This document shows positions 1 to 64,000 of a stretch of DNA of 64,000 bases, piece after piece (position 1 is the stretch's first letter; every line of letters starts with the position of its first letter). A model generated the notes under the pieces. The model saw only the letters and a list, made by a program, of their open reading frames with translations. It did not search any database and was not told where the DNA came from. A program made the position numbers and the translations under genes. The stretch is from Planctomycetota bacterium (GTDB lineage Bacteria > Planctomycetota > UBA1135 > GCA-002686595). The stretch covers positions 62,001 through 126,000 of the forward strand of contig PKCK01000030.1 in NCBI GenBank assembly GCA_002862085.1. Direction: 5' to 3'.

Positions 1-1248
1 TCCACCGAGGAGGAGCCAGGCGATCGCGCCCGCCGCCGCGAGGCCCGCCGCGATGGCTCCGGGCCTCCAGCGCAGCTCGGCCACGTCCGCGGCGGCGCCG
101 TCCGGTGCTGGACGGAACCGACGGCCCAGGGCGAGCAACGGCCGCTCGATGAAGCGATAGGAGATCGACGACACCAGGAAGGCCAACCCGAGCACGATCG
201 CGACCCGCGCAGGGGTGGGGATCACGTAGGGGTAGGGGACACTCCCCCACACGCCGCCGGCGAAGAAGATCGGCACGTGGTAGATGTACAGGCCGTAGCT
301 GATCCGCCCGACCGCCCGGAGCGGCGCCGCGCGAAGGAGGCGGGCGTGCGGAGCGCGCGAGCCGGACCAGGCGATGCCCGACACCACGAGCGCGAGGCTC
401 AGGCACGGGAAGCCGATGACGCTGAGACCCAGCTTGATGGAGTTCAGGGCTCTCGGGTCGCCCTCGACCGCCGGGATCGCCAGGAGGTCGTCGAGCAGGC
501 CCAGCGCTTTCATTCCCCTCAGGTTGAAGACGAGCCACATGACCGTGCCGGCCACGATCAGGCCGCGGGCGAGGGCCCTGGAGTCACGGATGCGCTGCTC
601 GCTGTAGGCGAGGAGACCGCCGAGGCCGAGGCTCGCGAAGCGAATCGTGGAGGAGCGGAAGACGAACGCACTCATGGCCTCGGTGCGGTCTCCCCAGGCC
701 GGCCCCGAGTAAGCCCACAGCAGCGAGCCGATCGCGAGCGGGAAGACTCCGAAGAGGATCACCCGACGACTCGCTCGCGGGCTGAGGAGCGCGACGATCG
801 GCGGCCAGAGCAGGTAGTAGTGCTCCTCGATCGCGAGGGACCATGAATGCGGCAGCGGGCCGGGCTCGTCCATGGCCATGAAGCCGAAGTTGGACGTGTA
901 GGTCGCGCACGTCAGGGCCTGCTGCCAGTTCATGTACGGCAGCAGGATCAGGATGGCGAGGTAGTAGATCGGGAAGATCCGCAGGAACCGTCGCATCAAG
1001 AAGAAGCGCAGCGGCACGTTGTTCCCGCAGTCCACCAGCAGGATCCGGGTGATCAGGAACCCGGACAGCACGAAGAAGAGGTCGACGCCGAAGTCGCCCG
1101 GCAGCACGATGGTGCGGATCAACGCAACCGTCTCTCCGAAGACGTACATCGGGAGATGGATCCAGATGACGAGCAGGACCGCGACCCCTCGCAGCCCGTC
1201 GAGCTCGGGCACGTGGTCCTTCCGGAAGCTTCGAGGCGCGGACGGCAT
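1..1248 (-). CDS. Acyltransferase 3 (OafA/YrhL-like) membrane protein, C-terminus cut by window edge
   Basis: A polytopic inner-membrane O-acyltransferase that probably acylates a cell-surface glycan or lipid. About 416 residues are visible from the ATG at 1248, and the reading frame stays open to base 1. The N-terminus has the family's typical opening (PELDGLRGVAVLLVIWIH), then FGVDLFFVLSGFLITRILL, and about residue 120 an HSWSLAIEEHYYLLWP block. That block matches the conserved WSLAVEEQFYL signature of acyltransferase family 3. At least nine hydrophobic segments follow, with ISYGLYIYHVPIFF near the end of the visible part. The family is clear; the acyl acceptor cannot be told from sequence. 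It lies downstream of the selenolipoprotein gene on the same strand, about 235 bp away and separated by hairpins, so co-transcription is doubtful. Confidence 0.9.
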   Translation of the reverse strand, partial: MPSAPRSFRKDHVPELDGLRGVAVLLVIWIHLPMYVFGETVALIRTIVLPGDFGVDLFFVLSGFLITRILLVDCGNNVPLRFFLMRRFLRIFPIYYLAILILLPYMNWQQALTCATYTSNFGFMAMDEPGPLPHSWSLAIEEHYYLLWPPIVALLSPRASRRVILFGVFPLAIGSLLWAYSGPAWGDRTEAMSAFVFRSSTIRFASLGLGGLLAYSEQRIRDSRALARGLIVAGTVMWLVFNLRGMKALGLLDDLLAIPAVEGDPRALNSIKLGLSVIGFPCLSLALVVSGIAWSGSRAPHARLLRAAPLRAVGRISYGLYIYHVPIFFAGGVWGSVPYPYVIPTPARVAIVLGLAFLVSSISYRFIERPLLALGRRFRPAPDGAAADVAELRWRPGAIAAGLAAAGAIAWLLLGG

Positions 1249-1393
1249 GCCCTCAAGGCTAACCCGCAGGGGGGGCGGACTCACCTTCGGCGCGGTGATC
1301 GGCGAAGCGCAGCTGGCGCTGTCCCGGGCTGCCGCTGACGCCCCGCGCCGCTCGCTCGAACGGACCCGGCGAGCCCCCGGAGTCGCCGTCCCA

Positions 1394-1481
1394 CCGGGCC
1401 TTCGGGCCCGGCTCGAACGCGCTGGCGAAGCCTCCCGGGCCAGCCTCTCTTCAGGGGCGCGCCGCGAACCGGCGGACGCCC
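1394..1481 (-). terminator. Two hairpins downstream of the selenolipoprotein gene, possible terminator
   Basis: Just past the stop of the 1484-1663 gene, in its direction of transcription, bases 1481-1455 can fold as a GC-rich stem (5 bp, one-sided bulge, 4 bp, 6-nt loop). Further on, 1411-1394 forms a perfect 7-bp stem closed by a CGAA loop (TTCG on the other strand). Neither has a clear U-tract, so intrinsic termination is only a suggestion. They could equally be RNA processing or stability elements in the gap before the acyltransferase gene. Confidence 0.3.
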
Positions 1482-1483
1482 GT

Positions 1484-1663
1484 TCACTTGGGGTCGTTCG
1501 TGGCCGCCTCCAGGTCGGCGTCGGCGCTGGAGGAGTCCTTGTCTTCGGCCTGCTCCACCGGAGCAGGATCAGAGCCGCTTCATCAGCCGTCCGGGGACGG
1601 GCAGCTGGTCAGGAGGACCGCCCCGACGGCGGCCCCGGCGAGGAGCTGGAGGTGTTTCTTCAT
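1484..1663 (-). CDS. Small lipoprotein with two consecutive in-frame TGA codons (predicted Sec-Sec selenoprotein)
   Basis: Read from the ATG at 1663, the frame gives a textbook type II signal peptide (MKKHLQLLAGAAVGAVLLTSC, lipobox LTSC, Cys21) and PSPDG. Two adjacent TGA codons follow at 1585-1583 and 1582-1580 (residues 27-28). The frame then stays open for 31 sense codons (SGSDPAPVEQAEDKD, then an acidic Ser/Asp/Ala/Glu tail) to a third TGA at 1484-1486. The codons after the double TGA are strongly GC3-biased like the neighbours, and the tail looks like a surface-exposed disordered segment, so the reading continues past the stops. A strong hairpin with a GGU loop lies 12 nt after the second TGA. 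I infer translation as a 59-residue lipoprotein with vicinal selenocysteines, perhaps forming a diselenide or binding a metal. The alternative is a 26-residue peptide ending at the first TGA. I recognise no named family. No good ribosome binding site is visible. Confidence 0.7.
1549..1567 (-). promoter_or_regulatory. Predicted bacterial SECIS hairpin for the Sec-Sec lipoprotein
   Basis: On the minus strand the bases read CCTGCTCC, GGT, GGAGCAGG: a perfect 8-bp stem with a 3-nt GGU loop. The stem starts 12 nt after the second TGA, and the loop starts 20 nt after it (23 nt after the first). Known bacterial SECIS elements lie inside the coding region just downstream of UGA. Their apical loop is usually about 16-37 nt away and carries a guanine early in the loop for SelB contact. 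All of those features are met. There is no U-tract and the frame runs through the hairpin, so it is not an intrinsic terminator. Confidence 0.7.
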
Positions 1664-1744
1664 GGATGTCGTCCGGATGCCGCGCCTCGGCGGCGTTCAC
1701 GACCGAGCATCCGCGGATCACCCGCCCACGTCATGTTTGGCTTG

Positions 1745-1752
1745 TGTATACA
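1745..1752. promoter_or_regulatory. AT-rich palindrome TGTATACA in the divergent selenoprotein intergenic region
   Basis: The 203-bp gap between the two divergent selenoprotein genes contains one AT-rich island in a very GC-rich setting, centred on TGTATACA. Read in either direction it gives TATACA, a partial match to a -10 box, but no convincing -35 box lies at the right spacing on either strand. It is the most likely place for divergent promoters or an operator, but this is weak evidence. Confidence 0.2.
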
Positions 1753-1866
1753 TGCGCTTCCGAGCCGAGTCATCGGCGCCGACGAGCGTACGACCGGGTG
1801 CCAGCGATCGCCGATCGCCTCCCGCCGGGCACCGCCGATCGCACCCACCCTGCCCCACCCTTCGCC

Positions 1867-2838
1867 ATGCACCTGACCCGCCCCCTCCAGGCCGGAGCCA
1901 TCGCGCTCGTCCTCGGCACGGCCGCGGCCGCGCCGTTGCTCGCGCCTGCACCTCCCGCGTCCGACCGGCTCCCGAAGCCCTCCCTCGAGACCTTCCGCCA
2001 GACCGAGGCGACCACCTTCGAGGACTACGCCGGACGCGCCGTCCTCATCGAGTTCTTCGAGCACTGGTGAGGCGCCTGCCGCGGACAGGTCCGACACCTC
2101 AACAAGCTCCAGAAGGAGTTCGGGGACAAGGGCCTGTCCGTCATTGGCGTTGCCAGTGACGACCAGGACGCGACCGACGAGTGGATCACCAAGGCCCGGG
2201 CGAAGTACGCCTACGCCTTCGACCCCCTGGGTGAGCTGATGAAATCGGTGGGGCTCTCGTCCTACCCGTCGGCGCTGCTCGTCGACTCCAGCGGCCGCAT
2301 CGTCTTCGGGGGGTACCCCGGAGAGATCGACGACGAGATGGTCGAGAAGGCCGTCCGCGGCGCGCTGACCGAGCCCATCTTCCAGTGGCCCGATGCCCTC
2401 GAGGACGCCGCCGACGCGATGCGCGCCGGGAAGCTGGGCAAGGCCATCTCCGAGGCCGAAGCCGCCGGCGACGAGCACGCCGAGTACGTCGACGAGCTCG
2501 TCGGGCTGCTCGACGGCCGCGTGGACATCCTGAAGGAGGCCCACGAGACCGGCGACTACCTGGCCGTCGTCGAGATGGCCGAGGAGCTCGAGGAGGCGAT
2601 CGACGGTCGCGAGCAGGAGGCGAGGGTCCAGGAGCTGGTGAAGGACATCACCAAGAACCGCGACAAGCGCATGGTGCTCGAGGCGCAGAAGGACATCGCC
2701 AAGATGCTCTCCAAGAAGATCAAGCGGAAGGACGTCAGCAGGCTGATCAAGAAGCTCGAGAAGCTCCGCGCAAAGCACCCCGATACGATCATCGACATCG
2801 AGGTCGATGAGGCGATCGAGAAGCTCCGCGCGATCTGA
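1867..2838 (+). CDS. Exported TlpA/thioredoxin-like selenoprotein, active site W-Sec-G-A-C
   Basis: A periplasmic thiol-disulfide (here selenol) oxidoreductase of the TlpA/ResA-like thioredoxin fold. The ATG at 1867 is chosen because a signal peptide (MHLTRPLQAGAIALVLGTAA) follows directly. Residues 55-67 read AGRAVLIEFFEHW, then TGA at 2068-2070 (residue 68), then GACRGQVRHLNKL. Thioredoxin-fold proteins have WCxxC here, so the TGA replaces exactly the N-terminal nucleophilic Cys, and Cys71 is the partner. The frame continues without a stop for 255 codons: SVIGVASDD, the cis-proline loop (Tyr133-Pro134), VDSSGRIVFGGYPG, then a roughly 140-residue charged helical C-terminal extension not usual in TlpA. 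Total 323 residues. Read as a plain stop, the N-terminal piece would end before the active site. The gene is divergent from the Sec-Sec lipoprotein and followed by a strong terminator. No ribosome binding site is obvious. Confidence 0.85.
2082..2093 (+). promoter_or_regulatory. Candidate SECIS hairpin downstream of the TlpA-like TGA
   Basis: Starting 11 nt after the TGA, CGGA and TCCG can pair around the loop CAGG, placing the loop 16 nt from the TGA. The core GGACAGGTCC recalls the AGGUCU loop region of the E. coli fdhF element. Competing folds exist: a CCTG/CAGG stem at 2075-2089, a TGAGG/CCTCA outer pairing that includes the TGA itself, and a 6-bp hairpin about 35 nt downstream. The element is weaker than the one in the lipoprotein gene and needs proper folding analysis. 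Confidence 0.4.
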
Positions 2839-2859
2839 CCGCGCCGGCAGAGCAGGAGC

Positions 2860-2899
2860 GCCGAGGGCTCGGTCCGTTCACACGGGCCGAGCCCTCGGC
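2860..2899. terminator. Bidirectional terminator hairpin between convergent genes
   Basis: A 17-bp stem with one G-T wobble and a 6-nt TTCACA loop (arms 2860-2876 and 2883-2899) fills the gap between the TlpA-like selenoprotein gene (ends 2838) and the convergent Rieske gene (ends 2916). No long T-run follows on either strand, as is common in GC-rich genomes. Its strength and position make it the terminator for both genes. Confidence 0.8.
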
Positions 2900-2915
2900 C
2901 GTTCCTGAACCGGCC

Positions 2916-3983
2916 TCAGAGTGATTCGGGAGCGCCGAGATCGGCCGCGAGGAGCCGCTGGAAATGGTGAGCTCCGGTCTCGTGACGCGGGGAGAAGCGG
3001 CCGCCCGGGTAGAGCCGTGAAGCCATACCGCGCTGGACGGAGCGGACGATCTCCTGATCCTCGCGCTCCACCTGCCCGAGGTCCCCCCCCGCGCCGACGC
3101 CGAGGTGCTCGGGTCGCGCCACCCAGCGCAGGTAGCGGATGCGCGCGCGCCCGACTCCCCGCGGCTCCACGAGGTTCACCGAGATCCCCCACGCGTACAC
3201 GTTGACCATGAGGTTGGGGTACAGCCACAGGTAGTCGGCCACGAGGCCATCCTCGGTGGCCTGCGCGAGCCGCGGCTCCTCCCCGGAGGCGAAGCCGAGC
3301 TGGCGCGCGCCGTGGGGCAGGAGCTCCGTGCGATAACGCGAGAAGTCCAGGCCGGCGTTGAGCCCCGGGTGGACGAAGGGGACGTGGAATCCTTCGAGGT
3401 AGTTCTCGCAGTAGAGCGCCCAGCTCGCGTCCAGCTCGTAGCCGTGGCTGCCAGCGGGGTCGAAGCGCAGCGCCTCGCCCTCGAACTCCGCCAGGGACTC
3501 GCGCAGCGGCGCTGCCCACGCGTCGAAGTCGAGCCGCGGCGCGAGGGACACGAAGCGCAGCGGCCCCACGCGCTCGAACGCCGGCGCCGCGAGGTCGTCC
3601 TCGGGGCGCGGGAAGTCGGCCGCGTCCTCGAAGCCGGGGCAGCCGGTCATCGCGCCAGCCAGATCGAAGCGCCGGCCGTGGTACGGGCAGCGCAGTCCGG
3701 CGCGGTCGGAGGGGGCGTCCGCGAGCAGCGCGCCGCGGTGCGTGCAGACGTTGGAGAGCACCCGCTCGGCCTCGCCGTCACGGGTCAGCAGGAGCGGCTC
3801 GTCGAGGCTGCCCTCCAGCAGGGTGAAGGGCGTGATCGCCTGCGCTGGTTCACCGACCGGTACGAGCTGCCAGGAGGGCAGCAGCGCCCGGTCGACGCAG
3901 CGCTGGTGCAGCGCAGCGTCCGTGTGGATCCGCGGGTCGATCGTGCCCGCGCGGCTGATGTCCTCGTCGATCTCCCAGCTCAT
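2916..3983 (-). CDS. Rieske non-haem iron aromatic-ring-hydroxylating oxygenase, alpha subunit
   Basis: A 355-residue oxygenase component that would use a Rieske [2Fe-2S] cluster and a mononuclear iron to hydroxylate or demethylate an organic substrate. The Rieske motif is complete: Cys80-Thr-His82 and Cys99-Pro-Tyr-His102. The catalytic iron motif is seen in ENYLEGFHVPFVH (His200 and His205), where the third ligand would be a downstream Asp. The length matches short single-subunit oxygenases such as those acting on choline/carnitine-like or aromatic substrates. No ferredoxin or reductase gene is adjacent, so the electron donor must be encoded elsewhere. The gene is monocistronic and ends at the shared terminator. 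The substrate is not predictable. Confidence 0.9.
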   Translation of the reverse strand: MSWEIDEDISRAGTIDPRIHTDAALHQRCVDRALLPSWQLVPVGEPAQAITPFTLLEGSLDEPLLLTRDGEAERVLSNVCTHRGALLADAPSDRAGLRCPYHGRRFDLAGAMTGCPGFEDAADFPRPEDDLAAPAFERVGPLRFVSLAPRLDFDAWAAPLRESLAEFEGEALRFDPAGSHGYELDASWALYCENYLEGFHVPFVHPGLNAGLDFSRYRTELLPHGARQLGFASGEEPRLAQATEDGLVADYLWLYPNLMVNVYAWGISVNLVEPRGVGRARIRYLRWVARPEHLGVGAGGDLGQVEREDQEIVRSVQRGMASRLYPGGRFSPRHETGAHHFQRLLAADLGAPESL

Positions 3984-4229
3984 CGCTTCGGGGCCCCCGG
4001 CCCGTGGACGAGAGTACTGCCAGGCCGCGCGGGAGGGGGCCGCGCGTCGCCGCGGGGCGGGTCCAGACGCCCCGCCGCCCCTCTCCGTTCACGCAGGTCC
4101 CCAGCCGTCGCCCGACGAATACACCGGACAGCGCCGCCAGGGGCGGGCCCGCGGAGGCGCTATCCTCCGCCTCGATCCCCGCGTCACCCCCCCGCTGCCG
4201 GCCCGCCCCGGGCCCTGCCTCCGCCCGCC

Positions 4230-5018
4230 GTGCTCGACCACCTCTTCACGCTGTTCATGCTGGTGCTGCTCCAGGCAGTGCTCGGCTTCGACAACCTGCT
4301 CTACATCTCGCTGGAGTCGAAGCGCGCGCCGGAGGCCGATCGCGCGCGCGTGCGCCGGCTGGGGATCGGGCTCGCGATCGTCCTGCGCATCGTCCTGCTC
4401 TTCGTCCTGATCAACGTCGTCGAGTGGGCCAAGACGAGGACCCTGTTCGGCGCGCACTGGGACGGCGTCGTCGTGGGCGAGTTCACCTTCCACAGCGTGA
4501 TCGTGCTCGCAGGCGGAGCCTTCATCCTCTACACGGCGACCAAGGAGATCATGCACATGATCGCACTCCCCCAGGCGGAGGAGGGGCCCAAGGCCGCCAC
4601 GTCGCCGAACAGGATCATCGCCATGATCGTCGTCATGAACCTCGTGTTCAGCTTCGACTCGATCCTCAGCGCGATGGCTCTCACCGAGGTCTTCTGGGTG
4701 ATGGCGCTGGCGATCGTCATCAGCGGCGTGCTGATGATCGTGATGGCCGACCGCGTCTCGAGCTTCCTCGCGAAGAACCGGATGTACGAGGTCCTGGGCC
4801 TGTTCGTCCTGTTCATCGTGGGCGTGATGCTCGTGACGGAGGGCGGCCACCTCGCCCACCTCGAACTCTTCGGCAACGAGGTGCACGCCATGACCAAGAC
4901 GACCTTCTACTTCGTCATCTTCGTCCTCGCCGCGACGGATCTGGTCCAGAGCCGCTACGAGAAGAAGCTCCTCGGCCAGAAGCTGAAGAAGGACATCGAG
5001 GCGGCCGTCAAAGACTGA
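4230..5018 (+). CDS. TerC family integral membrane protein
   Basis: A TerC/Alx-type polytopic membrane protein, a family linked to tellurite resistance and, more recently, to manganese export and metal loading of exported proteins. The GTG at 4230 is chosen because it directly precedes LDHLFTLFMLVLLQAVLGFDN; no ATG lies at a suitable place and the upstream frame is non-coding. The 262-residue product has about seven membrane helices and both family signatures: GFDN at residues 19-22 and VFSFDSILSAMAL in the middle, each carrying the acidic intramembrane residue thought to bind metal. A charged lysine-rich tail ends the protein. It is flanked by convergent and divergent genes, so it is probably transcribed alone. 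Confidence 0.9.
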   Translation: MLDHLFTLFMLVLLQAVLGFDNLLYISLESKRAPEADRARVRRLGIGLAIVLRIVLLFVLINVVEWAKTRTLFGAHWDGVVVGEFTFHSVIVLAGGAFILYTATKEIMHMIALPQAEEGPKAATSPNRIIAMIVVMNLVFSFDSILSAMALTEVFWVMALAIVISGVLMIVMADRVSSFLAKNRMYEVLGLFVLFIVGVMLVTEGGHLAHLELFGNEVHAMTKTTFYFVIFVLAATDLVQSRYEKKLLGQKLKKDIEAAVKD

Positions 5019-5042
5019 GCCGCGGGCGCGCGCTCCGGGCCC

Positions 5043-6221
5043 TCAGCCCTCGACGTCCGGCATCAGGTGCGGGTACTTCAGCGCGGTCCCGCACCCGAGC
5101 AGCACCACCGACTCGTCGGGCCGGATCCAGCCGGCGCGCGCGAGCTCCTCCGCGGCGCCCACGCAGGCGGCGGGCTCGGGGCCGAGGGTGATGCCCTCGA
5201 GGCTCGCGACCTGGCGCATCCAGTCGAGGATGCGCCCTTCGTCCACCGCCACGGCCGTGCCCTCCGACTCGCGCACGGCGTCGAGGATCAGGAAGTCCCC
5301 CACGGCCGCGGGGACGCGCAGTCCGCTGGCGACCGTCGCCGCGCCTTCGAAGCGCGTCGCGAAGCGCTCGCCCGCCTCGAAGGCACGGACCATCGGCGCG
5401 CAGCCGTCCGATTGGACCGCCACGAGGCGCGGCCGCTTCGTGTCCTCGAGCCACCCGAGCGCCTCGAGCTCGTGGAAGGCCTTCCACATCCCGACCAGTC
5501 CGGTCCCGCCGCCCGTGGGGTAGACGATGACGTCGGGGAGCCGCCAGCCGAGCTGCTCCGCGATCTCGAAGCCCATGGTCTTCTTCCCCTCGAGCCTGTA
5601 GGGCTCCTTCAGGGTCGAGACGTCGAACCAGCCGTTCGCGTCCGCGTGTTCACGGGCGAGGCGGCCGCAGTCGTCGATGAGCCCGTCGACGAGGTGGACG
5701 GTCGCGCCGCAAAGGACCGCTTCGCGGCGGTTCACCTCGGGCGTGTCCCGGGGCATGAAGACGTGGGCCTCCATGCCCGCGCGCGCGGCGTAGGCCGCCA
5801 TGGCTCCGCCGGCGTTGCCCGCGGTCGGCACGACCACCGCGGTGCAGCCGAGCTCCTTCGCCATCGAGATGCAGGCGGACTGGCCGCGGCTCTTGAAGCT
5901 GCCCGTCGGCAGCTGGCCCTCGTCCTTGACGATCAGCCGATCGAGGCCGAGGGCCGCCCCCAGGCGCGGCGCGTCGAGCATCGGCGTCATCCCCTCGCCC
6001 AGGGAGACGATGTTCGCGTCGTCCTCGACCGGGAGGAGCTCGCGGTAGCGCCACATGGTCGGCGCGCGATGCACGAGCGCGTCCCGATCCACGAGCCTGG
6101 CGACGCGCTCGAGGTCGTAGCGCACGAGGATCGGTCGGCCTTCGTGCAGCGTCCGTAGAGTGCCCGCCGGAAGGCGCGCGCCGTCGATGGCTCCCTCGAG
6201 GTGCGTGACGTAGCCCGGCAA
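5043..6221 (-). CDS. thrC: Threonine synthase
   Basis: A PLP-dependent fold-type II enzyme that converts O-phosphohomoserine to threonine, the last step of threonine synthesis. It shows RPILVRYDLERV, SLGEGMTPML, and the PLP lysine in LPTGSFKSRGQ (Lys110 in this numbering), then VVPTAGNAGGAMAAYAARAG and the phosphate-binding YPTGGGTGLVG. These match bacterial class I-like threonine synthases of about 390-410 residues. A GTG at 6275 would overlap the upstream methyltransferase gene by 40 bp. I prefer the TTG at 6221, which has a GGGGG ribosome-binding stretch just upstream and begins close to the usual YVTHLEG start. It lies 15 bp after the methyltransferase stop, so the two are probably co-transcribed. 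Confidence 0.92.
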   Translation of the reverse strand: MPGYVTHLEGAIDGARLPAGTLRTLHEGRPILVRYDLERVARLVDRDALVHRAPTMWRYRELLPVEDDANIVSLGEGMTPMLDAPRLGAALGLDRLIVKDEGQLPTGSFKSRGQSACISMAKELGCTAVVVPTAGNAGGAMAAYAARAGMEAHVFMPRDTPEVNRREAVLCGATVHLVDGLIDDCGRLAREHADANGWFDVSTLKEPYRLEGKKTMGFEIAEQLGWRLPDVIVYPTGGGTGLVGMWKAFHELEALGWLEDTKRPRLVAVQSDGCAPMVRAFEAGERFATRFEGAATVASGLRVPAAVGDFLILDAVRESEGTAVAVDEGRILDWMRQVASLEGITLGPEPAACVGAAEELARAGWIRPDESVVLLGCGTALKYPHLMPDVEG

Positions 6222-6235
6222 CGACAGCCCCCGGC

Positions 6236-6931
6236 TCAGCGCCCCGGGAGGTGAGCGTTGGCGTGGGGCGCCCACGGGCGCAGCTTCGCGTGGATGACGG
6301 AGAGGGTCTCGTACTTGACCCCGCCGCGCTCCTCGTAGCCGCCCTCGACGCCCTCGATCTCCTCCATGAAGGCCGCGTCCTCGAAGTAGTAGTCCCGGAA
6401 CGGGCCGCTGGTGCTGTCGACGACGCGGGCGTCGTAGCCGTTCTGGTCGAGGCGGCGCAGGGTCCGGGGAACGTCGGCCATGCTCGACTGGACGAAGAGC
6501 AGCTCGCCCTCCGGCCGCAGCCTCTTGTGCCCGTCGAGGATGAGCGAATCGAGGAAGTAGCGCCGGTTCTGCTTGCCGCTCTGACAGAACGGCGGGTTGG
6601 TCACCACGATGTCGAAGGTGCCGTCCGTGCTCAGCCAGTCCGCGACGCGCAGGTCGATCTCCACGTCATCGCCGACGTTGCGCCGGAAGTTGGCCCCGGC
6701 GGTCTCCAGCAGGCCAGGGGTGATCTCCGTCGCCGTGATCGACCGCGCACCTCGCCGATGGAGCAGGATGGTGTGGTTCGCGACGCCCGCGCCCAGCTCC
6801 AGCACGTCCTTGCCCGAGACGAAGTCGTGCTCGACGAGCACTGCGGCCAGCCACTGGCCGTGGGGGGTCGGTGTCCAGTCGTCCTCACCCGCCTGCAGGT
6901 CCATGGCGAGGAGGTCGTCGAGGTGGGTCAT
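6236..6931 (-). CDS. Class I SAM-dependent methyltransferase (NPPF motif)
   Basis: A 231-residue Rossmann-fold methyltransferase. It has the SAM-binding motif DVLELGAGVANHTILL, an acidic loop (TATEIT), and motif IV VVTNPPFCQSGKQNRRYFLD. An (N/D)PPY/F motif is typical of enzymes that methylate a planar nitrogen, such as rRNA guanine-N2, protein glutamine or DNA. The overall order resembles RsmC/PrmC-like enzymes, but the target is not clear. The last 60 residues (GPFRDYYFEDAAFMEE) may form a substrate lid. It sits immediately upstream of thrC, with a likely shared transcript. Confidence 0.8.
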   Translation of the reverse strand: MTHLDDLLAMDLQAGEDDWTPTPHGQWLAAVLVEHDFVSGKDVLELGAGVANHTILLHRRGARSITATEITPGLLETAGANFRRNVGDDVEIDLRVADWLSTDGTFDIVVTNPPFCQSGKQNRRYFLDSLILDGHKRLRPEGELLFVQSSMADVPRTLRRLDQNGYDARVVDSTSGPFRDYYFEDAAFMEEIEGVEGGYEERGGVKYETLSVIHAKLRPWAPHANAHLPGR

Positions 6932-7087
6932 GGGGCGTGCTCGGGGTGCAGATGGCGGGACGAATCGGCGCGTGAGGTGCCTGGAGAGGCGTCGCGACGC
7001 CCCCGAGCGCAGGCGCCAGGGCGCGGCATATTAGCACACCCCCTCGGGGCGCGCTCCGCGGCCTCACCGCCGGGCCGCTGGCCCGGA

Positions 7088-7495
7088 TCACTCCACGACG
7101 ATGGCGTTCTCGGCGCTCTCCACGAGGAAGAAGCGGCCCACGTGGACCTCGCACTCCTCGCCTCCGTCGGAGACGAAGTCGTAGCTGCCCTCCATCGTCC
7201 CCCAGGCAGTGGGCAGATCGCACATGCTCCGATACTCGTGCACCTCCCCGGGACCGAGGCGGGGCTGCTCCCCCACCACGCCGTCGCCGCGCACCTCGCG
7301 AACCTCGCCATTGCCATCCGCGATGACCCAGTGCCGGCGGAGCAGCTGCATGGGCTCGTCTCCGACGTTCCGGATGCGGATGCGATAGGCGTAGAGCCAG
7401 CGCTTCTGCTCGGGGCGAGACCGCTCGGAGAGATACTGCGCGGCGGCTGACACCTCGATGCCGTGCGTTGTGGTCGTGCTGTTGGGGCTGGACAT
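7088..7495 (-). CDS. apaG: ApaG domain protein
   Basis: A 135-residue small beta-sandwich (fibronectin type III-like) protein of the ApaG family, a fold also found in F-box proteins and polymerase-delta-interacting protein 2. In bacteria it is linked to Co/Mg resistance, with unsettled biochemistry. The sequence has the conserved blocks YAYRIRIRNVGDEPMQLLRR, HWVIADGNGEVREVRGDGVVGEQP, LGPGEVHEYRSMCDLPTAWGTMEGSY and the C-terminal VGRFFLVES. The ATG at 7495 gives the normal family length; an upstream in-frame start at 7573 would add a non-conserved extension. It is divergent from the DUF885-like lipoprotein gene. Confidence 0.92.
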   Translation of the reverse strand: MSSPNSTTTTHGIEVSAAAQYLSERSRPEQKRWLYAYRIRIRNVGDEPMQLLRRHWVIADGNGEVREVRGDGVVGEQPRLGPGEVHEYRSMCDLPTAWGTMEGSYDFVSDGGEECEVHVGRFFLVESAENAIVVE

Positions 7496-7575
7496 GCGTC
7501 GTGGGTCCTCGCTCCGAGGAATCGTGTGCATCGGGAATGAGAAGTCTACGCGCGGCTGGCATGCTTCCGCCAAGG

Positions 7576-9537
7576 ATGACCGACGTCATGGGGAGAGAGC
7601 GCCGCGGCGCTGACGCGCAGTGGCGAGGCGCCGCGGGCGGCAGAGCGCGACTGCTCGTGGCGCTGGCGCTCATCGCGAGCGGATGTGGTTCACTCCCGTT
7701 CCTCGGCGGCGACCTCGGAGCTCCCCAGGGCCGCGCCGCGCGCTTCGATCGATTCGAACGTGAGCTGACGATGGGCCTGACGGACACGGCACCGCCGCTG
7801 GAGCGTCTGCGTCGGGAAGCCCAGATCGCCAGCGCGCTCGGCGGTCCGATCGCCGGGACGGCGCCGCGGTGGAACGGCGAGCGGCGACTCGCGGCGCGTC
7901 GGGCGCTCACCTCCAGCGCGCTCGGTCGTCTGACCGATCAGTTTCCCTCCGCGCGACTCGACGGGGAGCGCGCCACCGCGGCTCGCGCGATGGTCCTCGA
8001 CCTGCGCCGCGAACTCGATCTCGAGGACGCGGATGAGATCCCCTCGCGTGAGGTCCTCGAGAGCGTCGGGCAGGTGCAGCCCGGTCCGATGACGCCCTGG
8101 CGCGGGGAGATCCTCGAGGCGCCCTCGGTCATGGCCCGTGAGCAGCCTGTTCGATCGGAGGCCGACGTCGCGCGCTGGCTCGGTGAGCTCGACCGGATGG
8201 CCTTCGAGCCCGTCGACCTCTCCGACGTCACCCCGCGGGCGTACGTCGAGGCCTTCGGTCCGCGCGCCGTGCACGTGGCGGCCGCCATCACCGACGACCT
8301 CGCCCGGATGGCGGCCGCGGCCGGGACCGGCGATGTGTCCGATCCGTTCACCGGTCCGCTCGGTGACGCCGCGCGGGCGCTCCCCGCACCCCAGGCCGAC
8401 CGGTTCGCGGGACGGTCCCGGCAGAGGTTGCTGCGAGCGCTCCAGAGCCGTGTATCGGCCCGGCTCGGGGCAGCGCGCACGCTCCTCGGTCAGCTGGAAG
8501 GCCGCGGGGATCCGGCCACCGTGTCGCCTCTCGATGGCGCGGCGCGCGAGCGCTGGGTCCGCCGGCTCAAGGACGCCGCCGGTCCGCAGTCGGAGGTCAG
8601 CGGCCTCGACGCGCTCGCTCGGCTCGAGATCGAACGGCTCGGCCTGGAGCTCGGCGTGCTCCTCGGCGTCCCTTCTCCGAGGGACGATCGAGCGCGCCGC
8701 GAAGCGTTCGACGCGGTGCGCGCGGGGACGCGCGAGGTTCCCGGAGCCGCGCGCCGGCGGCCGGACGCCGTCTGGGCGCTCGCCGCCGAGGAACTCGCCG
8801 GCTGGGTCGCGGACGCGCCGACCGTGCACGTCACGGCGCGAACGGCCCGGACCTTCGAGCGGCCCCACGGCCGGTGGTCGCCGTTCGTGCGCGGTGACCT
8901 GAGGCCCGCCGCGGATCCCGCGGCGCGCGGCGCGGTCTACCTCGCGCCGCGTGAGCGCGATCCGTCGGTCCCCCTGTGGCTCCACGATGCGGAGGCGCTG
9001 CGTCACGGGATCCCCGGCGAAGCACTCCTCGACGCGTTCAGGCGCGAAGCGACCGCCACGCCGCTCCATCTCCGGGTGACGCCGCGCGAGGCGTTCTCGG
9101 GGGGCTGGGGCCTCTACGCAGCAGCGGCTTGCGTCGACGAGGGAGGAGTCGCCCTCGGCGACGGCGGCTTCGGCGTCACGACCCAGGAGCTCGTGGCCTT
9201 CGTGGCCCTCGCCGTCGACGTGGGTCTCCACGACCGCGGCTGGTCCCACCGCCAGGCGCTGGACGCCGTGCTCCAGTGGACACCGCTCCCCGAGTTCGCG
9301 GCGAGAGAGCTGGTCCTGCGGTCGATCTGCGATCCGGGCCGTGTCGCGCTCCCGGCGATCGGACTGCTCCGCTTCCGCACCCTGCGCGCCGCGATCGCGG
9401 AGCTGCTCGGCGACGACTTCGACGTGGCTGGCTTCCACGCCGCGCTCCTGGAGGGCGGACCGATCCCGATGGGCGAGCTCGACGCGCGCGTCGATCGCTG
9501 GCTCCAGCGCCAGAGGCGCGCGTCCCGAAGGCCATGA
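7576..9537 (+). CDS. Lipoprotein with degenerate DUF885 domain (probable pseudo-peptidase)
   Basis: A 653-residue exported lipoprotein: a basic N-terminus, then LLVALALIASGC gives the lipobox. The C-terminal third follows the DUF885 pattern: REAFSGGWGLYAAAAC for AFGEGWALYTE, VDVGLHDRGWSHRQAL for VDTGIHxKGWS, and a closing FHAALLEGGPIPMGELDARVDRW. The metal-binding HEAxPGHH of active members is replaced by RHGIPGEA (His477-Gly478, Glu482-Ala483), so zinc catalysis is probably lost. The intact relative is at 29399-31126. The ATG at 7576 has a weak AAGG just upstream; an ATG at 7588 is possible. The gene is coupled to the next by an ATGA overlap. The N-terminal 400 residues are helical and otherwise unrecognised. 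Confidence 0.75.
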   Translation: MTDVMGRERRGADAQWRGAAGGRARLLVALALIASGCGSLPFLGGDLGAPQGRAARFDRFERELTMGLTDTAPPLERLRREAQIASALGGPIAGTAPRWNGERRLAARRALTSSALGRLTDQFPSARLDGERATAARAMVLDLRRELDLEDADEIPSREVLESVGQVQPGPMTPWRGEILEAPSVMAREQPVRSEADVARWLGELDRMAFEPVDLSDVTPRAYVEAFGPRAVHVAAAITDDLARMAAAAGTGDVSDPFTGPLGDAARALPAPQADRFAGRSRQRLLRALQSRVSARLGAARTLLGQLEGRGDPATVSPLDGAARERWVRRLKDAAGPQSEVSGLDALARLEIERLGLELGVLLGVPSPRDDRARREAFDAVRAGTREVPGAARRRPDAVWALAAEELAGWVADAPTVHVTARTARTFERPHGRWSPFVRGDLRPAADPAARGAVYLAPRERDPSVPLWLHDAEALRHGIPGEALLDAFRREATATPLHLRVTPREAFSGGWGLYAAAACVDEGGVALGDGGFGVTTQELVAFVALAVDVGLHDRGWSHRQALDAVLQWTPLPEFAARELVLRSICDPGRVALPAIGLLRFRTLRAAIAELLGDDFDVAGFHAALLEGGPIPMGELDARVDRWLQRQRRASRRP

Positions 9538-11333
9538 GCGCACTCTCGAGGAGCGCCGGTGTCGCGGGCTGGTGCGCTGTCGCGCTGGTGGGTGCGCTCG
9601 CCGTCGCGATCGGTTGGGATCGAGGGGCCGACCCCCTCATCGACTTCGGCCGCGAGCTCTACGTCCCCTGGCGCCTGACCGAGGGCGACGTGCTCCACCG
9701 CGACATCGCCTGGTTCAACGGCCCGCTCGGCCCCTGGGCCCTCGAGGGATGGATGCGCCTGTTCGGTGTGTCGCTCGACGCGGTCCAGGCGATGAACGCG
9801 GTGGTCATCGCTCTGACGACGGCTGCCATCGGCCGCGTGTGCACGGTGATCGCCGGCCAACTCGCCGCGGGGATCGCTGCCTGGCTCTTCCTCATCGCCT
9901 TCGCGGTGGGTCAGAAGGAGAGCAGCGGCAGCTTCCTGTTCCTCGCGCCCTACAGCCACGGCATCACGCTCGGGTTCCTCTGCGGTCTCCTCGCTCTTCT
10001 CCTGCTGCACCGGTTCAGCGAGCGCGGGACCAGGCGGACGGCCTTCGCAGCAGGCGCCTTCCTCGGCCTCGCCTTCCTCTCCAAGGCCGAGATCTTCCTC
10101 GGCGCGGCGCTGGGCGCGGGCGCGATGATCACCGCGCAGCTCGTGGCTCCCCCCGAGGAGACGCGCGGCCGGCGAGGACGACTCTTGATCTGGAGCGCGC
10201 TGGGCTTCGGGTCGGCGGTCGGCGCGGCTGCCGGTCGATTCGCGGCGCAGATCGGCGCCGCGGAGCTCCCGATGGCGATCGCAGGCACCTGGATCCACGC
10301 CTTCGATCCGTCTGTATCAGGCGGTGATTTCTACCGGGAGATGCGCGGGACCGACGACGTCGGCCGGTCTCTGGCCCGCGTGGGGATCACCACCGCCGGG
10401 ATCGCGGCCTTCGTGGCCGCGATCATGGCGTCCGCGCAGGCGATCGACCGGCGAGCGCGCGATGCGCGCGTCGCGGCGGCTGTCGCCTTCGGTCTCGCCT
10501 CGACGGCGACCGTCGCGGCGTTCACCCGCGCTCACCTACGCTGGATGCTGCTCCCCCTCGTGATCTTCCTCCCGGCGCTCGTCATCGCCCTGGGGGGGCG
10601 CGCGCTCCGCCGCCGCGAGGAGGGACTCGACGCACGAAGCCTGCTCCTCCTCGGATTCGCCGCCTTCGCGGCGGGGCTGCTCCCGAAGATCCTGCTCGTT
10701 CCGATGGCCCGTCACTACGGCTTCGTCCTCACGGTCCCGGGCGCGATGCTGCTGGTCTGTCTGCTCGTGCGCTGGATCCCGGACGCGGCCGCGAGGCGCG
10801 GTGCCCGCTTCGGCACGATGGCCGCCGCCAGCGTGGGGATCGTCCTCGTCTTCGGCGCGATGAACGCGTACGCCACGCTTCAGCGGTTCCGCGTGCAGGA
10901 CGGCGCCCTCGGGGCTGGACCGGACAGGGTCATCGGCGAGTCGTGGATGACGGAAACGCTCGCGAGCGCGACGCGCGAGGTCGCGTCGCTGCTACGCGAC
11001 GACGAGACTCTCCTCGTGCTCCCCGAGGGCGTCATGCTCAACTACCAGCTCCGACGTCGGACGCCGACGCGGGTCGTGAACTTCATGCCGCCCGAGCTCG
11101 CGATGTTCGAGCAGGGTGAGATCATCGCCGCGCTGGAGCAGGCGCCACCGGCCGTCGTCGTCCTCGTCAAGCGCCCGACGGACATCTACGGATACCCGTT
11201 CTTCGGTGAGGGGTACGGCGAGGAGCTCCTCGCCTGGGTGCGCGAGAACTACGAGCGGAAGAGGCTCGTGGGGTACGAGCCCTTCTCCCTCGGCTGGGAT
11301 CACTTCGGAGCCGAGATCCTGCTCCCCCGCTGA
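9534..11333 (+). CDS. Polytopic membrane protein, GT39/GT83-like glycosyltransferase fold
   Basis: A 599-residue protein starting at the ATG that overlaps the previous gene's stop (ATGA). It has about 11-12 hydrophobic segments and a C-terminal soluble domain of about 130 residues. The N-terminal loop FGRELYVPWRLTEGDVLHRDIAWFNGPLGPWAL places acidic residues after helix 1, as in the ArnT/PMT group of lipid-linked sugar transferases, followed by APYSHGITLGF and FLSKAEIFLGAALGAG. The C-terminal part (LLVLPEGVMLNYQLRRRTPTRV, then FMPPELAMF) resembles the periplasmic domain in DUF2029/GT39-like proteins. I infer a role in transferring a polyprenyl-phosphate-linked sugar to an exported acceptor. 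The acceptor is unknown, but coupling to the lipoprotein gene suggests they work together. Confidence 0.7.
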   Translation: MSALSRSAGVAGWCAVALVGALAVAIGWDRGADPLIDFGRELYVPWRLTEGDVLHRDIAWFNGPLGPWALEGWMRLFGVSLDAVQAMNAVVIALTTAAIGRVCTVIAGQLAAGIAAWLFLIAFAVGQKESSGSFLFLAPYSHGITLGFLCGLLALLLLHRFSERGTRRTAFAAGAFLGLAFLSKAEIFLGAALGAGAMITAQLVAPPEETRGRRGRLLIWSALGFGSAVGAAAGRFAAQIGAAELPMAIAGTWIHAFDPSVSGGDFYREMRGTDDVGRSLARVGITTAGIAAFVAAIMASAQAIDRRARDARVAAAVAFGLASTATVAAFTRAHLRWMLLPLVIFLPALVIALGGRALRRREEGLDARSLLLLGFAAFAAGLLPKILLVPMARHYGFVLTVPGAMLLVCLLVRWIPDAAARRGARFGTMAAASVGIVLVFGAMNAYATLQRFRVQDGALGAGPDRVIGESWMTETLASATREVASLLRDDETLLVLPEGVMLNYQLRRRTPTRVVNFMPPELAMFEQGEIIAALEQAPPAVVVLVKRPTDIYGYPFFGEGYGEELLAWVRENYERKRLVGYEPFSLGWDHFGAEILLPR

Positions 11334-11395
11334 GGGCGCGAAATCGCGGGAGCTCGGAACCGGCCGGGGCCACCTGATCGCGGCACAATGCAGGC

Positions 11396-13420
11396 ATGAC
11401 GCTCCTGCTCGCCGCCGCTCTCCTCTCCCTCCACGCCGCCCCCGCCGCCTCGACGCCGCCCGCCGACCTGGATCGCGCGGCGACGGTGCTCACCCGGCGT
11501 GAAGCCCGCGAACGCGGGATCGGCGCCTGGGTGCCGTCGGTCGTCTGCCGCGATCTCGACGGCGCCGCCGCGGACTGGCGCGATGCGGCCGGGGAGCGAG
11601 GGACGGTGCTCGCGCTCACGAGCGTCACCTGCCCCGTCGGCCAGAAGCTCTTCCCGGCCCTCGCCCGCGCCGAGGCCGTGGCGGACAGGCTGGGCTTCGG
11701 CTTCGTCCACGTCGGCGTGCAAGGCCTCGACGACGCCGCCGCCCTGCGGGCCCACGCGGAGCGCCACGGGCTCGAAGGCCTCGTCCTCCAGGACATCGAC
11801 GGCGGACTCGCACGCGCGCTCGACGCGCGCACCACGACGGAGGTCTTCGTCGTCGACGCCCGCGGGACGCTCCGCTATCGCGGCGCCTTGAACGACCAGT
11901 ACGGGATCGGTTTCGCCCTCCCTGCGGCGCGCGAGCACTTCCTGCGCGACGCGCTCGTGGCCCTCGCCACCGCGAAGGAGCTCGAGGTGCCGGCGACCTC
12001 CGCGCCCGGCTGCGTGGTCGAGCACGAGGTGGAGACGGTCGGCGGCGCCAGCGATGTGACGTACGCGCGAGACGTCTCACGCCTGATGCAGCGCAGCTGC
12101 GTCGAGTGCCACCGAGACGGAGGCGTGGCGCCCTTCCCACTCGACAGCTATCCGGCGGTCTCCCGACGCGCGTCGATGCTCTTGAGCGTCGTCGACGAAG
12201 GCCTCATGCCACCCTGGTTCGCCGCCGAGCACGAAGGCGAGAGCCCCTGGGCGAACGACCGCTCGCTGCTCCCCGGGGAGCGTGACCTGCTCGCTCGCTG
12301 GATCGAGGCGGGCAAGCCCGAGGGCGACGCTGCGGAGCAGCCGCTCCCGCGGCGCTTCGAGACGGGCGGCTGGGTCCTCGGCGAGCCCGACGCCATCTAT
12401 GCGATGCCGAGGAGCTTCAACGTCCCGGCGGAGGGCCGCGTCAACTACAAGTACTTCGCGGTCCCGACGAATCTCGAGCGAGACGCCTGGATCGAGGCGA
12501 TCGAGGTGCGGCCTGGCGCCGTCGACGTGGTCCACCATGTCCTCGCCCATGCGCTGCCCGCCGAGGCGTTCAAGGACGGGAGGTTGGTGCGCTGGGACCT
12601 GCTCGACGAGCGACGAGGCTTCTTCGCGGCGTGGGCGCCCGGGGCGGAGCCCGTCGTCTATCCCGACGGCCACGCGCGCCTGCTGGAGGCCGGCACCGTC
12701 CTCATGTTCGAGCTGCACTACACGCCCAACGGCACAGCCCGTCGTGACCGCTCCGCGGTGGGCGTCCACTTCGCCTCGACCGACCCTGCGTGGCGCCCGG
12801 AGCGCATCGTGCGCACGGCGGGCATCAGCAACCGCAGCTTCGAGGTGCCCGCGAGAGCGTCGGCGCACGTGGATACCGCCACGGGCCTCGTCAAACGGGC
12901 CATGCGCATCACCTCGCTGATGCCGCACATGCACCTGCGAGGCAAGGCCTTCCGCTTCGACCGCGTGGCGCTCGACGGAGCGCGTACGACCCTGCTCGAC
13001 GTCCCCCGCTACGACTTCAACTGGCAGCTCGCCTACAACCTCGAGGAGCCGATCGTCCTCGAAGCCGGCGAGCGCCTCGACGTGCGCGCGGTGTTCGACA
13101 ACTCCTCCGCCAACCTCGCCAACCCCGCGCCTGACCGGCCGGTTCGCTGGGGCCCTGACACGGATGACGAGATGCTGATCGGCTTCGTCGACTACGTGCT
13201 CGTGGAGGAGGATCAAGACCTCTCCGCGGAGGAGCCTCAGTTCGCCGTGATCGAGCCTCGGGTCAGGCGTTATCTCGCGAAGCTCGCGAGGGAGAACGGC
13301 GGGGCCGTGCCGCGCAGCGCGCTCAAGCGGAGGATGCGACGGAGCTTCGACAGGCTGGACCTGGACGGTGATGGCGAGCTCGACGCGAGGGAGCTCACGA
13401 GCCTCGGCGTCCTGAGGTGA
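11396..13420 (+). CDS. Secreted redoxin / cytochrome c / type II copper monooxygenase fusion with EF-hand
   Basis: A 674-residue exported multidomain protein. After a signal peptide (LLLAAALLSLHAAPAAS) comes a redoxin-like domain (about 40-175) with TSVTCPVGQ around Cys79 but no second redox Cys. A c-type haem site CVECH follows (Cys235-His239). Residues 330-610 resemble copper type II, ascorbate-dependent monooxygenase domains, with VDVVHHVLAH, FELHYTPNG and SLMPHMHLRG providing the expected His ligands. The C-terminus carries an EF-hand-like DLDGDGELD loop. Fusions of this kind occur in planctomycetes and acidobacteria, and the substrate is unknown. The haem probably feeds electrons to the copper centres. 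The gene has its own upstream gap of 62 bp and is not obviously in an operon. Confidence 0.85.
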   Translation: MTLLLAAALLSLHAAPAASTPPADLDRAATVLTRREARERGIGAWVPSVVCRDLDGAAADWRDAAGERGTVLALTSVTCPVGQKLFPALARAEAVADRLGFGFVHVGVQGLDDAAALRAHAERHGLEGLVLQDIDGGLARALDARTTTEVFVVDARGTLRYRGALNDQYGIGFALPAAREHFLRDALVALATAKELEVPATSAPGCVVEHEVETVGGASDVTYARDVSRLMQRSCVECHRDGGVAPFPLDSYPAVSRRASMLLSVVDEGLMPPWFAAEHEGESPWANDRSLLPGERDLLARWIEAGKPEGDAAEQPLPRRFETGGWVLGEPDAIYAMPRSFNVPAEGRVNYKYFAVPTNLERDAWIEAIEVRPGAVDVVHHVLAHALPAEAFKDGRLVRWDLLDERRGFFAAWAPGAEPVVYPDGHARLLEAGTVLMFELHYTPNGTARRDRSAVGVHFASTDPAWRPERIVRTAGISNRSFEVPARASAHVDTATGLVKRAMRITSLMPHMHLRGKAFRFDRVALDGARTTLLDVPRYDFNWQLAYNLEEPIVLEAGERLDVRAVFDNSSANLANPAPDRPVRWGPDTDDEMLIGFVDYVLVEEDQDLSAEEPQFAVIEPRVRRYLAKLARENGGAVPRSALKRRMRRSFDRLDLDGDGELDARELTSLGVLR

Positions 13421-13597
13421 TCGAGGTGTGCAGCCGAGCCTGATCCGGCGGCGGGTGTCGAGCAGGTGGGTGCGCGTCGCCCACCGGGGTTTCATCGCTT
13501 CCAGAACAGCGGTCCTCGTGGAACCATGGGCGGGACGACCGCCGGACCTCGCGCGCGCCGCGCGCGACACGAGGGCGGTCCCGACCCCCTTTCCGCC

Positions 13598-16500
13598 TTG
13601 CAGAGAACCCGACCGCGCGCTCGCCGCCTGCTCACACGCCTCGCCCGCTTCACGGCGGCTCTTGCTCTGTCCCCGGCCGCGCTCGCCGCCCGGAGCGACG
13701 TACCACACGTCGTCTTCGTCGTCGGCGAGGGCGAATACCAGAGCCAGGCGACCATGCCCGCGCTGGCCGAGCGGCTCGAGGAATCGTTCGGCTGGCGCAC
13801 CACGATGCTCCTCGACGAGGAGCTCCACGCGGGTGAGGACAATCACGTCGAGGGTCTCGACGCGCTCGAGGAGGCGGATCTTCTCGTCCTCTACCTGCGC
13901 TTCCGCCAGTGGCCCGAGGAGGACCTCGAGGCGCTCCAGGCCTACGTCGACCGCGGCGGAGCGATCGCGGCCTTCCGCACCTCGACCCACGCCTTCGCCT
14001 ACGACCGCGACGACGAGCGGGCGGGCTACAACCGCTTCGGCGCGGACGTCCTCGGGGCGCCGTGGATCTTCCACTACGGCCACGACTCCGCGACCGCGGT
14101 CAGCACACCCGAGGGTGCCCTCGGCTCGAAGCTCCTGCGCGGGGTCGACGAGGCCTTCTCGGTCCGATCCTGGACCTACCACGTCCGCCCCGAGCATCCG
14201 CCCGCGGACGCGGAGGTCCTCCTCCTCGGCACGCCGGTGGTCCCGGAGAGCCGCCAACGCCAACCCGGACCCGAGGCGGTGAACCCCGTCGCCTGGACGC
14301 GCATCCACCCCGGCGGCGGACGCGTGTTCATGACGACGATGGGCCACCCCGAGGACTTCCGCGTGGAGTCGTTCCGCACGCTCCTCGGGAACGGAATGCA
14401 CTGGGCCCTGGGCCTCGAGCCCACCGGCGCCGCCGTCGCGGACTTCCCCGAGGTCATCCACCCCGACGATCGGGAGGAGCGGGACGACGAGGCGCCGTGG
14501 GAGCGGATGGACTACGGGCCCTGCATGGCGATCTCGCTCTCCATCGGCGAGGACATGCCGCCGGTGAACAAGGCGCTGGTGATGCCGCTGCGCACGCGAG
14601 AGGGAGAGGAGACCGATCTCTGGGCGGCGTTCGACACCGATCTGCTCTCGCTGCGATGCGTGTGGCGCGGGGAGCTCGGCCTGCGCGGCATCGTCTACGA
14701 CGGGCCCCACGGGACGTTCCCGGAGATCGACGGCGAGGTGCTGTTGCGGACCGCCGCCGTTCCGGGCTGGGTCTCGCAGGGGAGCGAGTCCCCCGACCCC
14801 CGGGAGGAGCCCTTCGGCCCCGTCCCGGACGCGTTCGGCCGCTGGCTCGGCCACCACCTGGACGGGGACGACGTCGTCCTCCGGTACAGGGCCGGTGATC
14901 GGGAGTTCCTTCAGCGCCTTTGGGTCGAGGGCGAGGACGACGAGGCGGCCGTGGTCGCCGAGTTCACGACCACGTCCGGCGACGACGGCCTCCGCGTCTT
15001 CGATCCCTCGCTCTCCGACCGGTCCATCCGCGCGACCGCGAGCGGGGCGAGCGCCGCCATCGAGGAGGGCGTGCTCACGGTCCCCGCCGGCGGGACCGTG
15101 CGCGTCGCGATGGCGGCCGGCGAGACGCCGCCCCCCTCCCCCGCGAGGGACCTCGGCGCGCGGGCCGCCGCCACGAGGGGTCGCGGGCGCTGGGGCGCGC
15201 CGCTCGTCACCGAGGGCGTGATCGACCTGGGCCGCGAGGACGGCGACGGAGTCCGCCGCTCGACCCTCGAGCGAGGCGATTCGATGCGCGTCGCCCGCGC
15301 GACGGGAAGGCGCACGCGCCTCGAGCTCGTGGGCGACGGCCGGGCCGACCGCTCGGTGATCATCGAGGGCGCGGCCCCCGTGGCGCCGGGCGACCTCACG
15401 GACCTCGCCGCCGCCGACGCGCTGCTCGGGCTGTGGCCCGTCGGGCTCGAGGCGACCCGGGCCGAGCGAAACGCGCTCACGGGCGTCGAGGATCTCCGCC
15501 TCGACGGGGTCACCTGGAGGCGCGGGGTGGAAGGCCGCGCCCTCGACTTCGACGGGACGGCGGCGGCGTGGCCCGAGGATCTCGAGCTGGATCTCGAGGA
15601 CGACGACGCGACCATCGCCGCGTGGATCCAGACGACCTCGGACGGGACCGTCTTCGCCGACGCGCGACCGGACGGCGAGTGGGTGCCGGACGGCGTCACG
15701 CTCTTCCTGCGCGGCGGACAGCTGACCTTCGACGTGGGCTGGGTCGGCGCGCTGGACGGCGGCCCGAGGATCGACGACGGCGCGTGGCACCACGTGGCCG
15801 CCACGTGGCGCTCCGAGGACGGTGAGGTACGCCTGTTCGTGGACGGCGTCCGCGTCGCGCGCGGCGAGCTCCCCCTCGAGGGCAGATCGCGCCGGCGATT
15901 CCGACCGCGCTTCGGATGGACGAACGAGGACTTCCCCGAGACGCCGCGCTTCAGCGGCTACATGGACGGGCTCGCGCTGATCGCGGAGGCCGTCGACGAC
16001 GATCGCGTCGCCGACCTCGCGGCGGCCGGCGCGGAGCCGATCGTCCTCGGAACCGTCGTATCGGGCGCCGAGGGGGCCGTGCTGCGGCTCGAGGACGAGG
16101 GACGCTCCTGCACCCTCCACGCCGCCGGGGAGGGAGGCGGCTTCGAAGTTCGCCGTCGCCGCGGACATCGCTCGGCCGTGATCGCCTGGGCGGAGACCGC
16201 GCGCGGCGGGCGCGCGGCTGCCCGTCCGTTCCGCATCGACCGCATCACCTGGCCGGAGGACAACCCTCACGACTCGTGGATGCGCTTCGGCGCCTTCGAC
16301 CTCGTCCCGAGCCAGACCGAGGAGGGCCCGACCAGCGCGGTGATCGCCACCTGGTCCGGCGATGCGTGGCGCGTGGACGGCCTCGACGAGGACCTCGACG
16401 AGCTCACCTGGCAGCGCATCGCCACGGGACTGAACCAGCCCTTCGGCGTCCTCTGCGAGGAGGGGTCGACCCTCGTCCTCGGCCGCGATCAGATCACGGA

Positions 16501-17668
16501 GCTGGTGGACTCGACCGGCGACGGTGAGGCGGATCTCCACGCGTGCGTGAGCAACGCGCCGCGCAACAGCGAGCACTTCCACGAGCCCGCCTCCGGGCTG
16601 CTCCGCGGCCCGGACGGCCGGCTCCACTGGATCAAGGCGGCGCGGCACGCGAAGCGCGCCCTCCACGACCAGCACGGCGCCATCGTGCGCCTGCGCCCCG
16701 ACGGCGGGAGCACGGAGGTGGTCGCGCGCGGGTTCCGCGCTCCGATCGGCCTCACGATGCTGCCCGAAGGCGCGCTCCTCTGCTCCGATCAGGAAGGGCA
16801 CTGGACCCCGGCGAACCGGATCAACCTCGTCCGCCCCGACGCCGCCGCGCCGCCGTTCCACGGCAACGGCTGGGCGGCGCAGAGCGCCCCCGTCGCCCGC
16901 CGCCGCGACGGGGAAGAGGCCGTCCAGGTGCCCTGGCCCGCCGACACCGAGATGGTCCCGCCGCTCTGCTGGATCCACCCGAGCGTCGACCGCTCACCCT
17001 CCTCGCAGCTCCTCGCCGATCACCCCGCGTGGGGGCCGCTCGAGGGACGGATCCTCGGCCTCTCCTACGGCACCGGCGAGGTCTACCTCGTCCTGCGCGA
17101 GGACGTCCCCGCCCCGGACGGCGCCGTCATCACCCAGGGCGGCGTCGTGAAGCTCGGCATCCAGCTCCCCACCGGCCTGCTCCAGGGCCGCATTCACCCC
17201 GTCACCGGCGACCTCTACGTCTGCGGACTCTTCGGCTGGTCCAGCGACCGCACGGAGCCCGGCGGCTTCCATCGGATCCGCCCCGACGCGGAGGCCTTCG
17301 CCGAGACGCTCAACGTGCCGACGGCGATGCGCGCCGAGGAGGGTGCCCTCGTGCTCTCCTTCCTCGCGCCCCTCGGCGCCGACGCCGCGAAGGACGCGGA
17401 CCGCTGGGGGCTCACCGCCTGGAACTACCGGCGCAGCTCGGACTACGGCTCCCCCACCTTCGACCTCGAGGGCCGCCGCGACGCGCGCTCGTCGCTCGCG
17501 GTCGAGCGCGTCGAGCTCTCCGAGGACGGCAGAACGGTGCGCCTCGTCGTCCCCGACCTGGAGCCGTGCATGCAGCTCCACGTGGAGTGGGACGTCGAGG
17601 ACGCCGCGGGACGCGAGCTCCGCCACGCGGCGCACCTGACCATCAACGCGCTGCGACCCTCGCGCTGA
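13598..17668 (+). CDS. Secreted ThuA / DUF6797 / LamG / glucose-dehydrogenase-like multidomain protein
   Basis: A roughly 1356-residue exported protein. The domain order is ThuA-like ([19 protein letters not shown], later [15 protein letters not shown]), then a DUF6797-type block ([17 protein letters not shown], later [20 protein letters not shown]). Next comes a LamG/concanavalin-like sandwich ([20 protein letters not shown]). The last block is a beta-propeller of the soluble glucose/sorbosone dehydrogenase or PVC-type membrane dehydrogenase kind ([20 protein letters not shown], then [20 protein letters not shown]). This architecture is typical of planctomycetes and verrucomicrobia and is linked to polysaccharide breakdown. 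No haem CxxCH is present. An ATG at 13466 is in frame but gives a low-GC3 extension. The TTG at 13598 puts the signal peptide ([20 protein letters not shown]) at the N-terminus, so I prefer it. Confidence 0.85.
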
Positions 17669-17705
17669 GCGCGGCCCCGCCGCGGACCTCGCCCGCGGCG
17701 CGCGC

Positions 17706-17708
<3 letters not shown>
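17666..17708. terminator. Bidirectional terminator hairpin shared by two convergent genes
   Basis: TGAGCGCG and CGCGCTCA pair as outer arms, and GCCGCGG/CCGCGGC pair inside around a 7-nt loop. The outer arms include the stop codons of both convergent genes (TGA of the plus gene at 17666-17668, TGA of the minus gene at 17706-17708). No T-run is present. Confidence 0.6.
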
Positions 17709-20779
<3,071 letters not shown>

Positions 20780-20783
<4 letters not shown>

Positions 20784-22018
20784 AGGTCCCCCGCGGGCAC
20801 GCTCCCGCTGGCCGCTCGGCTCGCGCTCCTCGCCTCGTCCGAGACCGCCGCGACGGTCACGGGCGCGCCGTCGTCGCAGAGCTCCATGCCGAGGGTCACC
20901 ACGCTTCCCGTGATGCCATCGCCGGTCACCTGGACCCGGCCGTCCTCGCGGATCCCGACCTCGACGGGGACCCACCGGACCGTGGGCGTGCTGCCCGTGT
21001 CGCTCACGAGCACGAAGACCCCCCGCTGGTCTCTTCGCGACGTGAGGGCCGCGTAGGGGACGACGGTCGCCGCCTCCTCGCTCCCGAGATCGAGGCCCGC
21101 GCGCACGAACATCCCCGGCTTGAGCCGCCGGTCGTCGTTCTCCACCTCGAGCTCGACGCGCACCTGCCGCGTGTTCCGGCTGAAGACGGGCGCGACGCGC
21201 GCGACCGTCCCGCGGAAGCGCTCACCGGGATACGCATCGGTCGCGAGGGCAGCCGCCTGACCCGGCTCGAGCCGCGCGTAGTCACGCTCGGGCACGAAGA
21301 TCACGGCGACCATCGGCGCGAGGCCGACGATGCTCAGGACCGGAGAGCCCGCCGCCACGTTCGCGCCCTCGTCCACGAAGCGCTGTCCCACGAGCCTGAC
21401 CTCGTCATCGCCGTCCGCCCACTCCGCGCGGACGACGGCCTCCTCGAGCCGCAGCCGCGCGGCCTCGAGCGAGGCCTCGGCGCGCTGGATCTGCGCGAGG
21501 GTCACGGACACCCTCGAGCGTCGCGCGAGCGCCTGGGTCCGCGCGCCGTCGAGCTCGGCCTCGCTCGCCACGCCGTCCGCCCGCAGCACCTTGATCCGCT
21601 CGAGAGCGCGCTCCGCGATCTCCGCTGCGGCGGCCGCCTCGTCGTGGTTCGCCCGTGCGACCGCGAGCTCGGCCTCTCCCTGGAGCGTCGCCTGCCTGAG
21701 TTCGCGGTCGTCGATCCGCGCGACCACCTGGTCGCGGCGGACCTCGTCACCGATGTCCACCAGGAGCTGACGCAGCTGGCCGCCGACCCTGGGCGCGACG
21801 GCGACCTCCGCCGACGCCTCCAGCGCTCCGCTGAAGGTCCGCCGCAGCGTGATCGGACCGATCTCCACCGGCGCGACCGCCACGGGGGCAGCGAGGCGAG
21901 CGGCGGCGGCTGGCGGCCCGGTCTCGGCGCCGCAGCCCGCGACGAGGAGGCCGAGCGCCAGGAGCGCGATCCGGGAGTGAAGCGTCCGAGGCGCGGGGTG
22001 GCGGGAGGGAGCGTGCAT
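20780..22018 (-). CDS. RND efflux periplasmic adaptor (membrane fusion) lipoprotein
   Basis: A 412-residue HlyD/AcrA-type adaptor that links the RND pump to an outer-membrane channel. The lipobox is in [11 protein letters not shown] lipoyl-like half motif ([23 protein letters not shown]) is followed by an alpha-hairpin rich in Ala/Glu/Arg (about residues 105-190), then the second lipoyl half ([21 protein letters not shown]) and the beta-barrel ([18 protein letters not shown]). A C-terminal membrane-proximal domain ends in [11 protein letters not shown]. It starts at the ATG at 22018 and is coupled to the RND gene by a TTGA overlap. It is the first gene of a two-gene operon. Confidence 0.93.
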
Positions 22019-22575
22019 GGGGGCGACCGGGGCGCCGGCCGGACGGGATTCGGGGGGCCACGAACCGAGGTTGCGGCCGATCCGGGTCCGTGCGGTCTCC
22101 GGAGAGGCCGCGAGGAGGGAACCCGCAGCCCTCAAGCTGCGACGATCCACTCCGTTCAGGACGCTGGCGGCTCCGGGGAACCACGACCGGAGCGGCAGCC
22201 AGGGTCCGTACGAGAGCCCGCGGCCGGTGTGACTTCGTCCGAAATCTGGCCTCCCGGCCACGCCGGGCGGGCGCTCCGCTCTTTCGACGTGGCTCCCGCG
22301 CGGGTCGCACGATCCGAAGACCTCTCGCAGCGGGGCCCCTCGTCGACCCGGCCATCCCCGGCCCGTCCCCGCGTCCTCGTTCCGAGGGACCATCCCGGAG
22401 CAGCACGGTCGCGACGCCGCCGGAGGGTCGAGGTTCCTCGAGCCAGCTGCGCCGCGTGGGCCCTCCTCCGGGGATCCGAGGCGGCCTCCGGGCGGCATCG
22501 AGGCGGTCGCGGCTCGCCCCCCGCCTCGTCGGCGGCGACCGGACCACTCCCGGCCGCGCACCCGATCCGGCGCCG
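22019..22575. other. Intergenic region without a recognisable gene
   Basis: This 557-bp gap lies between the end of the second M16 gene and the start of the RND operon, both on the minus strand. The frames that stay open here have no protein-like composition, only Arg/Pro/Gly-rich shadow translation. It should hold the promoter of the RND operon, but I cannot point to convincing boxes or an operator. Confidence 0.5.
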
Positions 22576-23859
22576 TCAGCCGAGGTCGACCTCGGGCCCG
22601 GAGGTCACGATCGAGCAGGCGTCCGGGTGCAGGTGAGCGCGCGCTGCGCGCTGGACGTCCTCGGACGTCACGGCCGCGAACTCGCGAGGCAACCTGGCGA
22701 GGTGGTCCGCGGAGAACCCGTGGAGCTCGGACGCGATGAGGTACCCGGCGCGGCGGGCGACCCGTTCGTAACCCAGCGCGAAGGAGCCGACGAGGTAGCT
22801 CTTCGCCACGTCCAGCTCCTCGGCGGGCACGGGCTCGTCCTGGATCCGGCGCATCTCGGTCATGAACCCTTCGATCGCCGTACGTACGTGCTCCGGGCTG
22901 GTCCCGATGTACGCCCGGAAGACGCCGGGCAAGAGACCCGCCGAGGCGTGGATGTCGGCGTGCACGGAGTAGGCGAGGCCGAGCTCGTCGCGGAGCCGGG
23001 CCGTGATGCGGTTGGTGAAGCCAGGTCCCGTCCCGAGGACGTGGTCCATCACCGCGAGGGCCGCGTAGTCGGGATCGTCGCGGGTGACGCCCAGGTGGCC
23101 GAGCTGGACGTGGACCTGGTTGCGGTCGCGGACGAACGCGTCGTGGCGCGGTTCGATGGGCGGTAGATCGGGATCCATCCGCTCGTAGGCCGTCCCGGCG
23201 GGGACGCCGCCGAAGGCGCGGTCCGCTCGCTCGAAGACCGCCGCGGGGTCCACCTCGCCCGCCACGGCGAGCACCATGCGCTGGCCGCACCAGTGGGCCT
23301 CGCGGTGGGCGACGAGGTCAGCGGCGGTGATGCGCTCGACCGACTCGAGGTCGCCGTGGAGGCTGCGGCCCATGAAGTGGTCGGGGCCGTAGACGAGCCG
23401 CTTGAAGCGGATCCCGCCCTGGGCACGAGGGTCCTCCGCCTCCACGGCGAGGCGCGTCTTGATGCGACCCAGGTGCAGATCGATGCGATCGGCCGGGTAG
23501 GCGGCGTCCGCCATCAGCTCCCCCATCACGTCGAGGAGCAGGCCCCAGGAAGGCCCGATGATGGCGCCGGTCAGACCGAGCGCGTCACCGCTCACTCCCC
23601 CGCCCTCGGGCTCGAGCAAGGCCGCGATGGCCTCGGAGTCCCGGGTGCTCGTGCCCTGATCGGCGAAGGCGCCCGCGTAGTAAGCGACGCCGGTGCGCCC
23701 GGCCGGATCGAAGCGCGGTCCGCCGCGGACGTGGAGGCGGGCCGCGGTCACGGGCGCCCCCTCACGGCGGTGGACGAGGAGCGTCGCGCCGCAGCTCAGC
23801 GTGAAGCGCTCGAAGGGGATCTCGACGACCGGTACGCCGCCTTGGGCCGCAGCGCTCAA
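22576..23859 (-). CDS. M16-family peptidase-like protein, non-catalytic partner
   Basis: A 427-residue member of the insulinase/M16 family lacking the inverted zinc motif: where HxxEH is expected it has VAYYAGAFADQG. The C-terminal half has the conserved R-Y pattern (ITARLRDELGLAYSVHADI) that completes the substrate chamber. Such proteins pair with a catalytic M16 subunit, and the catalytic one is encoded immediately upstream. The start is a TTG overlapping the upstream stop (TTGA), so the subunits are probably made in equal amounts. It probably degrades peptides in the cytoplasm or periplasm; no signal peptide is visible. Confidence 0.88.
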   Translation of the reverse strand: MSAAAQGGVPVVEIPFERFTLSCGATLLVHRREGAPVTAARLHVRGGPRFDPAGRTGVAYYAGAFADQGTSTRDSEAIAALLEPEGGGVSGDALGLTGAIIGPSWGLLLDVMGELMADAAYPADRIDLHLGRIKTRLAVEAEDPRAQGGIRFKRLVYGPDHFMGRSLHGDLESVERITAADLVAHREAHWCGQRMVLAVAGEVDPAAVFERADRAFGGVPAGTAYERMDPDLPPIEPRHDAFVRDRNQVHVQLGHLGVTRDDPDYAALAVMDHVLGTGPGFTNRITARLRDELGLAYSVHADIHASAGLLPGVFRAYIGTSPEHVRTAIEGFMTEMRRIQDEPVPAEELDVAKSYLVGSFALGYERVARRAGYLIASELHGFSADHLARLPREFAAVTSEDVQRAARAHLHPDACSIVTSGPEVDLG

Positions 23860-25181
23860 GCGTCGCCCTCCTGTTCACGAGCGGACGCATCCGGGCGGGA
23901 CCACGCCACGACGCGGCGGCCGGGGTCGAGGAGACGCGCGCAGATCTCCTGCAGGCTCACCGCCGTGACCGCGTCGCGGCGACGAGTGACGTCGAGGGCG
24001 TCGCGCCAGTCGAGATCGGTGGCGTACTCGCCGAGGGTCTCGGCGAGCTCCGTCGTGGTCTCGGACTCGAAGGCCTCGCTCGCGGCGAGGAGCTTCTTCG
24101 CGCGCGCCAGCTCCTCCTCGGCGACCGGCTCGGTCGCAAGCCTCTCGACCTCCTCCTCGATGGCCGCCTCCAGGGCCGCGGTGTCCGCGCCCTCGACTGC
24201 CTCGGCGTAGATCCAGAAGCCCCCGGCCTCGGCGCGGGCGTCGTTGTTGGCGGACACGCTCGTGGCCAGCGCCTCTCCGACGACGAGGCGCCGGTACAGC
24301 CTGCTGAGCTTGCCGCTGGTCAGCATCGTCACGACGACGTCCAGGGCGAAGTCCTCGTCGCTCCCGAAGGTCCCGCCGGGCCAGGCCATGATCAGGCGAT
24401 GCGCGTGGTCGTCCCAGGTGCTCTCGATGCGCACGACGCTGTCGAGGTCCGGAGAGGGCCGGGGCGCCATGGCCGCCGGCTCGCTCGTTCCGTGGGGATC
24501 GACGATCCCACCGAAGTGCAGCTCCGCCTCGGCGAACGCCTCCTCCACGTCCACGTCGCCGGCGATCACGAGGGTCGCGTTGCCCGGACGGTAGAAGCGC
24601 TCGTAGTGAGCGCGCATGTCCTCGGGCGTCATTCGCTCCACCGTGTCGCGGTAACCGATGACCGGGCGCGCGTAGGGATGGCGGCCGAAGAGGGCCTCGC
24701 CGACCCGGCGGCTGAGCGCGCGCCAGGGATCGTCGAGCCCCATGGAGAGCTCTTCCAGCACCACCTGCTTCTCCGACGCGAACTCCTCGGGGTCGAGCAG
24801 CAGGTGCTGCATGCGATCCGCCTCCAGCTCCAGCGCGCGGGTCCACCGGTCCGAGGCGAACTCGAACCAGTAGGCCGTGTGATCCGGCGTCGTGAACGCG
24901 TTGTTGCTGCCGCCGAGGACCGTCGTCTCGAGATCGATCGCGCCCTTCCCGTGGGCCGGGGTCCCCTTGAACATCATGTGCTCGAGGAAATGGCTCACGC
25001 CGCTCCCGTTGGCTGTCTCGTGCCGGCCGCCCACGCCGTACCAGCACATGACGGCGACCACGGGGTCGGCGTGCCGCTCGGCGACCAGGGCCTTCATGCC
25101 GTTGGAGAGGGTCCGCTCGTGAATGGTGGCGCCACAGAAGATCGGCGCCTCGGCGTGCATCGTGTCCGTCATGGTGTTCAT
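23856..25181 (-). CDS. M16-family zinc metallopeptidase, catalytic subunit
   Basis: A 441-residue insulinase-type peptidase with the inverted zinc motif HFLEH (His64, Glu67, His68) in GSGVSHFLEHMMFKGTPAH. The distal Glu is in SEKQVVLEEL (about residue 144). The FTTPDHTAYWFEF and LRLPGNATLVIAGDVD-like regions are typical. The ATG at 25181 overlaps the stop of the pseudouridine synthase gene (ATGA). It is the active half of a two-subunit peptidase with the next gene. It lacks a signal peptide, so a cytoplasmic role is more likely than secretion. Confidence 0.92.
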   Translation of the reverse strand: MNTMTDTMHAEAPIFCGATIHERTLSNGMKALVAERHADPVVAVMCWYGVGGRHETANGSGVSHFLEHMMFKGTPAHGKGAIDLETTVLGGSNNAFTTPDHTAYWFEFASDRWTRALELEADRMQHLLLDPEEFASEKQVVLEELSMGLDDPWRALSRRVGEALFGRHPYARPVIGYRDTVERMTPEDMRAHYERFYRPGNATLVIAGDVDVEEAFAEAELHFGGIVDPHGTSEPAAMAPRPSPDLDSVVRIESTWDDHAHRLIMAWPGGTFGSDEDFALDVVVTMLTSGKLSRLYRRLVVGEALATSVSANNDARAEAGGFWIYAEAVEGADTAALEAAIEEEVERLATEPVAEEELARAKKLLAASEAFESETTTELAETLGEYATDLDWRDALDVTRRRDAVTAVSLQEICARLLDPGRRVVAWSRPDASAREQEGDA

Positions 25182-26209
25182 CGGCGTCGACGGGCGCCGC
25201 CGCGCCGGCGGGGCCCTCCGCGGACGGCGCCTCGCGCGCCTCCACCGCGTGCTGAGCGGCGCGCGCCGCCGCGGCGCGCGCCCGCCCGTCGCGGCGCGGG
25301 CCGCTCGTCGAGGTGCTCGTCCATCGCGAGCTCGGAGGACTCGGCGTCGGGCCCGCTCTTGGCGACGAGGGCCTCGACCTCGTCCCGGCTGAGCGCCCGC
25401 CACTTGCCTTCACGCAGGCCGCGGATCGCCAGGGGCCCGATCCGGGTCCGGGTGAGCGACTGGACCTTGTAGCCCACGCGCGCGAAGACGCGACGGACCT
25501 CGCGGTTCTTGCCTTCCTGGATCGTGACCTCCAGCGTGGAGCTGGTCGCGGTGCGGCGCTTGATGAGCACGCGCGCTCCCGACGTCTTGCCTTCGGCGAG
25601 GTGAACGCCCTCGCGCACCTTCATGACCGCGTCGTCCGTGATCCGCCCGGGGACCTTCACGAGATAGGTCTTCGGAACACCGTAACGCGGGTGCGCGATA
25701 CGCTCGGCGAACTCACCGTCGCTCGTCAGCAGCAGGAGACCCTTCGACTCCTCGTCGAGGCGACCGACCGTGAAGATCCGCCCCTTGCGTGGGTCGGTGA
25801 CGAGATCGATCGCCCGCGGGCGGGTCTCTCGCACCTCGTTGGTGCACACCACGCCGGCGGGCTTGTGGAGGATGTAGTAGCGACGCTCGCGCGGATCGGA
25901 CTCGAGCCGGACACCATCCACCTCGACCACCTGCTCCGACGGATCGATCTTGGTCCCGAGCTGGGTGATGATCTCACCGTCGACGAGCACCTTGCCCCCC
26001 AGGATCATCTCGTCGCTCGCCCGCCGGGAGGCGACGCCGTTGTCGGCGAGGAACTTGTTGAGCCGTACGAAACCCGGGCCGCGCTTCGCGTCGCGCACGG
26101 AGGAGGACCGCGCCGGGAGCCGCTTGCCACCGACGCGTTTCAGCTTCGGGCGCGCGCCGGGACCACCGCGCGCTCCGCGCCGGCCACCGCCTCTTCTTCT
26201 CGCTGCCAT
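25178..26209 (-). CDS. RluB/RsuA-type pseudouridine synthase with basic tails
   Basis: A 343-residue rRNA pseudouridine synthase of the RsuA/RluB/E/F group. It has an N-terminal Arg/Gly/Ala-rich tail (1-45), then an S4 RNA-binding domain (FVRLNKFLADNGVASRRASD). The catalytic domain carries the nucleophile Asp152 in TVGRLDEESKGLLLLT and also KPAGVVCTNEV and EGKNREVRRVF. The C-terminus is another Arg-rich low-complexity tail, probably for rRNA contact. The ATG at 26209 is chosen because AGGAAGAAGAGA lies just upstream. Which 23S or 16S uridine it modifies cannot be told. It is the first of a three-gene overlapping cluster with two M16 peptidases. Confidence 0.9.
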   Translation of the reverse strand: MAARRRGGGRRGARGGPGARPKLKRVGGKRLPARSSSVRDAKRGPGFVRLNKFLADNGVASRRASDEMILGGKVLVDGEIITQLGTKIDPSEQVVEVDGVRLESDPRERRYYILHKPAGVVCTNEVRETRPRAIDLVTDPRKGRIFTVGRLDEESKGLLLLTSDGEFAERIAHPRYGVPKTYLVKVPGRITDDAVMKVREGVHLAEGKTSGARVLIKRRTATSSTLEVTIQEGKNREVRRVFARVGYKVQSLTRTRIGPLAIRGLREGKWRALSRDEVEALVAKSGPDAESSELAMDEHLDERPAPRRAGARRGGARRSARGGGARGAVRGGPRRRGGARRRR

Positions 26210-26252
26210 CTGTTCCGTCTCTTCTTCCTGCTGGATCCCGCGGGCGTCGCCC

Positions 26253-27281
26253 TCATCGGGTCCTCTTCGTGCGCGCCCGGAGGATACGCAGGTTGCCACA
26301 TGCGTCGGCCACGCGGGCGGACTCGAGGTCCGCCGGGAGCAGCCAGGTGATTCCCTTCGTGAGCGGGTAGCTCCCCCCGTCCCCGGTGTCGAGCCTCCCC
26401 TTCCCCGTCAGTCCGACGAGCACGGTCGGCTCGCCGGGCGCCGCGAGCTCCTCCGGCGCGTGCAGATCGAGGATCTCCGCCTGGAAGAGCTCGCCGTCCC
26501 GGAGGGTCGCGTGCTGGTTGACGGGTGCACCCTCGTGCCCCTCTTCCTCGCCGGATTCCACCGGCCACGGCCCCGTCGCGGCCGCCCCGTAGTCGATCGA
26601 GCGGAGCGCCTCGTCCACGTGCGTTTCGCGCGGGCCGCCGTCGAGACCGGTGCGGTCCCAGTCGAAGATCCGGTAGGTCGTGTCGCAGTTGTTCTGCACC
26701 TCGAGGAGCGCGACGCCTGCGCAGACGCTGTGCACGGTGCTCGCGGGGACGTCCACGCCGTCGCCCGCGCGGACGCGGAAGCGCTGGAGCAGATCCACGA
26801 CCTCGGGCGTGACCGCTCCGCGGGCGAATTCGGCCGCGTCGACACCGGGCGCCAGCCCGAGGAACACCTCGGCCCCGGGCTCCGCGTCGAGCACGTACCA
26901 GCACTTCGACTTCGGTGACGAACCGAGCGCGTCCGCGGCCACCGAGTCGGGGTGAACCTGGACCGAGAGGTTCTCGCGGGCCTCCAGGAGCTTCACGAGG
27001 AGCGGGAAGCCCCCCTTCTCCGAGGGCGCCATCCGCCCGAGGAGCGCCTCGCGCTCGGACAGCATCAGGCCGCTGAGGGTCCGCCCGGCGAAGGGCCCGC
27101 TCGCGATGACGGACGTCCGTTCGTCGCGGTCGCAGACCAGCCAGACCTCGCCGATCGGCTCGCCGTCGGGCCACCCTTCCTCCCCGAGGTCCTCCTCGGC
27201 CACGAAGGCGCGCAGGCGCTCCCCTCCCCACACCTTGGGGAGCAGGATCGGCTGGAGCTGGAGCGGTCGAGCGATGGCCAT
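26253..27281 (-). CDS. manA: Mannose-6-phosphate isomerase, class I
   Basis: A 342-residue zinc enzyme interconverting mannose-6-phosphate and fructose-6-phosphate, feeding GDP-mannose and glycan synthesis. Its length and motifs match the short Bacillus-type family: LLPKVWGGERL, LEARENLSVQVHPD (zinc ligands Gln108 and His110), and VPASTVHSVCAGVALLEVQ with the fourth ligand His. The third ligand, Glu in the usual KTExWY, is replaced by Lys here (PKSKCWYVLD). A single G-to-A change (GAG to AAG) would explain that. Either activity is altered or this is an error. It lies 43 bp upstream of the pseudouridine synthase start and is probably co-transcribed. Confidence 0.85.
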   Translation of the reverse strand: MAIARPLQLQPILLPKVWGGERLRAFVAEEDLGEEGWPDGEPIGEVWLVCDRDERTSVIASGPFAGRTLSGLMLSEREALLGRMAPSEKGGFPLLVKLLEARENLSVQVHPDSVAADALGSSPKSKCWYVLDAEPGAEVFLGLAPGVDAAEFARGAVTPEVVDLLQRFRVRAGDGVDVPASTVHSVCAGVALLEVQNNCDTTYRIFDWDRTGLDGGPRETHVDEALRSIDYGAAATGPWPVESGEEEGHEGAPVNQHATLRDGELFQAEILDLHAPEELAAPGEPTVLVGLTGKGRLDTGDGGSYPLTKGITWLLPADLESARVADACGNLRILRARTKRTR

Positions 27282-27437
27282 GGCGAAGCCGGGCAGCCTA
27301 CCGCGGCTTCGGGGGCCGTGGGGGCCATGCGGGGATATCGGAGGCGAGCGTTCCGTTTCCCCAGGCCGACCGCCGCCCTGGCACGCGGGGGCGGTCCCGT
27401 CGCTCGAGGTCCCCGGCCCGAGAAGGGCGCCCTGCCG

Positions 27438-29168
27438 TCAGGATCCTGCGCCCAAAAGGCGCCGCGCCTCCGCGAGGGCGGTGGGCTCCGCGGCGCCGCC
27501 GGCGATCATGTCGGCCACCTCCGCGATCCGGTCGTCGCCGAACAGCACGGTGATCCGCGTCCGCGTCCGGCCGCCCTCCACGGACTTCTCGACCTTGAGG
27601 TGCCGCGCCGCGGTCGCCGCGATCGCCGGGAGGTGAGTCACGCACAGCACCTGGTGGTGCTCGCCGAGACGCTCGAGGTGACTGGCCACCTTCGGACCCA
27701 GCCGTCCCCCCACGCCGGCGTCGACCTCGTCGAAGACCAGGGTCGGCGTGGAGCGGCGCACGGCGAGGGCGCCCCGGAGCGCGAGGAGGATCCGCGCCGC
27801 CTCGCCGCCGGACGCCACGTGACGCAGGGGCTGAGCGTCCTCTCCGGGGTTCGCGGCCAGGAGGAGCTCGACGCCCTCGGTGCCGGAAGGGCCGAACAGA
27901 CGGCGGTCACTTTCGAGCGTTCCGGCGGCGTCCTCGGGGTGCGGCACCGTCGTCATCGAGAAGCGCGCGCGCTCGAGGCCGAGGTCGGCGAGGCCCGCCT
28001 CGACCGCCCGGCGGAGCTTGGTCCCCAGCTTGGTCCGCGCCGTCCGCAGCCGTCGCGCCGACTCGGCGAGAGCCTCTCGCGCGGCGTCGACCTCTCCGCG
28101 GAGGGCCTCGGCCGTGGCCGCGCCGCCGGTCATCGCCTCGAGCTCTTCCTCGAGCTCGTCCCGCTTCGCTTCCAGCCCGGCGACGTCGGTGCCGTACTTG
28201 CGCTCCAGGCGCTCGAGCTGGCCGAGGCGCTCCTCGGCGACCTCGAGGCGCGCCGGATCGTCCTCGACACCGTCGAAGAAGCCCGCGAGCCCGCGCACGG
28301 CCTCTTCGAGGTGGAGCGCAGCCTCGCGCAGTTCGTTCGCTGGCTCCTCGAGCCCCGCCACGCGGCCCGACCACTCGGAGACCGCGCGCTCGGCGCTGCG
28401 GACCGCGTCCAGCGCGGCGGAGTCGCCCTCGGAGAGGCGGTGGAGCGAGGCCCCGAGCTCGGCGCGCAGCTCGGCGGCGTGGCGCAGGACGGAGCGCTCG
28501 GCGCGGAGCCCGGCCGCCTCCTCGGACGAGGGGTCCGCCTCGACGAGCTCCGCCACCTGGAAGCGCAGCATGTCGATCCGCTGCAGCCGCTCGGACTCGG
28601 CGCCCTCGAGCCGCTCGAGCTCCTCCGCCAGCCCGAGCCAGCGCGTGCGCCGCTCGCGGTAACCCGCGAGGGGGCCGGCGAGGGCCCCGAAGGCGTCGAC
28701 CAGTCGGAGCTGCTCCGCGGGCTCGAAGAGCCGCTGGTGGTCGTTCTGGCCGTGGATCTCCACGAGGCGGCCGGCGAGCTCCTTGAGCAGCTTCTGCGTC
28801 ACGGGCCGATGGTTCACGTGAGCCCGGGAGCGCCCGTCGCGGCCGATCGTGCGCGTCAGGATCAGCTCGAGCTCGCCGCCCTCCGCGTCCTCCTCGAGGG
28901 CCTCGGGCAGATGATCCCGGAGCCACGCGGCCACGAGGTCGCCGTATCCCTCCAGGGGCAGGAGGAAGCGCCCCTCGACCCGCGCCCTCTCGGCCCCCTT
29001 GCGGACCATGGCCGCCTTGGCGCGGCTCCCGAGCAGGAGCTCGAGCGCATCGACGACGAGGCTCTTCCCCGCGCCGGTCTCCCCCGTGACCGCGTTGAGG
29101 CCACCACCGAATTCGAGCGCTGCGCGCTCGAAGAGCGCGAGGTCCTGGAGACTGAGTTCGACGAGCAT
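27438..29168 (-). CDS. recN: DNA repair protein RecN
   Basis: A 576-residue SMC-like ATPase for double-strand-break repair by recombination. The Walker A motif is GETGAGKS (residues 29-36). LAGRLVEIHGQNDHQRLF is the RecN-specific block. Two coiled-coil arms follow (about 200-240 and 320-360), then the ABC signature region RHVASGGEAARILLALRGAL, Walker B LVFDEVDAGVGG and LCVTHLPAIAA. It starts at the ATG at 29168. The gene is alone on its strand; in many bacteria recN is SOS-regulated, but I see no recognisable LexA box in the 230-bp upstream gap. Confidence 0.95.
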   Translation of the reverse strand: MLVELSLQDLALFERAALEFGGGLNAVTGETGAGKSLVVDALELLLGSRAKAAMVRKGAERARVEGRFLLPLEGYGDLVAAWLRDHLPEALEEDAEGGELELILTRTIGRDGRSRAHVNHRPVTQKLLKELAGRLVEIHGQNDHQRLFEPAEQLRLVDAFGALAGPLAGYRERRTRWLGLAEELERLEGAESERLQRIDMLRFQVAELVEADPSSEEAAGLRAERSVLRHAAELRAELGASLHRLSEGDSAALDAVRSAERAVSEWSGRVAGLEEPANELREAALHLEEAVRGLAGFFDGVEDDPARLEVAEERLGQLERLERKYGTDVAGLEAKRDELEEELEAMTGGAATAEALRGEVDAAREALAESARRLRTARTKLGTKLRRAVEAGLADLGLERARFSMTTVPHPEDAAGTLESDRRLFGPSGTEGVELLLAANPGEDAQPLRHVASGGEAARILLALRGALAVRRSTPTLVFDEVDAGVGGRLGPKVASHLERLGEHHQVLCVTHLPAIAATAARHLKVEKSVEGGRTRTRITVLFGDDRIAEVADMIAGGAAEPTALAEARRLLGAGS

Positions 29169-29398
29169 GCCCCGGGAAGATCGCACGGCACGCGGAGAGG
29201 TTGCAACCGCCGGAGCCTCGATCCGTCCGGACCGAAGGGCCTGGCCGATCCCCTCGCCGGAGCTGTCCCTCTCGGCGCGGACGGTCGAAGCGGAGTCGCT
29301 GGCCCCGTCCCCGCCCTGCCCTCTCCCTCCGCGGCGCGTGATCGCGGTTGCGGCGCCGACGGGATGACGCGGAGCCGGGACCGGCCTACGGTGCCCCC

Positions 29399-31126
29399 AT
29401 GACGATCCTCGCCGCCGCGCTCCTGCTCCTCCCCCAGACAGCCCAGGTCCCGTCCGCGGCGGAGAGGCTCGACGCGTTGCTCGAGGCCGAGTGGGCCGAC
29501 CGGCTCGCGGCGAGTCCGCTCCTGGCGAGCTCCGTCGGCGAGCACGCCTTCGACCACCTCCTCCCCGACGTGTCGGCCGGGGCCCAGGAGCAGCGGGCCG
29601 AGCGGGCACGCGGCTTCCTCGCAGAACTCGCCGCGATCGACCCCGAAGAGCTCGACGTCGAGCGCAGGGTCTCGCGTTCGATGCTGCGCGCGGAGCTCCT
29701 CGACCGCGTCAGCTCCCACGAGTTCCGGGAGTGGCAAACGCCGCTCAACGCGGACTCGGGCTTCCACACCTCCTTCGCGCGCCTGCCCGAGTCCACGCGG
29801 CTCGACTCGGAGCTGGACGTCCAGAACTACTTCGCCCGCTGCCGCGCGTTCCCGCGCTACATGGACCAGCAGATCGCCAACATGCGCGAGGGCGTGAAGG
29901 CCGGGCGGATCCTCCCGGGGGTCGTCATGCTCGGGTTCCCCGCGCAGCTGCGCGGCGTGCTGGTCGACGCGGAGGCCCACCCCTTCGTCCGGGCCCTCGA
30001 CGAGCTCCCCGAGACCATCCCGGCGGAGCGTCGCGAGGCGCTCCTCCTCGAGGCGGTCTCGATCGCGGCGGAGAGCATCGTCCCCTCCTACCGACGCTTC
30101 CTCGAGTTCCTGATGGAGGAGTACGTCCCGGCCGGACGCGAGGACCTCGCCGCGCGGAGCCTGCCCTCGGGCGAGGAGTACTACGGGTTCCTGGTGCGGC
30201 GCTACACGACGCTGCCGCGCACACCCGACGAGGTGCACGCCCAGGGGCTCGCGGAGGTGGCGCGGATCCGGGCCGACATGGAGGCCCTCGTGGAGTCCCT
30301 CGAGTTCGAGGGGAGCTTCGCCGACTTCCTGACGTTCCTCCGGAGTGACCCGCGCTTCTACGCGCGCGACGCGGACGAGCTGCTCTCCCGGGCGGCGCGC
30401 ATCTGCAAGGACGTGGACGCGCTCCTCCCGCGCTACTTCGACCTGCTCCCGCGCCAGCCCTACGGCGTCGAGCCCGTCCCGGACGCGATCGCGCCGAAGT
30501 ACACCTCGGGCCGCTACGTCCGCGGGGCGCCCGGGAGCGGCCGCGCCGGGACCTACTGGGTGAACACCTACGCCCTCGAGAGCCGCCCGCTCTACGCCCT
30601 CCCGGCGCTCTCGCTCCACGAAGCCGTCCCGGGCCACCACCTCCAGATCGCGCTGACCGCCGAGCTGGAGCACCTCCCCCCCTTCCGCCGCAACTCCTAC
30701 GTGACGGCCTTCGGCGAGGGCTGGGCCCTCTACACCGAGTGGCTCGGGATCGAGATGGGGATCTACGACGACCCCTACGAGGAGTTCGGGCGCATGACCT
30801 ACGAGATGTGGCGCGCGGCGCGCCTCGTCGTCGACACGGGCATCCACTGGAAGGGATGGAGCCGCGAGCGAGCCATCGAGTTCCTCGCCTCGAACACCGC
30901 CCTCTCGATCCACGAGTGCACGACCGAGGTCGACCGCTACATCTCGTGGCCGGGACAGGCCCTCGCGTACAAGACGGGCGAGCTCGAGATCCGCGCGCTG
31001 CGCGCCGAGTGCGAGGAGCGCCTCGGGGTGGACTTCGACCTGCGTGCGTTCCACGACGCGATCCTGGGGAGCGGCGCTCTGCCCCTCGCCGTGCTGCGAG
31101 AGCGCATGGAGACCTGGACCCCCTGA
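29399..31126 (+). CDS. DUF885 family metallohydrolase, exported
   Basis: A 575-residue DUF885 protein, a family of exported zinc peptidase-like enzymes. The signal peptide is MTILAAALLLLPQTAQVPSA. The active-site motif LHEAVPGHHLQ is intact (His407, Glu408, His413), followed by HLPPFRRNSYVTAFGEGWALYTEWLG, ARLVVDTGIHWKGWSRERAI and the YISWPGQALAYKTGELEI block. The closing FHDAILGSGALPLAVLRERM fits the family end. The ATG at 29399 puts the signal peptide at the N-terminus; an upstream in-frame start adds an Arg-rich non-conserved stretch. It is divergent from recN. The window also holds a degenerate relative at 7576-9537. Confidence 0.92.
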   Translation: MTILAAALLLLPQTAQVPSAAERLDALLEAEWADRLAASPLLASSVGEHAFDHLLPDVSAGAQEQRAERARGFLAELAAIDPEELDVERRVSRSMLRAELLDRVSSHEFREWQTPLNADSGFHTSFARLPESTRLDSELDVQNYFARCRAFPRYMDQQIANMREGVKAGRILPGVVMLGFPAQLRGVLVDAEAHPFVRALDELPETIPAERREALLLEAVSIAAESIVPSYRRFLEFLMEEYVPAGREDLAARSLPSGEEYYGFLVRRYTTLPRTPDEVHAQGLAEVARIRADMEALVESLEFEGSFADFLTFLRSDPRFYARDADELLSRAARICKDVDALLPRYFDLLPRQPYGVEPVPDAIAPKYTSGRYVRGAPGSGRAGTYWVNTYALESRPLYALPALSLHEAVPGHHLQIALTAELEHLPPFRRNSYVTAFGEGWALYTEWLGIEMGIYDDPYEEFGRMTYEMWRAARLVVDTGIHWKGWSRERAIEFLASNTALSIHECTTEVDRYISWPGQALAYKTGELEIRALRAECEERLGVDFDLRAFHDAILGSGALPLAVLRERMETWTP

Positions 31127-31250
31127 CCCGGGCGGAGAACGCGCCTCGGACCGGGACGCGGCGTGTCCCGGCATGGCGCGATCCGTGAGACACCGACGAG
31201 TTCGTCGCCACGGCGCGTTCCGTCCGCCGCGGCGCTTCGCTGCTGGGAGC

Positions 31251-31448
31251 ATGATCGGAGTCCAACCCGTCACCGCGCCCACGACGATGTCCGCGCCCGT
31301 CTCCGCACGCGCCGCCCTCGACCTCTCCGTCATGAAGATGGAGCAGGACGGCGAGCGCGCGAAGGGTGACGCCAACGCGCGCCTCATCGCAGCCGCCGCA
31401 GAGGTCCAGCTGACCGGCAAGGGGGGTCGCGTGGACGTCACCGGATAG
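31251..31448 (+). CDS. Small YjfB-like putative motility protein
   Basis: A 65-residue ORF with an ATG preceded by GGGAG. The middle (ARAALDLSVMKMEQDGERAK) and the end (GKGGRVDVTG) resemble the short YjfB-type putative motility proteins, which have a central helix with a VxxKxxxD pattern and end in a GxxxDV motif. The function of that family is not well defined. Composition is less biased than in the neighbours and the SD-to-ATG spacing is very short, so it may not be translated from this start. No flagellar gene is nearby. Confidence 0.45.
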   Translation: MIGVQPVTAPTTMSAPVSARAALDLSVMKMEQDGERAKGDANARLIAAAAEVQLTGKGGRVDVTG

Positions 31449-31574
31449 GTCCTCCTCACTCACGCCGCGCCGCACGTGGCACCTGCGATCGCCCAGGGCC
31501 GCGGCTCCAGCGCGATCTCCCTCGCCGTCCGCACGCGCGACCCGCTGGCTCCCGGGCCGGCGGGATCGCGTACG

Positions 31575-34130
31575 TCAGCGCCGAAGCGCGGCCATCGGCG
31601 ACGAGCCCAGGGCCCGCGCGCTGGACGCGAGGCCGGCGAGGATCGCGAGGGCCGCCGTGGCGAGCCCGGCCGCGGGGACGGCCGCCAGGTTCGGCACGCC
31701 CTCCATGTCGAGGCCGATGGAGAGGAAGACCCAGGAGAGCAGCAGAGCCCCGAGCCCGCCCAGCAGGCCGGCCATCAGCCCGAGCAGGCCGAACTCCACG
31801 GAGAACAGGAGCGCGACGCCGCGTCGGGTGAGCCCGAGCGCCTTGAGCAACGCGGCCTCGCCGCCCCGCCGCATGGACGAGGCCGCCACCGCGCCCGCCA
31901 GGATCGCGATACCGGTCAGGATCGTGAAGCCGCCGAGGAGGCGCACTGCGAGCGCGATGCGGCCGAGCGTCGACGCGACCCGTTCCAGGAGCGGGCGGAT
32001 GCGTAGCACGCTGACGTTGGGGAAGGCCTCGACCACCCGCGCCTGCAGCCCGCGTTCCCTGCCGGCCGGGAGCTTCGCGGCGGCGAGGCGCCAACCCGGC
32101 GCTCCGTCCATGACGCCAGGCTCCACGAGCAGGAAGAAGTTGATCCGGAAGCTGGCCCAGTCGACCTCGCGCAGGCTCGTCACGAGGAACTCCATGGTGA
32201 CGCCCTGGACGTCGAAGGCGACCGTGTCGCCCACACCCACGCCGAGGGACTTCGCGAACTCCACCTCGACGCTGATCTCGTCGGCCTCGGGGTCGCTCCA
32301 GAGCGAGCCCTCGACCAGCGTGTTCCCCCCGGGCAGCTCGTCGGCCCAGGTGAGCCGCTGCTCGCGCGTGAGCTGCCAGCGGCCGCGGCCGCGACCGCGA
32401 CCTCCGCGACGCTCCTCGAGCAGGTCCGCGATCGGGGTGCCTCGCAGCCCGGCGAGCCGCGCCATCACCACCGGGGTGGAGTCGACGTTCGTCGCGCCGA
32501 CGTCGTCCATGATCGCCCGGACGCCGTCCCATTGGTCGGGCTGGACGTCCACGAGGAAGACCGTGGGCGCGTCGGGCGGAGCGCCGTTGATGAGCTCGGT
32601 GTTCAGGCGGGAGCCCACGAGACCGAGGGCGACGACGACCAGCGTTCCCAGGCCGAGGGCCACCGCGGCGCCCGCCACGCCGGCGCCGGGGCGCGCGAGG
32701 GCGGCGAGCCCGTGGCGCGCGGTCGGCGTGAGAGCCCCGCGAGGCACGGACCCTGCGAGCCGCGAGACCAGCCGCGCAGCGCCCGCGAGCAGCCCCACGA
32801 GGACGCCCAGACCGGCCGTGAAGGCCGCCGCGACGAGCGGGTCGCGCGCCTGCAGCCACGCGAACGCGAACACGCCGAACACGAGGGCCGCGCCCGTGCC
32901 CAGCCGCACGGCGGACGGGGCGGGGAGCGGCGCCGCCTCCGCGCGGAGCACGCGCGCGGGGGAGACGCGCCACACCGCCGTCAAGGGCGGGAGGCTGAAC
33001 ACGGCGGCGGTCCCCAGCCCCAGCACGAGCCCGCGCGCCGCGGCGCCCCATTGGAGCCCGCCGACGCCGCTCTCCATCAGCTCGGGCGCGAACGCCCGCA
33101 CCAGGTAGGGCGCCGCGAGGCCGGCCGCGATCCCGACCGCGCATCCGATGACCGCGAGGCCCAGCACGTGCCCGAAGTACGCGAGGAAGACCTCCCGCGG
33201 CCGCATGCCCAGACTCCGCAGGGTCGCGATCGCCGGCGCGCGGCTCCCGAGCCAGGCGCGCACGACCTGGGCCACGCCGATGCCACCCAGGAGGAGCGAC
33301 AGGAGCGCCACGAGGCCCAGGTAGGACCCGACGTTGTCGAGCGCCCGCGTGAGGCCCGGGCTCGGCCGCGTGAACGACTTGTAGGTCAGGTAGGCCGCCT
33401 GGTCGGAGGCCTCCCGGATGCCGGCGATGAACGCGCGAGCGGCGGCCTTGGGCCTCTCCGACTCGAGGGCCACGAGGCGCCGATGCTTCACGCGGCTCCC
33501 GAAGCCCACGAGGGCCGTGCGCTCGAGGCCCGCCGGCGAGAGGAACAGGCGCGGGCCGAGGGTCATCGCGAAGTCGACGCGATCCGGCTCGTCCACGAGC
33601 TCCGCGGCGATCCGGAAGGACTGGCCGCCCACGAGGATCGTGTCGCCGACGCCGATCCCGAGCTGCGCGAGGAGCTCGGGCGCCGCGATCGACTCGTCCT
33701 CTGCGAGCGCGCCGGGGCGCAGCCCCGCCGGTGAGGTGACGAGCTCGCCGTACAGCGGATAGCCGGCCGTGGCCGCCTTGAGCTCCGCGAGCAGGATCCC
33801 GTCCGCGCCGGCGTCCCCGTCGCGACGCACCATGGCGCCGAGCTCGGTGACCTGCGCCGCGCGCGAGACCGCGCCCGCTCCCGGCGCCACGAGCGCCTCG
33901 ACCTCCTCCGGGATCGGACGGCGCGACTCGACGACGACGTCCGCCGCGAGCAGGGCGCGCGCGTCCCGGCGGACGGCGCCCTCGACCGCCGAGACCAGCG
34001 CGGCGACCCCGGTGACTGCCGCGACCCCGATCGCGAGGCACGCGGTCATGAACACGAGCCGGCCGCGCGCGCCGCGGGACTCGCGACGCATGAGCGCGGT
34101 GAGGGGGGCGAGAGGTGTACCCGCGCTCAT
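31575..34130 (-). CDS. ABC transporter permease, FtsX-like with two MacB/YbbP-type halves
   Basis: An 851-residue permease with about ten membrane helices arranged as two FtsX-like units joined by a pair of helices. It has an N-terminal helix then a large periplasmic domain (about 50-250), a YLGLVALLSLLLGGIGVAQVV helix set, a second helix pair near 400-470, and a second periplasmic domain (about 490-690). A final triple helix starts at LAVRLLGGFTILTGIAIL. This layout matches YbbP, the partner of YbbA-type ATPases, thought to move lipids or lipoproteins rather than small solutes. The ATG overlaps the stop of the ATPase gene upstream (ATGA). Confidence 0.92.
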   Translation of the reverse strand: MSAGTPLAPLTALMRRESRGARGRLVFMTACLAIGVAAVTGVAALVSAVEGAVRRDARALLAADVVVESRRPIPEEVEALVAPGAGAVSRAAQVTELGAMVRRDGDAGADGILLAELKAATAGYPLYGELVTSPAGLRPGALAEDESIAAPELLAQLGIGVGDTILVGGQSFRIAAELVDEPDRVDFAMTLGPRLFLSPAGLERTALVGFGSRVKHRRLVALESERPKAAARAFIAGIREASDQAAYLTYKSFTRPSPGLTRALDNVGSYLGLVALLSLLLGGIGVAQVVRAWLGSRAPAIATLRSLGMRPREVFLAYFGHVLGLAVIGCAVGIAAGLAAPYLVRAFAPELMESGVGGLQWGAAARGLVLGLGTAAVFSLPPLTAVWRVSPARVLRAEAAPLPAPSAVRLGTGAALVFGVFAFAWLQARDPLVAAAFTAGLGVLVGLLAGAARLVSRLAGSVPRGALTPTARHGLAALARPGAGVAGAAVALGLGTLVVVALGLVGSRLNTELINGAPPDAPTVFLVDVQPDQWDGVRAIMDDVGATNVDSTPVVMARLAGLRGTPIADLLEERRGGRGRGRGRWQLTREQRLTWADELPGGNTLVEGSLWSDPEADEISVEVEFAKSLGVGVGDTVAFDVQGVTMEFLVTSLREVDWASFRINFFLLVEPGVMDGAPGWRLAAAKLPAGRERGLQARVVEAFPNVSVLRIRPLLERVASTLGRIALAVRLLGGFTILTGIAILAGAVAASSMRRGGEAALLKALGLTRRGVALLFSVEFGLLGLMAGLLGGLGALLLSWVFLSIGLDMEGVPNLAAVPAAGLATAALAILAGLASSARALGSSPMAALRR

Positions 34131-34843
34131 CCCACCGAGGTCTGCGCGCGCCGATCGATCTCCTGCTCGATGCGGCCGCCCCGGAGGTGCACGGCGCGGG
34201 GGGCGCGCGCTGCGATCTCGAGGTCGTGGGTCACGAGGATCAGCGCGGTCCCCTCGTCCCGGCGCAGCTCGAGCAGCATCTCGAGGACGCGCGCCCCCGT
34301 CTCGCTGTCGAGGTTGCCGGTGGGCTCGTCGGCGAAGAGCAGCGCCGGCCTGGCTCCGAAGGCACGGGCGAGGGCGACCCGCTGCTGCTCGCCCCCCGAG
34401 AGCTGGGAGGGGTAGTGGTGGCCGCGATCGGCGAGGCCCACCTGGTCGAGGAGCGCGTCCGCCCGGTCTGCGGCGTCCTCGACGCCCGTGAGCTCCATCG
34501 GGAGCAGGATGTTCTCACGCGCCGTGAGGTTGCCCAGCAGCTGGAAGGACTGGAAGACGAAGCCCACGCGTCCGCGGCGCAGGAGGGCGAGCTCGTCCTC
34601 GTCCATCGCCGCGAGGGACGCACCGTCGATCGTCACGTCGCCTGCGGTGGGCCGATCGAGGCCCGCCAGCAACCCGAGCATGGTCGACTTGCCGCTCCCC
34701 GACGGTCCGACGATGCAGACGAACTCACCCGCCTCGACGGAGAGGTTCACGCCGTCGAGGATCGTGAGGTCGCGGCTGCCAGAGCGCAGGCGCTTGGTGA
34801 GGCCGACGGCCTGGAGGAGAGGAGCGGCGGGGCGCTTGGTCAT
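34127..34843 (-). CDS. ABC transporter ATP-binding protein (LolD/YbbA/MacB-type)
   Basis: A 238-residue cytoplasmic ATPase. Walker A is GPSGSGKS, the Q-loop lies in GFVFQSFQLLGNLTARENILLPMEL, the signature is LSGGEQQRVALARAF, Walker B is LLFADEPTGNLD, and the switch His is in LILVTHD. The VFQSFQLL and NLDSETG variants put it in the MacB/LolD/YbbA subgroup that energises FtsX-like permeases. The ATG at 34843 is used because the upstream extension has no family similarity. It is the first gene of a coupled two-gene operon with the permease. Confidence 0.95.
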   Translation of the reverse strand: MTKRPAAPLLQAVGLTKRLRSGSRDLTILDGVNLSVEAGEFVCIVGPSGSGKSTMLGLLAGLDRPTAGDVTIDGASLAAMDEDELALLRRGRVGFVFQSFQLLGNLTARENILLPMELTGVEDAADRADALLDQVGLADRGHHYPSQLSGGEQQRVALARAFGARPALLFADEPTGNLDSETGARVLEMLLELRRDEGTALILVTHDLEIAARAPRAVHLRGGRIEQEIDRRAQTSVG

Positions 34844-35057
34844 CGCGAGCAGGGGTTCGCGCGCGGGGCCCGGCGCGAGGCGCGAGATCCTCCCATCCGC
34901 CGCCCACGGACGCACACCCCCCCACGGGATCGTTCACACGCTTCAAGCGGGTGCACGGTGGAACCAGCGGCGATCCGGCCCAAGGGAGGAACGGATCCGT
35001 GCGCGGCGACCGACCCCGTGGGAGGATCTCCGCACCGCCACCGCAGCGACCCGCCCG

Positions 35058-35780
35058 ATGACTCGACGACTCCCGCTTCTCACCTTCCTGGTGATCGCAC
35101 CCACGCTGCTCGCCTGCTCCGACGCCGAGCGGACCGAGACACAGCCCGCCCGGGAGCTCGGGGACGGCTACGGCGGCTCGACGGACGCCGCCGCGCCGGC
35201 GGCGCTGGAGATCGCGCACGACGCCCCGCTCGTGCTCTTCCTCGGCGACTCGATCACGGCCGGGCTGCACCTCTCGGTGGACCTCGCGTGGCCCGCTGCG
35301 CTCCAGCGCATCCTCGAGGACGAGGGCGTGCCCTTCCGGCTCCAGAACGCCGGCGTCAGCGGCGACACGACCGCTGGAGGCCTCTCTCGCGCCGACTGGG
35401 TGCTGCGGTCGGAGCCGGACATCGTCGTGATCGAGCTGGGCGCCAACGACGGCCTGCGAGCGGTCGCGCTCACGGACACCGAGGCGAACCTGCGCGCCCT
35501 CGTGAAGAAGATCCGCGCCGCGGGCGCGCGCCCGCTGCTCATGGGGATGAACGTGCCCACCAACCTCGGCGAGTACGCGGAGGACTTCGCAGCGCTCTTC
35601 CCACGGATCGCCGAGGATCTCGACGTCCCCCTCGTCCCGCGCTTCCTGGAGGGCGTCGGAGGCGTGCCGGAGATGAACCTGCCGGACGGTCTGCATCCGA
35701 CGCGTGAGGGTCACGAACGGCTCGCGACCAACGCGCGCTCGGCGCTCGAGTCGGAGCTCGCGGCGATCTCCGGCCGCTAG
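35058..35780 (+). CDS. GDSL/SGNH esterase lipoprotein (TesA-like)
   Basis: A 240-residue exported lipoprotein: LLTFLVIAPTLLACS gives the lipobox. It has SGNH blocks I (VLFLGDSITAGLHLS, catalytic Ser), II (QNAGVSGDTTAGG), III (IELGANDGLR) and V (LPDGLHPTREGH, catalytic Asp and His). The overall pattern matches E. coli TesA-type thioesterase/lysophospholipases. It probably hydrolyses ester or thioester bonds in lipids in the periplasm. Its TAG stop shares the palindrome CTAG with the stop of the convergent gene at 35777. Confidence 0.93.
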   Translation: MTRRLPLLTFLVIAPTLLACSDAERTETQPARELGDGYGGSTDAAAPAALEIAHDAPLVLFLGDSITAGLHLSVDLAWPAALQRILEDEGVPFRLQNAGVSGDTTAGGLSRADWVLRSEPDIVVIELGANDGLRAVALTDTEANLRALVKKIRAAGARPLLMGMNVPTNLGEYAEDFAALFPRIAEDLDVPLVPRFLEGVGGVPEMNLPDGLHPTREGHERLATNARSALESELAAISGR

Positions 35781-36565
35781 CGATCGCCCTTCGCGTCGGC
35801 CCAGTTCTCCCAGGGCGCCGTGAAGTAGGAGAAGCGGCCGCCCAGCCCGCCGGCCCTCAGGAAGCCCTGGTAACCGGCGAGACGCTCCGGCCCGACGAGC
35901 TCGAGGACCTCGGCGCGGTGAGCCGCGCGATTCTCCATGAAGATACGCCCGAGCTCCTCGTCGTCGACGTCGCCGCTGGACCAGAGGCGGGTCATCTCGC
36001 GGTTCCGATCGTTCTGGGTCTCGAGCAGATCACGAATGACGCGCCGATCCTGGACGCCGAGCCCCAGCTGATCACCGAGCTTCGAGACCGTCTCGTTCAA
36101 CCGCGCATCGACCTCGTCGTACTCCGCGTAGGACTTCGCCGCCTCCTCGGCGCGCTCCTCCATCTCGGCCTCGCGCGCCTCCGCACGCTCCCTGGCCTCC
36201 CGCTCCTCGAGCACGCGCGTGACCTCATCACGGAACGCGCTCTGCTCGGCGGGAGTGACCCCCGCGACCAGTCCACCTGGACCCGCCGCGTCGTCCGGCG
36301 CGGCGAACGGAACCTCACGAGCCCCCGAGGCGCCGCGGGACTCCAGCCCCGCGACCCGGTCCTCGAGGAGCGTGATCTGCATGCGCAGCTCGACGATCGC
36401 CTCGGACTCGTCTCCGGACTCCGCCGGGACCGCTGGCTGATCGACCCGCGCGGGCCCGTCGAAGCTCGACGGAGCCGGGGGCCCCGCCGCAGGGCGGGCC
36501 ACGAGGAAGGCGACCGCTCCGGAGAGCAGACAGGATCCGATCACGGTGAGGGCGGCTGTTCGCAT
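35777..36565 (-). CDS. Membrane-anchored coiled-coil protein of unknown function
   Basis: A 262-residue protein with one N-terminal membrane helix (TAALTVIGSCLLSGAVAFLV), a Pro/Ala/Ser-rich linker, and a short predicted coiled coil (IVELRMQITLLEDRVAGLE). A long Glu/Ala/Arg helix follows at about residues 110-170. The C-terminal half (DQLGLGVQDRRVIRDLLETQ, later YQGFLRAGGLGGRFSYFT) resembles helical periplasmic Spy/CpxP-like or LTXXQ-type repeats, but I do not recognise the family. The ATG at 36565 is preferred over a GTG at 36580. It lies 35 bp downstream of the homocysteine methyltransferase gene and is probably in the same transcript. Confidence 0.7.
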   Translation of the reverse strand: MRTAALTVIGSCLLSGAVAFLVARPAAGPPAPSSFDGPARVDQPAVPAESGDESEAIVELRMQITLLEDRVAGLESRGASGAREVPFAAPDDAAGPGGLVAGVTPAEQSAFRDEVTRVLEEREARERAEAREAEMEERAEEAAKSYAEYDEVDARLNETVSKLGDQLGLGVQDRRVIRDLLETQNDRNREMTRLWSSGDVDDEELGRIFMENRAAHRAEVLELVGPERLAGYQGFLRAGGLGGRFSYFTAPWENWADAKGDR

Positions 36566-36600
36566 ACGACCAGTGTGCACGGATCAGCGCGAATCGGGAA

Positions 36601-37545
36601 TCACGTGCGTCCCAGAGCCGCGGCGATGCGCGCGAGGTCCGGCGCGGTCACGCGGCAGCAGCCGCCGATGAGGCGCGCCCCGCGCCTTCGCCACCCGGTC
36701 GCGAGGTCCGGCAGGTCACTCCTCGACGGTTCCTCGGACCACGTCTTCGTCTCCGCCTCGTAGCGCTCGCCCGAGTTCGGATAGGCGAGGAGTTCCGCGC
36801 CCGACCGGCGCGCCGCGAGCCGGCCGAGGAGCGAATCGACGTGCTCGGGCGCCGTGCAGTTCACGCCCACCGCGACGAGATTCTCGAGGTCCTCGAGCGC
36901 CTCCGCCGCGCGCTCGATCGGCGCGCCGTCGGCGAGGTGGGCGCCGTCGCGGCAGGCGAAGCTGACCCAGGCGGCGGCGCCCGGGTGCTCCAGGAGGAGC
37001 TCGCGAAGGGCCTCGACCTCGGTGACGCTGGGGATCGTCTCGATGGCGAGGAGATCCGCGCGGCCCGCGAGGAGCTCGAAGCGTTCGCGGTGGAAATCCA
37101 CGAGCGCCGCGAGCCCGACGCCGTAGTCGCCGCGGTACTCGGAGCCGTCGGCGAGGTATGCGCCGTACGGCCCGATGCTCGCCGCCACGACGGGCGCGGG
37201 GCTCGCCGGACCCGCGCCGCGCTCAGCGAGGAACTCATCGCGCGCCCGCTCTGCGAGCTCGAGGCTCCGGAGGATCAGCGCCCGCGCCCCGGCCGCCGAA
37301 GCTCCCGCGCGCCGCAGCCCCTGGGGCGTCGCCTGATAGCTCGCGGAGATGACGCAGTCGGCGCCCGCGTCGAGGAAGGCCCTGTGCGCCCGCTCGATCG
37401 CGTCCGGATCGTCCGCGAGGAGACGCGCCGACCAGAGCGCGTGGTCGAGGTCGTGACCCTCGAGCTCCAGCTGCGATGCGAGCCCGCCATCGAGCAGGAC
37501 GTGGTCACGCGCGGCGAGATGGGGCTCGAAGGGACTCTGCGTCAT
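36601..37545 (-). CDS. mmuM: Homocysteine S-methyltransferase
   Basis: A 314-residue TIM-barrel zinc enzyme transferring a methyl group from S-methylmethionine or SAM to homocysteine to form methionine. It has LLDGGLASQLELEGHDL at the start and DCVISASYQATPQGL. The zinc ligands are in VGVNCTAPEH and GARLIGGCCRVTAPDL, which carry the expected NCxxP and GGCC patterns. The length matches the MmuM/BHMT-like single-domain family. It starts at an ATG. It may repair or recycle SAM, which fits the unusually high number of methyltransferases in the window, though that link is only an inference. Confidence 0.93.
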   Translation of the reverse strand: MTQSPFEPHLAARDHVLLDGGLASQLELEGHDLDHALWSARLLADDPDAIERAHRAFLDAGADCVISASYQATPQGLRRAGASAAGARALILRSLELAERARDEFLAERGAGPASPAPVVAASIGPYGAYLADGSEYRGDYGVGLAALVDFHRERFELLAGRADLLAIETIPSVTEVEALRELLLEHPGAAAWVSFACRDGAHLADGAPIERAAEALEDLENLVAVGVNCTAPEHVDSLLGRLAARRSGAELLAYPNSGERYEAETKTWSEEPSRSDLPDLATGWRRRGARLIGGCCRVTAPDLARIAAALGRT

Positions 37546-37603
37546 GGGCGCTCGCCGCCGTCGGGCAGCCTCCCCATCGTAGGGCCGGATCGGTGATCCT
37601 TGC

Positions 37604-38260
37604 TCAGCGGAGGGTCCGCGCCCTGAGCGCGTCCCACGTCTCCTGGCAGGTCGCGCGGATGGACTCGAGCTCGCTGCGCACGTGGCCGGGCAGGTCCGGT
37701 GCGAGGGCGCGATCGAGCTCGGAGATCGCGATGCGCCATCCCTCGCGTTCGATCATCTCGAGCGCGCGGATGGCGTGGAGGACGGTCCCCTCGGGAGTCT
37801 GCTCGTCGGTGCGAGCCGCGTGGGTGACCTCGATCCAGGGGCTGCCGGCGAGGAGTTCGCGGACCACGAGCTCGAGCTCGAGGCGATCGTGCGGGCGCGA
37901 GGACGCGAGCACGGCCTCCGCGGCGGTCCCGCGGCGGACATGGAGCCGCGCCATCGGCGCGTCGTACTCCTCGGCGATCCAGAGCCACTGTTCGTCACCC
38001 CAGACCTCGACGCAGCGGTGATCCGCGGGAGTGAAGCGAGACAGGAAGGGGTTCCAGTCCTCGATCTCCCGGCGGAGCTGCGCGACGACGGTGACGGACT
38101 CCCCGAGGCGCTGCTCGGGGACGTCCATGAGCGCGCCGAGGGAGGAGCGAGGCGCCACCGGGAGGGTCGGGCCGGCGGCCTCGACCAGGCCGATCTCGGG
38201 GCCGGACGACGAGCCGAGGAGCAGGCTCAATCCGAGGGGCGCGGCGACGAGGATCGACAT
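37604..38260 (-). CDS. Exported hypothetical protein
   Basis: A 218-residue protein with a short hydrophobic N-terminus (ILVAAPLGLSLLLG) that is probably a signal peptide. The body has LGESVTVVAQLRREIEDWNPF and the region CVEVWGDEQWLWIAEEYDAP, suggesting a small OB/beta-barrel-like domain as in nucleic-acid-binding or stress-related exported proteins. It then has a helical C-terminus. I do not recognise it. A 23-bp perfect-arm palindrome sits immediately before the ATG. It starts 87 bp downstream of an NTF2-like lipoprotein gene on the same strand. Confidence 0.65.
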   Translation of the reverse strand: MSILVAAPLGLSLLLGSSSGPEIGLVEAAGPTLPVAPRSSLGALMDVPEQRLGESVTVVAQLRREIEDWNPFLSRFTPADHRCVEVWGDEQWLWIAEEYDAPMARLHVRRGTAAEAVLASSRPHDRLELELVVRELLAGSPWIEVTHAARTDEQTPEGTVLHAIRALEMIEREGWRIAISELDRALAPDLPGHVRSELESIRATCQETWDALRARTLR

Positions 38261-38264
38261 GGCG

Positions 38265-38287
38265 GGGCGGGAAAGGATTTCCCGCCC
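38265..38287. promoter_or_regulatory. 10-bp inverted repeat with 3-bp centre before a start codon
   Basis: The arms GGGCGGGAAA and TTTCCCGCCC are perfect, with GGA between them. The repeat ends 4 bp before the ATG of the gene at 38260 and 60 bp after the stop of the NTF2-like gene. It lies exactly where a ribosome binding site should be and no T-run follows. Possible roles are an operator, a translation-blocking hairpin, or a terminator of the upstream gene. Confidence 0.5.
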
Positions 38288-38347
38288 GTGGTGATCGGCC
38301 GGTCGCGCTGGCCCCTTGAGAGGAAAGCGCGCCTGCCGCCCGCGACG

Positions 38348-38836
38348 TCAGTTCCCGGCCAGGGCGGGCTCGCTCTGCCAGATCACGTGCCGGATACGCC
38401 ACGCGCCGTCCTCCTTCACGAGGTGGACGTAGTCGATGCCCCAGAACGCGGTGATCTTGCCGGCGGCCATCTTGTCGGCGAGCTCCAGGACCTCGACCTT
38501 CGTGGCGCTCTTGTCACGGGGCGCGGCATCGCTCTCGCCGATCTGCGCCGCCAGGGCCAGGGCCTCGGCGTACGTCATCGGCATCGGGTCCCCGAAGGGC
38601 TCGTCGGGCGCGGGCCGGAGGAAGCCGAGCTTCACGAGTTCGGGGGAGAGGGCGCGCTCGAGGTGCGCCGGCTCGCCCTCGTAGAACCCGTCGACGTAGC
38701 TCTGCATCGTGGCCAGGACGGCGGCCTCGTCCGCGGCGTCGACGACGTACGGGGCAGCGACCCGGCCCTCGCCGGCGGTGCCGGCGCAGCCGACGAGGGC
38801 CGCGCAGAGGAGGAAGCTCGTGGAGATGGACTTCAT
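38348..38836 (-). CDS. NTF2-like (putative lumazine-binding type) lipoprotein
   Basis: A 162-residue lipoprotein (lipobox in LLCAALVGC) with a SnoaL/NTF2-like fold of the putative lumazine-binding type. It has DEAAVLATMQSYVDGFYEGEPAHLERALSPELVKLGF near the start and the closing strands FWGIDYVHLVKEDGAWRIRHVIW. Members of this group occur as exported proteins of unknown role; some bind small hydrophobic molecules. It is one of three unlinked NTF2-like lipoproteins in the window. It starts 28 bp from the end of rsmD, so it could be read from that transcript. Confidence 0.85.
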   Translation of the reverse strand: MKSISTSFLLCAALVGCAGTAGEGRVAAPYVVDAADEAAVLATMQSYVDGFYEGEPAHLERALSPELVKLGFLRPAPDEPFGDPMPMTYAEALALAAQIGESDAAPRDKSATKVEVLELADKMAAGKITAFWGIDYVHLVKEDGAWRIRHVIWQSEPALAGN

Positions 38837-38864
38837 GTGGATTGGGAGGTTCGAGGTGGGGGGA

Positions 38865-39455
38865 TCAGTCGTCCGGCGCGTCGGACGGACGGAGGAACCA
38901 GATGGCGGAGCGGCCGTACGTGCGCGGCTTCGCGTCCGCGGGGAGGCCGAGATCGGCGGCCTCGCAGTCGCCGGGCGCGGTGTGGAGGACCAGCACCCCC
39001 GAGGGAGCGACCGCCTCTTCGAGGACGGCGTGGACCACGGCGAGCAGACGCTTGCGGTCGCCCGGCGCGCGCCACATCGGGTAGGGCGGATCGAGGAAGG
39101 CCACGTCGCACCAGCGCCCCGCTCCCGGCTCGCGCCACGCGTCCGCCGCGAGCGCGTCCCCGGGCATGTGTTCGACCTCGTCGTCCGTGAGCCCGAGGCC
39201 GTCGCAGTTCCGGCGCAGAGCCTTGCGCGCGTCCTTGGACTGCTCGACGAAGCGGACGCTGCGAGCGCCGCGCGAGAGCGCCTCCAGCCCGATCGAGCCC
39301 GAGCCGCTGAACAGGTCCAGGACCCGCGCCTCCTCCAGCTCGCCGCCGAGGATGTTGAAGACGTTCTCCTTCACACGGCCGAGCATCGGACGCGTGTCCT
39401 CGCCGGGCGGCGCGACCAGCTTCCGGCCGCGGAACCTTCCTGTGATGATGCGCAC
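38865..39455 (-). CDS. rsmD: 16S rRNA (guanine(966)-N2)-methyltransferase RsmD
   Basis: A 196-residue methyltransferase acting on 16S rRNA G966 in the small subunit. It starts MRIITGRFRGRKLVAPPG with a GTG, which is typical of RsmD. It has TRPMLGRVKENVFNIL, the SAM motif RVLDLFSGSGSIGLEAL, and the catalytic NPPY-type motif as DPPY (Asp122-Tyr125). The length is normal. It is the first gene of a minus-strand cluster and divergent from the methyltransferase/TIM-barrel gene across a 369-bp structured gap. Confidence 0.95.
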   Translation of the reverse strand: MRIITGRFRGRKLVAPPGEDTRPMLGRVKENVFNILGGELEEARVLDLFSGSGSIGLEALSRGARSVRFVEQSKDARKALRRNCDGLGLTDDEVEHMPGDALAADAWREPGAGRWCDVAFLDPPYPMWRAPGDRKRLLAVVHAVLEEAVAPSGVLVLHTAPGDCEAADLGLPADAKPRTYGRSAIWFLRPSDAPDD

Positions 39456-39824
39456 GCGCAGACGGTAGCGCGGGGAGGTGGACGTGGGGAGATCCCCGCC
39501 ACGAGGCAGCGGGCTGGCGGCCCTGGATCAGCCCGCGGGCGTGGTCCCCGGGCCGCTGGTCGGATGCATCGGCTCGCTGCGCGCGCCGGTGGACGCCGTG
39601 TCGCCGTCATCGTGCGGGGGCTCCGAGGGAGAGCCCCTGCGATGCCTCGCCGGATGGCATCGCAGGGGCCGTCCCGGGCGATCGCGAGCACGATGGGCGG
39701 GGGAATCGTGAAATGCGTCCGACTGGCGAGAGGCCGGTCGTGCGTCTCCCTGTGGCGAGCCGCGCGAAAGACGCTACGAGCGGAGGCCGCCGGACGGCCT
39801 CTCGCGACGAGGGAGACCCACTCG
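39456..39824 (+). promoter_or_regulatory. Structured 369-bp divergent region and 5' leader with several inverted repeats
   Basis: No gene is visible here. A perfect 13-bp stem with a 9-nt loop (39634-39646 and 39656-39668) shares its first four bases with a competing 7-bp stem just upstream (GGGGCTC/GAGCCCC), so the two exclude each other. Nearer the start codon, 39726-39736 pairs with 39795-39805 (11 bp) and 39744-39751 pairs with 39810-39817 (8 bp). The second pair is interleaved with the first, the topology of a pseudoknot. It covers the GAGGGAGA stretch that serves as ribosome binding site for the ATG at 39825. This looks like a cis-acting RNA controller but matches no class I know. Confidence 0.4.
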
Positions 39825-41639
39825 ATGATGCCCATCCTCCTGCTCGGCCTGGCGGCAGCCGCTGCCGGCCTCCAATCCACCCCGACCCCGGCGAACCAGG
39901 ACCCCGAGGCGAGCCCGGCGGGGCGGGAGAGCTATCTGGGCCGCGAGGTGGCTCGCACGATGCACTGGCGGGGAGCGCCCTGGCTCCTGCGCGCGACCCG
40001 GGAGGACGAGGAGAACGGGGATCGTCTGCGCGCGTGGCTCGACGTCCGGTCCGGAGAGGCCGTGTGCGACCTCGGGTGCGGGAACGGCTATCACACGCTG
40101 CCGCTGGCCGCGGCCGTCGGACCGGAGGGGCGCGTGTTCGCGGTGGATCTCCAGCCCGAGATGCTCGACCTGCTGGCCGAGCGCGCCGACGGACTCGGAC
40201 TCACGAACCTCGTGCCGGTGGAGGCCACCGTGGACGACCCGCGCCTGCCGGAGGGGGCGGTGGACACGGTCCTGATGGTGGACGTCTATCACGAGCTCTC
40301 CCACCCCGTGCGCGTGCTCGGCCACGTCCGCCGCGCGCTGAAGGAGGGCGGACGCGTGGTCCTCGTGGAGTTCCGCTCGGAGGACAAGGGCGTCCCGATC
40401 AAGCTGCGTCACAAGATGACGAAGGCGCAGGTCATCAGGGAGATGGCCGCGAACGGGTTCCGTCTCGCGGACGAGACGGACGCGCTTCCCTGGCAGCACG
40501 CCATGGCCTTCGAAGCGGCGCCGGCGGACCCGCGCCTGGAGGCGCGGGAGCTGGCGCGGGGTTTCGCCCGCGCGGCGAGCGGCTCGGACGCGCGGGTGCT
40601 GCTGCCCTATCTCGCGCCGCTCGTCGCCCGCACGGGCGCCGACGGCGAGGACGAGGACGTCCCGGCCGCGGCGCTCGCCCGGTCGATGGCCGACGCGATG
40701 CGGACGGGCCAGCCACCCGTCGCGCCGGGGGCGCGGGTCGAGCTGCGCGGCGCAGCCGATGAACGCCTCACGGCGGCGCTCGTTCAGCCGGACGCTCCCC
40801 CCGTGGAGCTGCTGCTCGGCCGCGACGACGAGGGCCGCTGGCGGGTCGAGGGCTGGTGGGATCGAGAGCCCCTCGGCCGCTCCTTCATGGCCATGCACAC
40901 GGGCCTCGGGCGCCTCGCCCCGCCCGAAGCGGCGGCCCTGCTCGAGGAGCTCGGGTACGACGGCGTGGGCTGCGGGCTCGGGAGCGCGGCCGCGCTGCGA
41001 AGCGCCCTCGAGCCCCTCGGCCTCGACGTCCTGAGCTCCTACGCGACCCTCGACCTGACCGGCGACCTGGACGCGCAGCTCGGCCGCATCGAGGCGGAGA
41101 TGGCCGCGCTCGCGGGCGGCTTCGGGGAGATCTGGCTCGCGATCCGCGCCGGGGACGGAGCGGTCGAGGCCGCGGACCTGCGCCGGACGGCCGAACGCGC
41201 CGTCGCGCGCCTGCTCGACCAGGAGCGCCGCACGGGAGTGGGCGTCGCGCTCTACCCCCACACCGGCTTCTGGCTCGCGACGACCGAGGAGGCGATCGCC
41301 CTCGCGAGGTCCGCCGCGCCGGGCGCGCGCGTCTGCTTCAACCTCTGCCACTACCTCCGCCGCGACGAGGAGCCCGAGCTCGGGCCCCTGCTCCGCGCGG
41401 CCGCGCCGTTCCTCTCGGCCGTGACGGTGAACGGCGCCGACGTGGACGGGGCGGACTGGGGCCGACTGATCCAGCCGCTGGATGCCGGTGACCACGATCT
41501 GACCGGCCTCCTGGAGGCCCTCGACGAGGTGGGGTTCGACGGCTCCTTCGGCCTCCAGGGATACGGGCTCCGCCTCCCCCCCGAGGTGCATCTCGCCCGC
41601 TCGATGGCGGCCTGGCGGAAGGCCCGGAGTCCGCGCTGA
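39825..41639 (+). CDS. Exported SAM methyltransferase fused to a xylose-isomerase-like TIM barrel
   Basis: A 604-residue protein with a signal peptide (MMPILLLGLAAAAAGL). Residues 35-235 are a class I methyltransferase of the exported type seen near haem/metal proteins: MHWRGAPWLLRATREDEENG, SAM motif DLGCGNGYHTLPLA (Asp82-Gly86), then MLDLLAERADGLGLTNL. Residues 240-340 form a small linker domain. Residues 350-604 are a sugar phosphate isomerase/epimerase-like TIM barrel (LLEELGYDGVGCGLGSAAAL, YPHTGFWLATTEEAIALA, later FDGSFGLQGYGL). Each half is known separately; this fusion is unusual. SAM in the periplasm is doubtful, so either the protein is exported late or the first helix is an anchor with cytoplasmic domains. 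Confidence 0.85.
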   Translation: MMPILLLGLAAAAAGLQSTPTPANQDPEASPAGRESYLGREVARTMHWRGAPWLLRATREDEENGDRLRAWLDVRSGEAVCDLGCGNGYHTLPLAAAVGPEGRVFAVDLQPEMLDLLAERADGLGLTNLVPVEATVDDPRLPEGAVDTVLMVDVYHELSHPVRVLGHVRRALKEGGRVVLVEFRSEDKGVPIKLRHKMTKAQVIREMAANGFRLADETDALPWQHAMAFEAAPADPRLEARELARGFARAASGSDARVLLPYLAPLVARTGADGEDEDVPAAALARSMADAMRTGQPPVAPGARVELRGAADERLTAALVQPDAPPVELLLGRDDEGRWRVEGWWDREPLGRSFMAMHTGLGRLAPPEAAALLEELGYDGVGCGLGSAAALRSALEPLGLDVLSSYATLDLTGDLDAQLGRIEAEMAALAGGFGEIWLAIRAGDGAVEAADLRRTAERAVARLLDQERRTGVGVALYPHTGFWLATTEEAIALARSAAPGARVCFNLCHYLRRDEEPELGPLLRAAAPFLSAVTVNGADVDGADWGRLIQPLDAGDHDLTGLLEALDEVGFDGSFGLQGYGLRLPPEVHLARSMAAWRKARSPR

Positions 41640-41693
41640 CGCGGCGCCGGGAATCCCCATCGAAACGGGCGAAGCGGGGCCTAACATCCGGGC

Positions 41694-42422
41694 GTGTCGC
41701 TCCCTCGCCTGCACGTCAACGTCGACCACGTCGCCACCCTGCGCCAGGCCCGGCGCGAGGCGTTCCCCGATCCGGTCGAGTGGGCCCTGGCGGCCGAGCG
41801 GGCTGGCGCCCACGGCATCACCTGCCACCTGCGCAAGGACCGGCGGCACGTCCAGGACGCGGACATCCACCGCCTGAGGGGAGCGGTGACGACCCTGCTC
41901 AACCTCGAGGTCAGCCTCGACCCCGAGATGCTGGGCCTCGCCGAGCGGAGCGGCGCCGAGGCCTTCTGCGTGGTGCCGGAGAACCGGCTCGAGATCACGA
42001 CCGAGGGCGGCCTCGACGTGATCCGCGAGACGCCGCGCCTGAAGGACGCCGTCCCGCGCCTCGCCGAGGCCGGCGGCGCGGTGTCGATCTTCATCGACCC
42101 GGATCCCGCCCAGCTCGACGCGGCCGCGTCGCTCGGAGCGCCCTTCGTCGAGCTCCACACCGGCGCCTACGCCAGCGCCTCGGGGCCGGTGCGCGAGGCC
42201 GAGCTCGCGCGGCTCGCCGACGCGACCGCGCACGCCCGCTCCATCGGCCTGCGGGTCAACGCGGGCCACGGCCTCGACTTCGAGAACGTCGGCTCCGTGG
42301 CCGCCATCGAAGGCGTCGAGGAGCTCAACATCGGCTTCGCCATGGTCGCGCGCGCGGTCTTCGACGGCGTCGAGACCACCGTGAAGGAGATGCTCCGCCG
42401 GATCGAGGAGGCCGTCCGATGA
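41694..42422 (+). CDS. pdxJ: Pyridoxine 5'-phosphate synthase
   Basis: A 242-residue TIM-barrel enzyme that condenses 1-deoxyxylulose-5-phosphate with 3-amino-1-hydroxyacetone-1-phosphate to give pyridoxine phosphate in the DXP-dependent vitamin B6 route. It opens LHVNVDHVATLRQARR, then HGITCHLRKDRRHVQDADI and ELHTGAYA, and ends with LRVNAGHGLDFENVGSVAAI and EELNIGFAMVARAVF. All are hallmarks of PdxJ. It starts with a GTG at 41694 and is coupled to the next gene by ATGA. Its PLP product is needed by the threonine synthase in the same window. Confidence 0.95.
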   Translation: MSLPRLHVNVDHVATLRQARREAFPDPVEWALAAERAGAHGITCHLRKDRRHVQDADIHRLRGAVTTLLNLEVSLDPEMLGLAERSGAEAFCVVPENRLEITTEGGLDVIRETPRLKDAVPRLAEAGGAVSIFIDPDPAQLDAAASLGAPFVELHTGAYASASGPVREAELARLADATAHARSIGLRVNAGHGLDFENVGSVAAIEGVEELNIGFAMVARAVFDGVETTVKEMLRRIEEAVR

Positions 42423-43363
42423 GTCCGGTCGACCTGCGCGCGACCGCCGGGCCGTTCCAGGGATCGATCGTCGCCCTCCCGACTCCTTTCATGGACGGGG
42501 GCCTGGACGTGCGCTCCGTCAGCCGGCTCGTGGAGTTCCACGCGCGCTTCGGAAGCGACGCGCTGCTCCTCGGCGGCACCGTCGGCGAGGGCTGGAGCCT
42601 GAGCCTCGACGAGTCGGCCCAGCTCGTGGCGCGCGCCGCGGAGATCGCCGCCGACCAGTCGCGCTTCGCCATGTCGGTGCTCTTCGGCGTGGTCGAGATC
42701 GACTCGCGCCGCGCGGCCCGCATGGCGGAGCAGGCCGCGCTCGCCGGGGCCGACGGGATCGTCATCGGGGCCCCGCCGCTGGTGCGCGCGGACGCCCGCG
42801 CTCTGGCGCGGCACATCGACGAGATCCTCGAGCGCCTGCCCGAGGGCCTGCCGGTGATGCTGCACAACGAGCCGAACCGCACCGGGACCGACATCCCGCC
42901 CGAGGTCATCATCGAGCTCGCTGCCGAGCTCCCGTCCCTGCGCGCTCACTGCGAGGGCGTGGGGTTCGCTGGCCGCGCGCGGTCCCTCCCCGCGCGCCTG
43001 GCGAAGGCAGGCCTCGCGACGCTCACCTCGGACGACCGCATGATCGGCCCCTTCGGCCGAGCCGGCGCCGTCGGCGCGATCACGACGGTGGCCAATCTCG
43101 TGCCCGGCGAGGTGCGCGCGCTCCTCGCGAGCGTCCAGCGCGACGGACCCGACGCGGATCAGCGCGAGCGCGCCCTTGCCCCGCTCATCGACATGGCCCG
43201 CCTCGTGCCCGGCGCGCCGACCATCAAGGCGGCGCTCGCGGCGATGGAGGCCATCGGGCCCGAGCTACGCCCGCCCCTCGCGGAGCTCTCCGCCGCCGAC
43301 CGGGCGAAGGTCGTCGGCGCGCTCGAGATCGGGCGGCTCCTGCTGCCGTCACAGCCCGCCTGA
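42419..43363 (+). CDS. DapA/NAL-superfamily TIM barrel without the Schiff-base lysine
   Basis: A 314-residue protein with the fold and pattern of dihydrodipicolinate synthase/N-acetylneuraminate lyase. It has VALPTPFMDGGLDVRSVSRL, the phosphate/carboxylate loop LLGGTVGEGWSLS (for GTTGE), LHNEPNRTGTDIPPEVI and SDDRMIGPFGRAGAVGAIT. The catalytic Tyr of YNxPxRTG is His149. The Schiff-base Lys of IKEATG aligns with Cys178 in RAHCEGVGFAG. Classical aldolase chemistry is therefore not expected, so I do not call it dapA. It is coupled to pdxJ by ATGA, which hints at a related pathway. It could be a regulatory or new-function member. Confidence 0.85.
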   Translation: MSPVDLRATAGPFQGSIVALPTPFMDGGLDVRSVSRLVEFHARFGSDALLLGGTVGEGWSLSLDESAQLVARAAEIAADQSRFAMSVLFGVVEIDSRRAARMAEQAALAGADGIVIGAPPLVRADARALARHIDEILERLPEGLPVMLHNEPNRTGTDIPPEVIIELAAELPSLRAHCEGVGFAGRARSLPARLAKAGLATLTSDDRMIGPFGRAGAVGAITTVANLVPGEVRALLASVQRDGPDADQRERALAPLIDMARLVPGAPTIKAALAAMEAIGPELRPPLAELSAADRAKVVGALEIGRLLLPSQPA

Positions 43364-43466
43364 ACGACGAAGGCGACGCGGCTGTCCGTCCGGCGCTGAA
43401 CCAACCTCCAACCCCACTCCAGGTCACTCGAGCGCCTGGAAGCGGCCGTTGAATCCGCCAAACGGG

Positions 43467-45461
43467 TCAGGCTGCGTACTGAGGAGCCGCATGAGGCTCC
43501 GAGGCTGGAAGAGGCCCGACGTAGGGTCCCCGGCTGGCTTTGGGTTCGGCGAAGCGGAGGATCCGCGAGCTGTTCAGGACCACGAAGAGCGAACCGGCGT
43601 TGTGCAGGATCGCGCCCACCAGCGGATCGATCACGCCCGTCGAGGCGAGGGCCATCATCAAAATCGAGAAGCCCATCCCCAGCACGGCGTTGAGGATCAC
43701 GATTGAACGGGTGAACGCTGCGAGGCGCAGCATCAACGGGATGCGACCGAGATCTGGCCTCATGAGCGCCACATCCGCCCCGCCCAGGGCGACCTCGCTG
43801 ATGCGCTGTCCGAGGGCGACGCCGACGTCCGCTCTGGAGAGAGCGAGCGCATCGTTGACGCCGTCACCGACCATCATGACCTTGCGGCCTCCCTCCTGCT
43901 CCGCGCGGACGATGTCGAGTTTCTGCTCGGGGAGGACCTCGGCGATCACATCGTCGAAGCCCAGCTCCTCCGCCACGCCGCGAGCGACGCCCTCACGGTC
44001 GCCGGTGAGCATGACGACGCGCTGGATCCCGAGGCGACGCGCGGCGGTGAGGGCCGCTTGAGCCTCCTCACGGGGCCGATCCTCCAGGGAGAGAAAGCCG
44101 AGCACTCGCCCGTCCTCGGCGACCCAGGCGCCCGGCCCGCTCTCGTCCTCGTGCCCGCTGAAGTCCAGCCCGAGCGACTCGAGCCAGCTACGCCGGCCCA
44201 TGCGATAGACCCCGTCCTCGGCCCGGGCCTCGACTCCTTGTCCCGGAATCTCTCTCGCGTCCGCAACGTGCTCGTAGCTCAACCCGAGGCGATCAGCAGC
44301 CTCGACCGCCGCGCGTGAGACCGGGTGAAGGGACGAATGGCCACAGATCGCGGCGCGACGCACCACGTCCTCGGCTGGCGCCTCTCCTCCGCTGGTGTGG
44401 ACCTTGCCGAGGGACAGAGCGCCGGTCGTCACGGTCCCCGTCTTGTCGAGGATGAGAGTCTCGATGTCCGCGACCGTCTCCAGGAACCCCGCGCTCTTGA
44501 TGAGCATCGACAGCCGGGTCGACGCGGTCATCGCGGCGACCATGGCTGCGGGACCCGCAAGGACCAGCGCGCAGGGACACGACACGATCAAGACAGCGAT
44601 CGCGCGATCGACCTCCCCCGTCACGAAGAGTGTCACCCCGGCCACGGCGAGAACGATCGGGAGGTAGACCCCCGCGTAGCGCTCCAGCAAGCGCAGCACC
44701 GGTGTCTTGGACGATTCGACCTCACGCAGCAGATCGAGCACTCGCCCGATCACCGTCCGCCCGCCGACGCTCGATGCCTCGATCCTGAGAAGTCCGTCCA
44801 GGTTCACCGTGCCCGAGTAGACCTCGTGGCCGGGCCCCACGTCCTCGTACAAGGACTCGCCCGTGATGGGCGACTGATCGACCGAAGAGTGTCCTGAGAG
44901 CACGCGTCCATCCGCCGGGATGATCTCTCCCGGCCGCACCAGCAGATGATCGCCGACGTCGATCTGCTCGGGCTTGATCTCACGCTCCTCGCCCTCGACC
45001 AGCCGGATCGCCCGCCGAGCCGAGAGCCTGCGGATACCGTCGATCGCCGCCCGCGCCCCGCGCGAGCTACGCTCCTCGAAGAAATGACCCAGCTCGAGGA
45101 AGAGCGGCACGAGGGTCGCTGTCACGAAGTCACCCGTGGCCAGGGCAGCGAGGATCGCCAAGGAGACGAGCTGCTCGGTGAGGTCCTTGGCCGGCCGCGA
45201 CAGGAAACCTGAGACGCCGATCTTGAAGATCGGTAGCGAGACGACGAGAGCCGCCAGCCCCTTCATCGCGGCAGCAATCGAGCTTTGCCCGGGGAAGAGG
45301 GCTCCGTAGAGCGCGCCGAGGCCGAGCAGGCCGACGCCGGCGAGCATCGGCCCGAGTCTCAGGGCGATGGCACGCTGCTCCTCGACCGTCAGTGCGGCCT
45401 CTTGATCCGCGGTTCGCGCCTGCTCGTGGCGGCCGGCGGCGCTCGAATCGTCGACGCTCAT
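43467..45461 (-). CDS. P1B-type heavy-metal transporting ATPase without N-terminal metal-binding domain
   Basis: A 664-residue ATP-driven heavy metal pump, probably Zn/Cd or Cu. It has eight membrane helices, with Cys295-Pro-Cys297 in VSCPCALVLAGP, the phosphorylated Asp339 in DKTGTVTTG, and the actuator loop TGES (residues 200-203). It also has the P1B hallmark His-Pro in GHSSLHPVSRAAVEAA (about residues 379-380) and GDGVNDALALS. It lacks the N-terminal HMA/CxxC domain that most such pumps carry. The C-terminal helix pair (VDPLVGAILHNAGSLFVVLNS) resembles the ZntA/CadA group. It is the last gene of the SPFH operon and overlaps the previous gene by 4 bp, so the pump and SPFH proteins are made together. 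Confidence 0.93.
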   Translation of the reverse strand: MSVDDSSAAGRHEQARTADQEAALTVEEQRAIALRLGPMLAGVGLLGLGALYGALFPGQSSIAAAMKGLAALVVSLPIFKIGVSGFLSRPAKDLTEQLVSLAILAALATGDFVTATLVPLFLELGHFFEERSSRGARAAIDGIRRLSARRAIRLVEGEEREIKPEQIDVGDHLLVRPGEIIPADGRVLSGHSSVDQSPITGESLYEDVGPGHEVYSGTVNLDGLLRIEASSVGGRTVIGRVLDLLREVESSKTPVLRLLERYAGVYLPIVLAVAGVTLFVTGEVDRAIAVLIVSCPCALVLAGPAAMVAAMTASTRLSMLIKSAGFLETVADIETLILDKTGTVTTGALSLGKVHTSGGEAPAEDVVRRAAICGHSSLHPVSRAAVEAADRLGLSYEHVADAREIPGQGVEARAEDGVYRMGRRSWLESLGLDFSGHEDESGPGAWVAEDGRVLGFLSLEDRPREEAQAALTAARRLGIQRVVMLTGDREGVARGVAEELGFDDVIAEVLPEQKLDIVRAEQEGGRKVMMVGDGVNDALALSRADVGVALGQRISEVALGGADVALMRPDLGRIPLMLRLAAFTRSIVILNAVLGMGFSILMMALASTGVIDPLVGAILHNAGSLFVVLNSSRILRFAEPKASRGPYVGPLPASEPHAAPQYAA

Positions 45462-46495
45462 CGGGGGGGGGAGATCGTGATCCGGAAGTCCTCGTAGCGC
45501 TGCCCGACGGGCGGCTGCACGAATCGTCGCTGCCCCGCGTTCGCGAACACCCTCTCGATTCCCTCGAAGAACAGTCGCTCCAGGATCACACGCGGGCTTC
45601 GCTGATACTCGAACGCGAGCGCCTCGAAGGCCGTCGCGTCACCGCGAGCATCCGCGAGCAGATCCGCGGCGTAGATCTTCGCCGATGCGAGCATCTGATC
45701 GCGTTCGGACTCGGCCTTCGGGAGCTCCCCCGCGCGATACCTGAGCGCCTCGAGCACGATCTGACGAGCCTCGATGAACGCGGTGCTGACCTCCAGGAAA
45801 GCCGGATTGACAGCTGCCGGCACGCCGAAGTCGACGATCTCGACCGCGATGAGCTCGAGCCCAGAGCCGACCATGTCCAGCCGCGCCTGCGCGGCGTTCC
45901 GCACGGTCTGCCCCAGCAGGTTGCGCTCCTCGGACATGACGTCGTCGATCGGCTGCCGTCCGGCGGCGCGCACGACTTCTGTCTGCACTGCGTCCTTCAG
46001 CAGCGTATGAGGCGCATGCTGCTGGAGCACGAAGGCCACCGGGTCCTGCACGCGGTACCGAGCCAGGAGCGAGAGCTGGAGGATGTTCCTGTCACCGGTC
46101 AGGCAGTACCCCCCCTCCACCGGCGACATCGTCCGGCCCGCCGCTGCGCCCGCTGTGTCGAGGGTCTCGACTCCCCAGAGATCCGTGATCTCGACCTCGT
46201 GGACCTTCTCCACCTGCACCCGCACGACCTCGTCGATCGGTCGCGGCAGAGCCCAGAGGAGTCCAGGCCCGTGGATCCGATCGCCCGGAGAGTCCCCGAC
46301 GATCCGACCGAATCGCATGACGATCGCCACTTCATCGGCCTTCACCGCCGTGACTCCCGAGACGAGATACGCCGCGAAGAGCACCCCGATGGGCCAGTGG
46401 GCCCGGCGGACCATCGCGCCCAGGAAGTCGATCGCTGGCTGGGCCATCCTGCGGGCCTCGTTGACCCCAGGCGAGCGCTCGAGCGGGGCCATCAT
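45458..46495 (-). CDS. SPFH-domain membrane protein, HflK-like
   Basis: A 345-residue protein with one membrane helix (WPIGVLFAAYLVSGVTAV) and an SPFH/prohibitin domain: DEVAIVMRFGRIVGDSPGDRIHGPGLLWALPRPIDEVVRV and LTGDRNILQLSLLARYRVQDPVAFVLQ are the HflK-style blocks. A helical tail follows (ESERDQMLASAKIYAADLLADARGDA). SPFH proteins assemble into ring-shaped scaffolds or cages around membrane partners, as HflKC does for FtsH. It overlaps the next gene (ATPase) and the previous one by ATGA, so its partner is probably the pump. An internal ATG at 46450 is possible but less coupled. Confidence 0.88.
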   Translation of the reverse strand: MMAPLERSPGVNEARRMAQPAIDFLGAMVRRAHWPIGVLFAAYLVSGVTAVKADEVAIVMRFGRIVGDSPGDRIHGPGLLWALPRPIDEVVRVQVEKVHEVEITDLWGVETLDTAGAAAGRTMSPVEGGYCLTGDRNILQLSLLARYRVQDPVAFVLQQHAPHTLLKDAVQTEVVRAAGRQPIDDVMSEERNLLGQTVRNAAQARLDMVGSGLELIAVEIVDFGVPAAVNPAFLEVSTAFIEARQIVLEALRYRAGELPKAESERDQMLASAKIYAADLLADARGDATAFEALAFEYQRSPRVILERLFFEGIERVFANAGQRRFVQPPVGQRYEDFRITISPPR

Positions 46496-47403
46496 TGGTC
46501 CTCGTCGCGCGGCAGGTCGAGGTCCGCCGGCCCGTTCAGGACACTGAAGGGAGCCTTGTCGGTACGCATGATGAGGGTCGCTCCCTCACCGACGATCTTC
46601 TCCAGGCTCTGGAGCTGTCGGACGAGCCGGAAGAGCTCCGGAGCCGCGGCGTGCGCGTCGGCGAGGACGCTCGCAGCGCGGGCGTCGGCGTCTCCTCGCA
46701 GTTGCGCCGCCTGCTCGCGGGCGTTCGCGATGATCTCCGCGACCGAGAGGTCGGTCTCCGAGCGCAGCGCCGCGGCGTCGCGCTCGCCCTGCGCCCGGAA
46801 GCCGTCCGCGGCCTTCGCGCGCTCCGCCCGCATCTGCTTGAACACGGACTCGATGTTCGTCTCGGGCAGCGAGAGTCGCTTGAAGCCCACCTGGTCCACG
46901 GTGATCCCGTACTTGGAGCGCGCGGTCTCCTGGACCGCTGCGAGGATCTCCGCCTCGATCTCCTCCGCCTTGAGCTCGTCGGGATTGGTGGACACCAGTG
47001 CCGAGAGGTCGTGACGCCCCAGGACGCCGATCTTCGCGTTGGTGACGACTCCGTCGAGCTTCCTCTCCGCCTCGGCGATCGTCCCCACGGCTCTGTAGAA
47101 GAGCTCCGCGTCTGCCACCTCCCACGACGCGTATGACAGCAGGATGACGTTCTTCTTGTCCCGCGTCAGCATCTCGGAGTGACGCGTATCGAAGACCCGC
47201 TTGCGCTCATCGATCAGCACCGCCTTGTCGATGGGCCACGGGAGCTTCCAGTGCAGACCCGGCGACGCTTCGACGCGAACGAGCTTCCCGAAGCGGGTCA
47301 CGAGCGCGGTGTGACGCTCACGCACACTGAACGCCATCGTCGACAGCAAGATCACGGCCACGGCGAGGACGCCCACGGCCAGTCGGAAGACTTCGCGATT
47401 CAT
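46492..47403 (-). CDS. SPFH-domain membrane protein, HflC-like
   Basis: A 303-residue HflC-type protein. It has an N-terminal signal anchor (VGVLAVAVILLSTMAFSV) and the SPFH core (HTALVTRFGKLVRVEASPGLHWKLPWPIDKAVLIDER). It carries LTRDKKNVILLSYASWEVADAELFY in place of the usual TKDKKNVxxxxxxxWRI, and VGFKRLSLPETNIESVFKQMRAERAK, which is diagnostic for HflC. A coiled-coil tail ends the domain. Spacing is tight with the HflK-like gene (ATGA overlap). A separate hflC/hflK/ftsH set probably exists elsewhere; this copy is dedicated to this operon. Confidence 0.9.
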   Translation of the reverse strand: MNREVFRLAVGVLAVAVILLSTMAFSVRERHTALVTRFGKLVRVEASPGLHWKLPWPIDKAVLIDERKRVFDTRHSEMLTRDKKNVILLSYASWEVADAELFYRAVGTIAEAERKLDGVVTNAKIGVLGRHDLSALVSTNPDELKAEEIEAEILAAVQETARSKYGITVDQVGFKRLSLPETNIESVFKQMRAERAKAADGFRAQGERDAAALRSETDLSVAEIIANAREQAAQLRGDADARAASVLADAHAAAPELFRLVRQLQSLEKIVGEGATLIMRTDKAPFSVLNGPADLDLPRDEDQ

Positions 47404-47413
47404 CGGACCCTCT

Positions 47414-49180
47414 TCATCTCTCGTCACGGAGGTAGACGGCACCCCCTGCTTCCTCGATCGTGTGATCCAGCACATGGAAAGCCTTGCCGGCGAGCTGTTC
47501 CTCGACAGCCTTCAGGTATCGCACGAAACCGAACACTTCAGGCGAGGCCAGGAAGGCCGCGCGCAGGGAGTCGAAGGCCAGGGCCTCGCCACGGGCTGTT
47601 GCCAGGCGTGTGACCTCGTGTGCCTTGGCCTCGCCGATGATCCGCGCCACCTCTCCCTCCGCTCGCGGCCGCTCGCGCACGCGGTAGGCCTCTGCCTCCA
47701 GTAGACGCGTGGTCTGATCGACGCGCGCGGCAACGACGTCCTGATAGTCCGCGGCGACGCTCACGGGCGGATGCAGCCCGGTGATGGTGAGATCGACGAT
47801 CTCGAATCCGAGTGCTCGTGCGTCCGAGGCGTCCTGAATCGCTCGCTCGAGCTCAGCCCCGAGGGAAGCGAGGTTCTCGGACAGGACTCCGTCGAGGGAC
47901 CGCCCGACCGTGCACTGCATCAGGACCCTGTCGGCGATGATCGCGAGGGTCTCGTCCGGCTGCTGCTCCGAGTAGACGTAGGCGAAGGGATCGCTCACGC
48001 GGTAGTGCAGCGACGCGTTGATCGTCACCAGGTCCCGGCCATCTCCCAGCAGCAGGTTGTACTCCTCGTCGGCATGGGAGACGGTCCAGAGCATGCTCGC
48101 GTTCTCGCGCGCGCCCGCGAAGCCGATCGGAATCGTCCGGATCCGGTGAACCGGCACCTGGGTCACCTCGTGCATCGGCCAGGGGAGGACCATGTGCAGC
48201 CCCGGAGGTAGCGGCGCGCGATCGAGGCGGCCGAAGCGCTCGACGAGGCCGACGTCGGAAGCCTCCACCATCACGAACGAGGTCGAGGCCCAGCCGACCA
48301 GGATCAGGCCGCCCCCGATGGGCGCCATGGAGCGCCGCATGAAGGTCAGCGCCCAGGCCCCCCTCAGGTCGATGCCGAAGGTCTCCGCCATGACGCCGAA
48401 CAGGCTCGCCGACGGGTTGAAGCTCGAACAGAGCAAGCGGAGCGACATGAGATCCGTGCCCACACCGGCGCCCGGATGAGGCTCCTCGTCGTAGAAGCCG
48501 CGCCAGCTCGCCCACAGCGCTCGTGCGAGGAGCTCTCCACCGAGAACCACGTTCGCCCCGAGAAGCACTCCCACCACGCGCTCGCCGACGAGTGGCCCGT
48601 GGAGATCCTGGATGAAGAGCGCAGCGGCGCCCGCCACCGAGATCCAAGTACCGGCACGGAACCAGCATGCAGCGCCCCTGGCCTCGGGCGACAACTCGCG
48701 GGGGACCGTCGAGAAGTACTGTGCGAAGAGCGCGGACAGCCCCCCCATCAGCACGAGGCCCCACGCCTGGATCACAACCCCCGAACCACCCGCCGCCACC
48801 CAGGGCGCGATGGACTCCAGAACGCCCGCCAGGGCGAATGCCCAGAAGGAGTAGAGGGGAAGGACGATCCCGAGCAGCCCGCCTACGAACGGCATGAGCC
48901 TGGACAGGGGTGGAACGCTGACCACCCCCGCCGCGGGGTTCTCGACCATCCGGACGAACACCCAGCTCCGCCACTGCAGGGTGGCCCACAGGCCAGTCAT
49001 CACGACCGCCTGCAGCAAGAAGAAGATGCCCACCGCTCCGGAGGCCTCGACGCCGCCGTGGAGCCCGGCGCCCAGCGCCATCGCCGCGAAGAGCCACGGC
49101 CCCCCCAATGCAACCCAGCCAGTCACGCGGGCCAGGCGCGCGAGGTTCTGCGAATGGAGTTCGAGGTTGGGGTCGGTCAT
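47414..49180 (-). CDS. Multi-helix membrane protein with C-terminal SPFH domain
   Basis: A 588-residue protein. The N-terminal 290 residues hold about six to seven membrane helices (WVALGGPWLFAAMALGAGLH, FVGGLLGIVLPLYSFWAFAL and others). Then follows a second anchor helix and an SPFH domain (DVGLVERFGRLDRAPLPPGLHMVLPWPMHEVTQVPVHRI, LLGDGRDLVTINASLHYRVSDPFAYVYSEQQ) with an HflK-like helical tail (EGEVARIIGEAKAHEVTRLA). Such a long polytopic extension is unusual for HflK-like proteins. It is the first gene of the operon, 10 bp before the HflC-like gene. The ATG at 49180 is preferred over an upstream start with no family similarity. Confidence 0.85.
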   Translation of the reverse strand: MTDPNLELHSQNLARLARVTGWVALGGPWLFAAMALGAGLHGGVEASGAVGIFFLLQAVVMTGLWATLQWRSWVFVRMVENPAAGVVSVPPLSRLMPFVGGLLGIVLPLYSFWAFALAGVLESIAPWVAAGGSGVVIQAWGLVLMGGLSALFAQYFSTVPRELSPEARGAACWFRAGTWISVAGAAALFIQDLHGPLVGERVVGVLLGANVVLGGELLARALWASWRGFYDEEPHPGAGVGTDLMSLRLLCSSFNPSASLFGVMAETFGIDLRGAWALTFMRRSMAPIGGGLILVGWASTSFVMVEASDVGLVERFGRLDRAPLPPGLHMVLPWPMHEVTQVPVHRIRTIPIGFAGARENASMLWTVSHADEEYNLLLGDGRDLVTINASLHYRVSDPFAYVYSEQQPDETLAIIADRVLMQCTVGRSLDGVLSENLASLGAELERAIQDASDARALGFEIVDLTITGLHPPVSVAADYQDVVAARVDQTTRLLEAEAYRVRERPRAEGEVARIIGEAKAHEVTRLATARGEALAFDSLRAAFLASPEVFGFVRYLKAVEEQLAGKAFHVLDHTIEEAGGAVYLRDER

Positions 49181-49757
49181 CGGGGAGCGTCGACGATCGG
49201 GATCGACCTCTAGCGCCCCCGTCGATCGGCCCGGGGTCCTCATGGGCAGTGACGACGAGCCGCGATGCAGCGCAGCACGGACCGTGAAGGCCCCGCCGGG
49301 GAGGCCGGCCGAAGTGGGTCTGATTTTAGGTCATGAACTTCTTGCTCGCCATGCACTTACACCTGCCGCCCGGGTCGGGCCGGTACGAGTGGAGAGGAGC
49401 TCGAAGAGGTCGCGAGTGAACAGGTGACCGGCCGTACGGGCCGACCCGCTGGGGGCCGTCGCACCTTTCTTCGCGCCAGCCACGCGCTGCCGCGGCCCAG
49501 CGATCCGGGACGGCCCGGAGACCGCCCGCGGAGCTCGCACTTCTGCTCGAGACCTGAAAAGCGAACCCGAGGTGGGTCTCAGCGCCCTGAAGCGCCCAAA
49601 TCGCTGCCAGCTCAACCGTGCTGAACTGCCATTTCCGCAGCCAGCTCGCCAAAACGGCGGGCCCTGGCCGTCCATTGACATCGAGGGGCGCTGGCACGTG
49701 CGTTGCCTCTGGATCGATCCGGTTGGCCGCCGGTGCGCGGCCCAGGAGGAACGAACG
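49181..49757 (+). other. Intergenic region upstream of clpB
   Basis: This 577-bp gap separates the divergent SPFH operon and clpB. No complete gene is recognisable. Open frames on the minus strand here (about 49330-49800) read as low-quality peptides. The only strong signal is the sigma-54-type promoter at its right end. The stretch at 49320-49370 is richer in A and T than its surroundings and may hold the SPFH operon promoter. A GC-rich hairpin (GGCCCCGCCGGGG) lies near 49289. Confidence 0.4.
49692..49707 (+). promoter_or_regulatory. Sigma-54-type (-24/-12) promoter of clpB
   Basis: TGGCACG, four bases, TTGCC gives an almost perfect match to the sigma-54 consensus TGGCACGN4TTGCW, differing only in the last position. 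The GG (-24) and GC (-12) elements are separated by exactly 10 bp. Transcription would start near 49718, leaving a 40-nt leader with an AGGAGGA ribosome binding site at 49744-49750 before the ATG at 49758. Sigma-54 control of a heat-shock disaggregase is unusual and would need an activator. Confidence 0.65.
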
Positions 49758-52298
<2,541 letters not shown>

Positions 52299-52310
52299 GC
52301 GGGGGACCGC

Positions 52311-52805
52311 TTACTTGAGCTCGGCGGCCGAGCCCGCGGCGGCCGCGTTGTACTGGGTCGGGTCGGCCCCGTTGAAGAACTCGACGATCTGCTCCCCTTC
52401 CCAGCGGAACCACGCGTAGCCCTTGATCTTGAGCTGCTCACCGGTGCTGCGCACGGTCCCGCTCCAGACGTACCAGTAGTTCGTGAAGACCTCGCCGTTG
52501 TTGTAGCGCATGGTCGTGCACGTGACGTCCTCGTGCGTGATGTCCGTGAACAACGCGTGACCCGCGCCGAACGCGGCCTTGACCTCTGCGGTCGTGTAGT
52601 CGACGTCGTTGACGTGGACGACCGCGTCGTCGGCGAAGTGCTCCGCCCACGAGTCCATGTCGTTGACGCAGTACGCGTCGCACATCGCATACACCTTGGC
52701 GGTGCGCGGATCCAGCTCGTCGACGACGCCCGACCACGGGGCGTTGTTGGGCGCGGAGGCGCAGCTGGTGAAGAAGAGGCAGAGCGAGATGGCGAGGGTC
52801 TTCAC
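52311..52805 (-). CDS. SnoaL/NTF2-like lipoprotein
   Basis: A 164-residue lipoprotein starting at a GTG, with lipobox LFFTSCAS. The body is a SnoaL-like cone fold: YAMCDAYCVNDMDSWAEHFADDAVVHVNDVDYTTAEVKAAF, then VTCTTMRYNNGEVFTNYWYVWSG and KGYAWFRWEGEQIVEFFNGAD. Function is unknown; such domains bind or isomerise small molecules. It is 12 bp downstream of the convergent clpB stop, with no obvious terminator between. It may be transcribed alone. Confidence 0.85.
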   Translation of the reverse strand: MKTLAISLCLFFTSCASAPNNAPWSGVVDELDPRTAKVYAMCDAYCVNDMDSWAEHFADDAVVHVNDVDYTTAEVKAAFGAGHALFTDITHEDVTCTTMRYNNGEVFTNYWYVWSGTVRSTGEQLKIKGYAWFRWEGEQIVEFFNGADPTQYNAAAAGSAAELK

Positions 52806-52856
52806 GGTGACTCCTGTCAGCGTCGGATGAGGGGGGGGGAGAGGGCGTCCGTGCCC

Positions 52857-53096
52857 TCAGCGTTCTGGGGTCGGAGCCCGGTCGTCACGGAACTCGAGGG
52901 TCGCGTCGCGACGGCGGCGGCGGACGACGCCGGTCGCGCGGACCTCGTGGGCATTGTATTCCGCGATGTTCAGGATTTCGCCCCGTGCGCGGGCCGGCGC
53001 GACCATCGAGCCGTCCATGGCCTCCTCGGGGCTCTCGATACCGAGCGACCAGCACACCCCGTCGAGCTCGCCGGGGCCGCGCCCGCGCTGGCTCAC
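52857..53096 (-). CDS. Possible small hypothetical protein (about 79 residues)
   Basis: The gap upstream of the SnoaL-like gene contains an open frame from a GTG at 53096 to a TGA at 52857. It has protein-like codon use and composition (GELDGVCWSLGIESPEEAMD, then EILNIAEYNAHEVRATGVV) and an Arg-rich end. No family is recognised and there is no clear ribosome binding site. It could equally be a remnant of a longer gene, since the frame is open upstream to 53264 with poorer composition. Low confidence. Confidence 0.3.
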   Translation of the reverse strand: MSQRGRGPGELDGVCWSLGIESPEEAMDGSMVAPARARGEILNIAEYNAHEVRATGVVRRRRRDATLEFRDDRAPTPER

Positions 53097-53244
53097 CAGC
53101 TCGGACCTCTCGTCCTTCGGGTCAGCGGCATCTCGAGGAAGCGAAGAGCGAGGGGAGTGGATCGAAGATCGGGTGACCGTCCGCGTCGCAGAAAAGCGAA
53201 CAACCCGGCTGGCGGTCCCTTGCCACCGATCCCATCCTGCGCGC

Positions 53245-54420
53245 ATGCGCATCCTGCTGCTCACCCACGGCCTGCCGCGGCCCCTGACCGACGGCTACAA
53301 CCTGCGCATCGAGCACTACGTTCGACGGCTTGCGCAGCGGCACGAGGTGCATCTGGTCTCCCTCGACGTGGGGGAGCTTCCGCCCGACGCGGAGCAGCTG
53401 TTCGCCTCGGTGAAGACCGTCCCCGTGCGCCAGCCGCCCTCGGCGTCGAATCCCCTGCAGCGCCTGCGCTGGGCCTTCTCCGTCGACCAGGTCTACGATT
53501 GCGATCCCGCCGTGCACGAGACCGTGCGCGCCGTGGCCGAGCAGGTTCGACCGGACGTGGTCTGGATCTCCGGCTGGGTCATGCTCGGCTACGCGGAGGC
53601 GGTGGCCGGGATCCCGATCCTCGGCGACGTGATCGACGAAGGAGCCGAAGAGGCGCGGGTCATCCACAGCCAGGCTGTGGGGCTGCGCGACAAGCTGGTC
53701 ACCCGCAAGCGTTGGTACATGTTGCGCGCCTTCGAGCGACACTTCTTCCCCAAGGCCAAGCTGATCTGCCTGGTCTCCGACGCTGACCGGGACTTCGTCC
53801 AGCGCGACGTGCCGGGCTTGAACCTGCGCGTGGTGCACAACGGCGTGGACCCCGATCACTTCCGGCCCCTCGGGGAGCAACCTCTCCATCCCTCGTTGGT
53901 CTTCGAGGGCACCATGGCCCACGTTCCCAACGCCGAGGGCATCGTGCACTTCCGGCGCACGACCTGGCCCCAGGTGCGCGAGGCCTTCCCCGAGGCGAGC
54001 CTGACCATCTGCGGACGCGATCCCCTGCCCGAGGTGCAGGCCTTGGACCGCGAGGACGGCATCGAGGTCACGGGCTTCGTCGACGACGTGCGGCCCTACG
54101 TGGATCGAGCCTCGGCGTTCATCTCGCCCTTGATCGGCGGTGCGGGCATCAAGAACAAGGTGCTGCAGGCGTGGGCCATGGCCAAGGCGGTGATCGCCAC
54201 GCCGCTCTCCAGCGGCGGCCTGGATTGCCGGCCCGGTGAGAACATCGTGGTCGCGGAACCCGGGGCGAGCTTCGGACGCGCGGTCATCGAGGTCCTGGGT
54301 GACGACGCCCTGCGCCAACGGCTCGGCGAGGGCGGCCGACGGACGGTGCTGGATCGCTACTCCTGGGACGCGAAGACCCTGGAGCTGGAAGCCTGCCTGG
54401 AAGAAGCGGCGGGTTCTTGA
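53245..54420 (+). CDS. Glycosyltransferase family 4 (GT-B) protein
   Basis: A 391-residue GT-B glycosyltransferase of the WbuB/PIG-A-like GT4 group. It has the N-terminal MRILLLTHGLPRPLTDGYNLRIEHYVRRL, a short loop LNLRVVHNGVDPDHFRP, and nucleotide-sugar domain features (FEGTMAHVPNAEGIVHFRRTTWPQV). The C-terminal domain carries EVTGFVDDVRPYVDRASAFISPLIGGAGIKNKVLQAWAMAKAV, resembling the exopolysaccharide-associated transferases with a GGAGIKNK signature (EpsF or sugar-transferase 'TIGR03087' type). It probably transfers a sugar in exopolysaccharide or lipopolysaccharide synthesis. No other polysaccharide genes are close. Confidence 0.9.
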   Translation: MRILLLTHGLPRPLTDGYNLRIEHYVRRLAQRHEVHLVSLDVGELPPDAEQLFASVKTVPVRQPPSASNPLQRLRWAFSVDQVYDCDPAVHETVRAVAEQVRPDVVWISGWVMLGYAEAVAGIPILGDVIDEGAEEARVIHSQAVGLRDKLVTRKRWYMLRAFERHFFPKAKLICLVSDADRDFVQRDVPGLNLRVVHNGVDPDHFRPLGEQPLHPSLVFEGTMAHVPNAEGIVHFRRTTWPQVREAFPEASLTICGRDPLPEVQALDREDGIEVTGFVDDVRPYVDRASAFISPLIGGAGIKNKVLQAWAMAKAVIATPLSSGGLDCRPGENIVVAEPGASFGRAVIEVLGDDALRQRLGEGGRRTVLDRYSWDAKTLELEACLEEAAGS

Positions 54421-54711
54421 GCGAGGAGGAGGGCTTCGTCCCACGGACGCCGCCCGAGCGCCCCGGGGTCCACAGCTCGGTGCTCCTGCTGCAGCGGACA
54501 GCATCGATCCTGATGATCCCGGCGTCGCCCTCGTAGCCGGGATCGAGGTCGTTCGCCGCGAGCTCGTCGGCCGGGTGTCGAGGGAGGATCGAGTGGACGT
54601 GGAGGGGCGGCGGCTCGACGAGGCCCCGGTGCCCGTCTCCGCCTGCTCCGAGCGGCGAGCTCCTCACGCCCGGGCCGGAACCCGAAGCCGACATGCCAGC
54701 CCGCCTGGAGG

Positions 54712-55992
54712 TCAGTCGACGGCCGGCGCCCCGAGGAGCGCGGCCATGAGCGTGCGCGGGACCGCGTCCTCGCTCCACACGAGGACCCAACCCTCGTCGA
54801 CGCCCAGGAGGCGAGCCCGACCGTCCCCCCGCCCGCCGCTCGTCGCGGCGACGTCGAGCGGCTCACCGAGCACGGGATGGACCACCCGCGCGCGCCAGGT
54901 CGCGGCGGCCGGGCCAGCGCCCTTCGACGAGTCCTCGTGCCAGGAGACGGCGAGGCGCCCGTCGCCACCCCAGGCGAGATCGAGCTGGCCCAGTGCACCC
55001 CCACCGTCGATCCGCAGGGGCTCACCGAAGGTCTCGCCCGCGTCCTCGCTCAGGACGACCCGGATGCGGGGCGCCTCGTCCCGCCCGAGCGTGAACCACG
55101 CCAGCGCGACGCGGTCGCCGTGGCTGGCCAGCGCCGGACCGTTGACCGGACAGCCGGGGATGCGCCAGCCGTCCTCGTGCAAGGAAGAGGGAGCGGTCCA
55201 TCCGGCGCCCGCCGTCCAGCGCGCCAGCGCGATGTCGCGGACCTCGTCCTCCGACCGGTCCCTCCAGGCGGCGAGCACGCTGCCGTCGCCCAGGAGGCAG
55301 AGAGTGGTCGGGCAGCAGTCACAGGCCCGCTCGTCGACGAGCAGATCGGGCCCGAGGCTGCCGTCCGCCTCGACGACCCGGGACCGCACCTGCATGGGTC
55401 CTCCCCCACGCGTCGCCCGGCCGTCGAGCCACAGGGCCAGCTGGCGGCCGTCCGGCAGGTTCAGCCACGAGCAGAACCCGTGCTCCCCCGCGCCCTCGTC
55501 GTCGTGCAGCGCACCGCGCTCCTCGTAGGTCCCGTCCTCACCGCGACGCGCCCAGACCACGTGGTAGTCGTAGGTGTCGGCGGCCACCTTGCGGAGCCAG
55601 GTGACGTGCGAGGCATCGGCGGCGATCGCGGGTGTGTCGGCCCAGTTGACGAACCAGCCCTGCCCCTCGGCCACGGCGCGGCTGGCCCCCCAGGAGAGCG
55701 TCCCCGCGTCGACCTCGAGGTCATGCAGGTCCAGGGCGGCGAGATCCTCGTCCGTGCGCGTCGCGAGGACGCACGGTCCAGCGGCCACCCGCGGCCAGGC
55801 GCCCTCGGGCCCCTCCGCGCGGGCGAGGATCGCGATCGCACCCGGCGACGGCTGCGCGCCGTTCCGCTCTCCGCCGGGCGAGCAGCCGAGCGCGACGGCG
55901 AAGCCGAGGAGAGCCCCGCCGAACCGGCGGGCGGCCGGCCGCGTCGTGGCGCCTCCGAGGCGCCCGAGTGCACGAGAGGAGAGAGGGATCAT
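54712..55992 (-). CDS. Sialidase/BNR-like beta-propeller lipoprotein
   Basis: A 426-residue exported lipoprotein (lipobox in FAVALGCS) with a six-bladed propeller pattern: WLNLPDGRQLALWLDGRATRG, LGDGSVLAAWRDRSEDEVRDIALARW, VALAWFTLGRDEAPRIRVVLS and DAGETFGEPLRI, which includes an Asp-box-like SEDAGETF. A Cys cluster CDCCPTTLC near residue 215 is notable and could bind a metal or form disulphides. Sialidase-like folds of this type are found near copper-handling genes in other bacteria, but no such neighbours are here, so the function is open. The ATG at 55992 is preferred to a GTG at 56001. Confidence 0.8.
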   Translation of the reverse strand: MIPLSSRALGRLGGATTRPAARRFGGALLGFAVALGCSPGGERNGAQPSPGAIAILARAEGPEGAWPRVAAGPCVLATRTDEDLAALDLHDLEVDAGTLSWGASRAVAEGQGWFVNWADTPAIAADASHVTWLRKVAADTYDYHVVWARRGEDGTYEERGALHDDEGAGEHGFCSWLNLPDGRQLALWLDGRATRGGGPMQVRSRVVEADGSLGPDLLVDERACDCCPTTLCLLGDGSVLAAWRDRSEDEVRDIALARWTAGAGWTAPSSLHEDGWRIPGCPVNGPALASHGDRVALAWFTLGRDEAPRIRVVLSEDAGETFGEPLRIDGGGALGQLDLAWGGDGRLAVSWHEDSSKGAGPAAATWRARVVHPVLGEPLDVAATSGGRGDGRARLLGVDEGWVLVWSEDAVPRTLMAALLGAPAVD

Positions 55993-56043
55993 GGAGAACA
56001 CGAGAGCGGCGGTCCCGGCGGAGAACTCCTGGAGAGCGCGTCG

Positions 56044-56523
56044 CTACTCGGCGATTTCGGTGTGCGGGACGAGGCCCGCGATGCGGAATCCGGACGGCGT
56101 CCGCCTCAGCACGTAGGTCGTCGTGCGCTCCGGGTGCCCCATCACGCTGCCGTCCTGCAGCAGCCGCGTGAAACTCATCTCCACCACCGCGATGTCTCCG
56201 TGGACGCGACAGGTTTCGTAGCCGTTCAGCGTGGAGCGCTCGTAACCGCGCGCTCGTAGCTGCGCGAAGGTGTCCGCCAGGAACTCGGAGAGCGCCTGCT
56301 CGTCTTCGAAGGACGTCGAGCCGTCGGCGCGGATGATCGTGAAGGGCACGCTGTAGGCCTCCTCCACGATCCGCTCGATCTCTCCGCGGCTCCACAGGTC
56401 GACGTAGTTGGCCATCATCGTCGCGATCTGCGGCGGTGCCACGACGCGCTGACCGGCCTGCGGCGCTGCGCACGAGGCAAGGAGTGACAGCAGGAAGAGC
56501 TTCGCAAGCGTGACGCGCTTCAT
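56044..56523 (-). CDS. SnoaL/NTF2-like lipoprotein
   Basis: A 159-residue exported lipoprotein (lipobox LLASCA). It has an NTF2-like domain: IATMMANYVDLWSRGEIERIVEEAYSVPFTIIRADG, then FLADTFAQLRARGYERSTLNGYETCRVHGDIAVVEMSF and a final strand pair TTYVLRRTPSGFRIAGLV. Similar proteins of unknown role are common in marine and planctomycete genomes. It lies 51 bp upstream of the sialidase-like gene on the same strand, so the two may form an operon. The ATG at 56523 is used. Confidence 0.85.
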   Translation of the reverse strand: MKRVTLAKLFLLSLLASCAAPQAGQRVVAPPQIATMMANYVDLWSRGEIERIVEEAYSVPFTIIRADGSTSFEDEQALSEFLADTFAQLRARGYERSTLNGYETCRVHGDIAVVEMSFTRLLQDGSVMGHPERTTTYVLRRTPSGFRIAGLVPHTEIAE

Positions 56524-57100
56524 GGCCACGAGCGTAGCACGGCCCTCGTCCTGCCGACTCCCCTCGCGTCAGCGTAGCTGCCGCTGCGTTCCGTCCGTCC
56601 TGCCTCCGGGCGGCCGCGGCGGGGAGAAGTGTCGTCGTTCGTCCGAGGGCAGGGAGTCGGTCTCTCTGCACGCTTCAGCCGGAGTCTCGCGGAGGACGTC
56701 AGCTGGCGATCGTGTGTCCACTCCCGCTCTCACGTGATGCGAGCTTTCCCTCGAGCCCCGGGGGCGCCCCGCACGACCAGGCCCGATCTGCTCCTGCCGG
56801 ACCCGCGGACGCGGCTCCCAGACCTCTCTGCCGCGCCGGATCAGGATCTCGGACCGCCCGGCACCCACCCCCGAGTCCGCCCGCTCGACCCGCATCCTGC
56901 GCCCGGCCCGGCCCGCGCCGAAGGGCCGGGCCCGGACTCCGGCGAGTTCGTGAACGGCGCCCGGGGTCGTCCCGAGGACCCTGCACGGACCGCGACGGAG
57001 TCCCGATACCGGCCAAGGGCACGGACACGCTCTGCCGTGCCCGCGAGAGCCGGTTAGACTCCCGCGAGGGTGCGGCCGGCCCCCCCTCTCCGCGAGCTCC
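56524..57100. other. Intergenic region with GC-rich hairpins, upstream of the double methyltransferase
   Basis: This 577-bp divergent gap has no recognisable gene. A 10-bp perfect stem with an 8-nt loop lies at 56905-56914 and 56923-56932. An 8-bp stem with a 10-nt loop (GGGCACGG/CCGTGCCC) lies at 57017-57024 and 57035-57042, in the presumed leader of the methyltransferase gene. No promoter boxes are obvious. Confidence 0.45.
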
Positions 57101-59830
57101 ATGCGTCCCTTCCGCTCCACGCTCTTCACCCACCAGGACGGCGTGGCCCTGGGGATGATCCTGTGCGCCCTGGACGCCCGCGGGGCCCTGGACCGGATGC
57201 TCGAGCTGGACTGGTTCCGAGCCGGGGAGCTGGCGGAGAGCGTCGGGGCAGCGCCCGGATACCTGAACATCGCCCTGCGGTGCCTGGCCTCCCAGGGCTA
57301 TCTGGACGCGCGCGGGTTGTGGGGCAGCCCGGACCTGCGCCTGGGCTGGACCGACCGCGGGCGACTCGTGGCGCCGGCGTTCCCGAGCTACGTGCGGGTC
57401 GCGGCCTTCGTGCGTACCCACCTGCCCATCGACCGCTACCTGACCAGTGACTCGCCGGCGGACCGGATGCTGGAGGAGCTGGTCAAGGAGGCCGCCGGCG
57501 ACTGGGGGCTCCTCGCGGACGACCAGCCGAGCCTCACGCGCGAGGCCATGGAGAACTGCGTCGAGCACCTCGACGGCTGCCTCGTGGTGCCGCTCATGAC
57601 GGCGCTGAAGCGTCACGGGATGCTCGAGAGCGAGCGACTCGTGCCCCTCAAGCCGGCCCACGAGAAGGTGCTGCCCACGGTGGTCCGGCTGCTGACCCAC
57701 GAGGGCTGGATCGAGGAGGGCACCGACCGCTGGACCCAGCGCGGCCTGGACGCCTGCCGGTACGCCCTGCACTACGGGCTCATGGGGTCGTACCTGCCGA
57801 TGATGAGCAACCTCGAGGCGCTGCTCTTCGAGGACGCGCGGCAGCGCACCCACGGGGGCGGCGACGAGGAGAGCCACGTGGACCGGCGGCTCAACGTGCT
57901 CGCCAGCGGCGCGGCCCACGAGAGCTACTTCTCGGACTCCGACGCGATCCTGCGAGACGTGTTCAACGGCGAGCCCCTTGCGGATCAGCCGCGCTTCGTG
58001 GCGGACATGGGCTGCGGGGACGGGAGCTGGCTGATCCACATCCACGACGTGGTGAAGGGCACGCTGCGCGGCCGGCACCTCGAGGAGCACCCGCTGCTGA
58101 TGGTGGGCGCCGACTACAACGAAGCCGCGCTGGACGTCACTCGCGAGCGGCTGGCGGAGGCGGGCATCGAGGCCCTGGTGCTGCGCGGGGACATCGGGGA
58201 CCCGGGGAGCTTCGCAAAGGCCCTGGCGGAGCACGGGGTCGACGCCCGGGACGGGCTCCACATCCGCTCGTTCATCGACCACAACCGGCGCTACCTGCCC
58301 CCCACCCGGGAGGCGAAGCCGGAGGCCTTCGCCCCCACGGGCACCTACGTGGACGAGGACGGCGCGCCGATCCCCGCCGCCGACCTCGAACAGAACCTGG
58401 TGGAGCACCTCACCCGGTGGCGGCCGTTGGCGGAGAAGCACGGGCTGGTGATCTTCGAGTCCCACACCGTGGAGCCGCGGATCGCCGCGCGCCACGTGGC
58501 GCAGCTGCACTCCATCGCCTTCGACACGTACCACGGGTACTCGAACCAGTACTGCGTGGAGTTCGAGGTGTTCATGCGCGCCGCGGCCAAGGCGGGGCTC
58601 CGCGCGAGCTCCCACCACCAGCTGCGCTATCCCTCGCGGCTGCCCTTCGTGGCCATCAGCCTGAACCGCTTCCTGGTGAAGACGGACGAGGACCCCATCG
58701 CGACCCCGGTGGAGAGCGCGGCCCCCGCCCGCGAGGGCGAGTGGAGCCCCACCGGCCTCGAGGACATGGCGGACGGGGAGGCCCTGCACCGCTTCCTCTA
58801 CGTCGGGGGCGATCCGAACGAGCCCCGCCGCTGGGCGTCGGGCTCCACCGGTGTCCTGGTTCGCCTCGTGCTCGACGCTCTCTTCGAGCGCATCGAGGCG
58901 GTGCGGCGCGGCGAGCACGAACCGTCGATCCGCCTGGTGGACTACGGCACCGGTACCGGCTTCGCGACCATCGAGCTCATCAAGGCGGGCCGCGAGCGCG
59001 GCCTGTTCGCGGCCCTCGACTCGGCGGGTATCGACTTCCAGGTGCACCTCATGGACCTGCCCTCGGGCTGGTTCGCGAAGGGGTACGAGCTGCTCGCGGG
59101 CCAGCCCTTCACCCACTTCCACTCCCTGCGGGACGCCGCGTCAGGCCGCTTCCTGCCCCTGGACCAGGTGCTCGAGCCGGGCTCGGCCGACGTGATCGTG
59201 GCGAGCATGGTCTTCCACCTGATCCCCGACAAGGCGATGCCCGAGCTCGTGCGGGGGCTGGCGGCGATCCTGCGACCGGACGGGGAGATGATCTGGAACA
59301 CCCCCGACACCGGGCCGCCCAGCCGGGGCGCGCGACTCTTCCACGAGCCGAACCGCCGGGTGCGCCAGGCGGCCCTGCAGTGCATCGACAACGAGCTGCT
59401 GCTGCGCGACATCCTCGGCGCGGTGCCGGACTCCATGGCCCAGCGCTACGCGGGGCTCGAGGAGCGCCTGCGCGAGGTGCGGGAGACCCTGACCCCCGAG
59501 CGGCGCGCGGCCTGCGAGGCGCGGGCCAACCGGCAGATCCTGCCGCGCGCCACCGAGCTGCCGAAGCTCGAGGCGCAGCTGGGAGCGGCCTTCGAGGGCG
59601 CCTGCTTCACGAAGACCTTCGAGATGCGCATGCAGGACACCATCGACGCGATCCTGATCCCGTCGAACCAGCGCTGCCTGGCCGAGATCGAGGACTTCGA
59701 CACGAGGGCGCGCCTGTCCGAGCTGCTCATGCGCTTCCACGTGCTGCCCACGATCTACGCGGGCCCGGCGGCGACCACGTACGGGTTCAACCTGCACTGG
59801 ACCTTCGGGCGTCACCGGCCAGCGCGGTGA
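57101..59830 (+). CDS. Double SAM methyltransferase (AprA-like architecture)
   Basis: A 909-residue protein. It has an N-terminal winged-helix-like dimerisation region (residues 1-110, LDWFRAGELAESVGAAPGYL). A first SAM-binding domain (about 295-460) has ADMGCGDGSWLIHIHDVVKG, VGADYNEAALDVTRERL and LHIRSFIDHNRRYLPP. A second complete Rossmann domain (about 600-760) has VDYGTGTGFATIELIKAG, FQVHLMDLPSG, DVIVASMVFHLIPDKAM and a C-terminal helical part. The first domain resembles the AprA/apratoxin-type methyltransferases, where FIDHNRxYxxP is a recognisable block and a metal may be used for unusual methylation. I infer a natural-product-like or lipid methylation function. No polyketide genes are nearby. 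Confidence 0.75.
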   Translation: MRPFRSTLFTHQDGVALGMILCALDARGALDRMLELDWFRAGELAESVGAAPGYLNIALRCLASQGYLDARGLWGSPDLRLGWTDRGRLVAPAFPSYVRVAAFVRTHLPIDRYLTSDSPADRMLEELVKEAAGDWGLLADDQPSLTREAMENCVEHLDGCLVVPLMTALKRHGMLESERLVPLKPAHEKVLPTVVRLLTHEGWIEEGTDRWTQRGLDACRYALHYGLMGSYLPMMSNLEALLFEDARQRTHGGGDEESHVDRRLNVLASGAAHESYFSDSDAILRDVFNGEPLADQPRFVADMGCGDGSWLIHIHDVVKGTLRGRHLEEHPLLMVGADYNEAALDVTRERLAEAGIEALVLRGDIGDPGSFAKALAEHGVDARDGLHIRSFIDHNRRYLPPTREAKPEAFAPTGTYVDEDGAPIPAADLEQNLVEHLTRWRPLAEKHGLVIFESHTVEPRIAARHVAQLHSIAFDTYHGYSNQYCVEFEVFMRAAAKAGLRASSHHQLRYPSRLPFVAISLNRFLVKTDEDPIATPVESAAPAREGEWSPTGLEDMADGEALHRFLYVGGDPNEPRRWASGSTGVLVRLVLDALFERIEAVRRGEHEPSIRLVDYGTGTGFATIELIKAGRERGLFAALDSAGIDFQVHLMDLPSGWFAKGYELLAGQPFTHFHSLRDAASGRFLPLDQVLEPGSADVIVASMVFHLIPDKAMPELVRGLAAILRPDGEMIWNTPDTGPPSRGARLFHEPNRRVRQAALQCIDNELLLRDILGAVPDSMAQRYAGLEERLREVRETLTPERRAACEARANRQILPRATELPKLEAQLGAAFEGACFTKTFEMRMQDTIDAILIPSNQRCLAEIEDFDTRARLSELLMRFHVLPTIYAGPAATTYGFNLHWTFGRHRPAR

Positions 59831-59965
59831 GGGGATCGGACTCCGGGTCAGGTGGCGCGCACGCCCCTCGACGCCCCTGAGTTCGGCGCTCGTCCCCCCG
59901 GGCGCGTCGTCGGAGGAACGCCCGCGCGAGGACGCTCTTCGCGGCGCCCCGGGCCTCGGTCGGAG

Positions 59966-60003
59966 GGCCGTCTTCGACGGCCGCCGGGACCTCTTCGAGG
60001 TCC
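59966..60003. other. Two adjacent 7-bp hairpins between convergent genes
   Basis: GGCCGTC/GACGGCC and GGACCTC/GAGGTCC both fold around a TTC loop and are 4 bp apart, in the 252-bp gap between the convergent methyltransferase and TM2 genes. They could act as transcription stops for either strand. The same words also arise from codon pairs such as Val-Phe-Asp and Leu-Phe-Glu, so they may be a relic of coding sequence. Confidence 0.35.
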
Positions 60004-60082
60004 GAGCGGCGGGATCGCGGTCGGGGCCTGGACGGCGGAGGACGCGGCTCGCGCCAGGCCCCCGACCGGACATGGGATCGAC

Positions 60083-60316
60083 TCAGGCGCCGGGTTCGGT
60101 CCAGCAGAAGACCCGATGGTCTTCGGCGTCGCGGAAGCTCCCTACGAGGATCATGAGCAGGTCGATGAGCCACCAGATGCCGAATCCGCCGAGGGTGACG
60201 AGCTGCAGGAGGGCGGTGCCGGCCTTGCCCACGTAGAAGCGGTGAGCGCCGAAGTAGCCGAGGAACCAGCAGAGCAACAGGGCGACGAGACGGGACTTCT
60301 TCGAGTTGCTTTCCAT
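60083..60316 (-). CDS. TM2 domain membrane protein
   Basis: A 77-residue protein with two membrane helices joined by a short turn, the TM2 fold: SRLVALLLCWFLGYFGAHRFYVGKAGTALLQLVTLGGFGIWWLIDLLMIL. The conserved GAHRFYxGK and GGxGIWWLID motifs are complete. Function of bacterial TM2 proteins is uncertain; they are often found near stress or envelope genes. The ATG at 60316 is clear. The sequence ends with a short polar tail. Confidence 0.93.
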   Translation of the reverse strand: MESNSKKSRLVALLLCWFLGYFGAHRFYVGKAGTALLQLVTLGGFGIWWLIDLLMILVGSFRDAEDHRVFCWTEPGA

Positions 60317-60866
60317 CGCGAGGGGAGATCAGCCAGGGAAGGGTGGTGGAGCAGATCGTCTCGTCGTCTCCGATGACCAGATCGCCTGCTCCGTTGGTTT
60401 GAGGACACGGGGCTCCGAAGAGCCCTCGGGGCGTGCGGGGTCGTGGAGAACGACGCGCGCGAGCTCGAGACTCCGCCGCCCGGGACGATAACGCGTGCGC
60501 ACCTCGTACGCGATCACCGCTGCGAGTCCGTACCCCCGGCGGCCCCGCCTCTGGAGCGGCGGCGGGGCGCTCGAGCTGGCTCACTCCATCCGGCCGAGGA
60601 GGAGTCGTCATGCGCACCGGGCGACCAGAGCGTGAGCAGCAGGGGGACCAGATCGACGATGAAGATGATCAGGCCGAGGGAGCCCCACGTGAGGGACCGG
60701 CGGCGCCACCCGCTCGCGTTCTCGGCCTTCGGACCTCGTCCAGTCCCTCGGCCTCGTCGCCGACGAGGGGGCGCTCGGCCGAGGGCAGCGCGACCGCGCG
60801 CGACTCGAACCCATCTTGCTGGGAGAGCTCGGGGTCGGAGAGCCTTCCCCTATCGATCGCTGACCT
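60317..60866 (-). pseudogene. Possible frameshifted small membrane-protein gene
   Basis: Downstream of the cyclase gene on the minus strand, one frame (from about 60855 to 60730) reads as a plausible soluble start (DPELSQQDGFESRAVALPSA). A different frame (stop at 60514-60516) then gives a membrane segment (SLTWGSLGLIIFIVDLVPLL) and a short polar tail. The two would join if one base were inserted or lost near 60720. Neither frame has a good start codon alone. It may be a decayed gene or an assembly error; otherwise the 550-bp gap has nothing I recognise. Confidence 0.3.
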
Positions 60867-61775
60867 TCAGCTCACCTCGAAGTCGATCCACGTCGCGTTC
60901 GGCATCTCGGGGTGGTGACCCACGTAGAGCCGGCCGCGACCGAAGAGCACCGTCTCGCGCCGGTTGAGGTGCACCGACGGCCCGTTCTCCGGAACGATGT
61001 ACGTGCCGTTCATGCTGGTGTCGGCGATCAGGTACTCGGGGTGCCGGTAGAGGATCTTGGCGTGCGTTCGAGACACGTTGCCGTCCGTGATGAGCACGTC
61101 GCAGTCGAGCGAGCGTCCGATCTTCAGCGCCCCCGCGCCCTTCAGCTCGTAGACGCGATCCTCGGCAGCGAGCTTCAGCGTGCGCGTCGTCGTGGAGCGG
61201 CGCTCCTCGCTCGCGACTTCGTGCATCGTCGTCACCGTCATCGTCGGGTCGTCGGGACCGTGATCGAGGATGGAGTACAGCTGGAGCGGGTCACGCTTGC
61301 CTTTCACCGCGACGGCTGGCACCGAACGCGCCGCTCTCCTCACGCGCGGCGACGCCTGCGCGAACAGAGCCTCCGAGATGAGGACCTCGTTCTCACGCGC
61401 GAGCGCCGCGATCCGCGCCACGGTGTTGACCGCGTCACCGAAGACGTCGCCGTGCGACTCGATCACCTCGCCCCAGTGCGCGGCGACGCGGATGACCGTG
61501 GACTCGTCGCGCATGCGCGCGACCATTTCGAGCGCCGCTTCAGCCGCGTCCGCGCCGGTGAAGCAGGCGAGGACGCCATCGCCGAGCGTCTTGATGACGC
61601 GCCCGCCCGCGGCCTGGACGCAGACGGACATCAGCTCCACGCCGCCTCCGATGAGCGCCTTCGCCTCCTTGTCCCCGAGCCGCTCGTAGAGCGCCGTGCT
61701 GCTGACGATGTCGGCGACGAGCAGCGAGCGAGGGGTCAGGATCTGGGAGTCGAGGTCCGCGGATTGCATCGCCAT
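60867..61775 (-). CDS. Adenylate/guanylate cyclase (class III) with C-terminal FHA domain
   Basis: A 302-residue cytoplasmic protein with a class III nucleotide cyclase domain at the N-terminus. It has both metal-binding Asp (LLVADIVSSTALYERLGD and IKTLGDGVLACFTGA), a putative purine-specifying Lys, and AAHWGEVIESHGDVFGDAVNTVARIAALA with the transition-state Asn/Arg. It is followed by a forkhead-associated domain (LKIGRSLDCDVLITDGNVSRTHAKI and STSMNGTYIV-like loop) that reads phosphothreonine. The protein could couple Ser/Thr kinase signals to cyclic nucleotide production. It is divergent from the GAF-sulfotransferase gene, and both are signalling-type proteins. Confidence 0.92.
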   Translation of the reverse strand: MAMQSADLDSQILTPRSLLVADIVSSTALYERLGDKEAKALIGGGVELMSVCVQAAGGRVIKTLGDGVLACFTGADAAEAALEMVARMRDESTVIRVAAHWGEVIESHGDVFGDAVNTVARIAALARENEVLISEALFAQASPRVRRAARSVPAVAVKGKRDPLQLYSILDHGPDDPTMTVTTMHEVASEERRSTTTRTLKLAAEDRVYELKGAGALKIGRSLDCDVLITDGNVSRTHAKILYRHPEYLIADTSMNGTYIVPENGPSVHLNRRETVLFGRGRLYVGHHPEMPNATWIDFEVS

Positions 61776-61919
61776 TCGAGAAGGGCATCGACGGGGAGAG
61801 GATCAGCAGCCCATGTGATGCCCTTCGGGGCTGTCCCCGAAGACGAACGGGGCGGGGAATGCGTCGGGGCCGACGCGGGCGGCCTTGCTGCTGGTGGATC
61901 GGGGGTTTAGCGTGCCGGA

Positions 61920-63485
61920 ATGACAAATGTACGTGACGCCCGGGCCCGCCTGAAGGCGGCGACGGCGGAGCGAGAGGCCCTGCGCCGCAGGTGGGACGGC
62001 TTGCGGAACCGAGAGCTGCTGGCTCTCGCCGTCCTGTCGGCGACCCGGATGACGCAGACGGAGCGCTGCGGGATCTTCCTGGCCTCTCCCGACGGCACCG
62101 AGGTGTGGCTCGAGGCGGGTACGGACGTGATCGAACGCCAGATCCGGGTCAGGCAGGACAACTCGATGGTGGGTGAGGTGCTGCGTACGGGCGCGGCGCT
62201 GATCCGCGAGGGCCTCACTGCGAAGGATGGGGCCCACCTCGAGGTGAGCGGGGAGACGAGCTTCGTCGCGCGGGACGCGCTGAGCGTCCCGATCCGCAAC
62301 GTGGCTGGCTCCGCGGTGCTCGGAGTCCTGCAGGTCCTGAACAGGGAGCCCGGGAGCTCGTTCGGCGAGGCGGACGTCAAGGTCCTGGAGGAGGTGGCCT
62401 TCCTGCTCCAGGAGGCGGTGCAACGCATTCACGCCGAGCAGGATCTGCTCGACACCGCCGGGGCCCTCGACCGCCGGATCGAGCAGCTCGATCGGCGAGA
62501 GTCCGCGCTCCGGGGAGACGGCGTCCTGCGCACCTTCGCCCCGGCCGTGGCCATGGCTGGAGGGGGCTTCCTTCATCACCGCTTCCAGGGCACGGCCTAT
62601 CCACCCTTCATCGACCCGTCCGCCACCCAGGCACTCCTCGACAGCTGGGACACCGACGAGAACGACGTCTTCCTCTGCACCCACCAGAAGGTCGGCACGC
62701 ACCTCGCGAAGAAGTTCCTGGTCGAGGTCTCCCGCGCGCTGTTCGACTATCCGGAGAGCAACCCCCTGGCAGGTGGAGACATCGGGCATGGCGCTGCCCC
62801 CTGGCCGGAGGTCTTCTACTCACAGCACGGCAAGGGGCGCTTCGATGAGTTCCTCCGCGCGACGGCAGGGCGTCCGCGGCACTGGTACGTCCACTGCGCC
62901 TACGAGGATCTGCCCATCCGTCGTATCCACCCGCGTTCCCGTTTCGTCGTGGTGGTGCGAGACCCCCGGGCCGTCGCCGTCTCGCAGTACTTCTTCTGGG
63001 CGCGGCACCCCTTGCTCCAGGTCCCGTCGAGCCTCGGGCTGGACGAGTTCGTCTCCCTCTTCCTCGGAGGGGACCTCTACTTCGGGGACTACCACGACCA
63101 CGTCCTCGGCTGGCTGCGTCGTGCCGATGCGCGCATCAGCCCGGAGCAGGTGCTGGTGCTGCGGTTCGAGGATCTCGTGACGCGGAAGCACGACGTGGCC
63201 GATCGGCTCGCGGACTTCCTGGAGCCGGGGGCCAAGCTCGATGCCGGCACCCGACAGGCCATCGCCGAGAGCACCGAGTTCAAGACGATGAAGGAGAAGA
63301 TCACGCGCGATCCGGGGACCTTCCACCTCAACCCGAAGGTCTACTTCCGCGCGGGCCAGACCCGCGACTGGGAGGGGCGGCTCTCCCCGCTGGCCGTGGA
63401 GGCCATCGACCAGAAGACCCAGGCGGTCTGGGGCGACGGAGATCTGACCTGCCCCTCGCTCGAAGGCCTGCGAACCCTGGATTGA
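61920..63485 (+). CDS. GAF domain fused to a PAPS-dependent sulfotransferase
   Basis: A 521-residue protein. A short coiled coil (1-30) precedes a GAF sensor domain (about 35-175): ERCGIFLASPDGTEVWLEAG, VPIRNVAGSAVLGVLQVLNRE, and LEEVAFLLQEAVQRI. A sulfotransferase domain follows (about 235-500): 5'-PAPS loop LCTHQKVGTHL (residues 252-262), 3'-phosphate motif FVVVVRDPRAVAVSQYFFW (about 342-360), and a C-terminal FHLNPKVYFRAGQTRDWEGRL typical of the family. GAF domains normally sense cyclic nucleotides or small molecules. This would be a sulfotransferase switched by a ligand, possibly the product of the neighbouring cyclase. No signal peptide is present. Confidence 0.85.
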   Translation: MTNVRDARARLKAATAEREALRRRWDGLRNRELLALAVLSATRMTQTERCGIFLASPDGTEVWLEAGTDVIERQIRVRQDNSMVGEVLRTGAALIREGLTAKDGAHLEVSGETSFVARDALSVPIRNVAGSAVLGVLQVLNREPGSSFGEADVKVLEEVAFLLQEAVQRIHAEQDLLDTAGALDRRIEQLDRRESALRGDGVLRTFAPAVAMAGGGFLHHRFQGTAYPPFIDPSATQALLDSWDTDENDVFLCTHQKVGTHLAKKFLVEVSRALFDYPESNPLAGGDIGHGAAPWPEVFYSQHGKGRFDEFLRATAGRPRHWYVHCAYEDLPIRRIHPRSRFVVVVRDPRAVAVSQYFFWARHPLLQVPSSLGLDEFVSLFLGGDLYFGDYHDHVLGWLRRADARISPEQVLVLRFEDLVTRKHDVADRLADFLEPGAKLDAGTRQAIAESTEFKTMKEKITRDPGTFHLNPKVYFRAGQTRDWEGRLSPLAVEAIDQKTQAVWGDGDLTCPSLEGLRTLD

Positions 63486-63501
63486 GCCCCCCCATCCCGC
63501 C

Positions 63502-63972
63502 ATGCAAGAGGACCTGTCCCAGCACGTCTCCGAGATCCTCCGCCGCGACCTCTCCGCCGTGGCTGCCTCCGTCGAGGCCACGCCGGAGGAGCAGCTCTGG
63601 ACGGTCCCCGCCGGCGTCAACAACTCGATCGGGACGCTGGCCTTCCACGTGTGCGGGAACCTGCGCCACTTCGTCGGCGCCACCCTGGGAGGCGACGGCT
63701 ACGTCCGCGACCGCGAGTCGGAGTTCCGTCCCCACGCCGTCGGCCGTGATGAGCTCCTCTCAGAGCTCGCGGCGGCGGAGGCGGCCGTGCTCGCTGCTTT
63801 GAACGAGGTCTCCACGGAGACGCTGGCCGCGCCCATGCCCGGGGTGCCAGCGCGGCACGAGGGTCGGAGCGTGGGCTTCTTCCTCATCCAGCTGTGCTGC
63901 CACCTCTCCTGGCACCGGGGGCAGCTGGACTACCTGCAGCGCTTCCTGGGGGGAGCGACGCATCCGGCCTGA
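63502..63972 (+). CDS. DinB-like four-helix metal-binding protein
   Basis: A 156-residue DinB/YfiT-type protein. The three-His metal site is visible (LAFHVCGNLRHFVG near residue 48 and LSWHRGQLDYL near residue 141), along with NSIGTLAFHV and SVGFFLIQLCCHLSWH. Members of this superfamily bind Ni or Zn; some transfer thiols (bacillithiol or mycothiol transferases) but most have unknown roles. It starts at an ATG 17 bp after the sulfotransferase stop, so it is probably in the same transcript. It ends 28 bp before the window edge. Confidence 0.9.
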   Translation: MQEDLSQHVSEILRRDLSAVAASVEATPEEQLWTVPAGVNNSIGTLAFHVCGNLRHFVGATLGGDGYVRDRESEFRPHAVGRDELLSELAAAEAAVLAALNEVSTETLAAPMPGVPARHEGRSVGFFLIQLCCHLSWHRGQLDYLQRFLGGATHPA

Positions 63973-64000
63973 GGAGCCATCCCGAGTCGAGCCCGGCCCG

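Follow-up and report, generated by a model that had tools for sequence, protein, structure and literature searches.

A predicted small lipoprotein gene with two consecutive in-frame UGA codons and a SECIS-like hairpin in a planctomycete genome

Results and discussion

A lipoprotein frame with tandem TGA codons

Exploring a window of 64,000 nucleotides (the whole stretch of DNA analysed here), we found on its minus strand a short frame that carries a lipoprotein signal, two consecutive TGA codons and 31 further codons before its final stop. We predict that this frame encodes a small, lineage-specific lipoprotein with two adjacent selenocysteine residues (Sec-Sec, UU), a reading that concerns one genome only and to which we assign a probability of about 0.6. 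With TGA read as Sec, the conceptual translation from 1663 to 1484 (-) is MKKHLQLLAGAAVGAVLLTSCPSPDG-U-U-SGSDPAPVEQAEDKDSSSADADLEAATNDPK-stop. The features of the locus are collected in Table 1.

Table 1. Features of the small lipoprotein locus and its surroundings (window positions)
Feature	Position	Strand	Details and basis
Reading frame, 59 codons, small Sec-Sec lipoprotein candidate	1484..1663	-	ATG 1663-1661, final TGA 1486-1484; sequence and codon-usage score
Predicted lipoprotein signal peptide, residues 1-20, and Cys21 codon (1603-1601), lipobox LTSC	1601..1663	-	sequence, lipobox pattern scans
Tandem in-frame TGA TGA, codons 27 and 28 (1585-1583, 1582-1580)	1580..1585	-	sequence
SECIS-like hairpin, 8 Watson-Crick pairs, loop GGU 1559-1557	1549..1567	-	20 nt from second UGA, 23 nt from first
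203-bp region separating the small lipoprotein gene from the TlpA-like selenoprotein gene, the two starts being divergent	1664..1866	.	sequence
Acyltransferase-like ORF, ~200 nt downstream of the small gene, codirectional	1-1284	-	name by inspection
Exported AhpC-TSA/TlpA-like selenoprotein, UGAC active site, TGA 2068-2070	1867..2838	+	family match, relatives

The preliminary description of this DNA had pointed to a lipobox LTSC with Cys21, a PSPDG motif and a tandem TGA, all of which we recovered as described, the tandem TGA at 1585-1580, in a frame on the minus strand. The predicted signal is ordinary-looking, with KK, a hydrophobic core and LTSC; by inspection and pattern, MKKHLQLLAGAAVGAVLLTSC carries the basic n-region, hydrophobic core and lipobox with Cys of a lipoprotein. 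The region 1664-1866 gave no match to a sigma-70-like promoter. An antisense ORF on the plus strand (1019-1876) was considered as a real gene and rejected, the codon scores of its register being negative here.

The stretch behind the TGA pair resembles coding sequence

The preliminary description had also counted the 31 open codons as evidence for a protein, and this argument did not hold: in 482 kb of the GC-rich own genome, 174 of 234 TGA-ended genes are followed by at least 31 open codons, so an open frame after TGA means little. The codon score of the small frame was 7.9 bits before the TGA pair and +8.8 bits after it, and the remaining five frames after the pair scored from -1.1 to -32.2 bits. 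The tail's score was reached by a share of 0.842 of in-frame gene stretches, by less than 0.01 of wrong sense frames and by 0.346 of in-register antisense stretches. When 270 called genes served as the training set, the tail scored 11.5 bits, a value reached by 10 of the 234 post-stop stretches; among these ten are two real selenoproteins and four stretches that overlap with a different called gene. By codon score, an in-frame UGA flanked by coding sequence, a criterion for bacterial selenoproteins, is thus seen here.

The tail was said to be acidic, and we indeed counted nine acidic residues and no Arg. Among the 174 open post-stop peptides none was Arg-free and one had at least eight acidic residues, by a criterion set after the peptide had been seen. 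Stopping at the first TGA would yield a lipoprotein with six mature residues only, which has no parallel among the 31 lipoprotein-like N-termini of the 482 kb. A TGA occurs within 60 codons in three of these N-termini, one of them the small frame, which scores 7.0 bits; the remaining two, at 0.1 and -33.2 bits, look non-coding.

These counts bear on the strongest competing explanation, namely that the tandem TGA is the chance end of an ORF of 26 codons, or of an untranslated stretch, and that hairpin and coding-like tail follow it by coincidence. It gains from the frequency of open frames and of equal scores (10/234) after TGA stops, and from the tandem TGA itself, which ends 3 of 235 genes in the own-genome sample; TGATGA occurs 26 times in the window. 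We nevertheless regard chance as unlikely, since it requires the codon score, the Arg-free acidic tail (0/174) and the GGU hairpin described next (0/12,405) to coincide behind one lipoprotein signal.

A GGU-loop hairpin depends on rare synonymous codons

The hairpin, CCTGCTCC-GGT-GGAGCAGG at 1549-1567 (-), has a perfect 8-bp stem and folds in isolation at -13.3 kcal/mol. Formate dehydrogenase-type bacterial SECIS elements have an apical loop that begins with GGU, as in E. coli fdhF. The small-gene hairpin shares with them the perfect stem and the GGU loop and lies 20 and 23 nt from UGA, but, unlike them, it would serve two consecutive UGAs. A strong GGU-loop hairpin in frame, as claimed in the preliminary description, is present, and it passes the published bacterial SECIS model (PMC13188914, section 5), which asks for a stem of 4-16 bp, a loop of 3-9 nt with G in its first two positions, a distance of 16-37 nt from UGA and an MFE of at most -7.5; the corresponding values here are 8 bp, GGU, and 20 and 23 nt. 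A search of Rfam returned nothing relevant.

Such hairpins are scarce in the background. Of the 1,150 TGAs of the window, 1.0% are followed by a stem of at least eight Watson-Crick pairs whose loop has G in its first two positions, and the same is true of 74 of 12,405 in-gene positions. When the loop has to begin with GGT at 16-37 nt, no in-gene codon position out of 12,405 is left, and among the 1,150 TGAs of the window just two are, which must be those of the small gene since both of these qualify. The small gene's is also the only TGATGA in the window that is followed by a stem of at least seven Watson-Crick pairs.

The 5' arm is written in the codons CCT (6.1% of Pro codons) and GCT (5.0% of Ala codons), and these adjoin TCT and GAT; a run of four T-ending codons of this kind was found at none of 12,779 gene positions. 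Synonymous recoding according to the codon use of the genome restored an 8-bp stem in 24 of 20,000 trials, or in 29 of 20,000 when the loop was defined more strictly; none of 300 control stretches had such a stem or reached p <=0.01. The same test on six known selenoprotein sites gave p <0.05 only for L134 (0.0185), the others ranging from 0.093 to 0.9955; the result for the small gene is thus stronger than genuine sites usually show, and we count it against the Sec-Sec reading that most known sites do not pass. Overall folding energy was unexceptional, with 369 of 2,000 recodings as low and z from -0.35 to -1.34; it was likewise ordinary for most other selenoproteins tested, and we set it aside as a discriminator and base the case on the particular hairpin.

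The genome encodes the Sec machinery and further likely selenoproteins, most with GGU hairpins

The own genome (4.39 Mb in 132 contigs) contains selA, selB, selD and tRNA-Sec (selC), each above its family cut-off; the tRNA-Sec scored 70.8 bits and has the anticodon tca. All four genes whose presence the preliminary description had made a test of its reading were thereby found. The selD match (G000 C12:18773-19720 (-), L063) contains one TGA and may itself encode a selenoprotein.

A search of the own genome with PF00578 gave 14 matches, four of them with one internal TGA, and a scan of 482 kb listed 51 TGA sites with coding-like flanks; a redox motif was absent from most of them, and UAGC, UGPC and a SelW-like CxxU were among the exceptions. 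Six further likely selenoproteins were noted, at L136 (214 and 11530 (-)), L134 (12584 (+)), L139 (7665 (-)), L098 (1606 (+)) and L095; one has a SelW-like CxxU motif, and the others have the redoxin/TlpA-like motifs UAGC, UGPC, UGPC, UMGC and UPPC.

For comparison we used seven sites, namely that at 2068 in the window, L095, L098, L134, the two in L136, and L139 (same gene as L094). They were drawn from 482 kb of the 4.39 Mb genome and from the PF00578 matches with a TGA, and were chosen by coding flanks and a redox motif before GGU loops were counted. Four further sites, L122, L125, L135 and L136 +7172, were not counted; they resemble either non-coding frames or a gene end with a second gene behind it. 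Also omitted was selD, in which the position of Sec had not been found.

Five of these seven sites are followed by a loop that begins with GGU and is closed by at least four Watson-Crick pairs, at distances of 17 nt (L098), 20 (L134), 21 and 23 (L136) and 31 (L139); four of the stems have six pairs and that of L134 has four. The same arrangement occurs at 145 of 12,405 in-gene positions and after 23 of 1,150 window TGAs. No GGU-loop hairpin was found at 2068 or L095, and pooled UxxC sites, mostly from relatives' orthologues of the TlpA-like neighbour, have one in 3 of 27 cases; given these absences, the hairpin is no universal mark here. The small-gene hairpin thus belongs to a type found elsewhere in this genome and exceeds the other examples in its number of pairs, though the type is not universal here. 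A first survey of 25 sites of the W-U-xx-C type had suggested a clade without canonical hairpins; that conclusion is now limited to the neighbour's subfamily, the wider own-genome set giving 5/7. RNAalifold detected no consensus structure among 25 UxxC sites.

Search for relatives of the small lipoprotein

Protein searches reading through stops, in sets of 61, 81, 154 and 392 genomes that overlap and each include the own genome, returned no credible homologue of the small lipoprotein. The best E-value outside the own genome was 0.00113, from a hit whose frame looks non-coding. Weak matches (15 loci, L119, L120 and L141, with L013 left out) were rejected as out of frame or due to composition only. 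A pattern scan of genome contigs matched 595 stretches, none of which was confirmed, and beside the neighbour's homologues, in 19 stretches of 4-20 kb, the filter found no UU lipoprotein and no syntenic counterpart. The small protein had no Pfam match, no PHROGs match and no NCBIfam match above cut-off; its sole NCBIfam match was NF038083 (E 0.036; score 13.9 bits, cut-off 100), and it matched none of the models NF041115, NF045648 and NF040734 of known double-Sec or vicinal CU families.

Homologues with CC or UU at codons 27-28, by which the preliminary description would have had its interpretation confirmed, were accordingly not found in the sets searched. That Sec-Sec interpretation is supported in part: the Sec genes, the agreement with the SECIS model and the GGU hairpins at 5/7 sites favour it, and no credible homologue in these sets speaks for or against it. 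Given that the neighbour's closest homologue is only 54% identical, a fast-evolving 59-residue lipoprotein may escape such searches, and its absence does not refute the reading.

That no set searched contained a homologue also speaks for chance, and the want of a second sequence for comparison, in a single genome of 132 contigs, speaks for decay or artefact, that is, a former Cys-Cys or other lipoprotein in which two codons were turned into stops, or a base-calling or assembly fault. We consider decay or artefact improbable, and more so than chance: two adjacent nonsense changes with the remaining frame intact would be unusual, and decay would hardly be expected to yield a hairpin made of rare synonymous codons. 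Taken together, these two alternatives account for about one chance in three. It is very improbable that the UGA pair is a selenium- or termination-sensing leader, in which stopping or readthrough regulates the acyltransferase-like ORF ~200 nt downstream on the same strand and the peptide matters little, since a leader would not need a full lipoprotein signal, the minus strand of 1250-1950 gave no terminator-like site, and folding of 1400-1500 was not unusual (z 0.58).

A proposed Sec-Sec lipoprotein

In the Sec-Sec reading, the mRNA of 1663-1484 (-) would be translated in an organism that has the Sec genes, and the GGU-loop hairpin just downstream of the UGA pair would recruit SelB with Sec-tRNASec. 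Given that the hairpin lies at 20 and 23 nt, inside the range of the genome's selenoproteins for both UGAs, we propose that Sec is inserted at both. Cleavage of the signal peptide before Cys21 and lipidation of that residue would leave a predicted mature peptide of 39 residues, anchored to the membrane, in which Sec-Sec occupies positions 7-8 and the tail is acidic. UGA followed by U is a strong stop context in E. coli, and it counts against the Sec-Sec reading that codons 27 and 28 must both be recoded with a single hairpin to serve them and that the first UGA is followed by U. For a single UGA in E. coli, Sec insertion is reported to be 30-40% efficient (PMC4513850).

As to function, our most likely guess is a membrane-tethered two-selenium redox partner of the divergent TlpA-like selenoprotein, or a binder of soft metals or selenium. 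That one GGU hairpin directs Sec at two UGAs, giving a tethered diselenide or diselenolate that serves the TlpA-like neighbour or captures soft metals or selenium, is somewhat better than an even bet in our estimate; the diselenide or metal-site chemistry of the pair is what we infer from its two adjacent Sec residues.

A 2026 review (PMC13188914) counts 119 families or subfamilies of bacterial selenoproteins, and its Table 1 has UxxU and CU motifs and no UU. Among the titles and abstract starts listed by searches of an open-licence library, none describes a bacterial Sec-Sec protein. The UxxU proteins of Table 1 (metal-binding NF041115, Prx-like and FmdB-like) likewise hold two close Sec in a small redox or metal-binding site, but their Sec are two residues apart rather than adjacent, and there is no sequence match. 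MbdU (NF045648, a metal-binding double selenoprotein) and SaoC (NF040734, Cys-Cys-COOH), also in that table, have a vicinal chalcogen pair, which is Cys-Sec (CU) in them and UU in the small lipoprotein.

If the reading is true, a membrane-anchored peptide would carry a natural Sec-Sec pair and with it a vicinal diselenide or diselenol, and the question is raised whether one SECIS hairpin can decode two UGAs in succession. Since such genes would be truncated or overlooked by gene callers, the class could be larger than known.

The divergent TlpA-like neighbour

The neighbour at 1867-2838 (+) has an N-terminal signal-like stretch and belongs with the UGC/UxxC TlpA/redoxin selenoproteins listed in Table 1 of PMC13188914, whereas the small lipoprotein has no thioredoxin domain. 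It was matched at E <=1e-8 in 60 of the 61 genomes searched, with one TGA in most of the best matches listed; given its UGAC motif and TGA-carrying relatives, the window already holds one sound selenoprotein. Many of the relatives have GGT at 17 nt, with no clear stem. The figure of 54% identity given above refers to the neighbour's closest full-length homologue, and NF041054 (NCBIfam) was a weak match. A TlpA alignment scan of genome contigs gave as best named match to the neighbour a Planctomycetota MAG at 32% identity; Sec forms were missed by that scan because a Cys pattern was used. Gene callers would cut the neighbour at 2068. In a relative, L035 around 1034 (+) encodes a lipoprotein-like protein upstream of the TlpA homologue; it has one candidate Sec, in a UPFC motif with thioredoxin-like surroundings.
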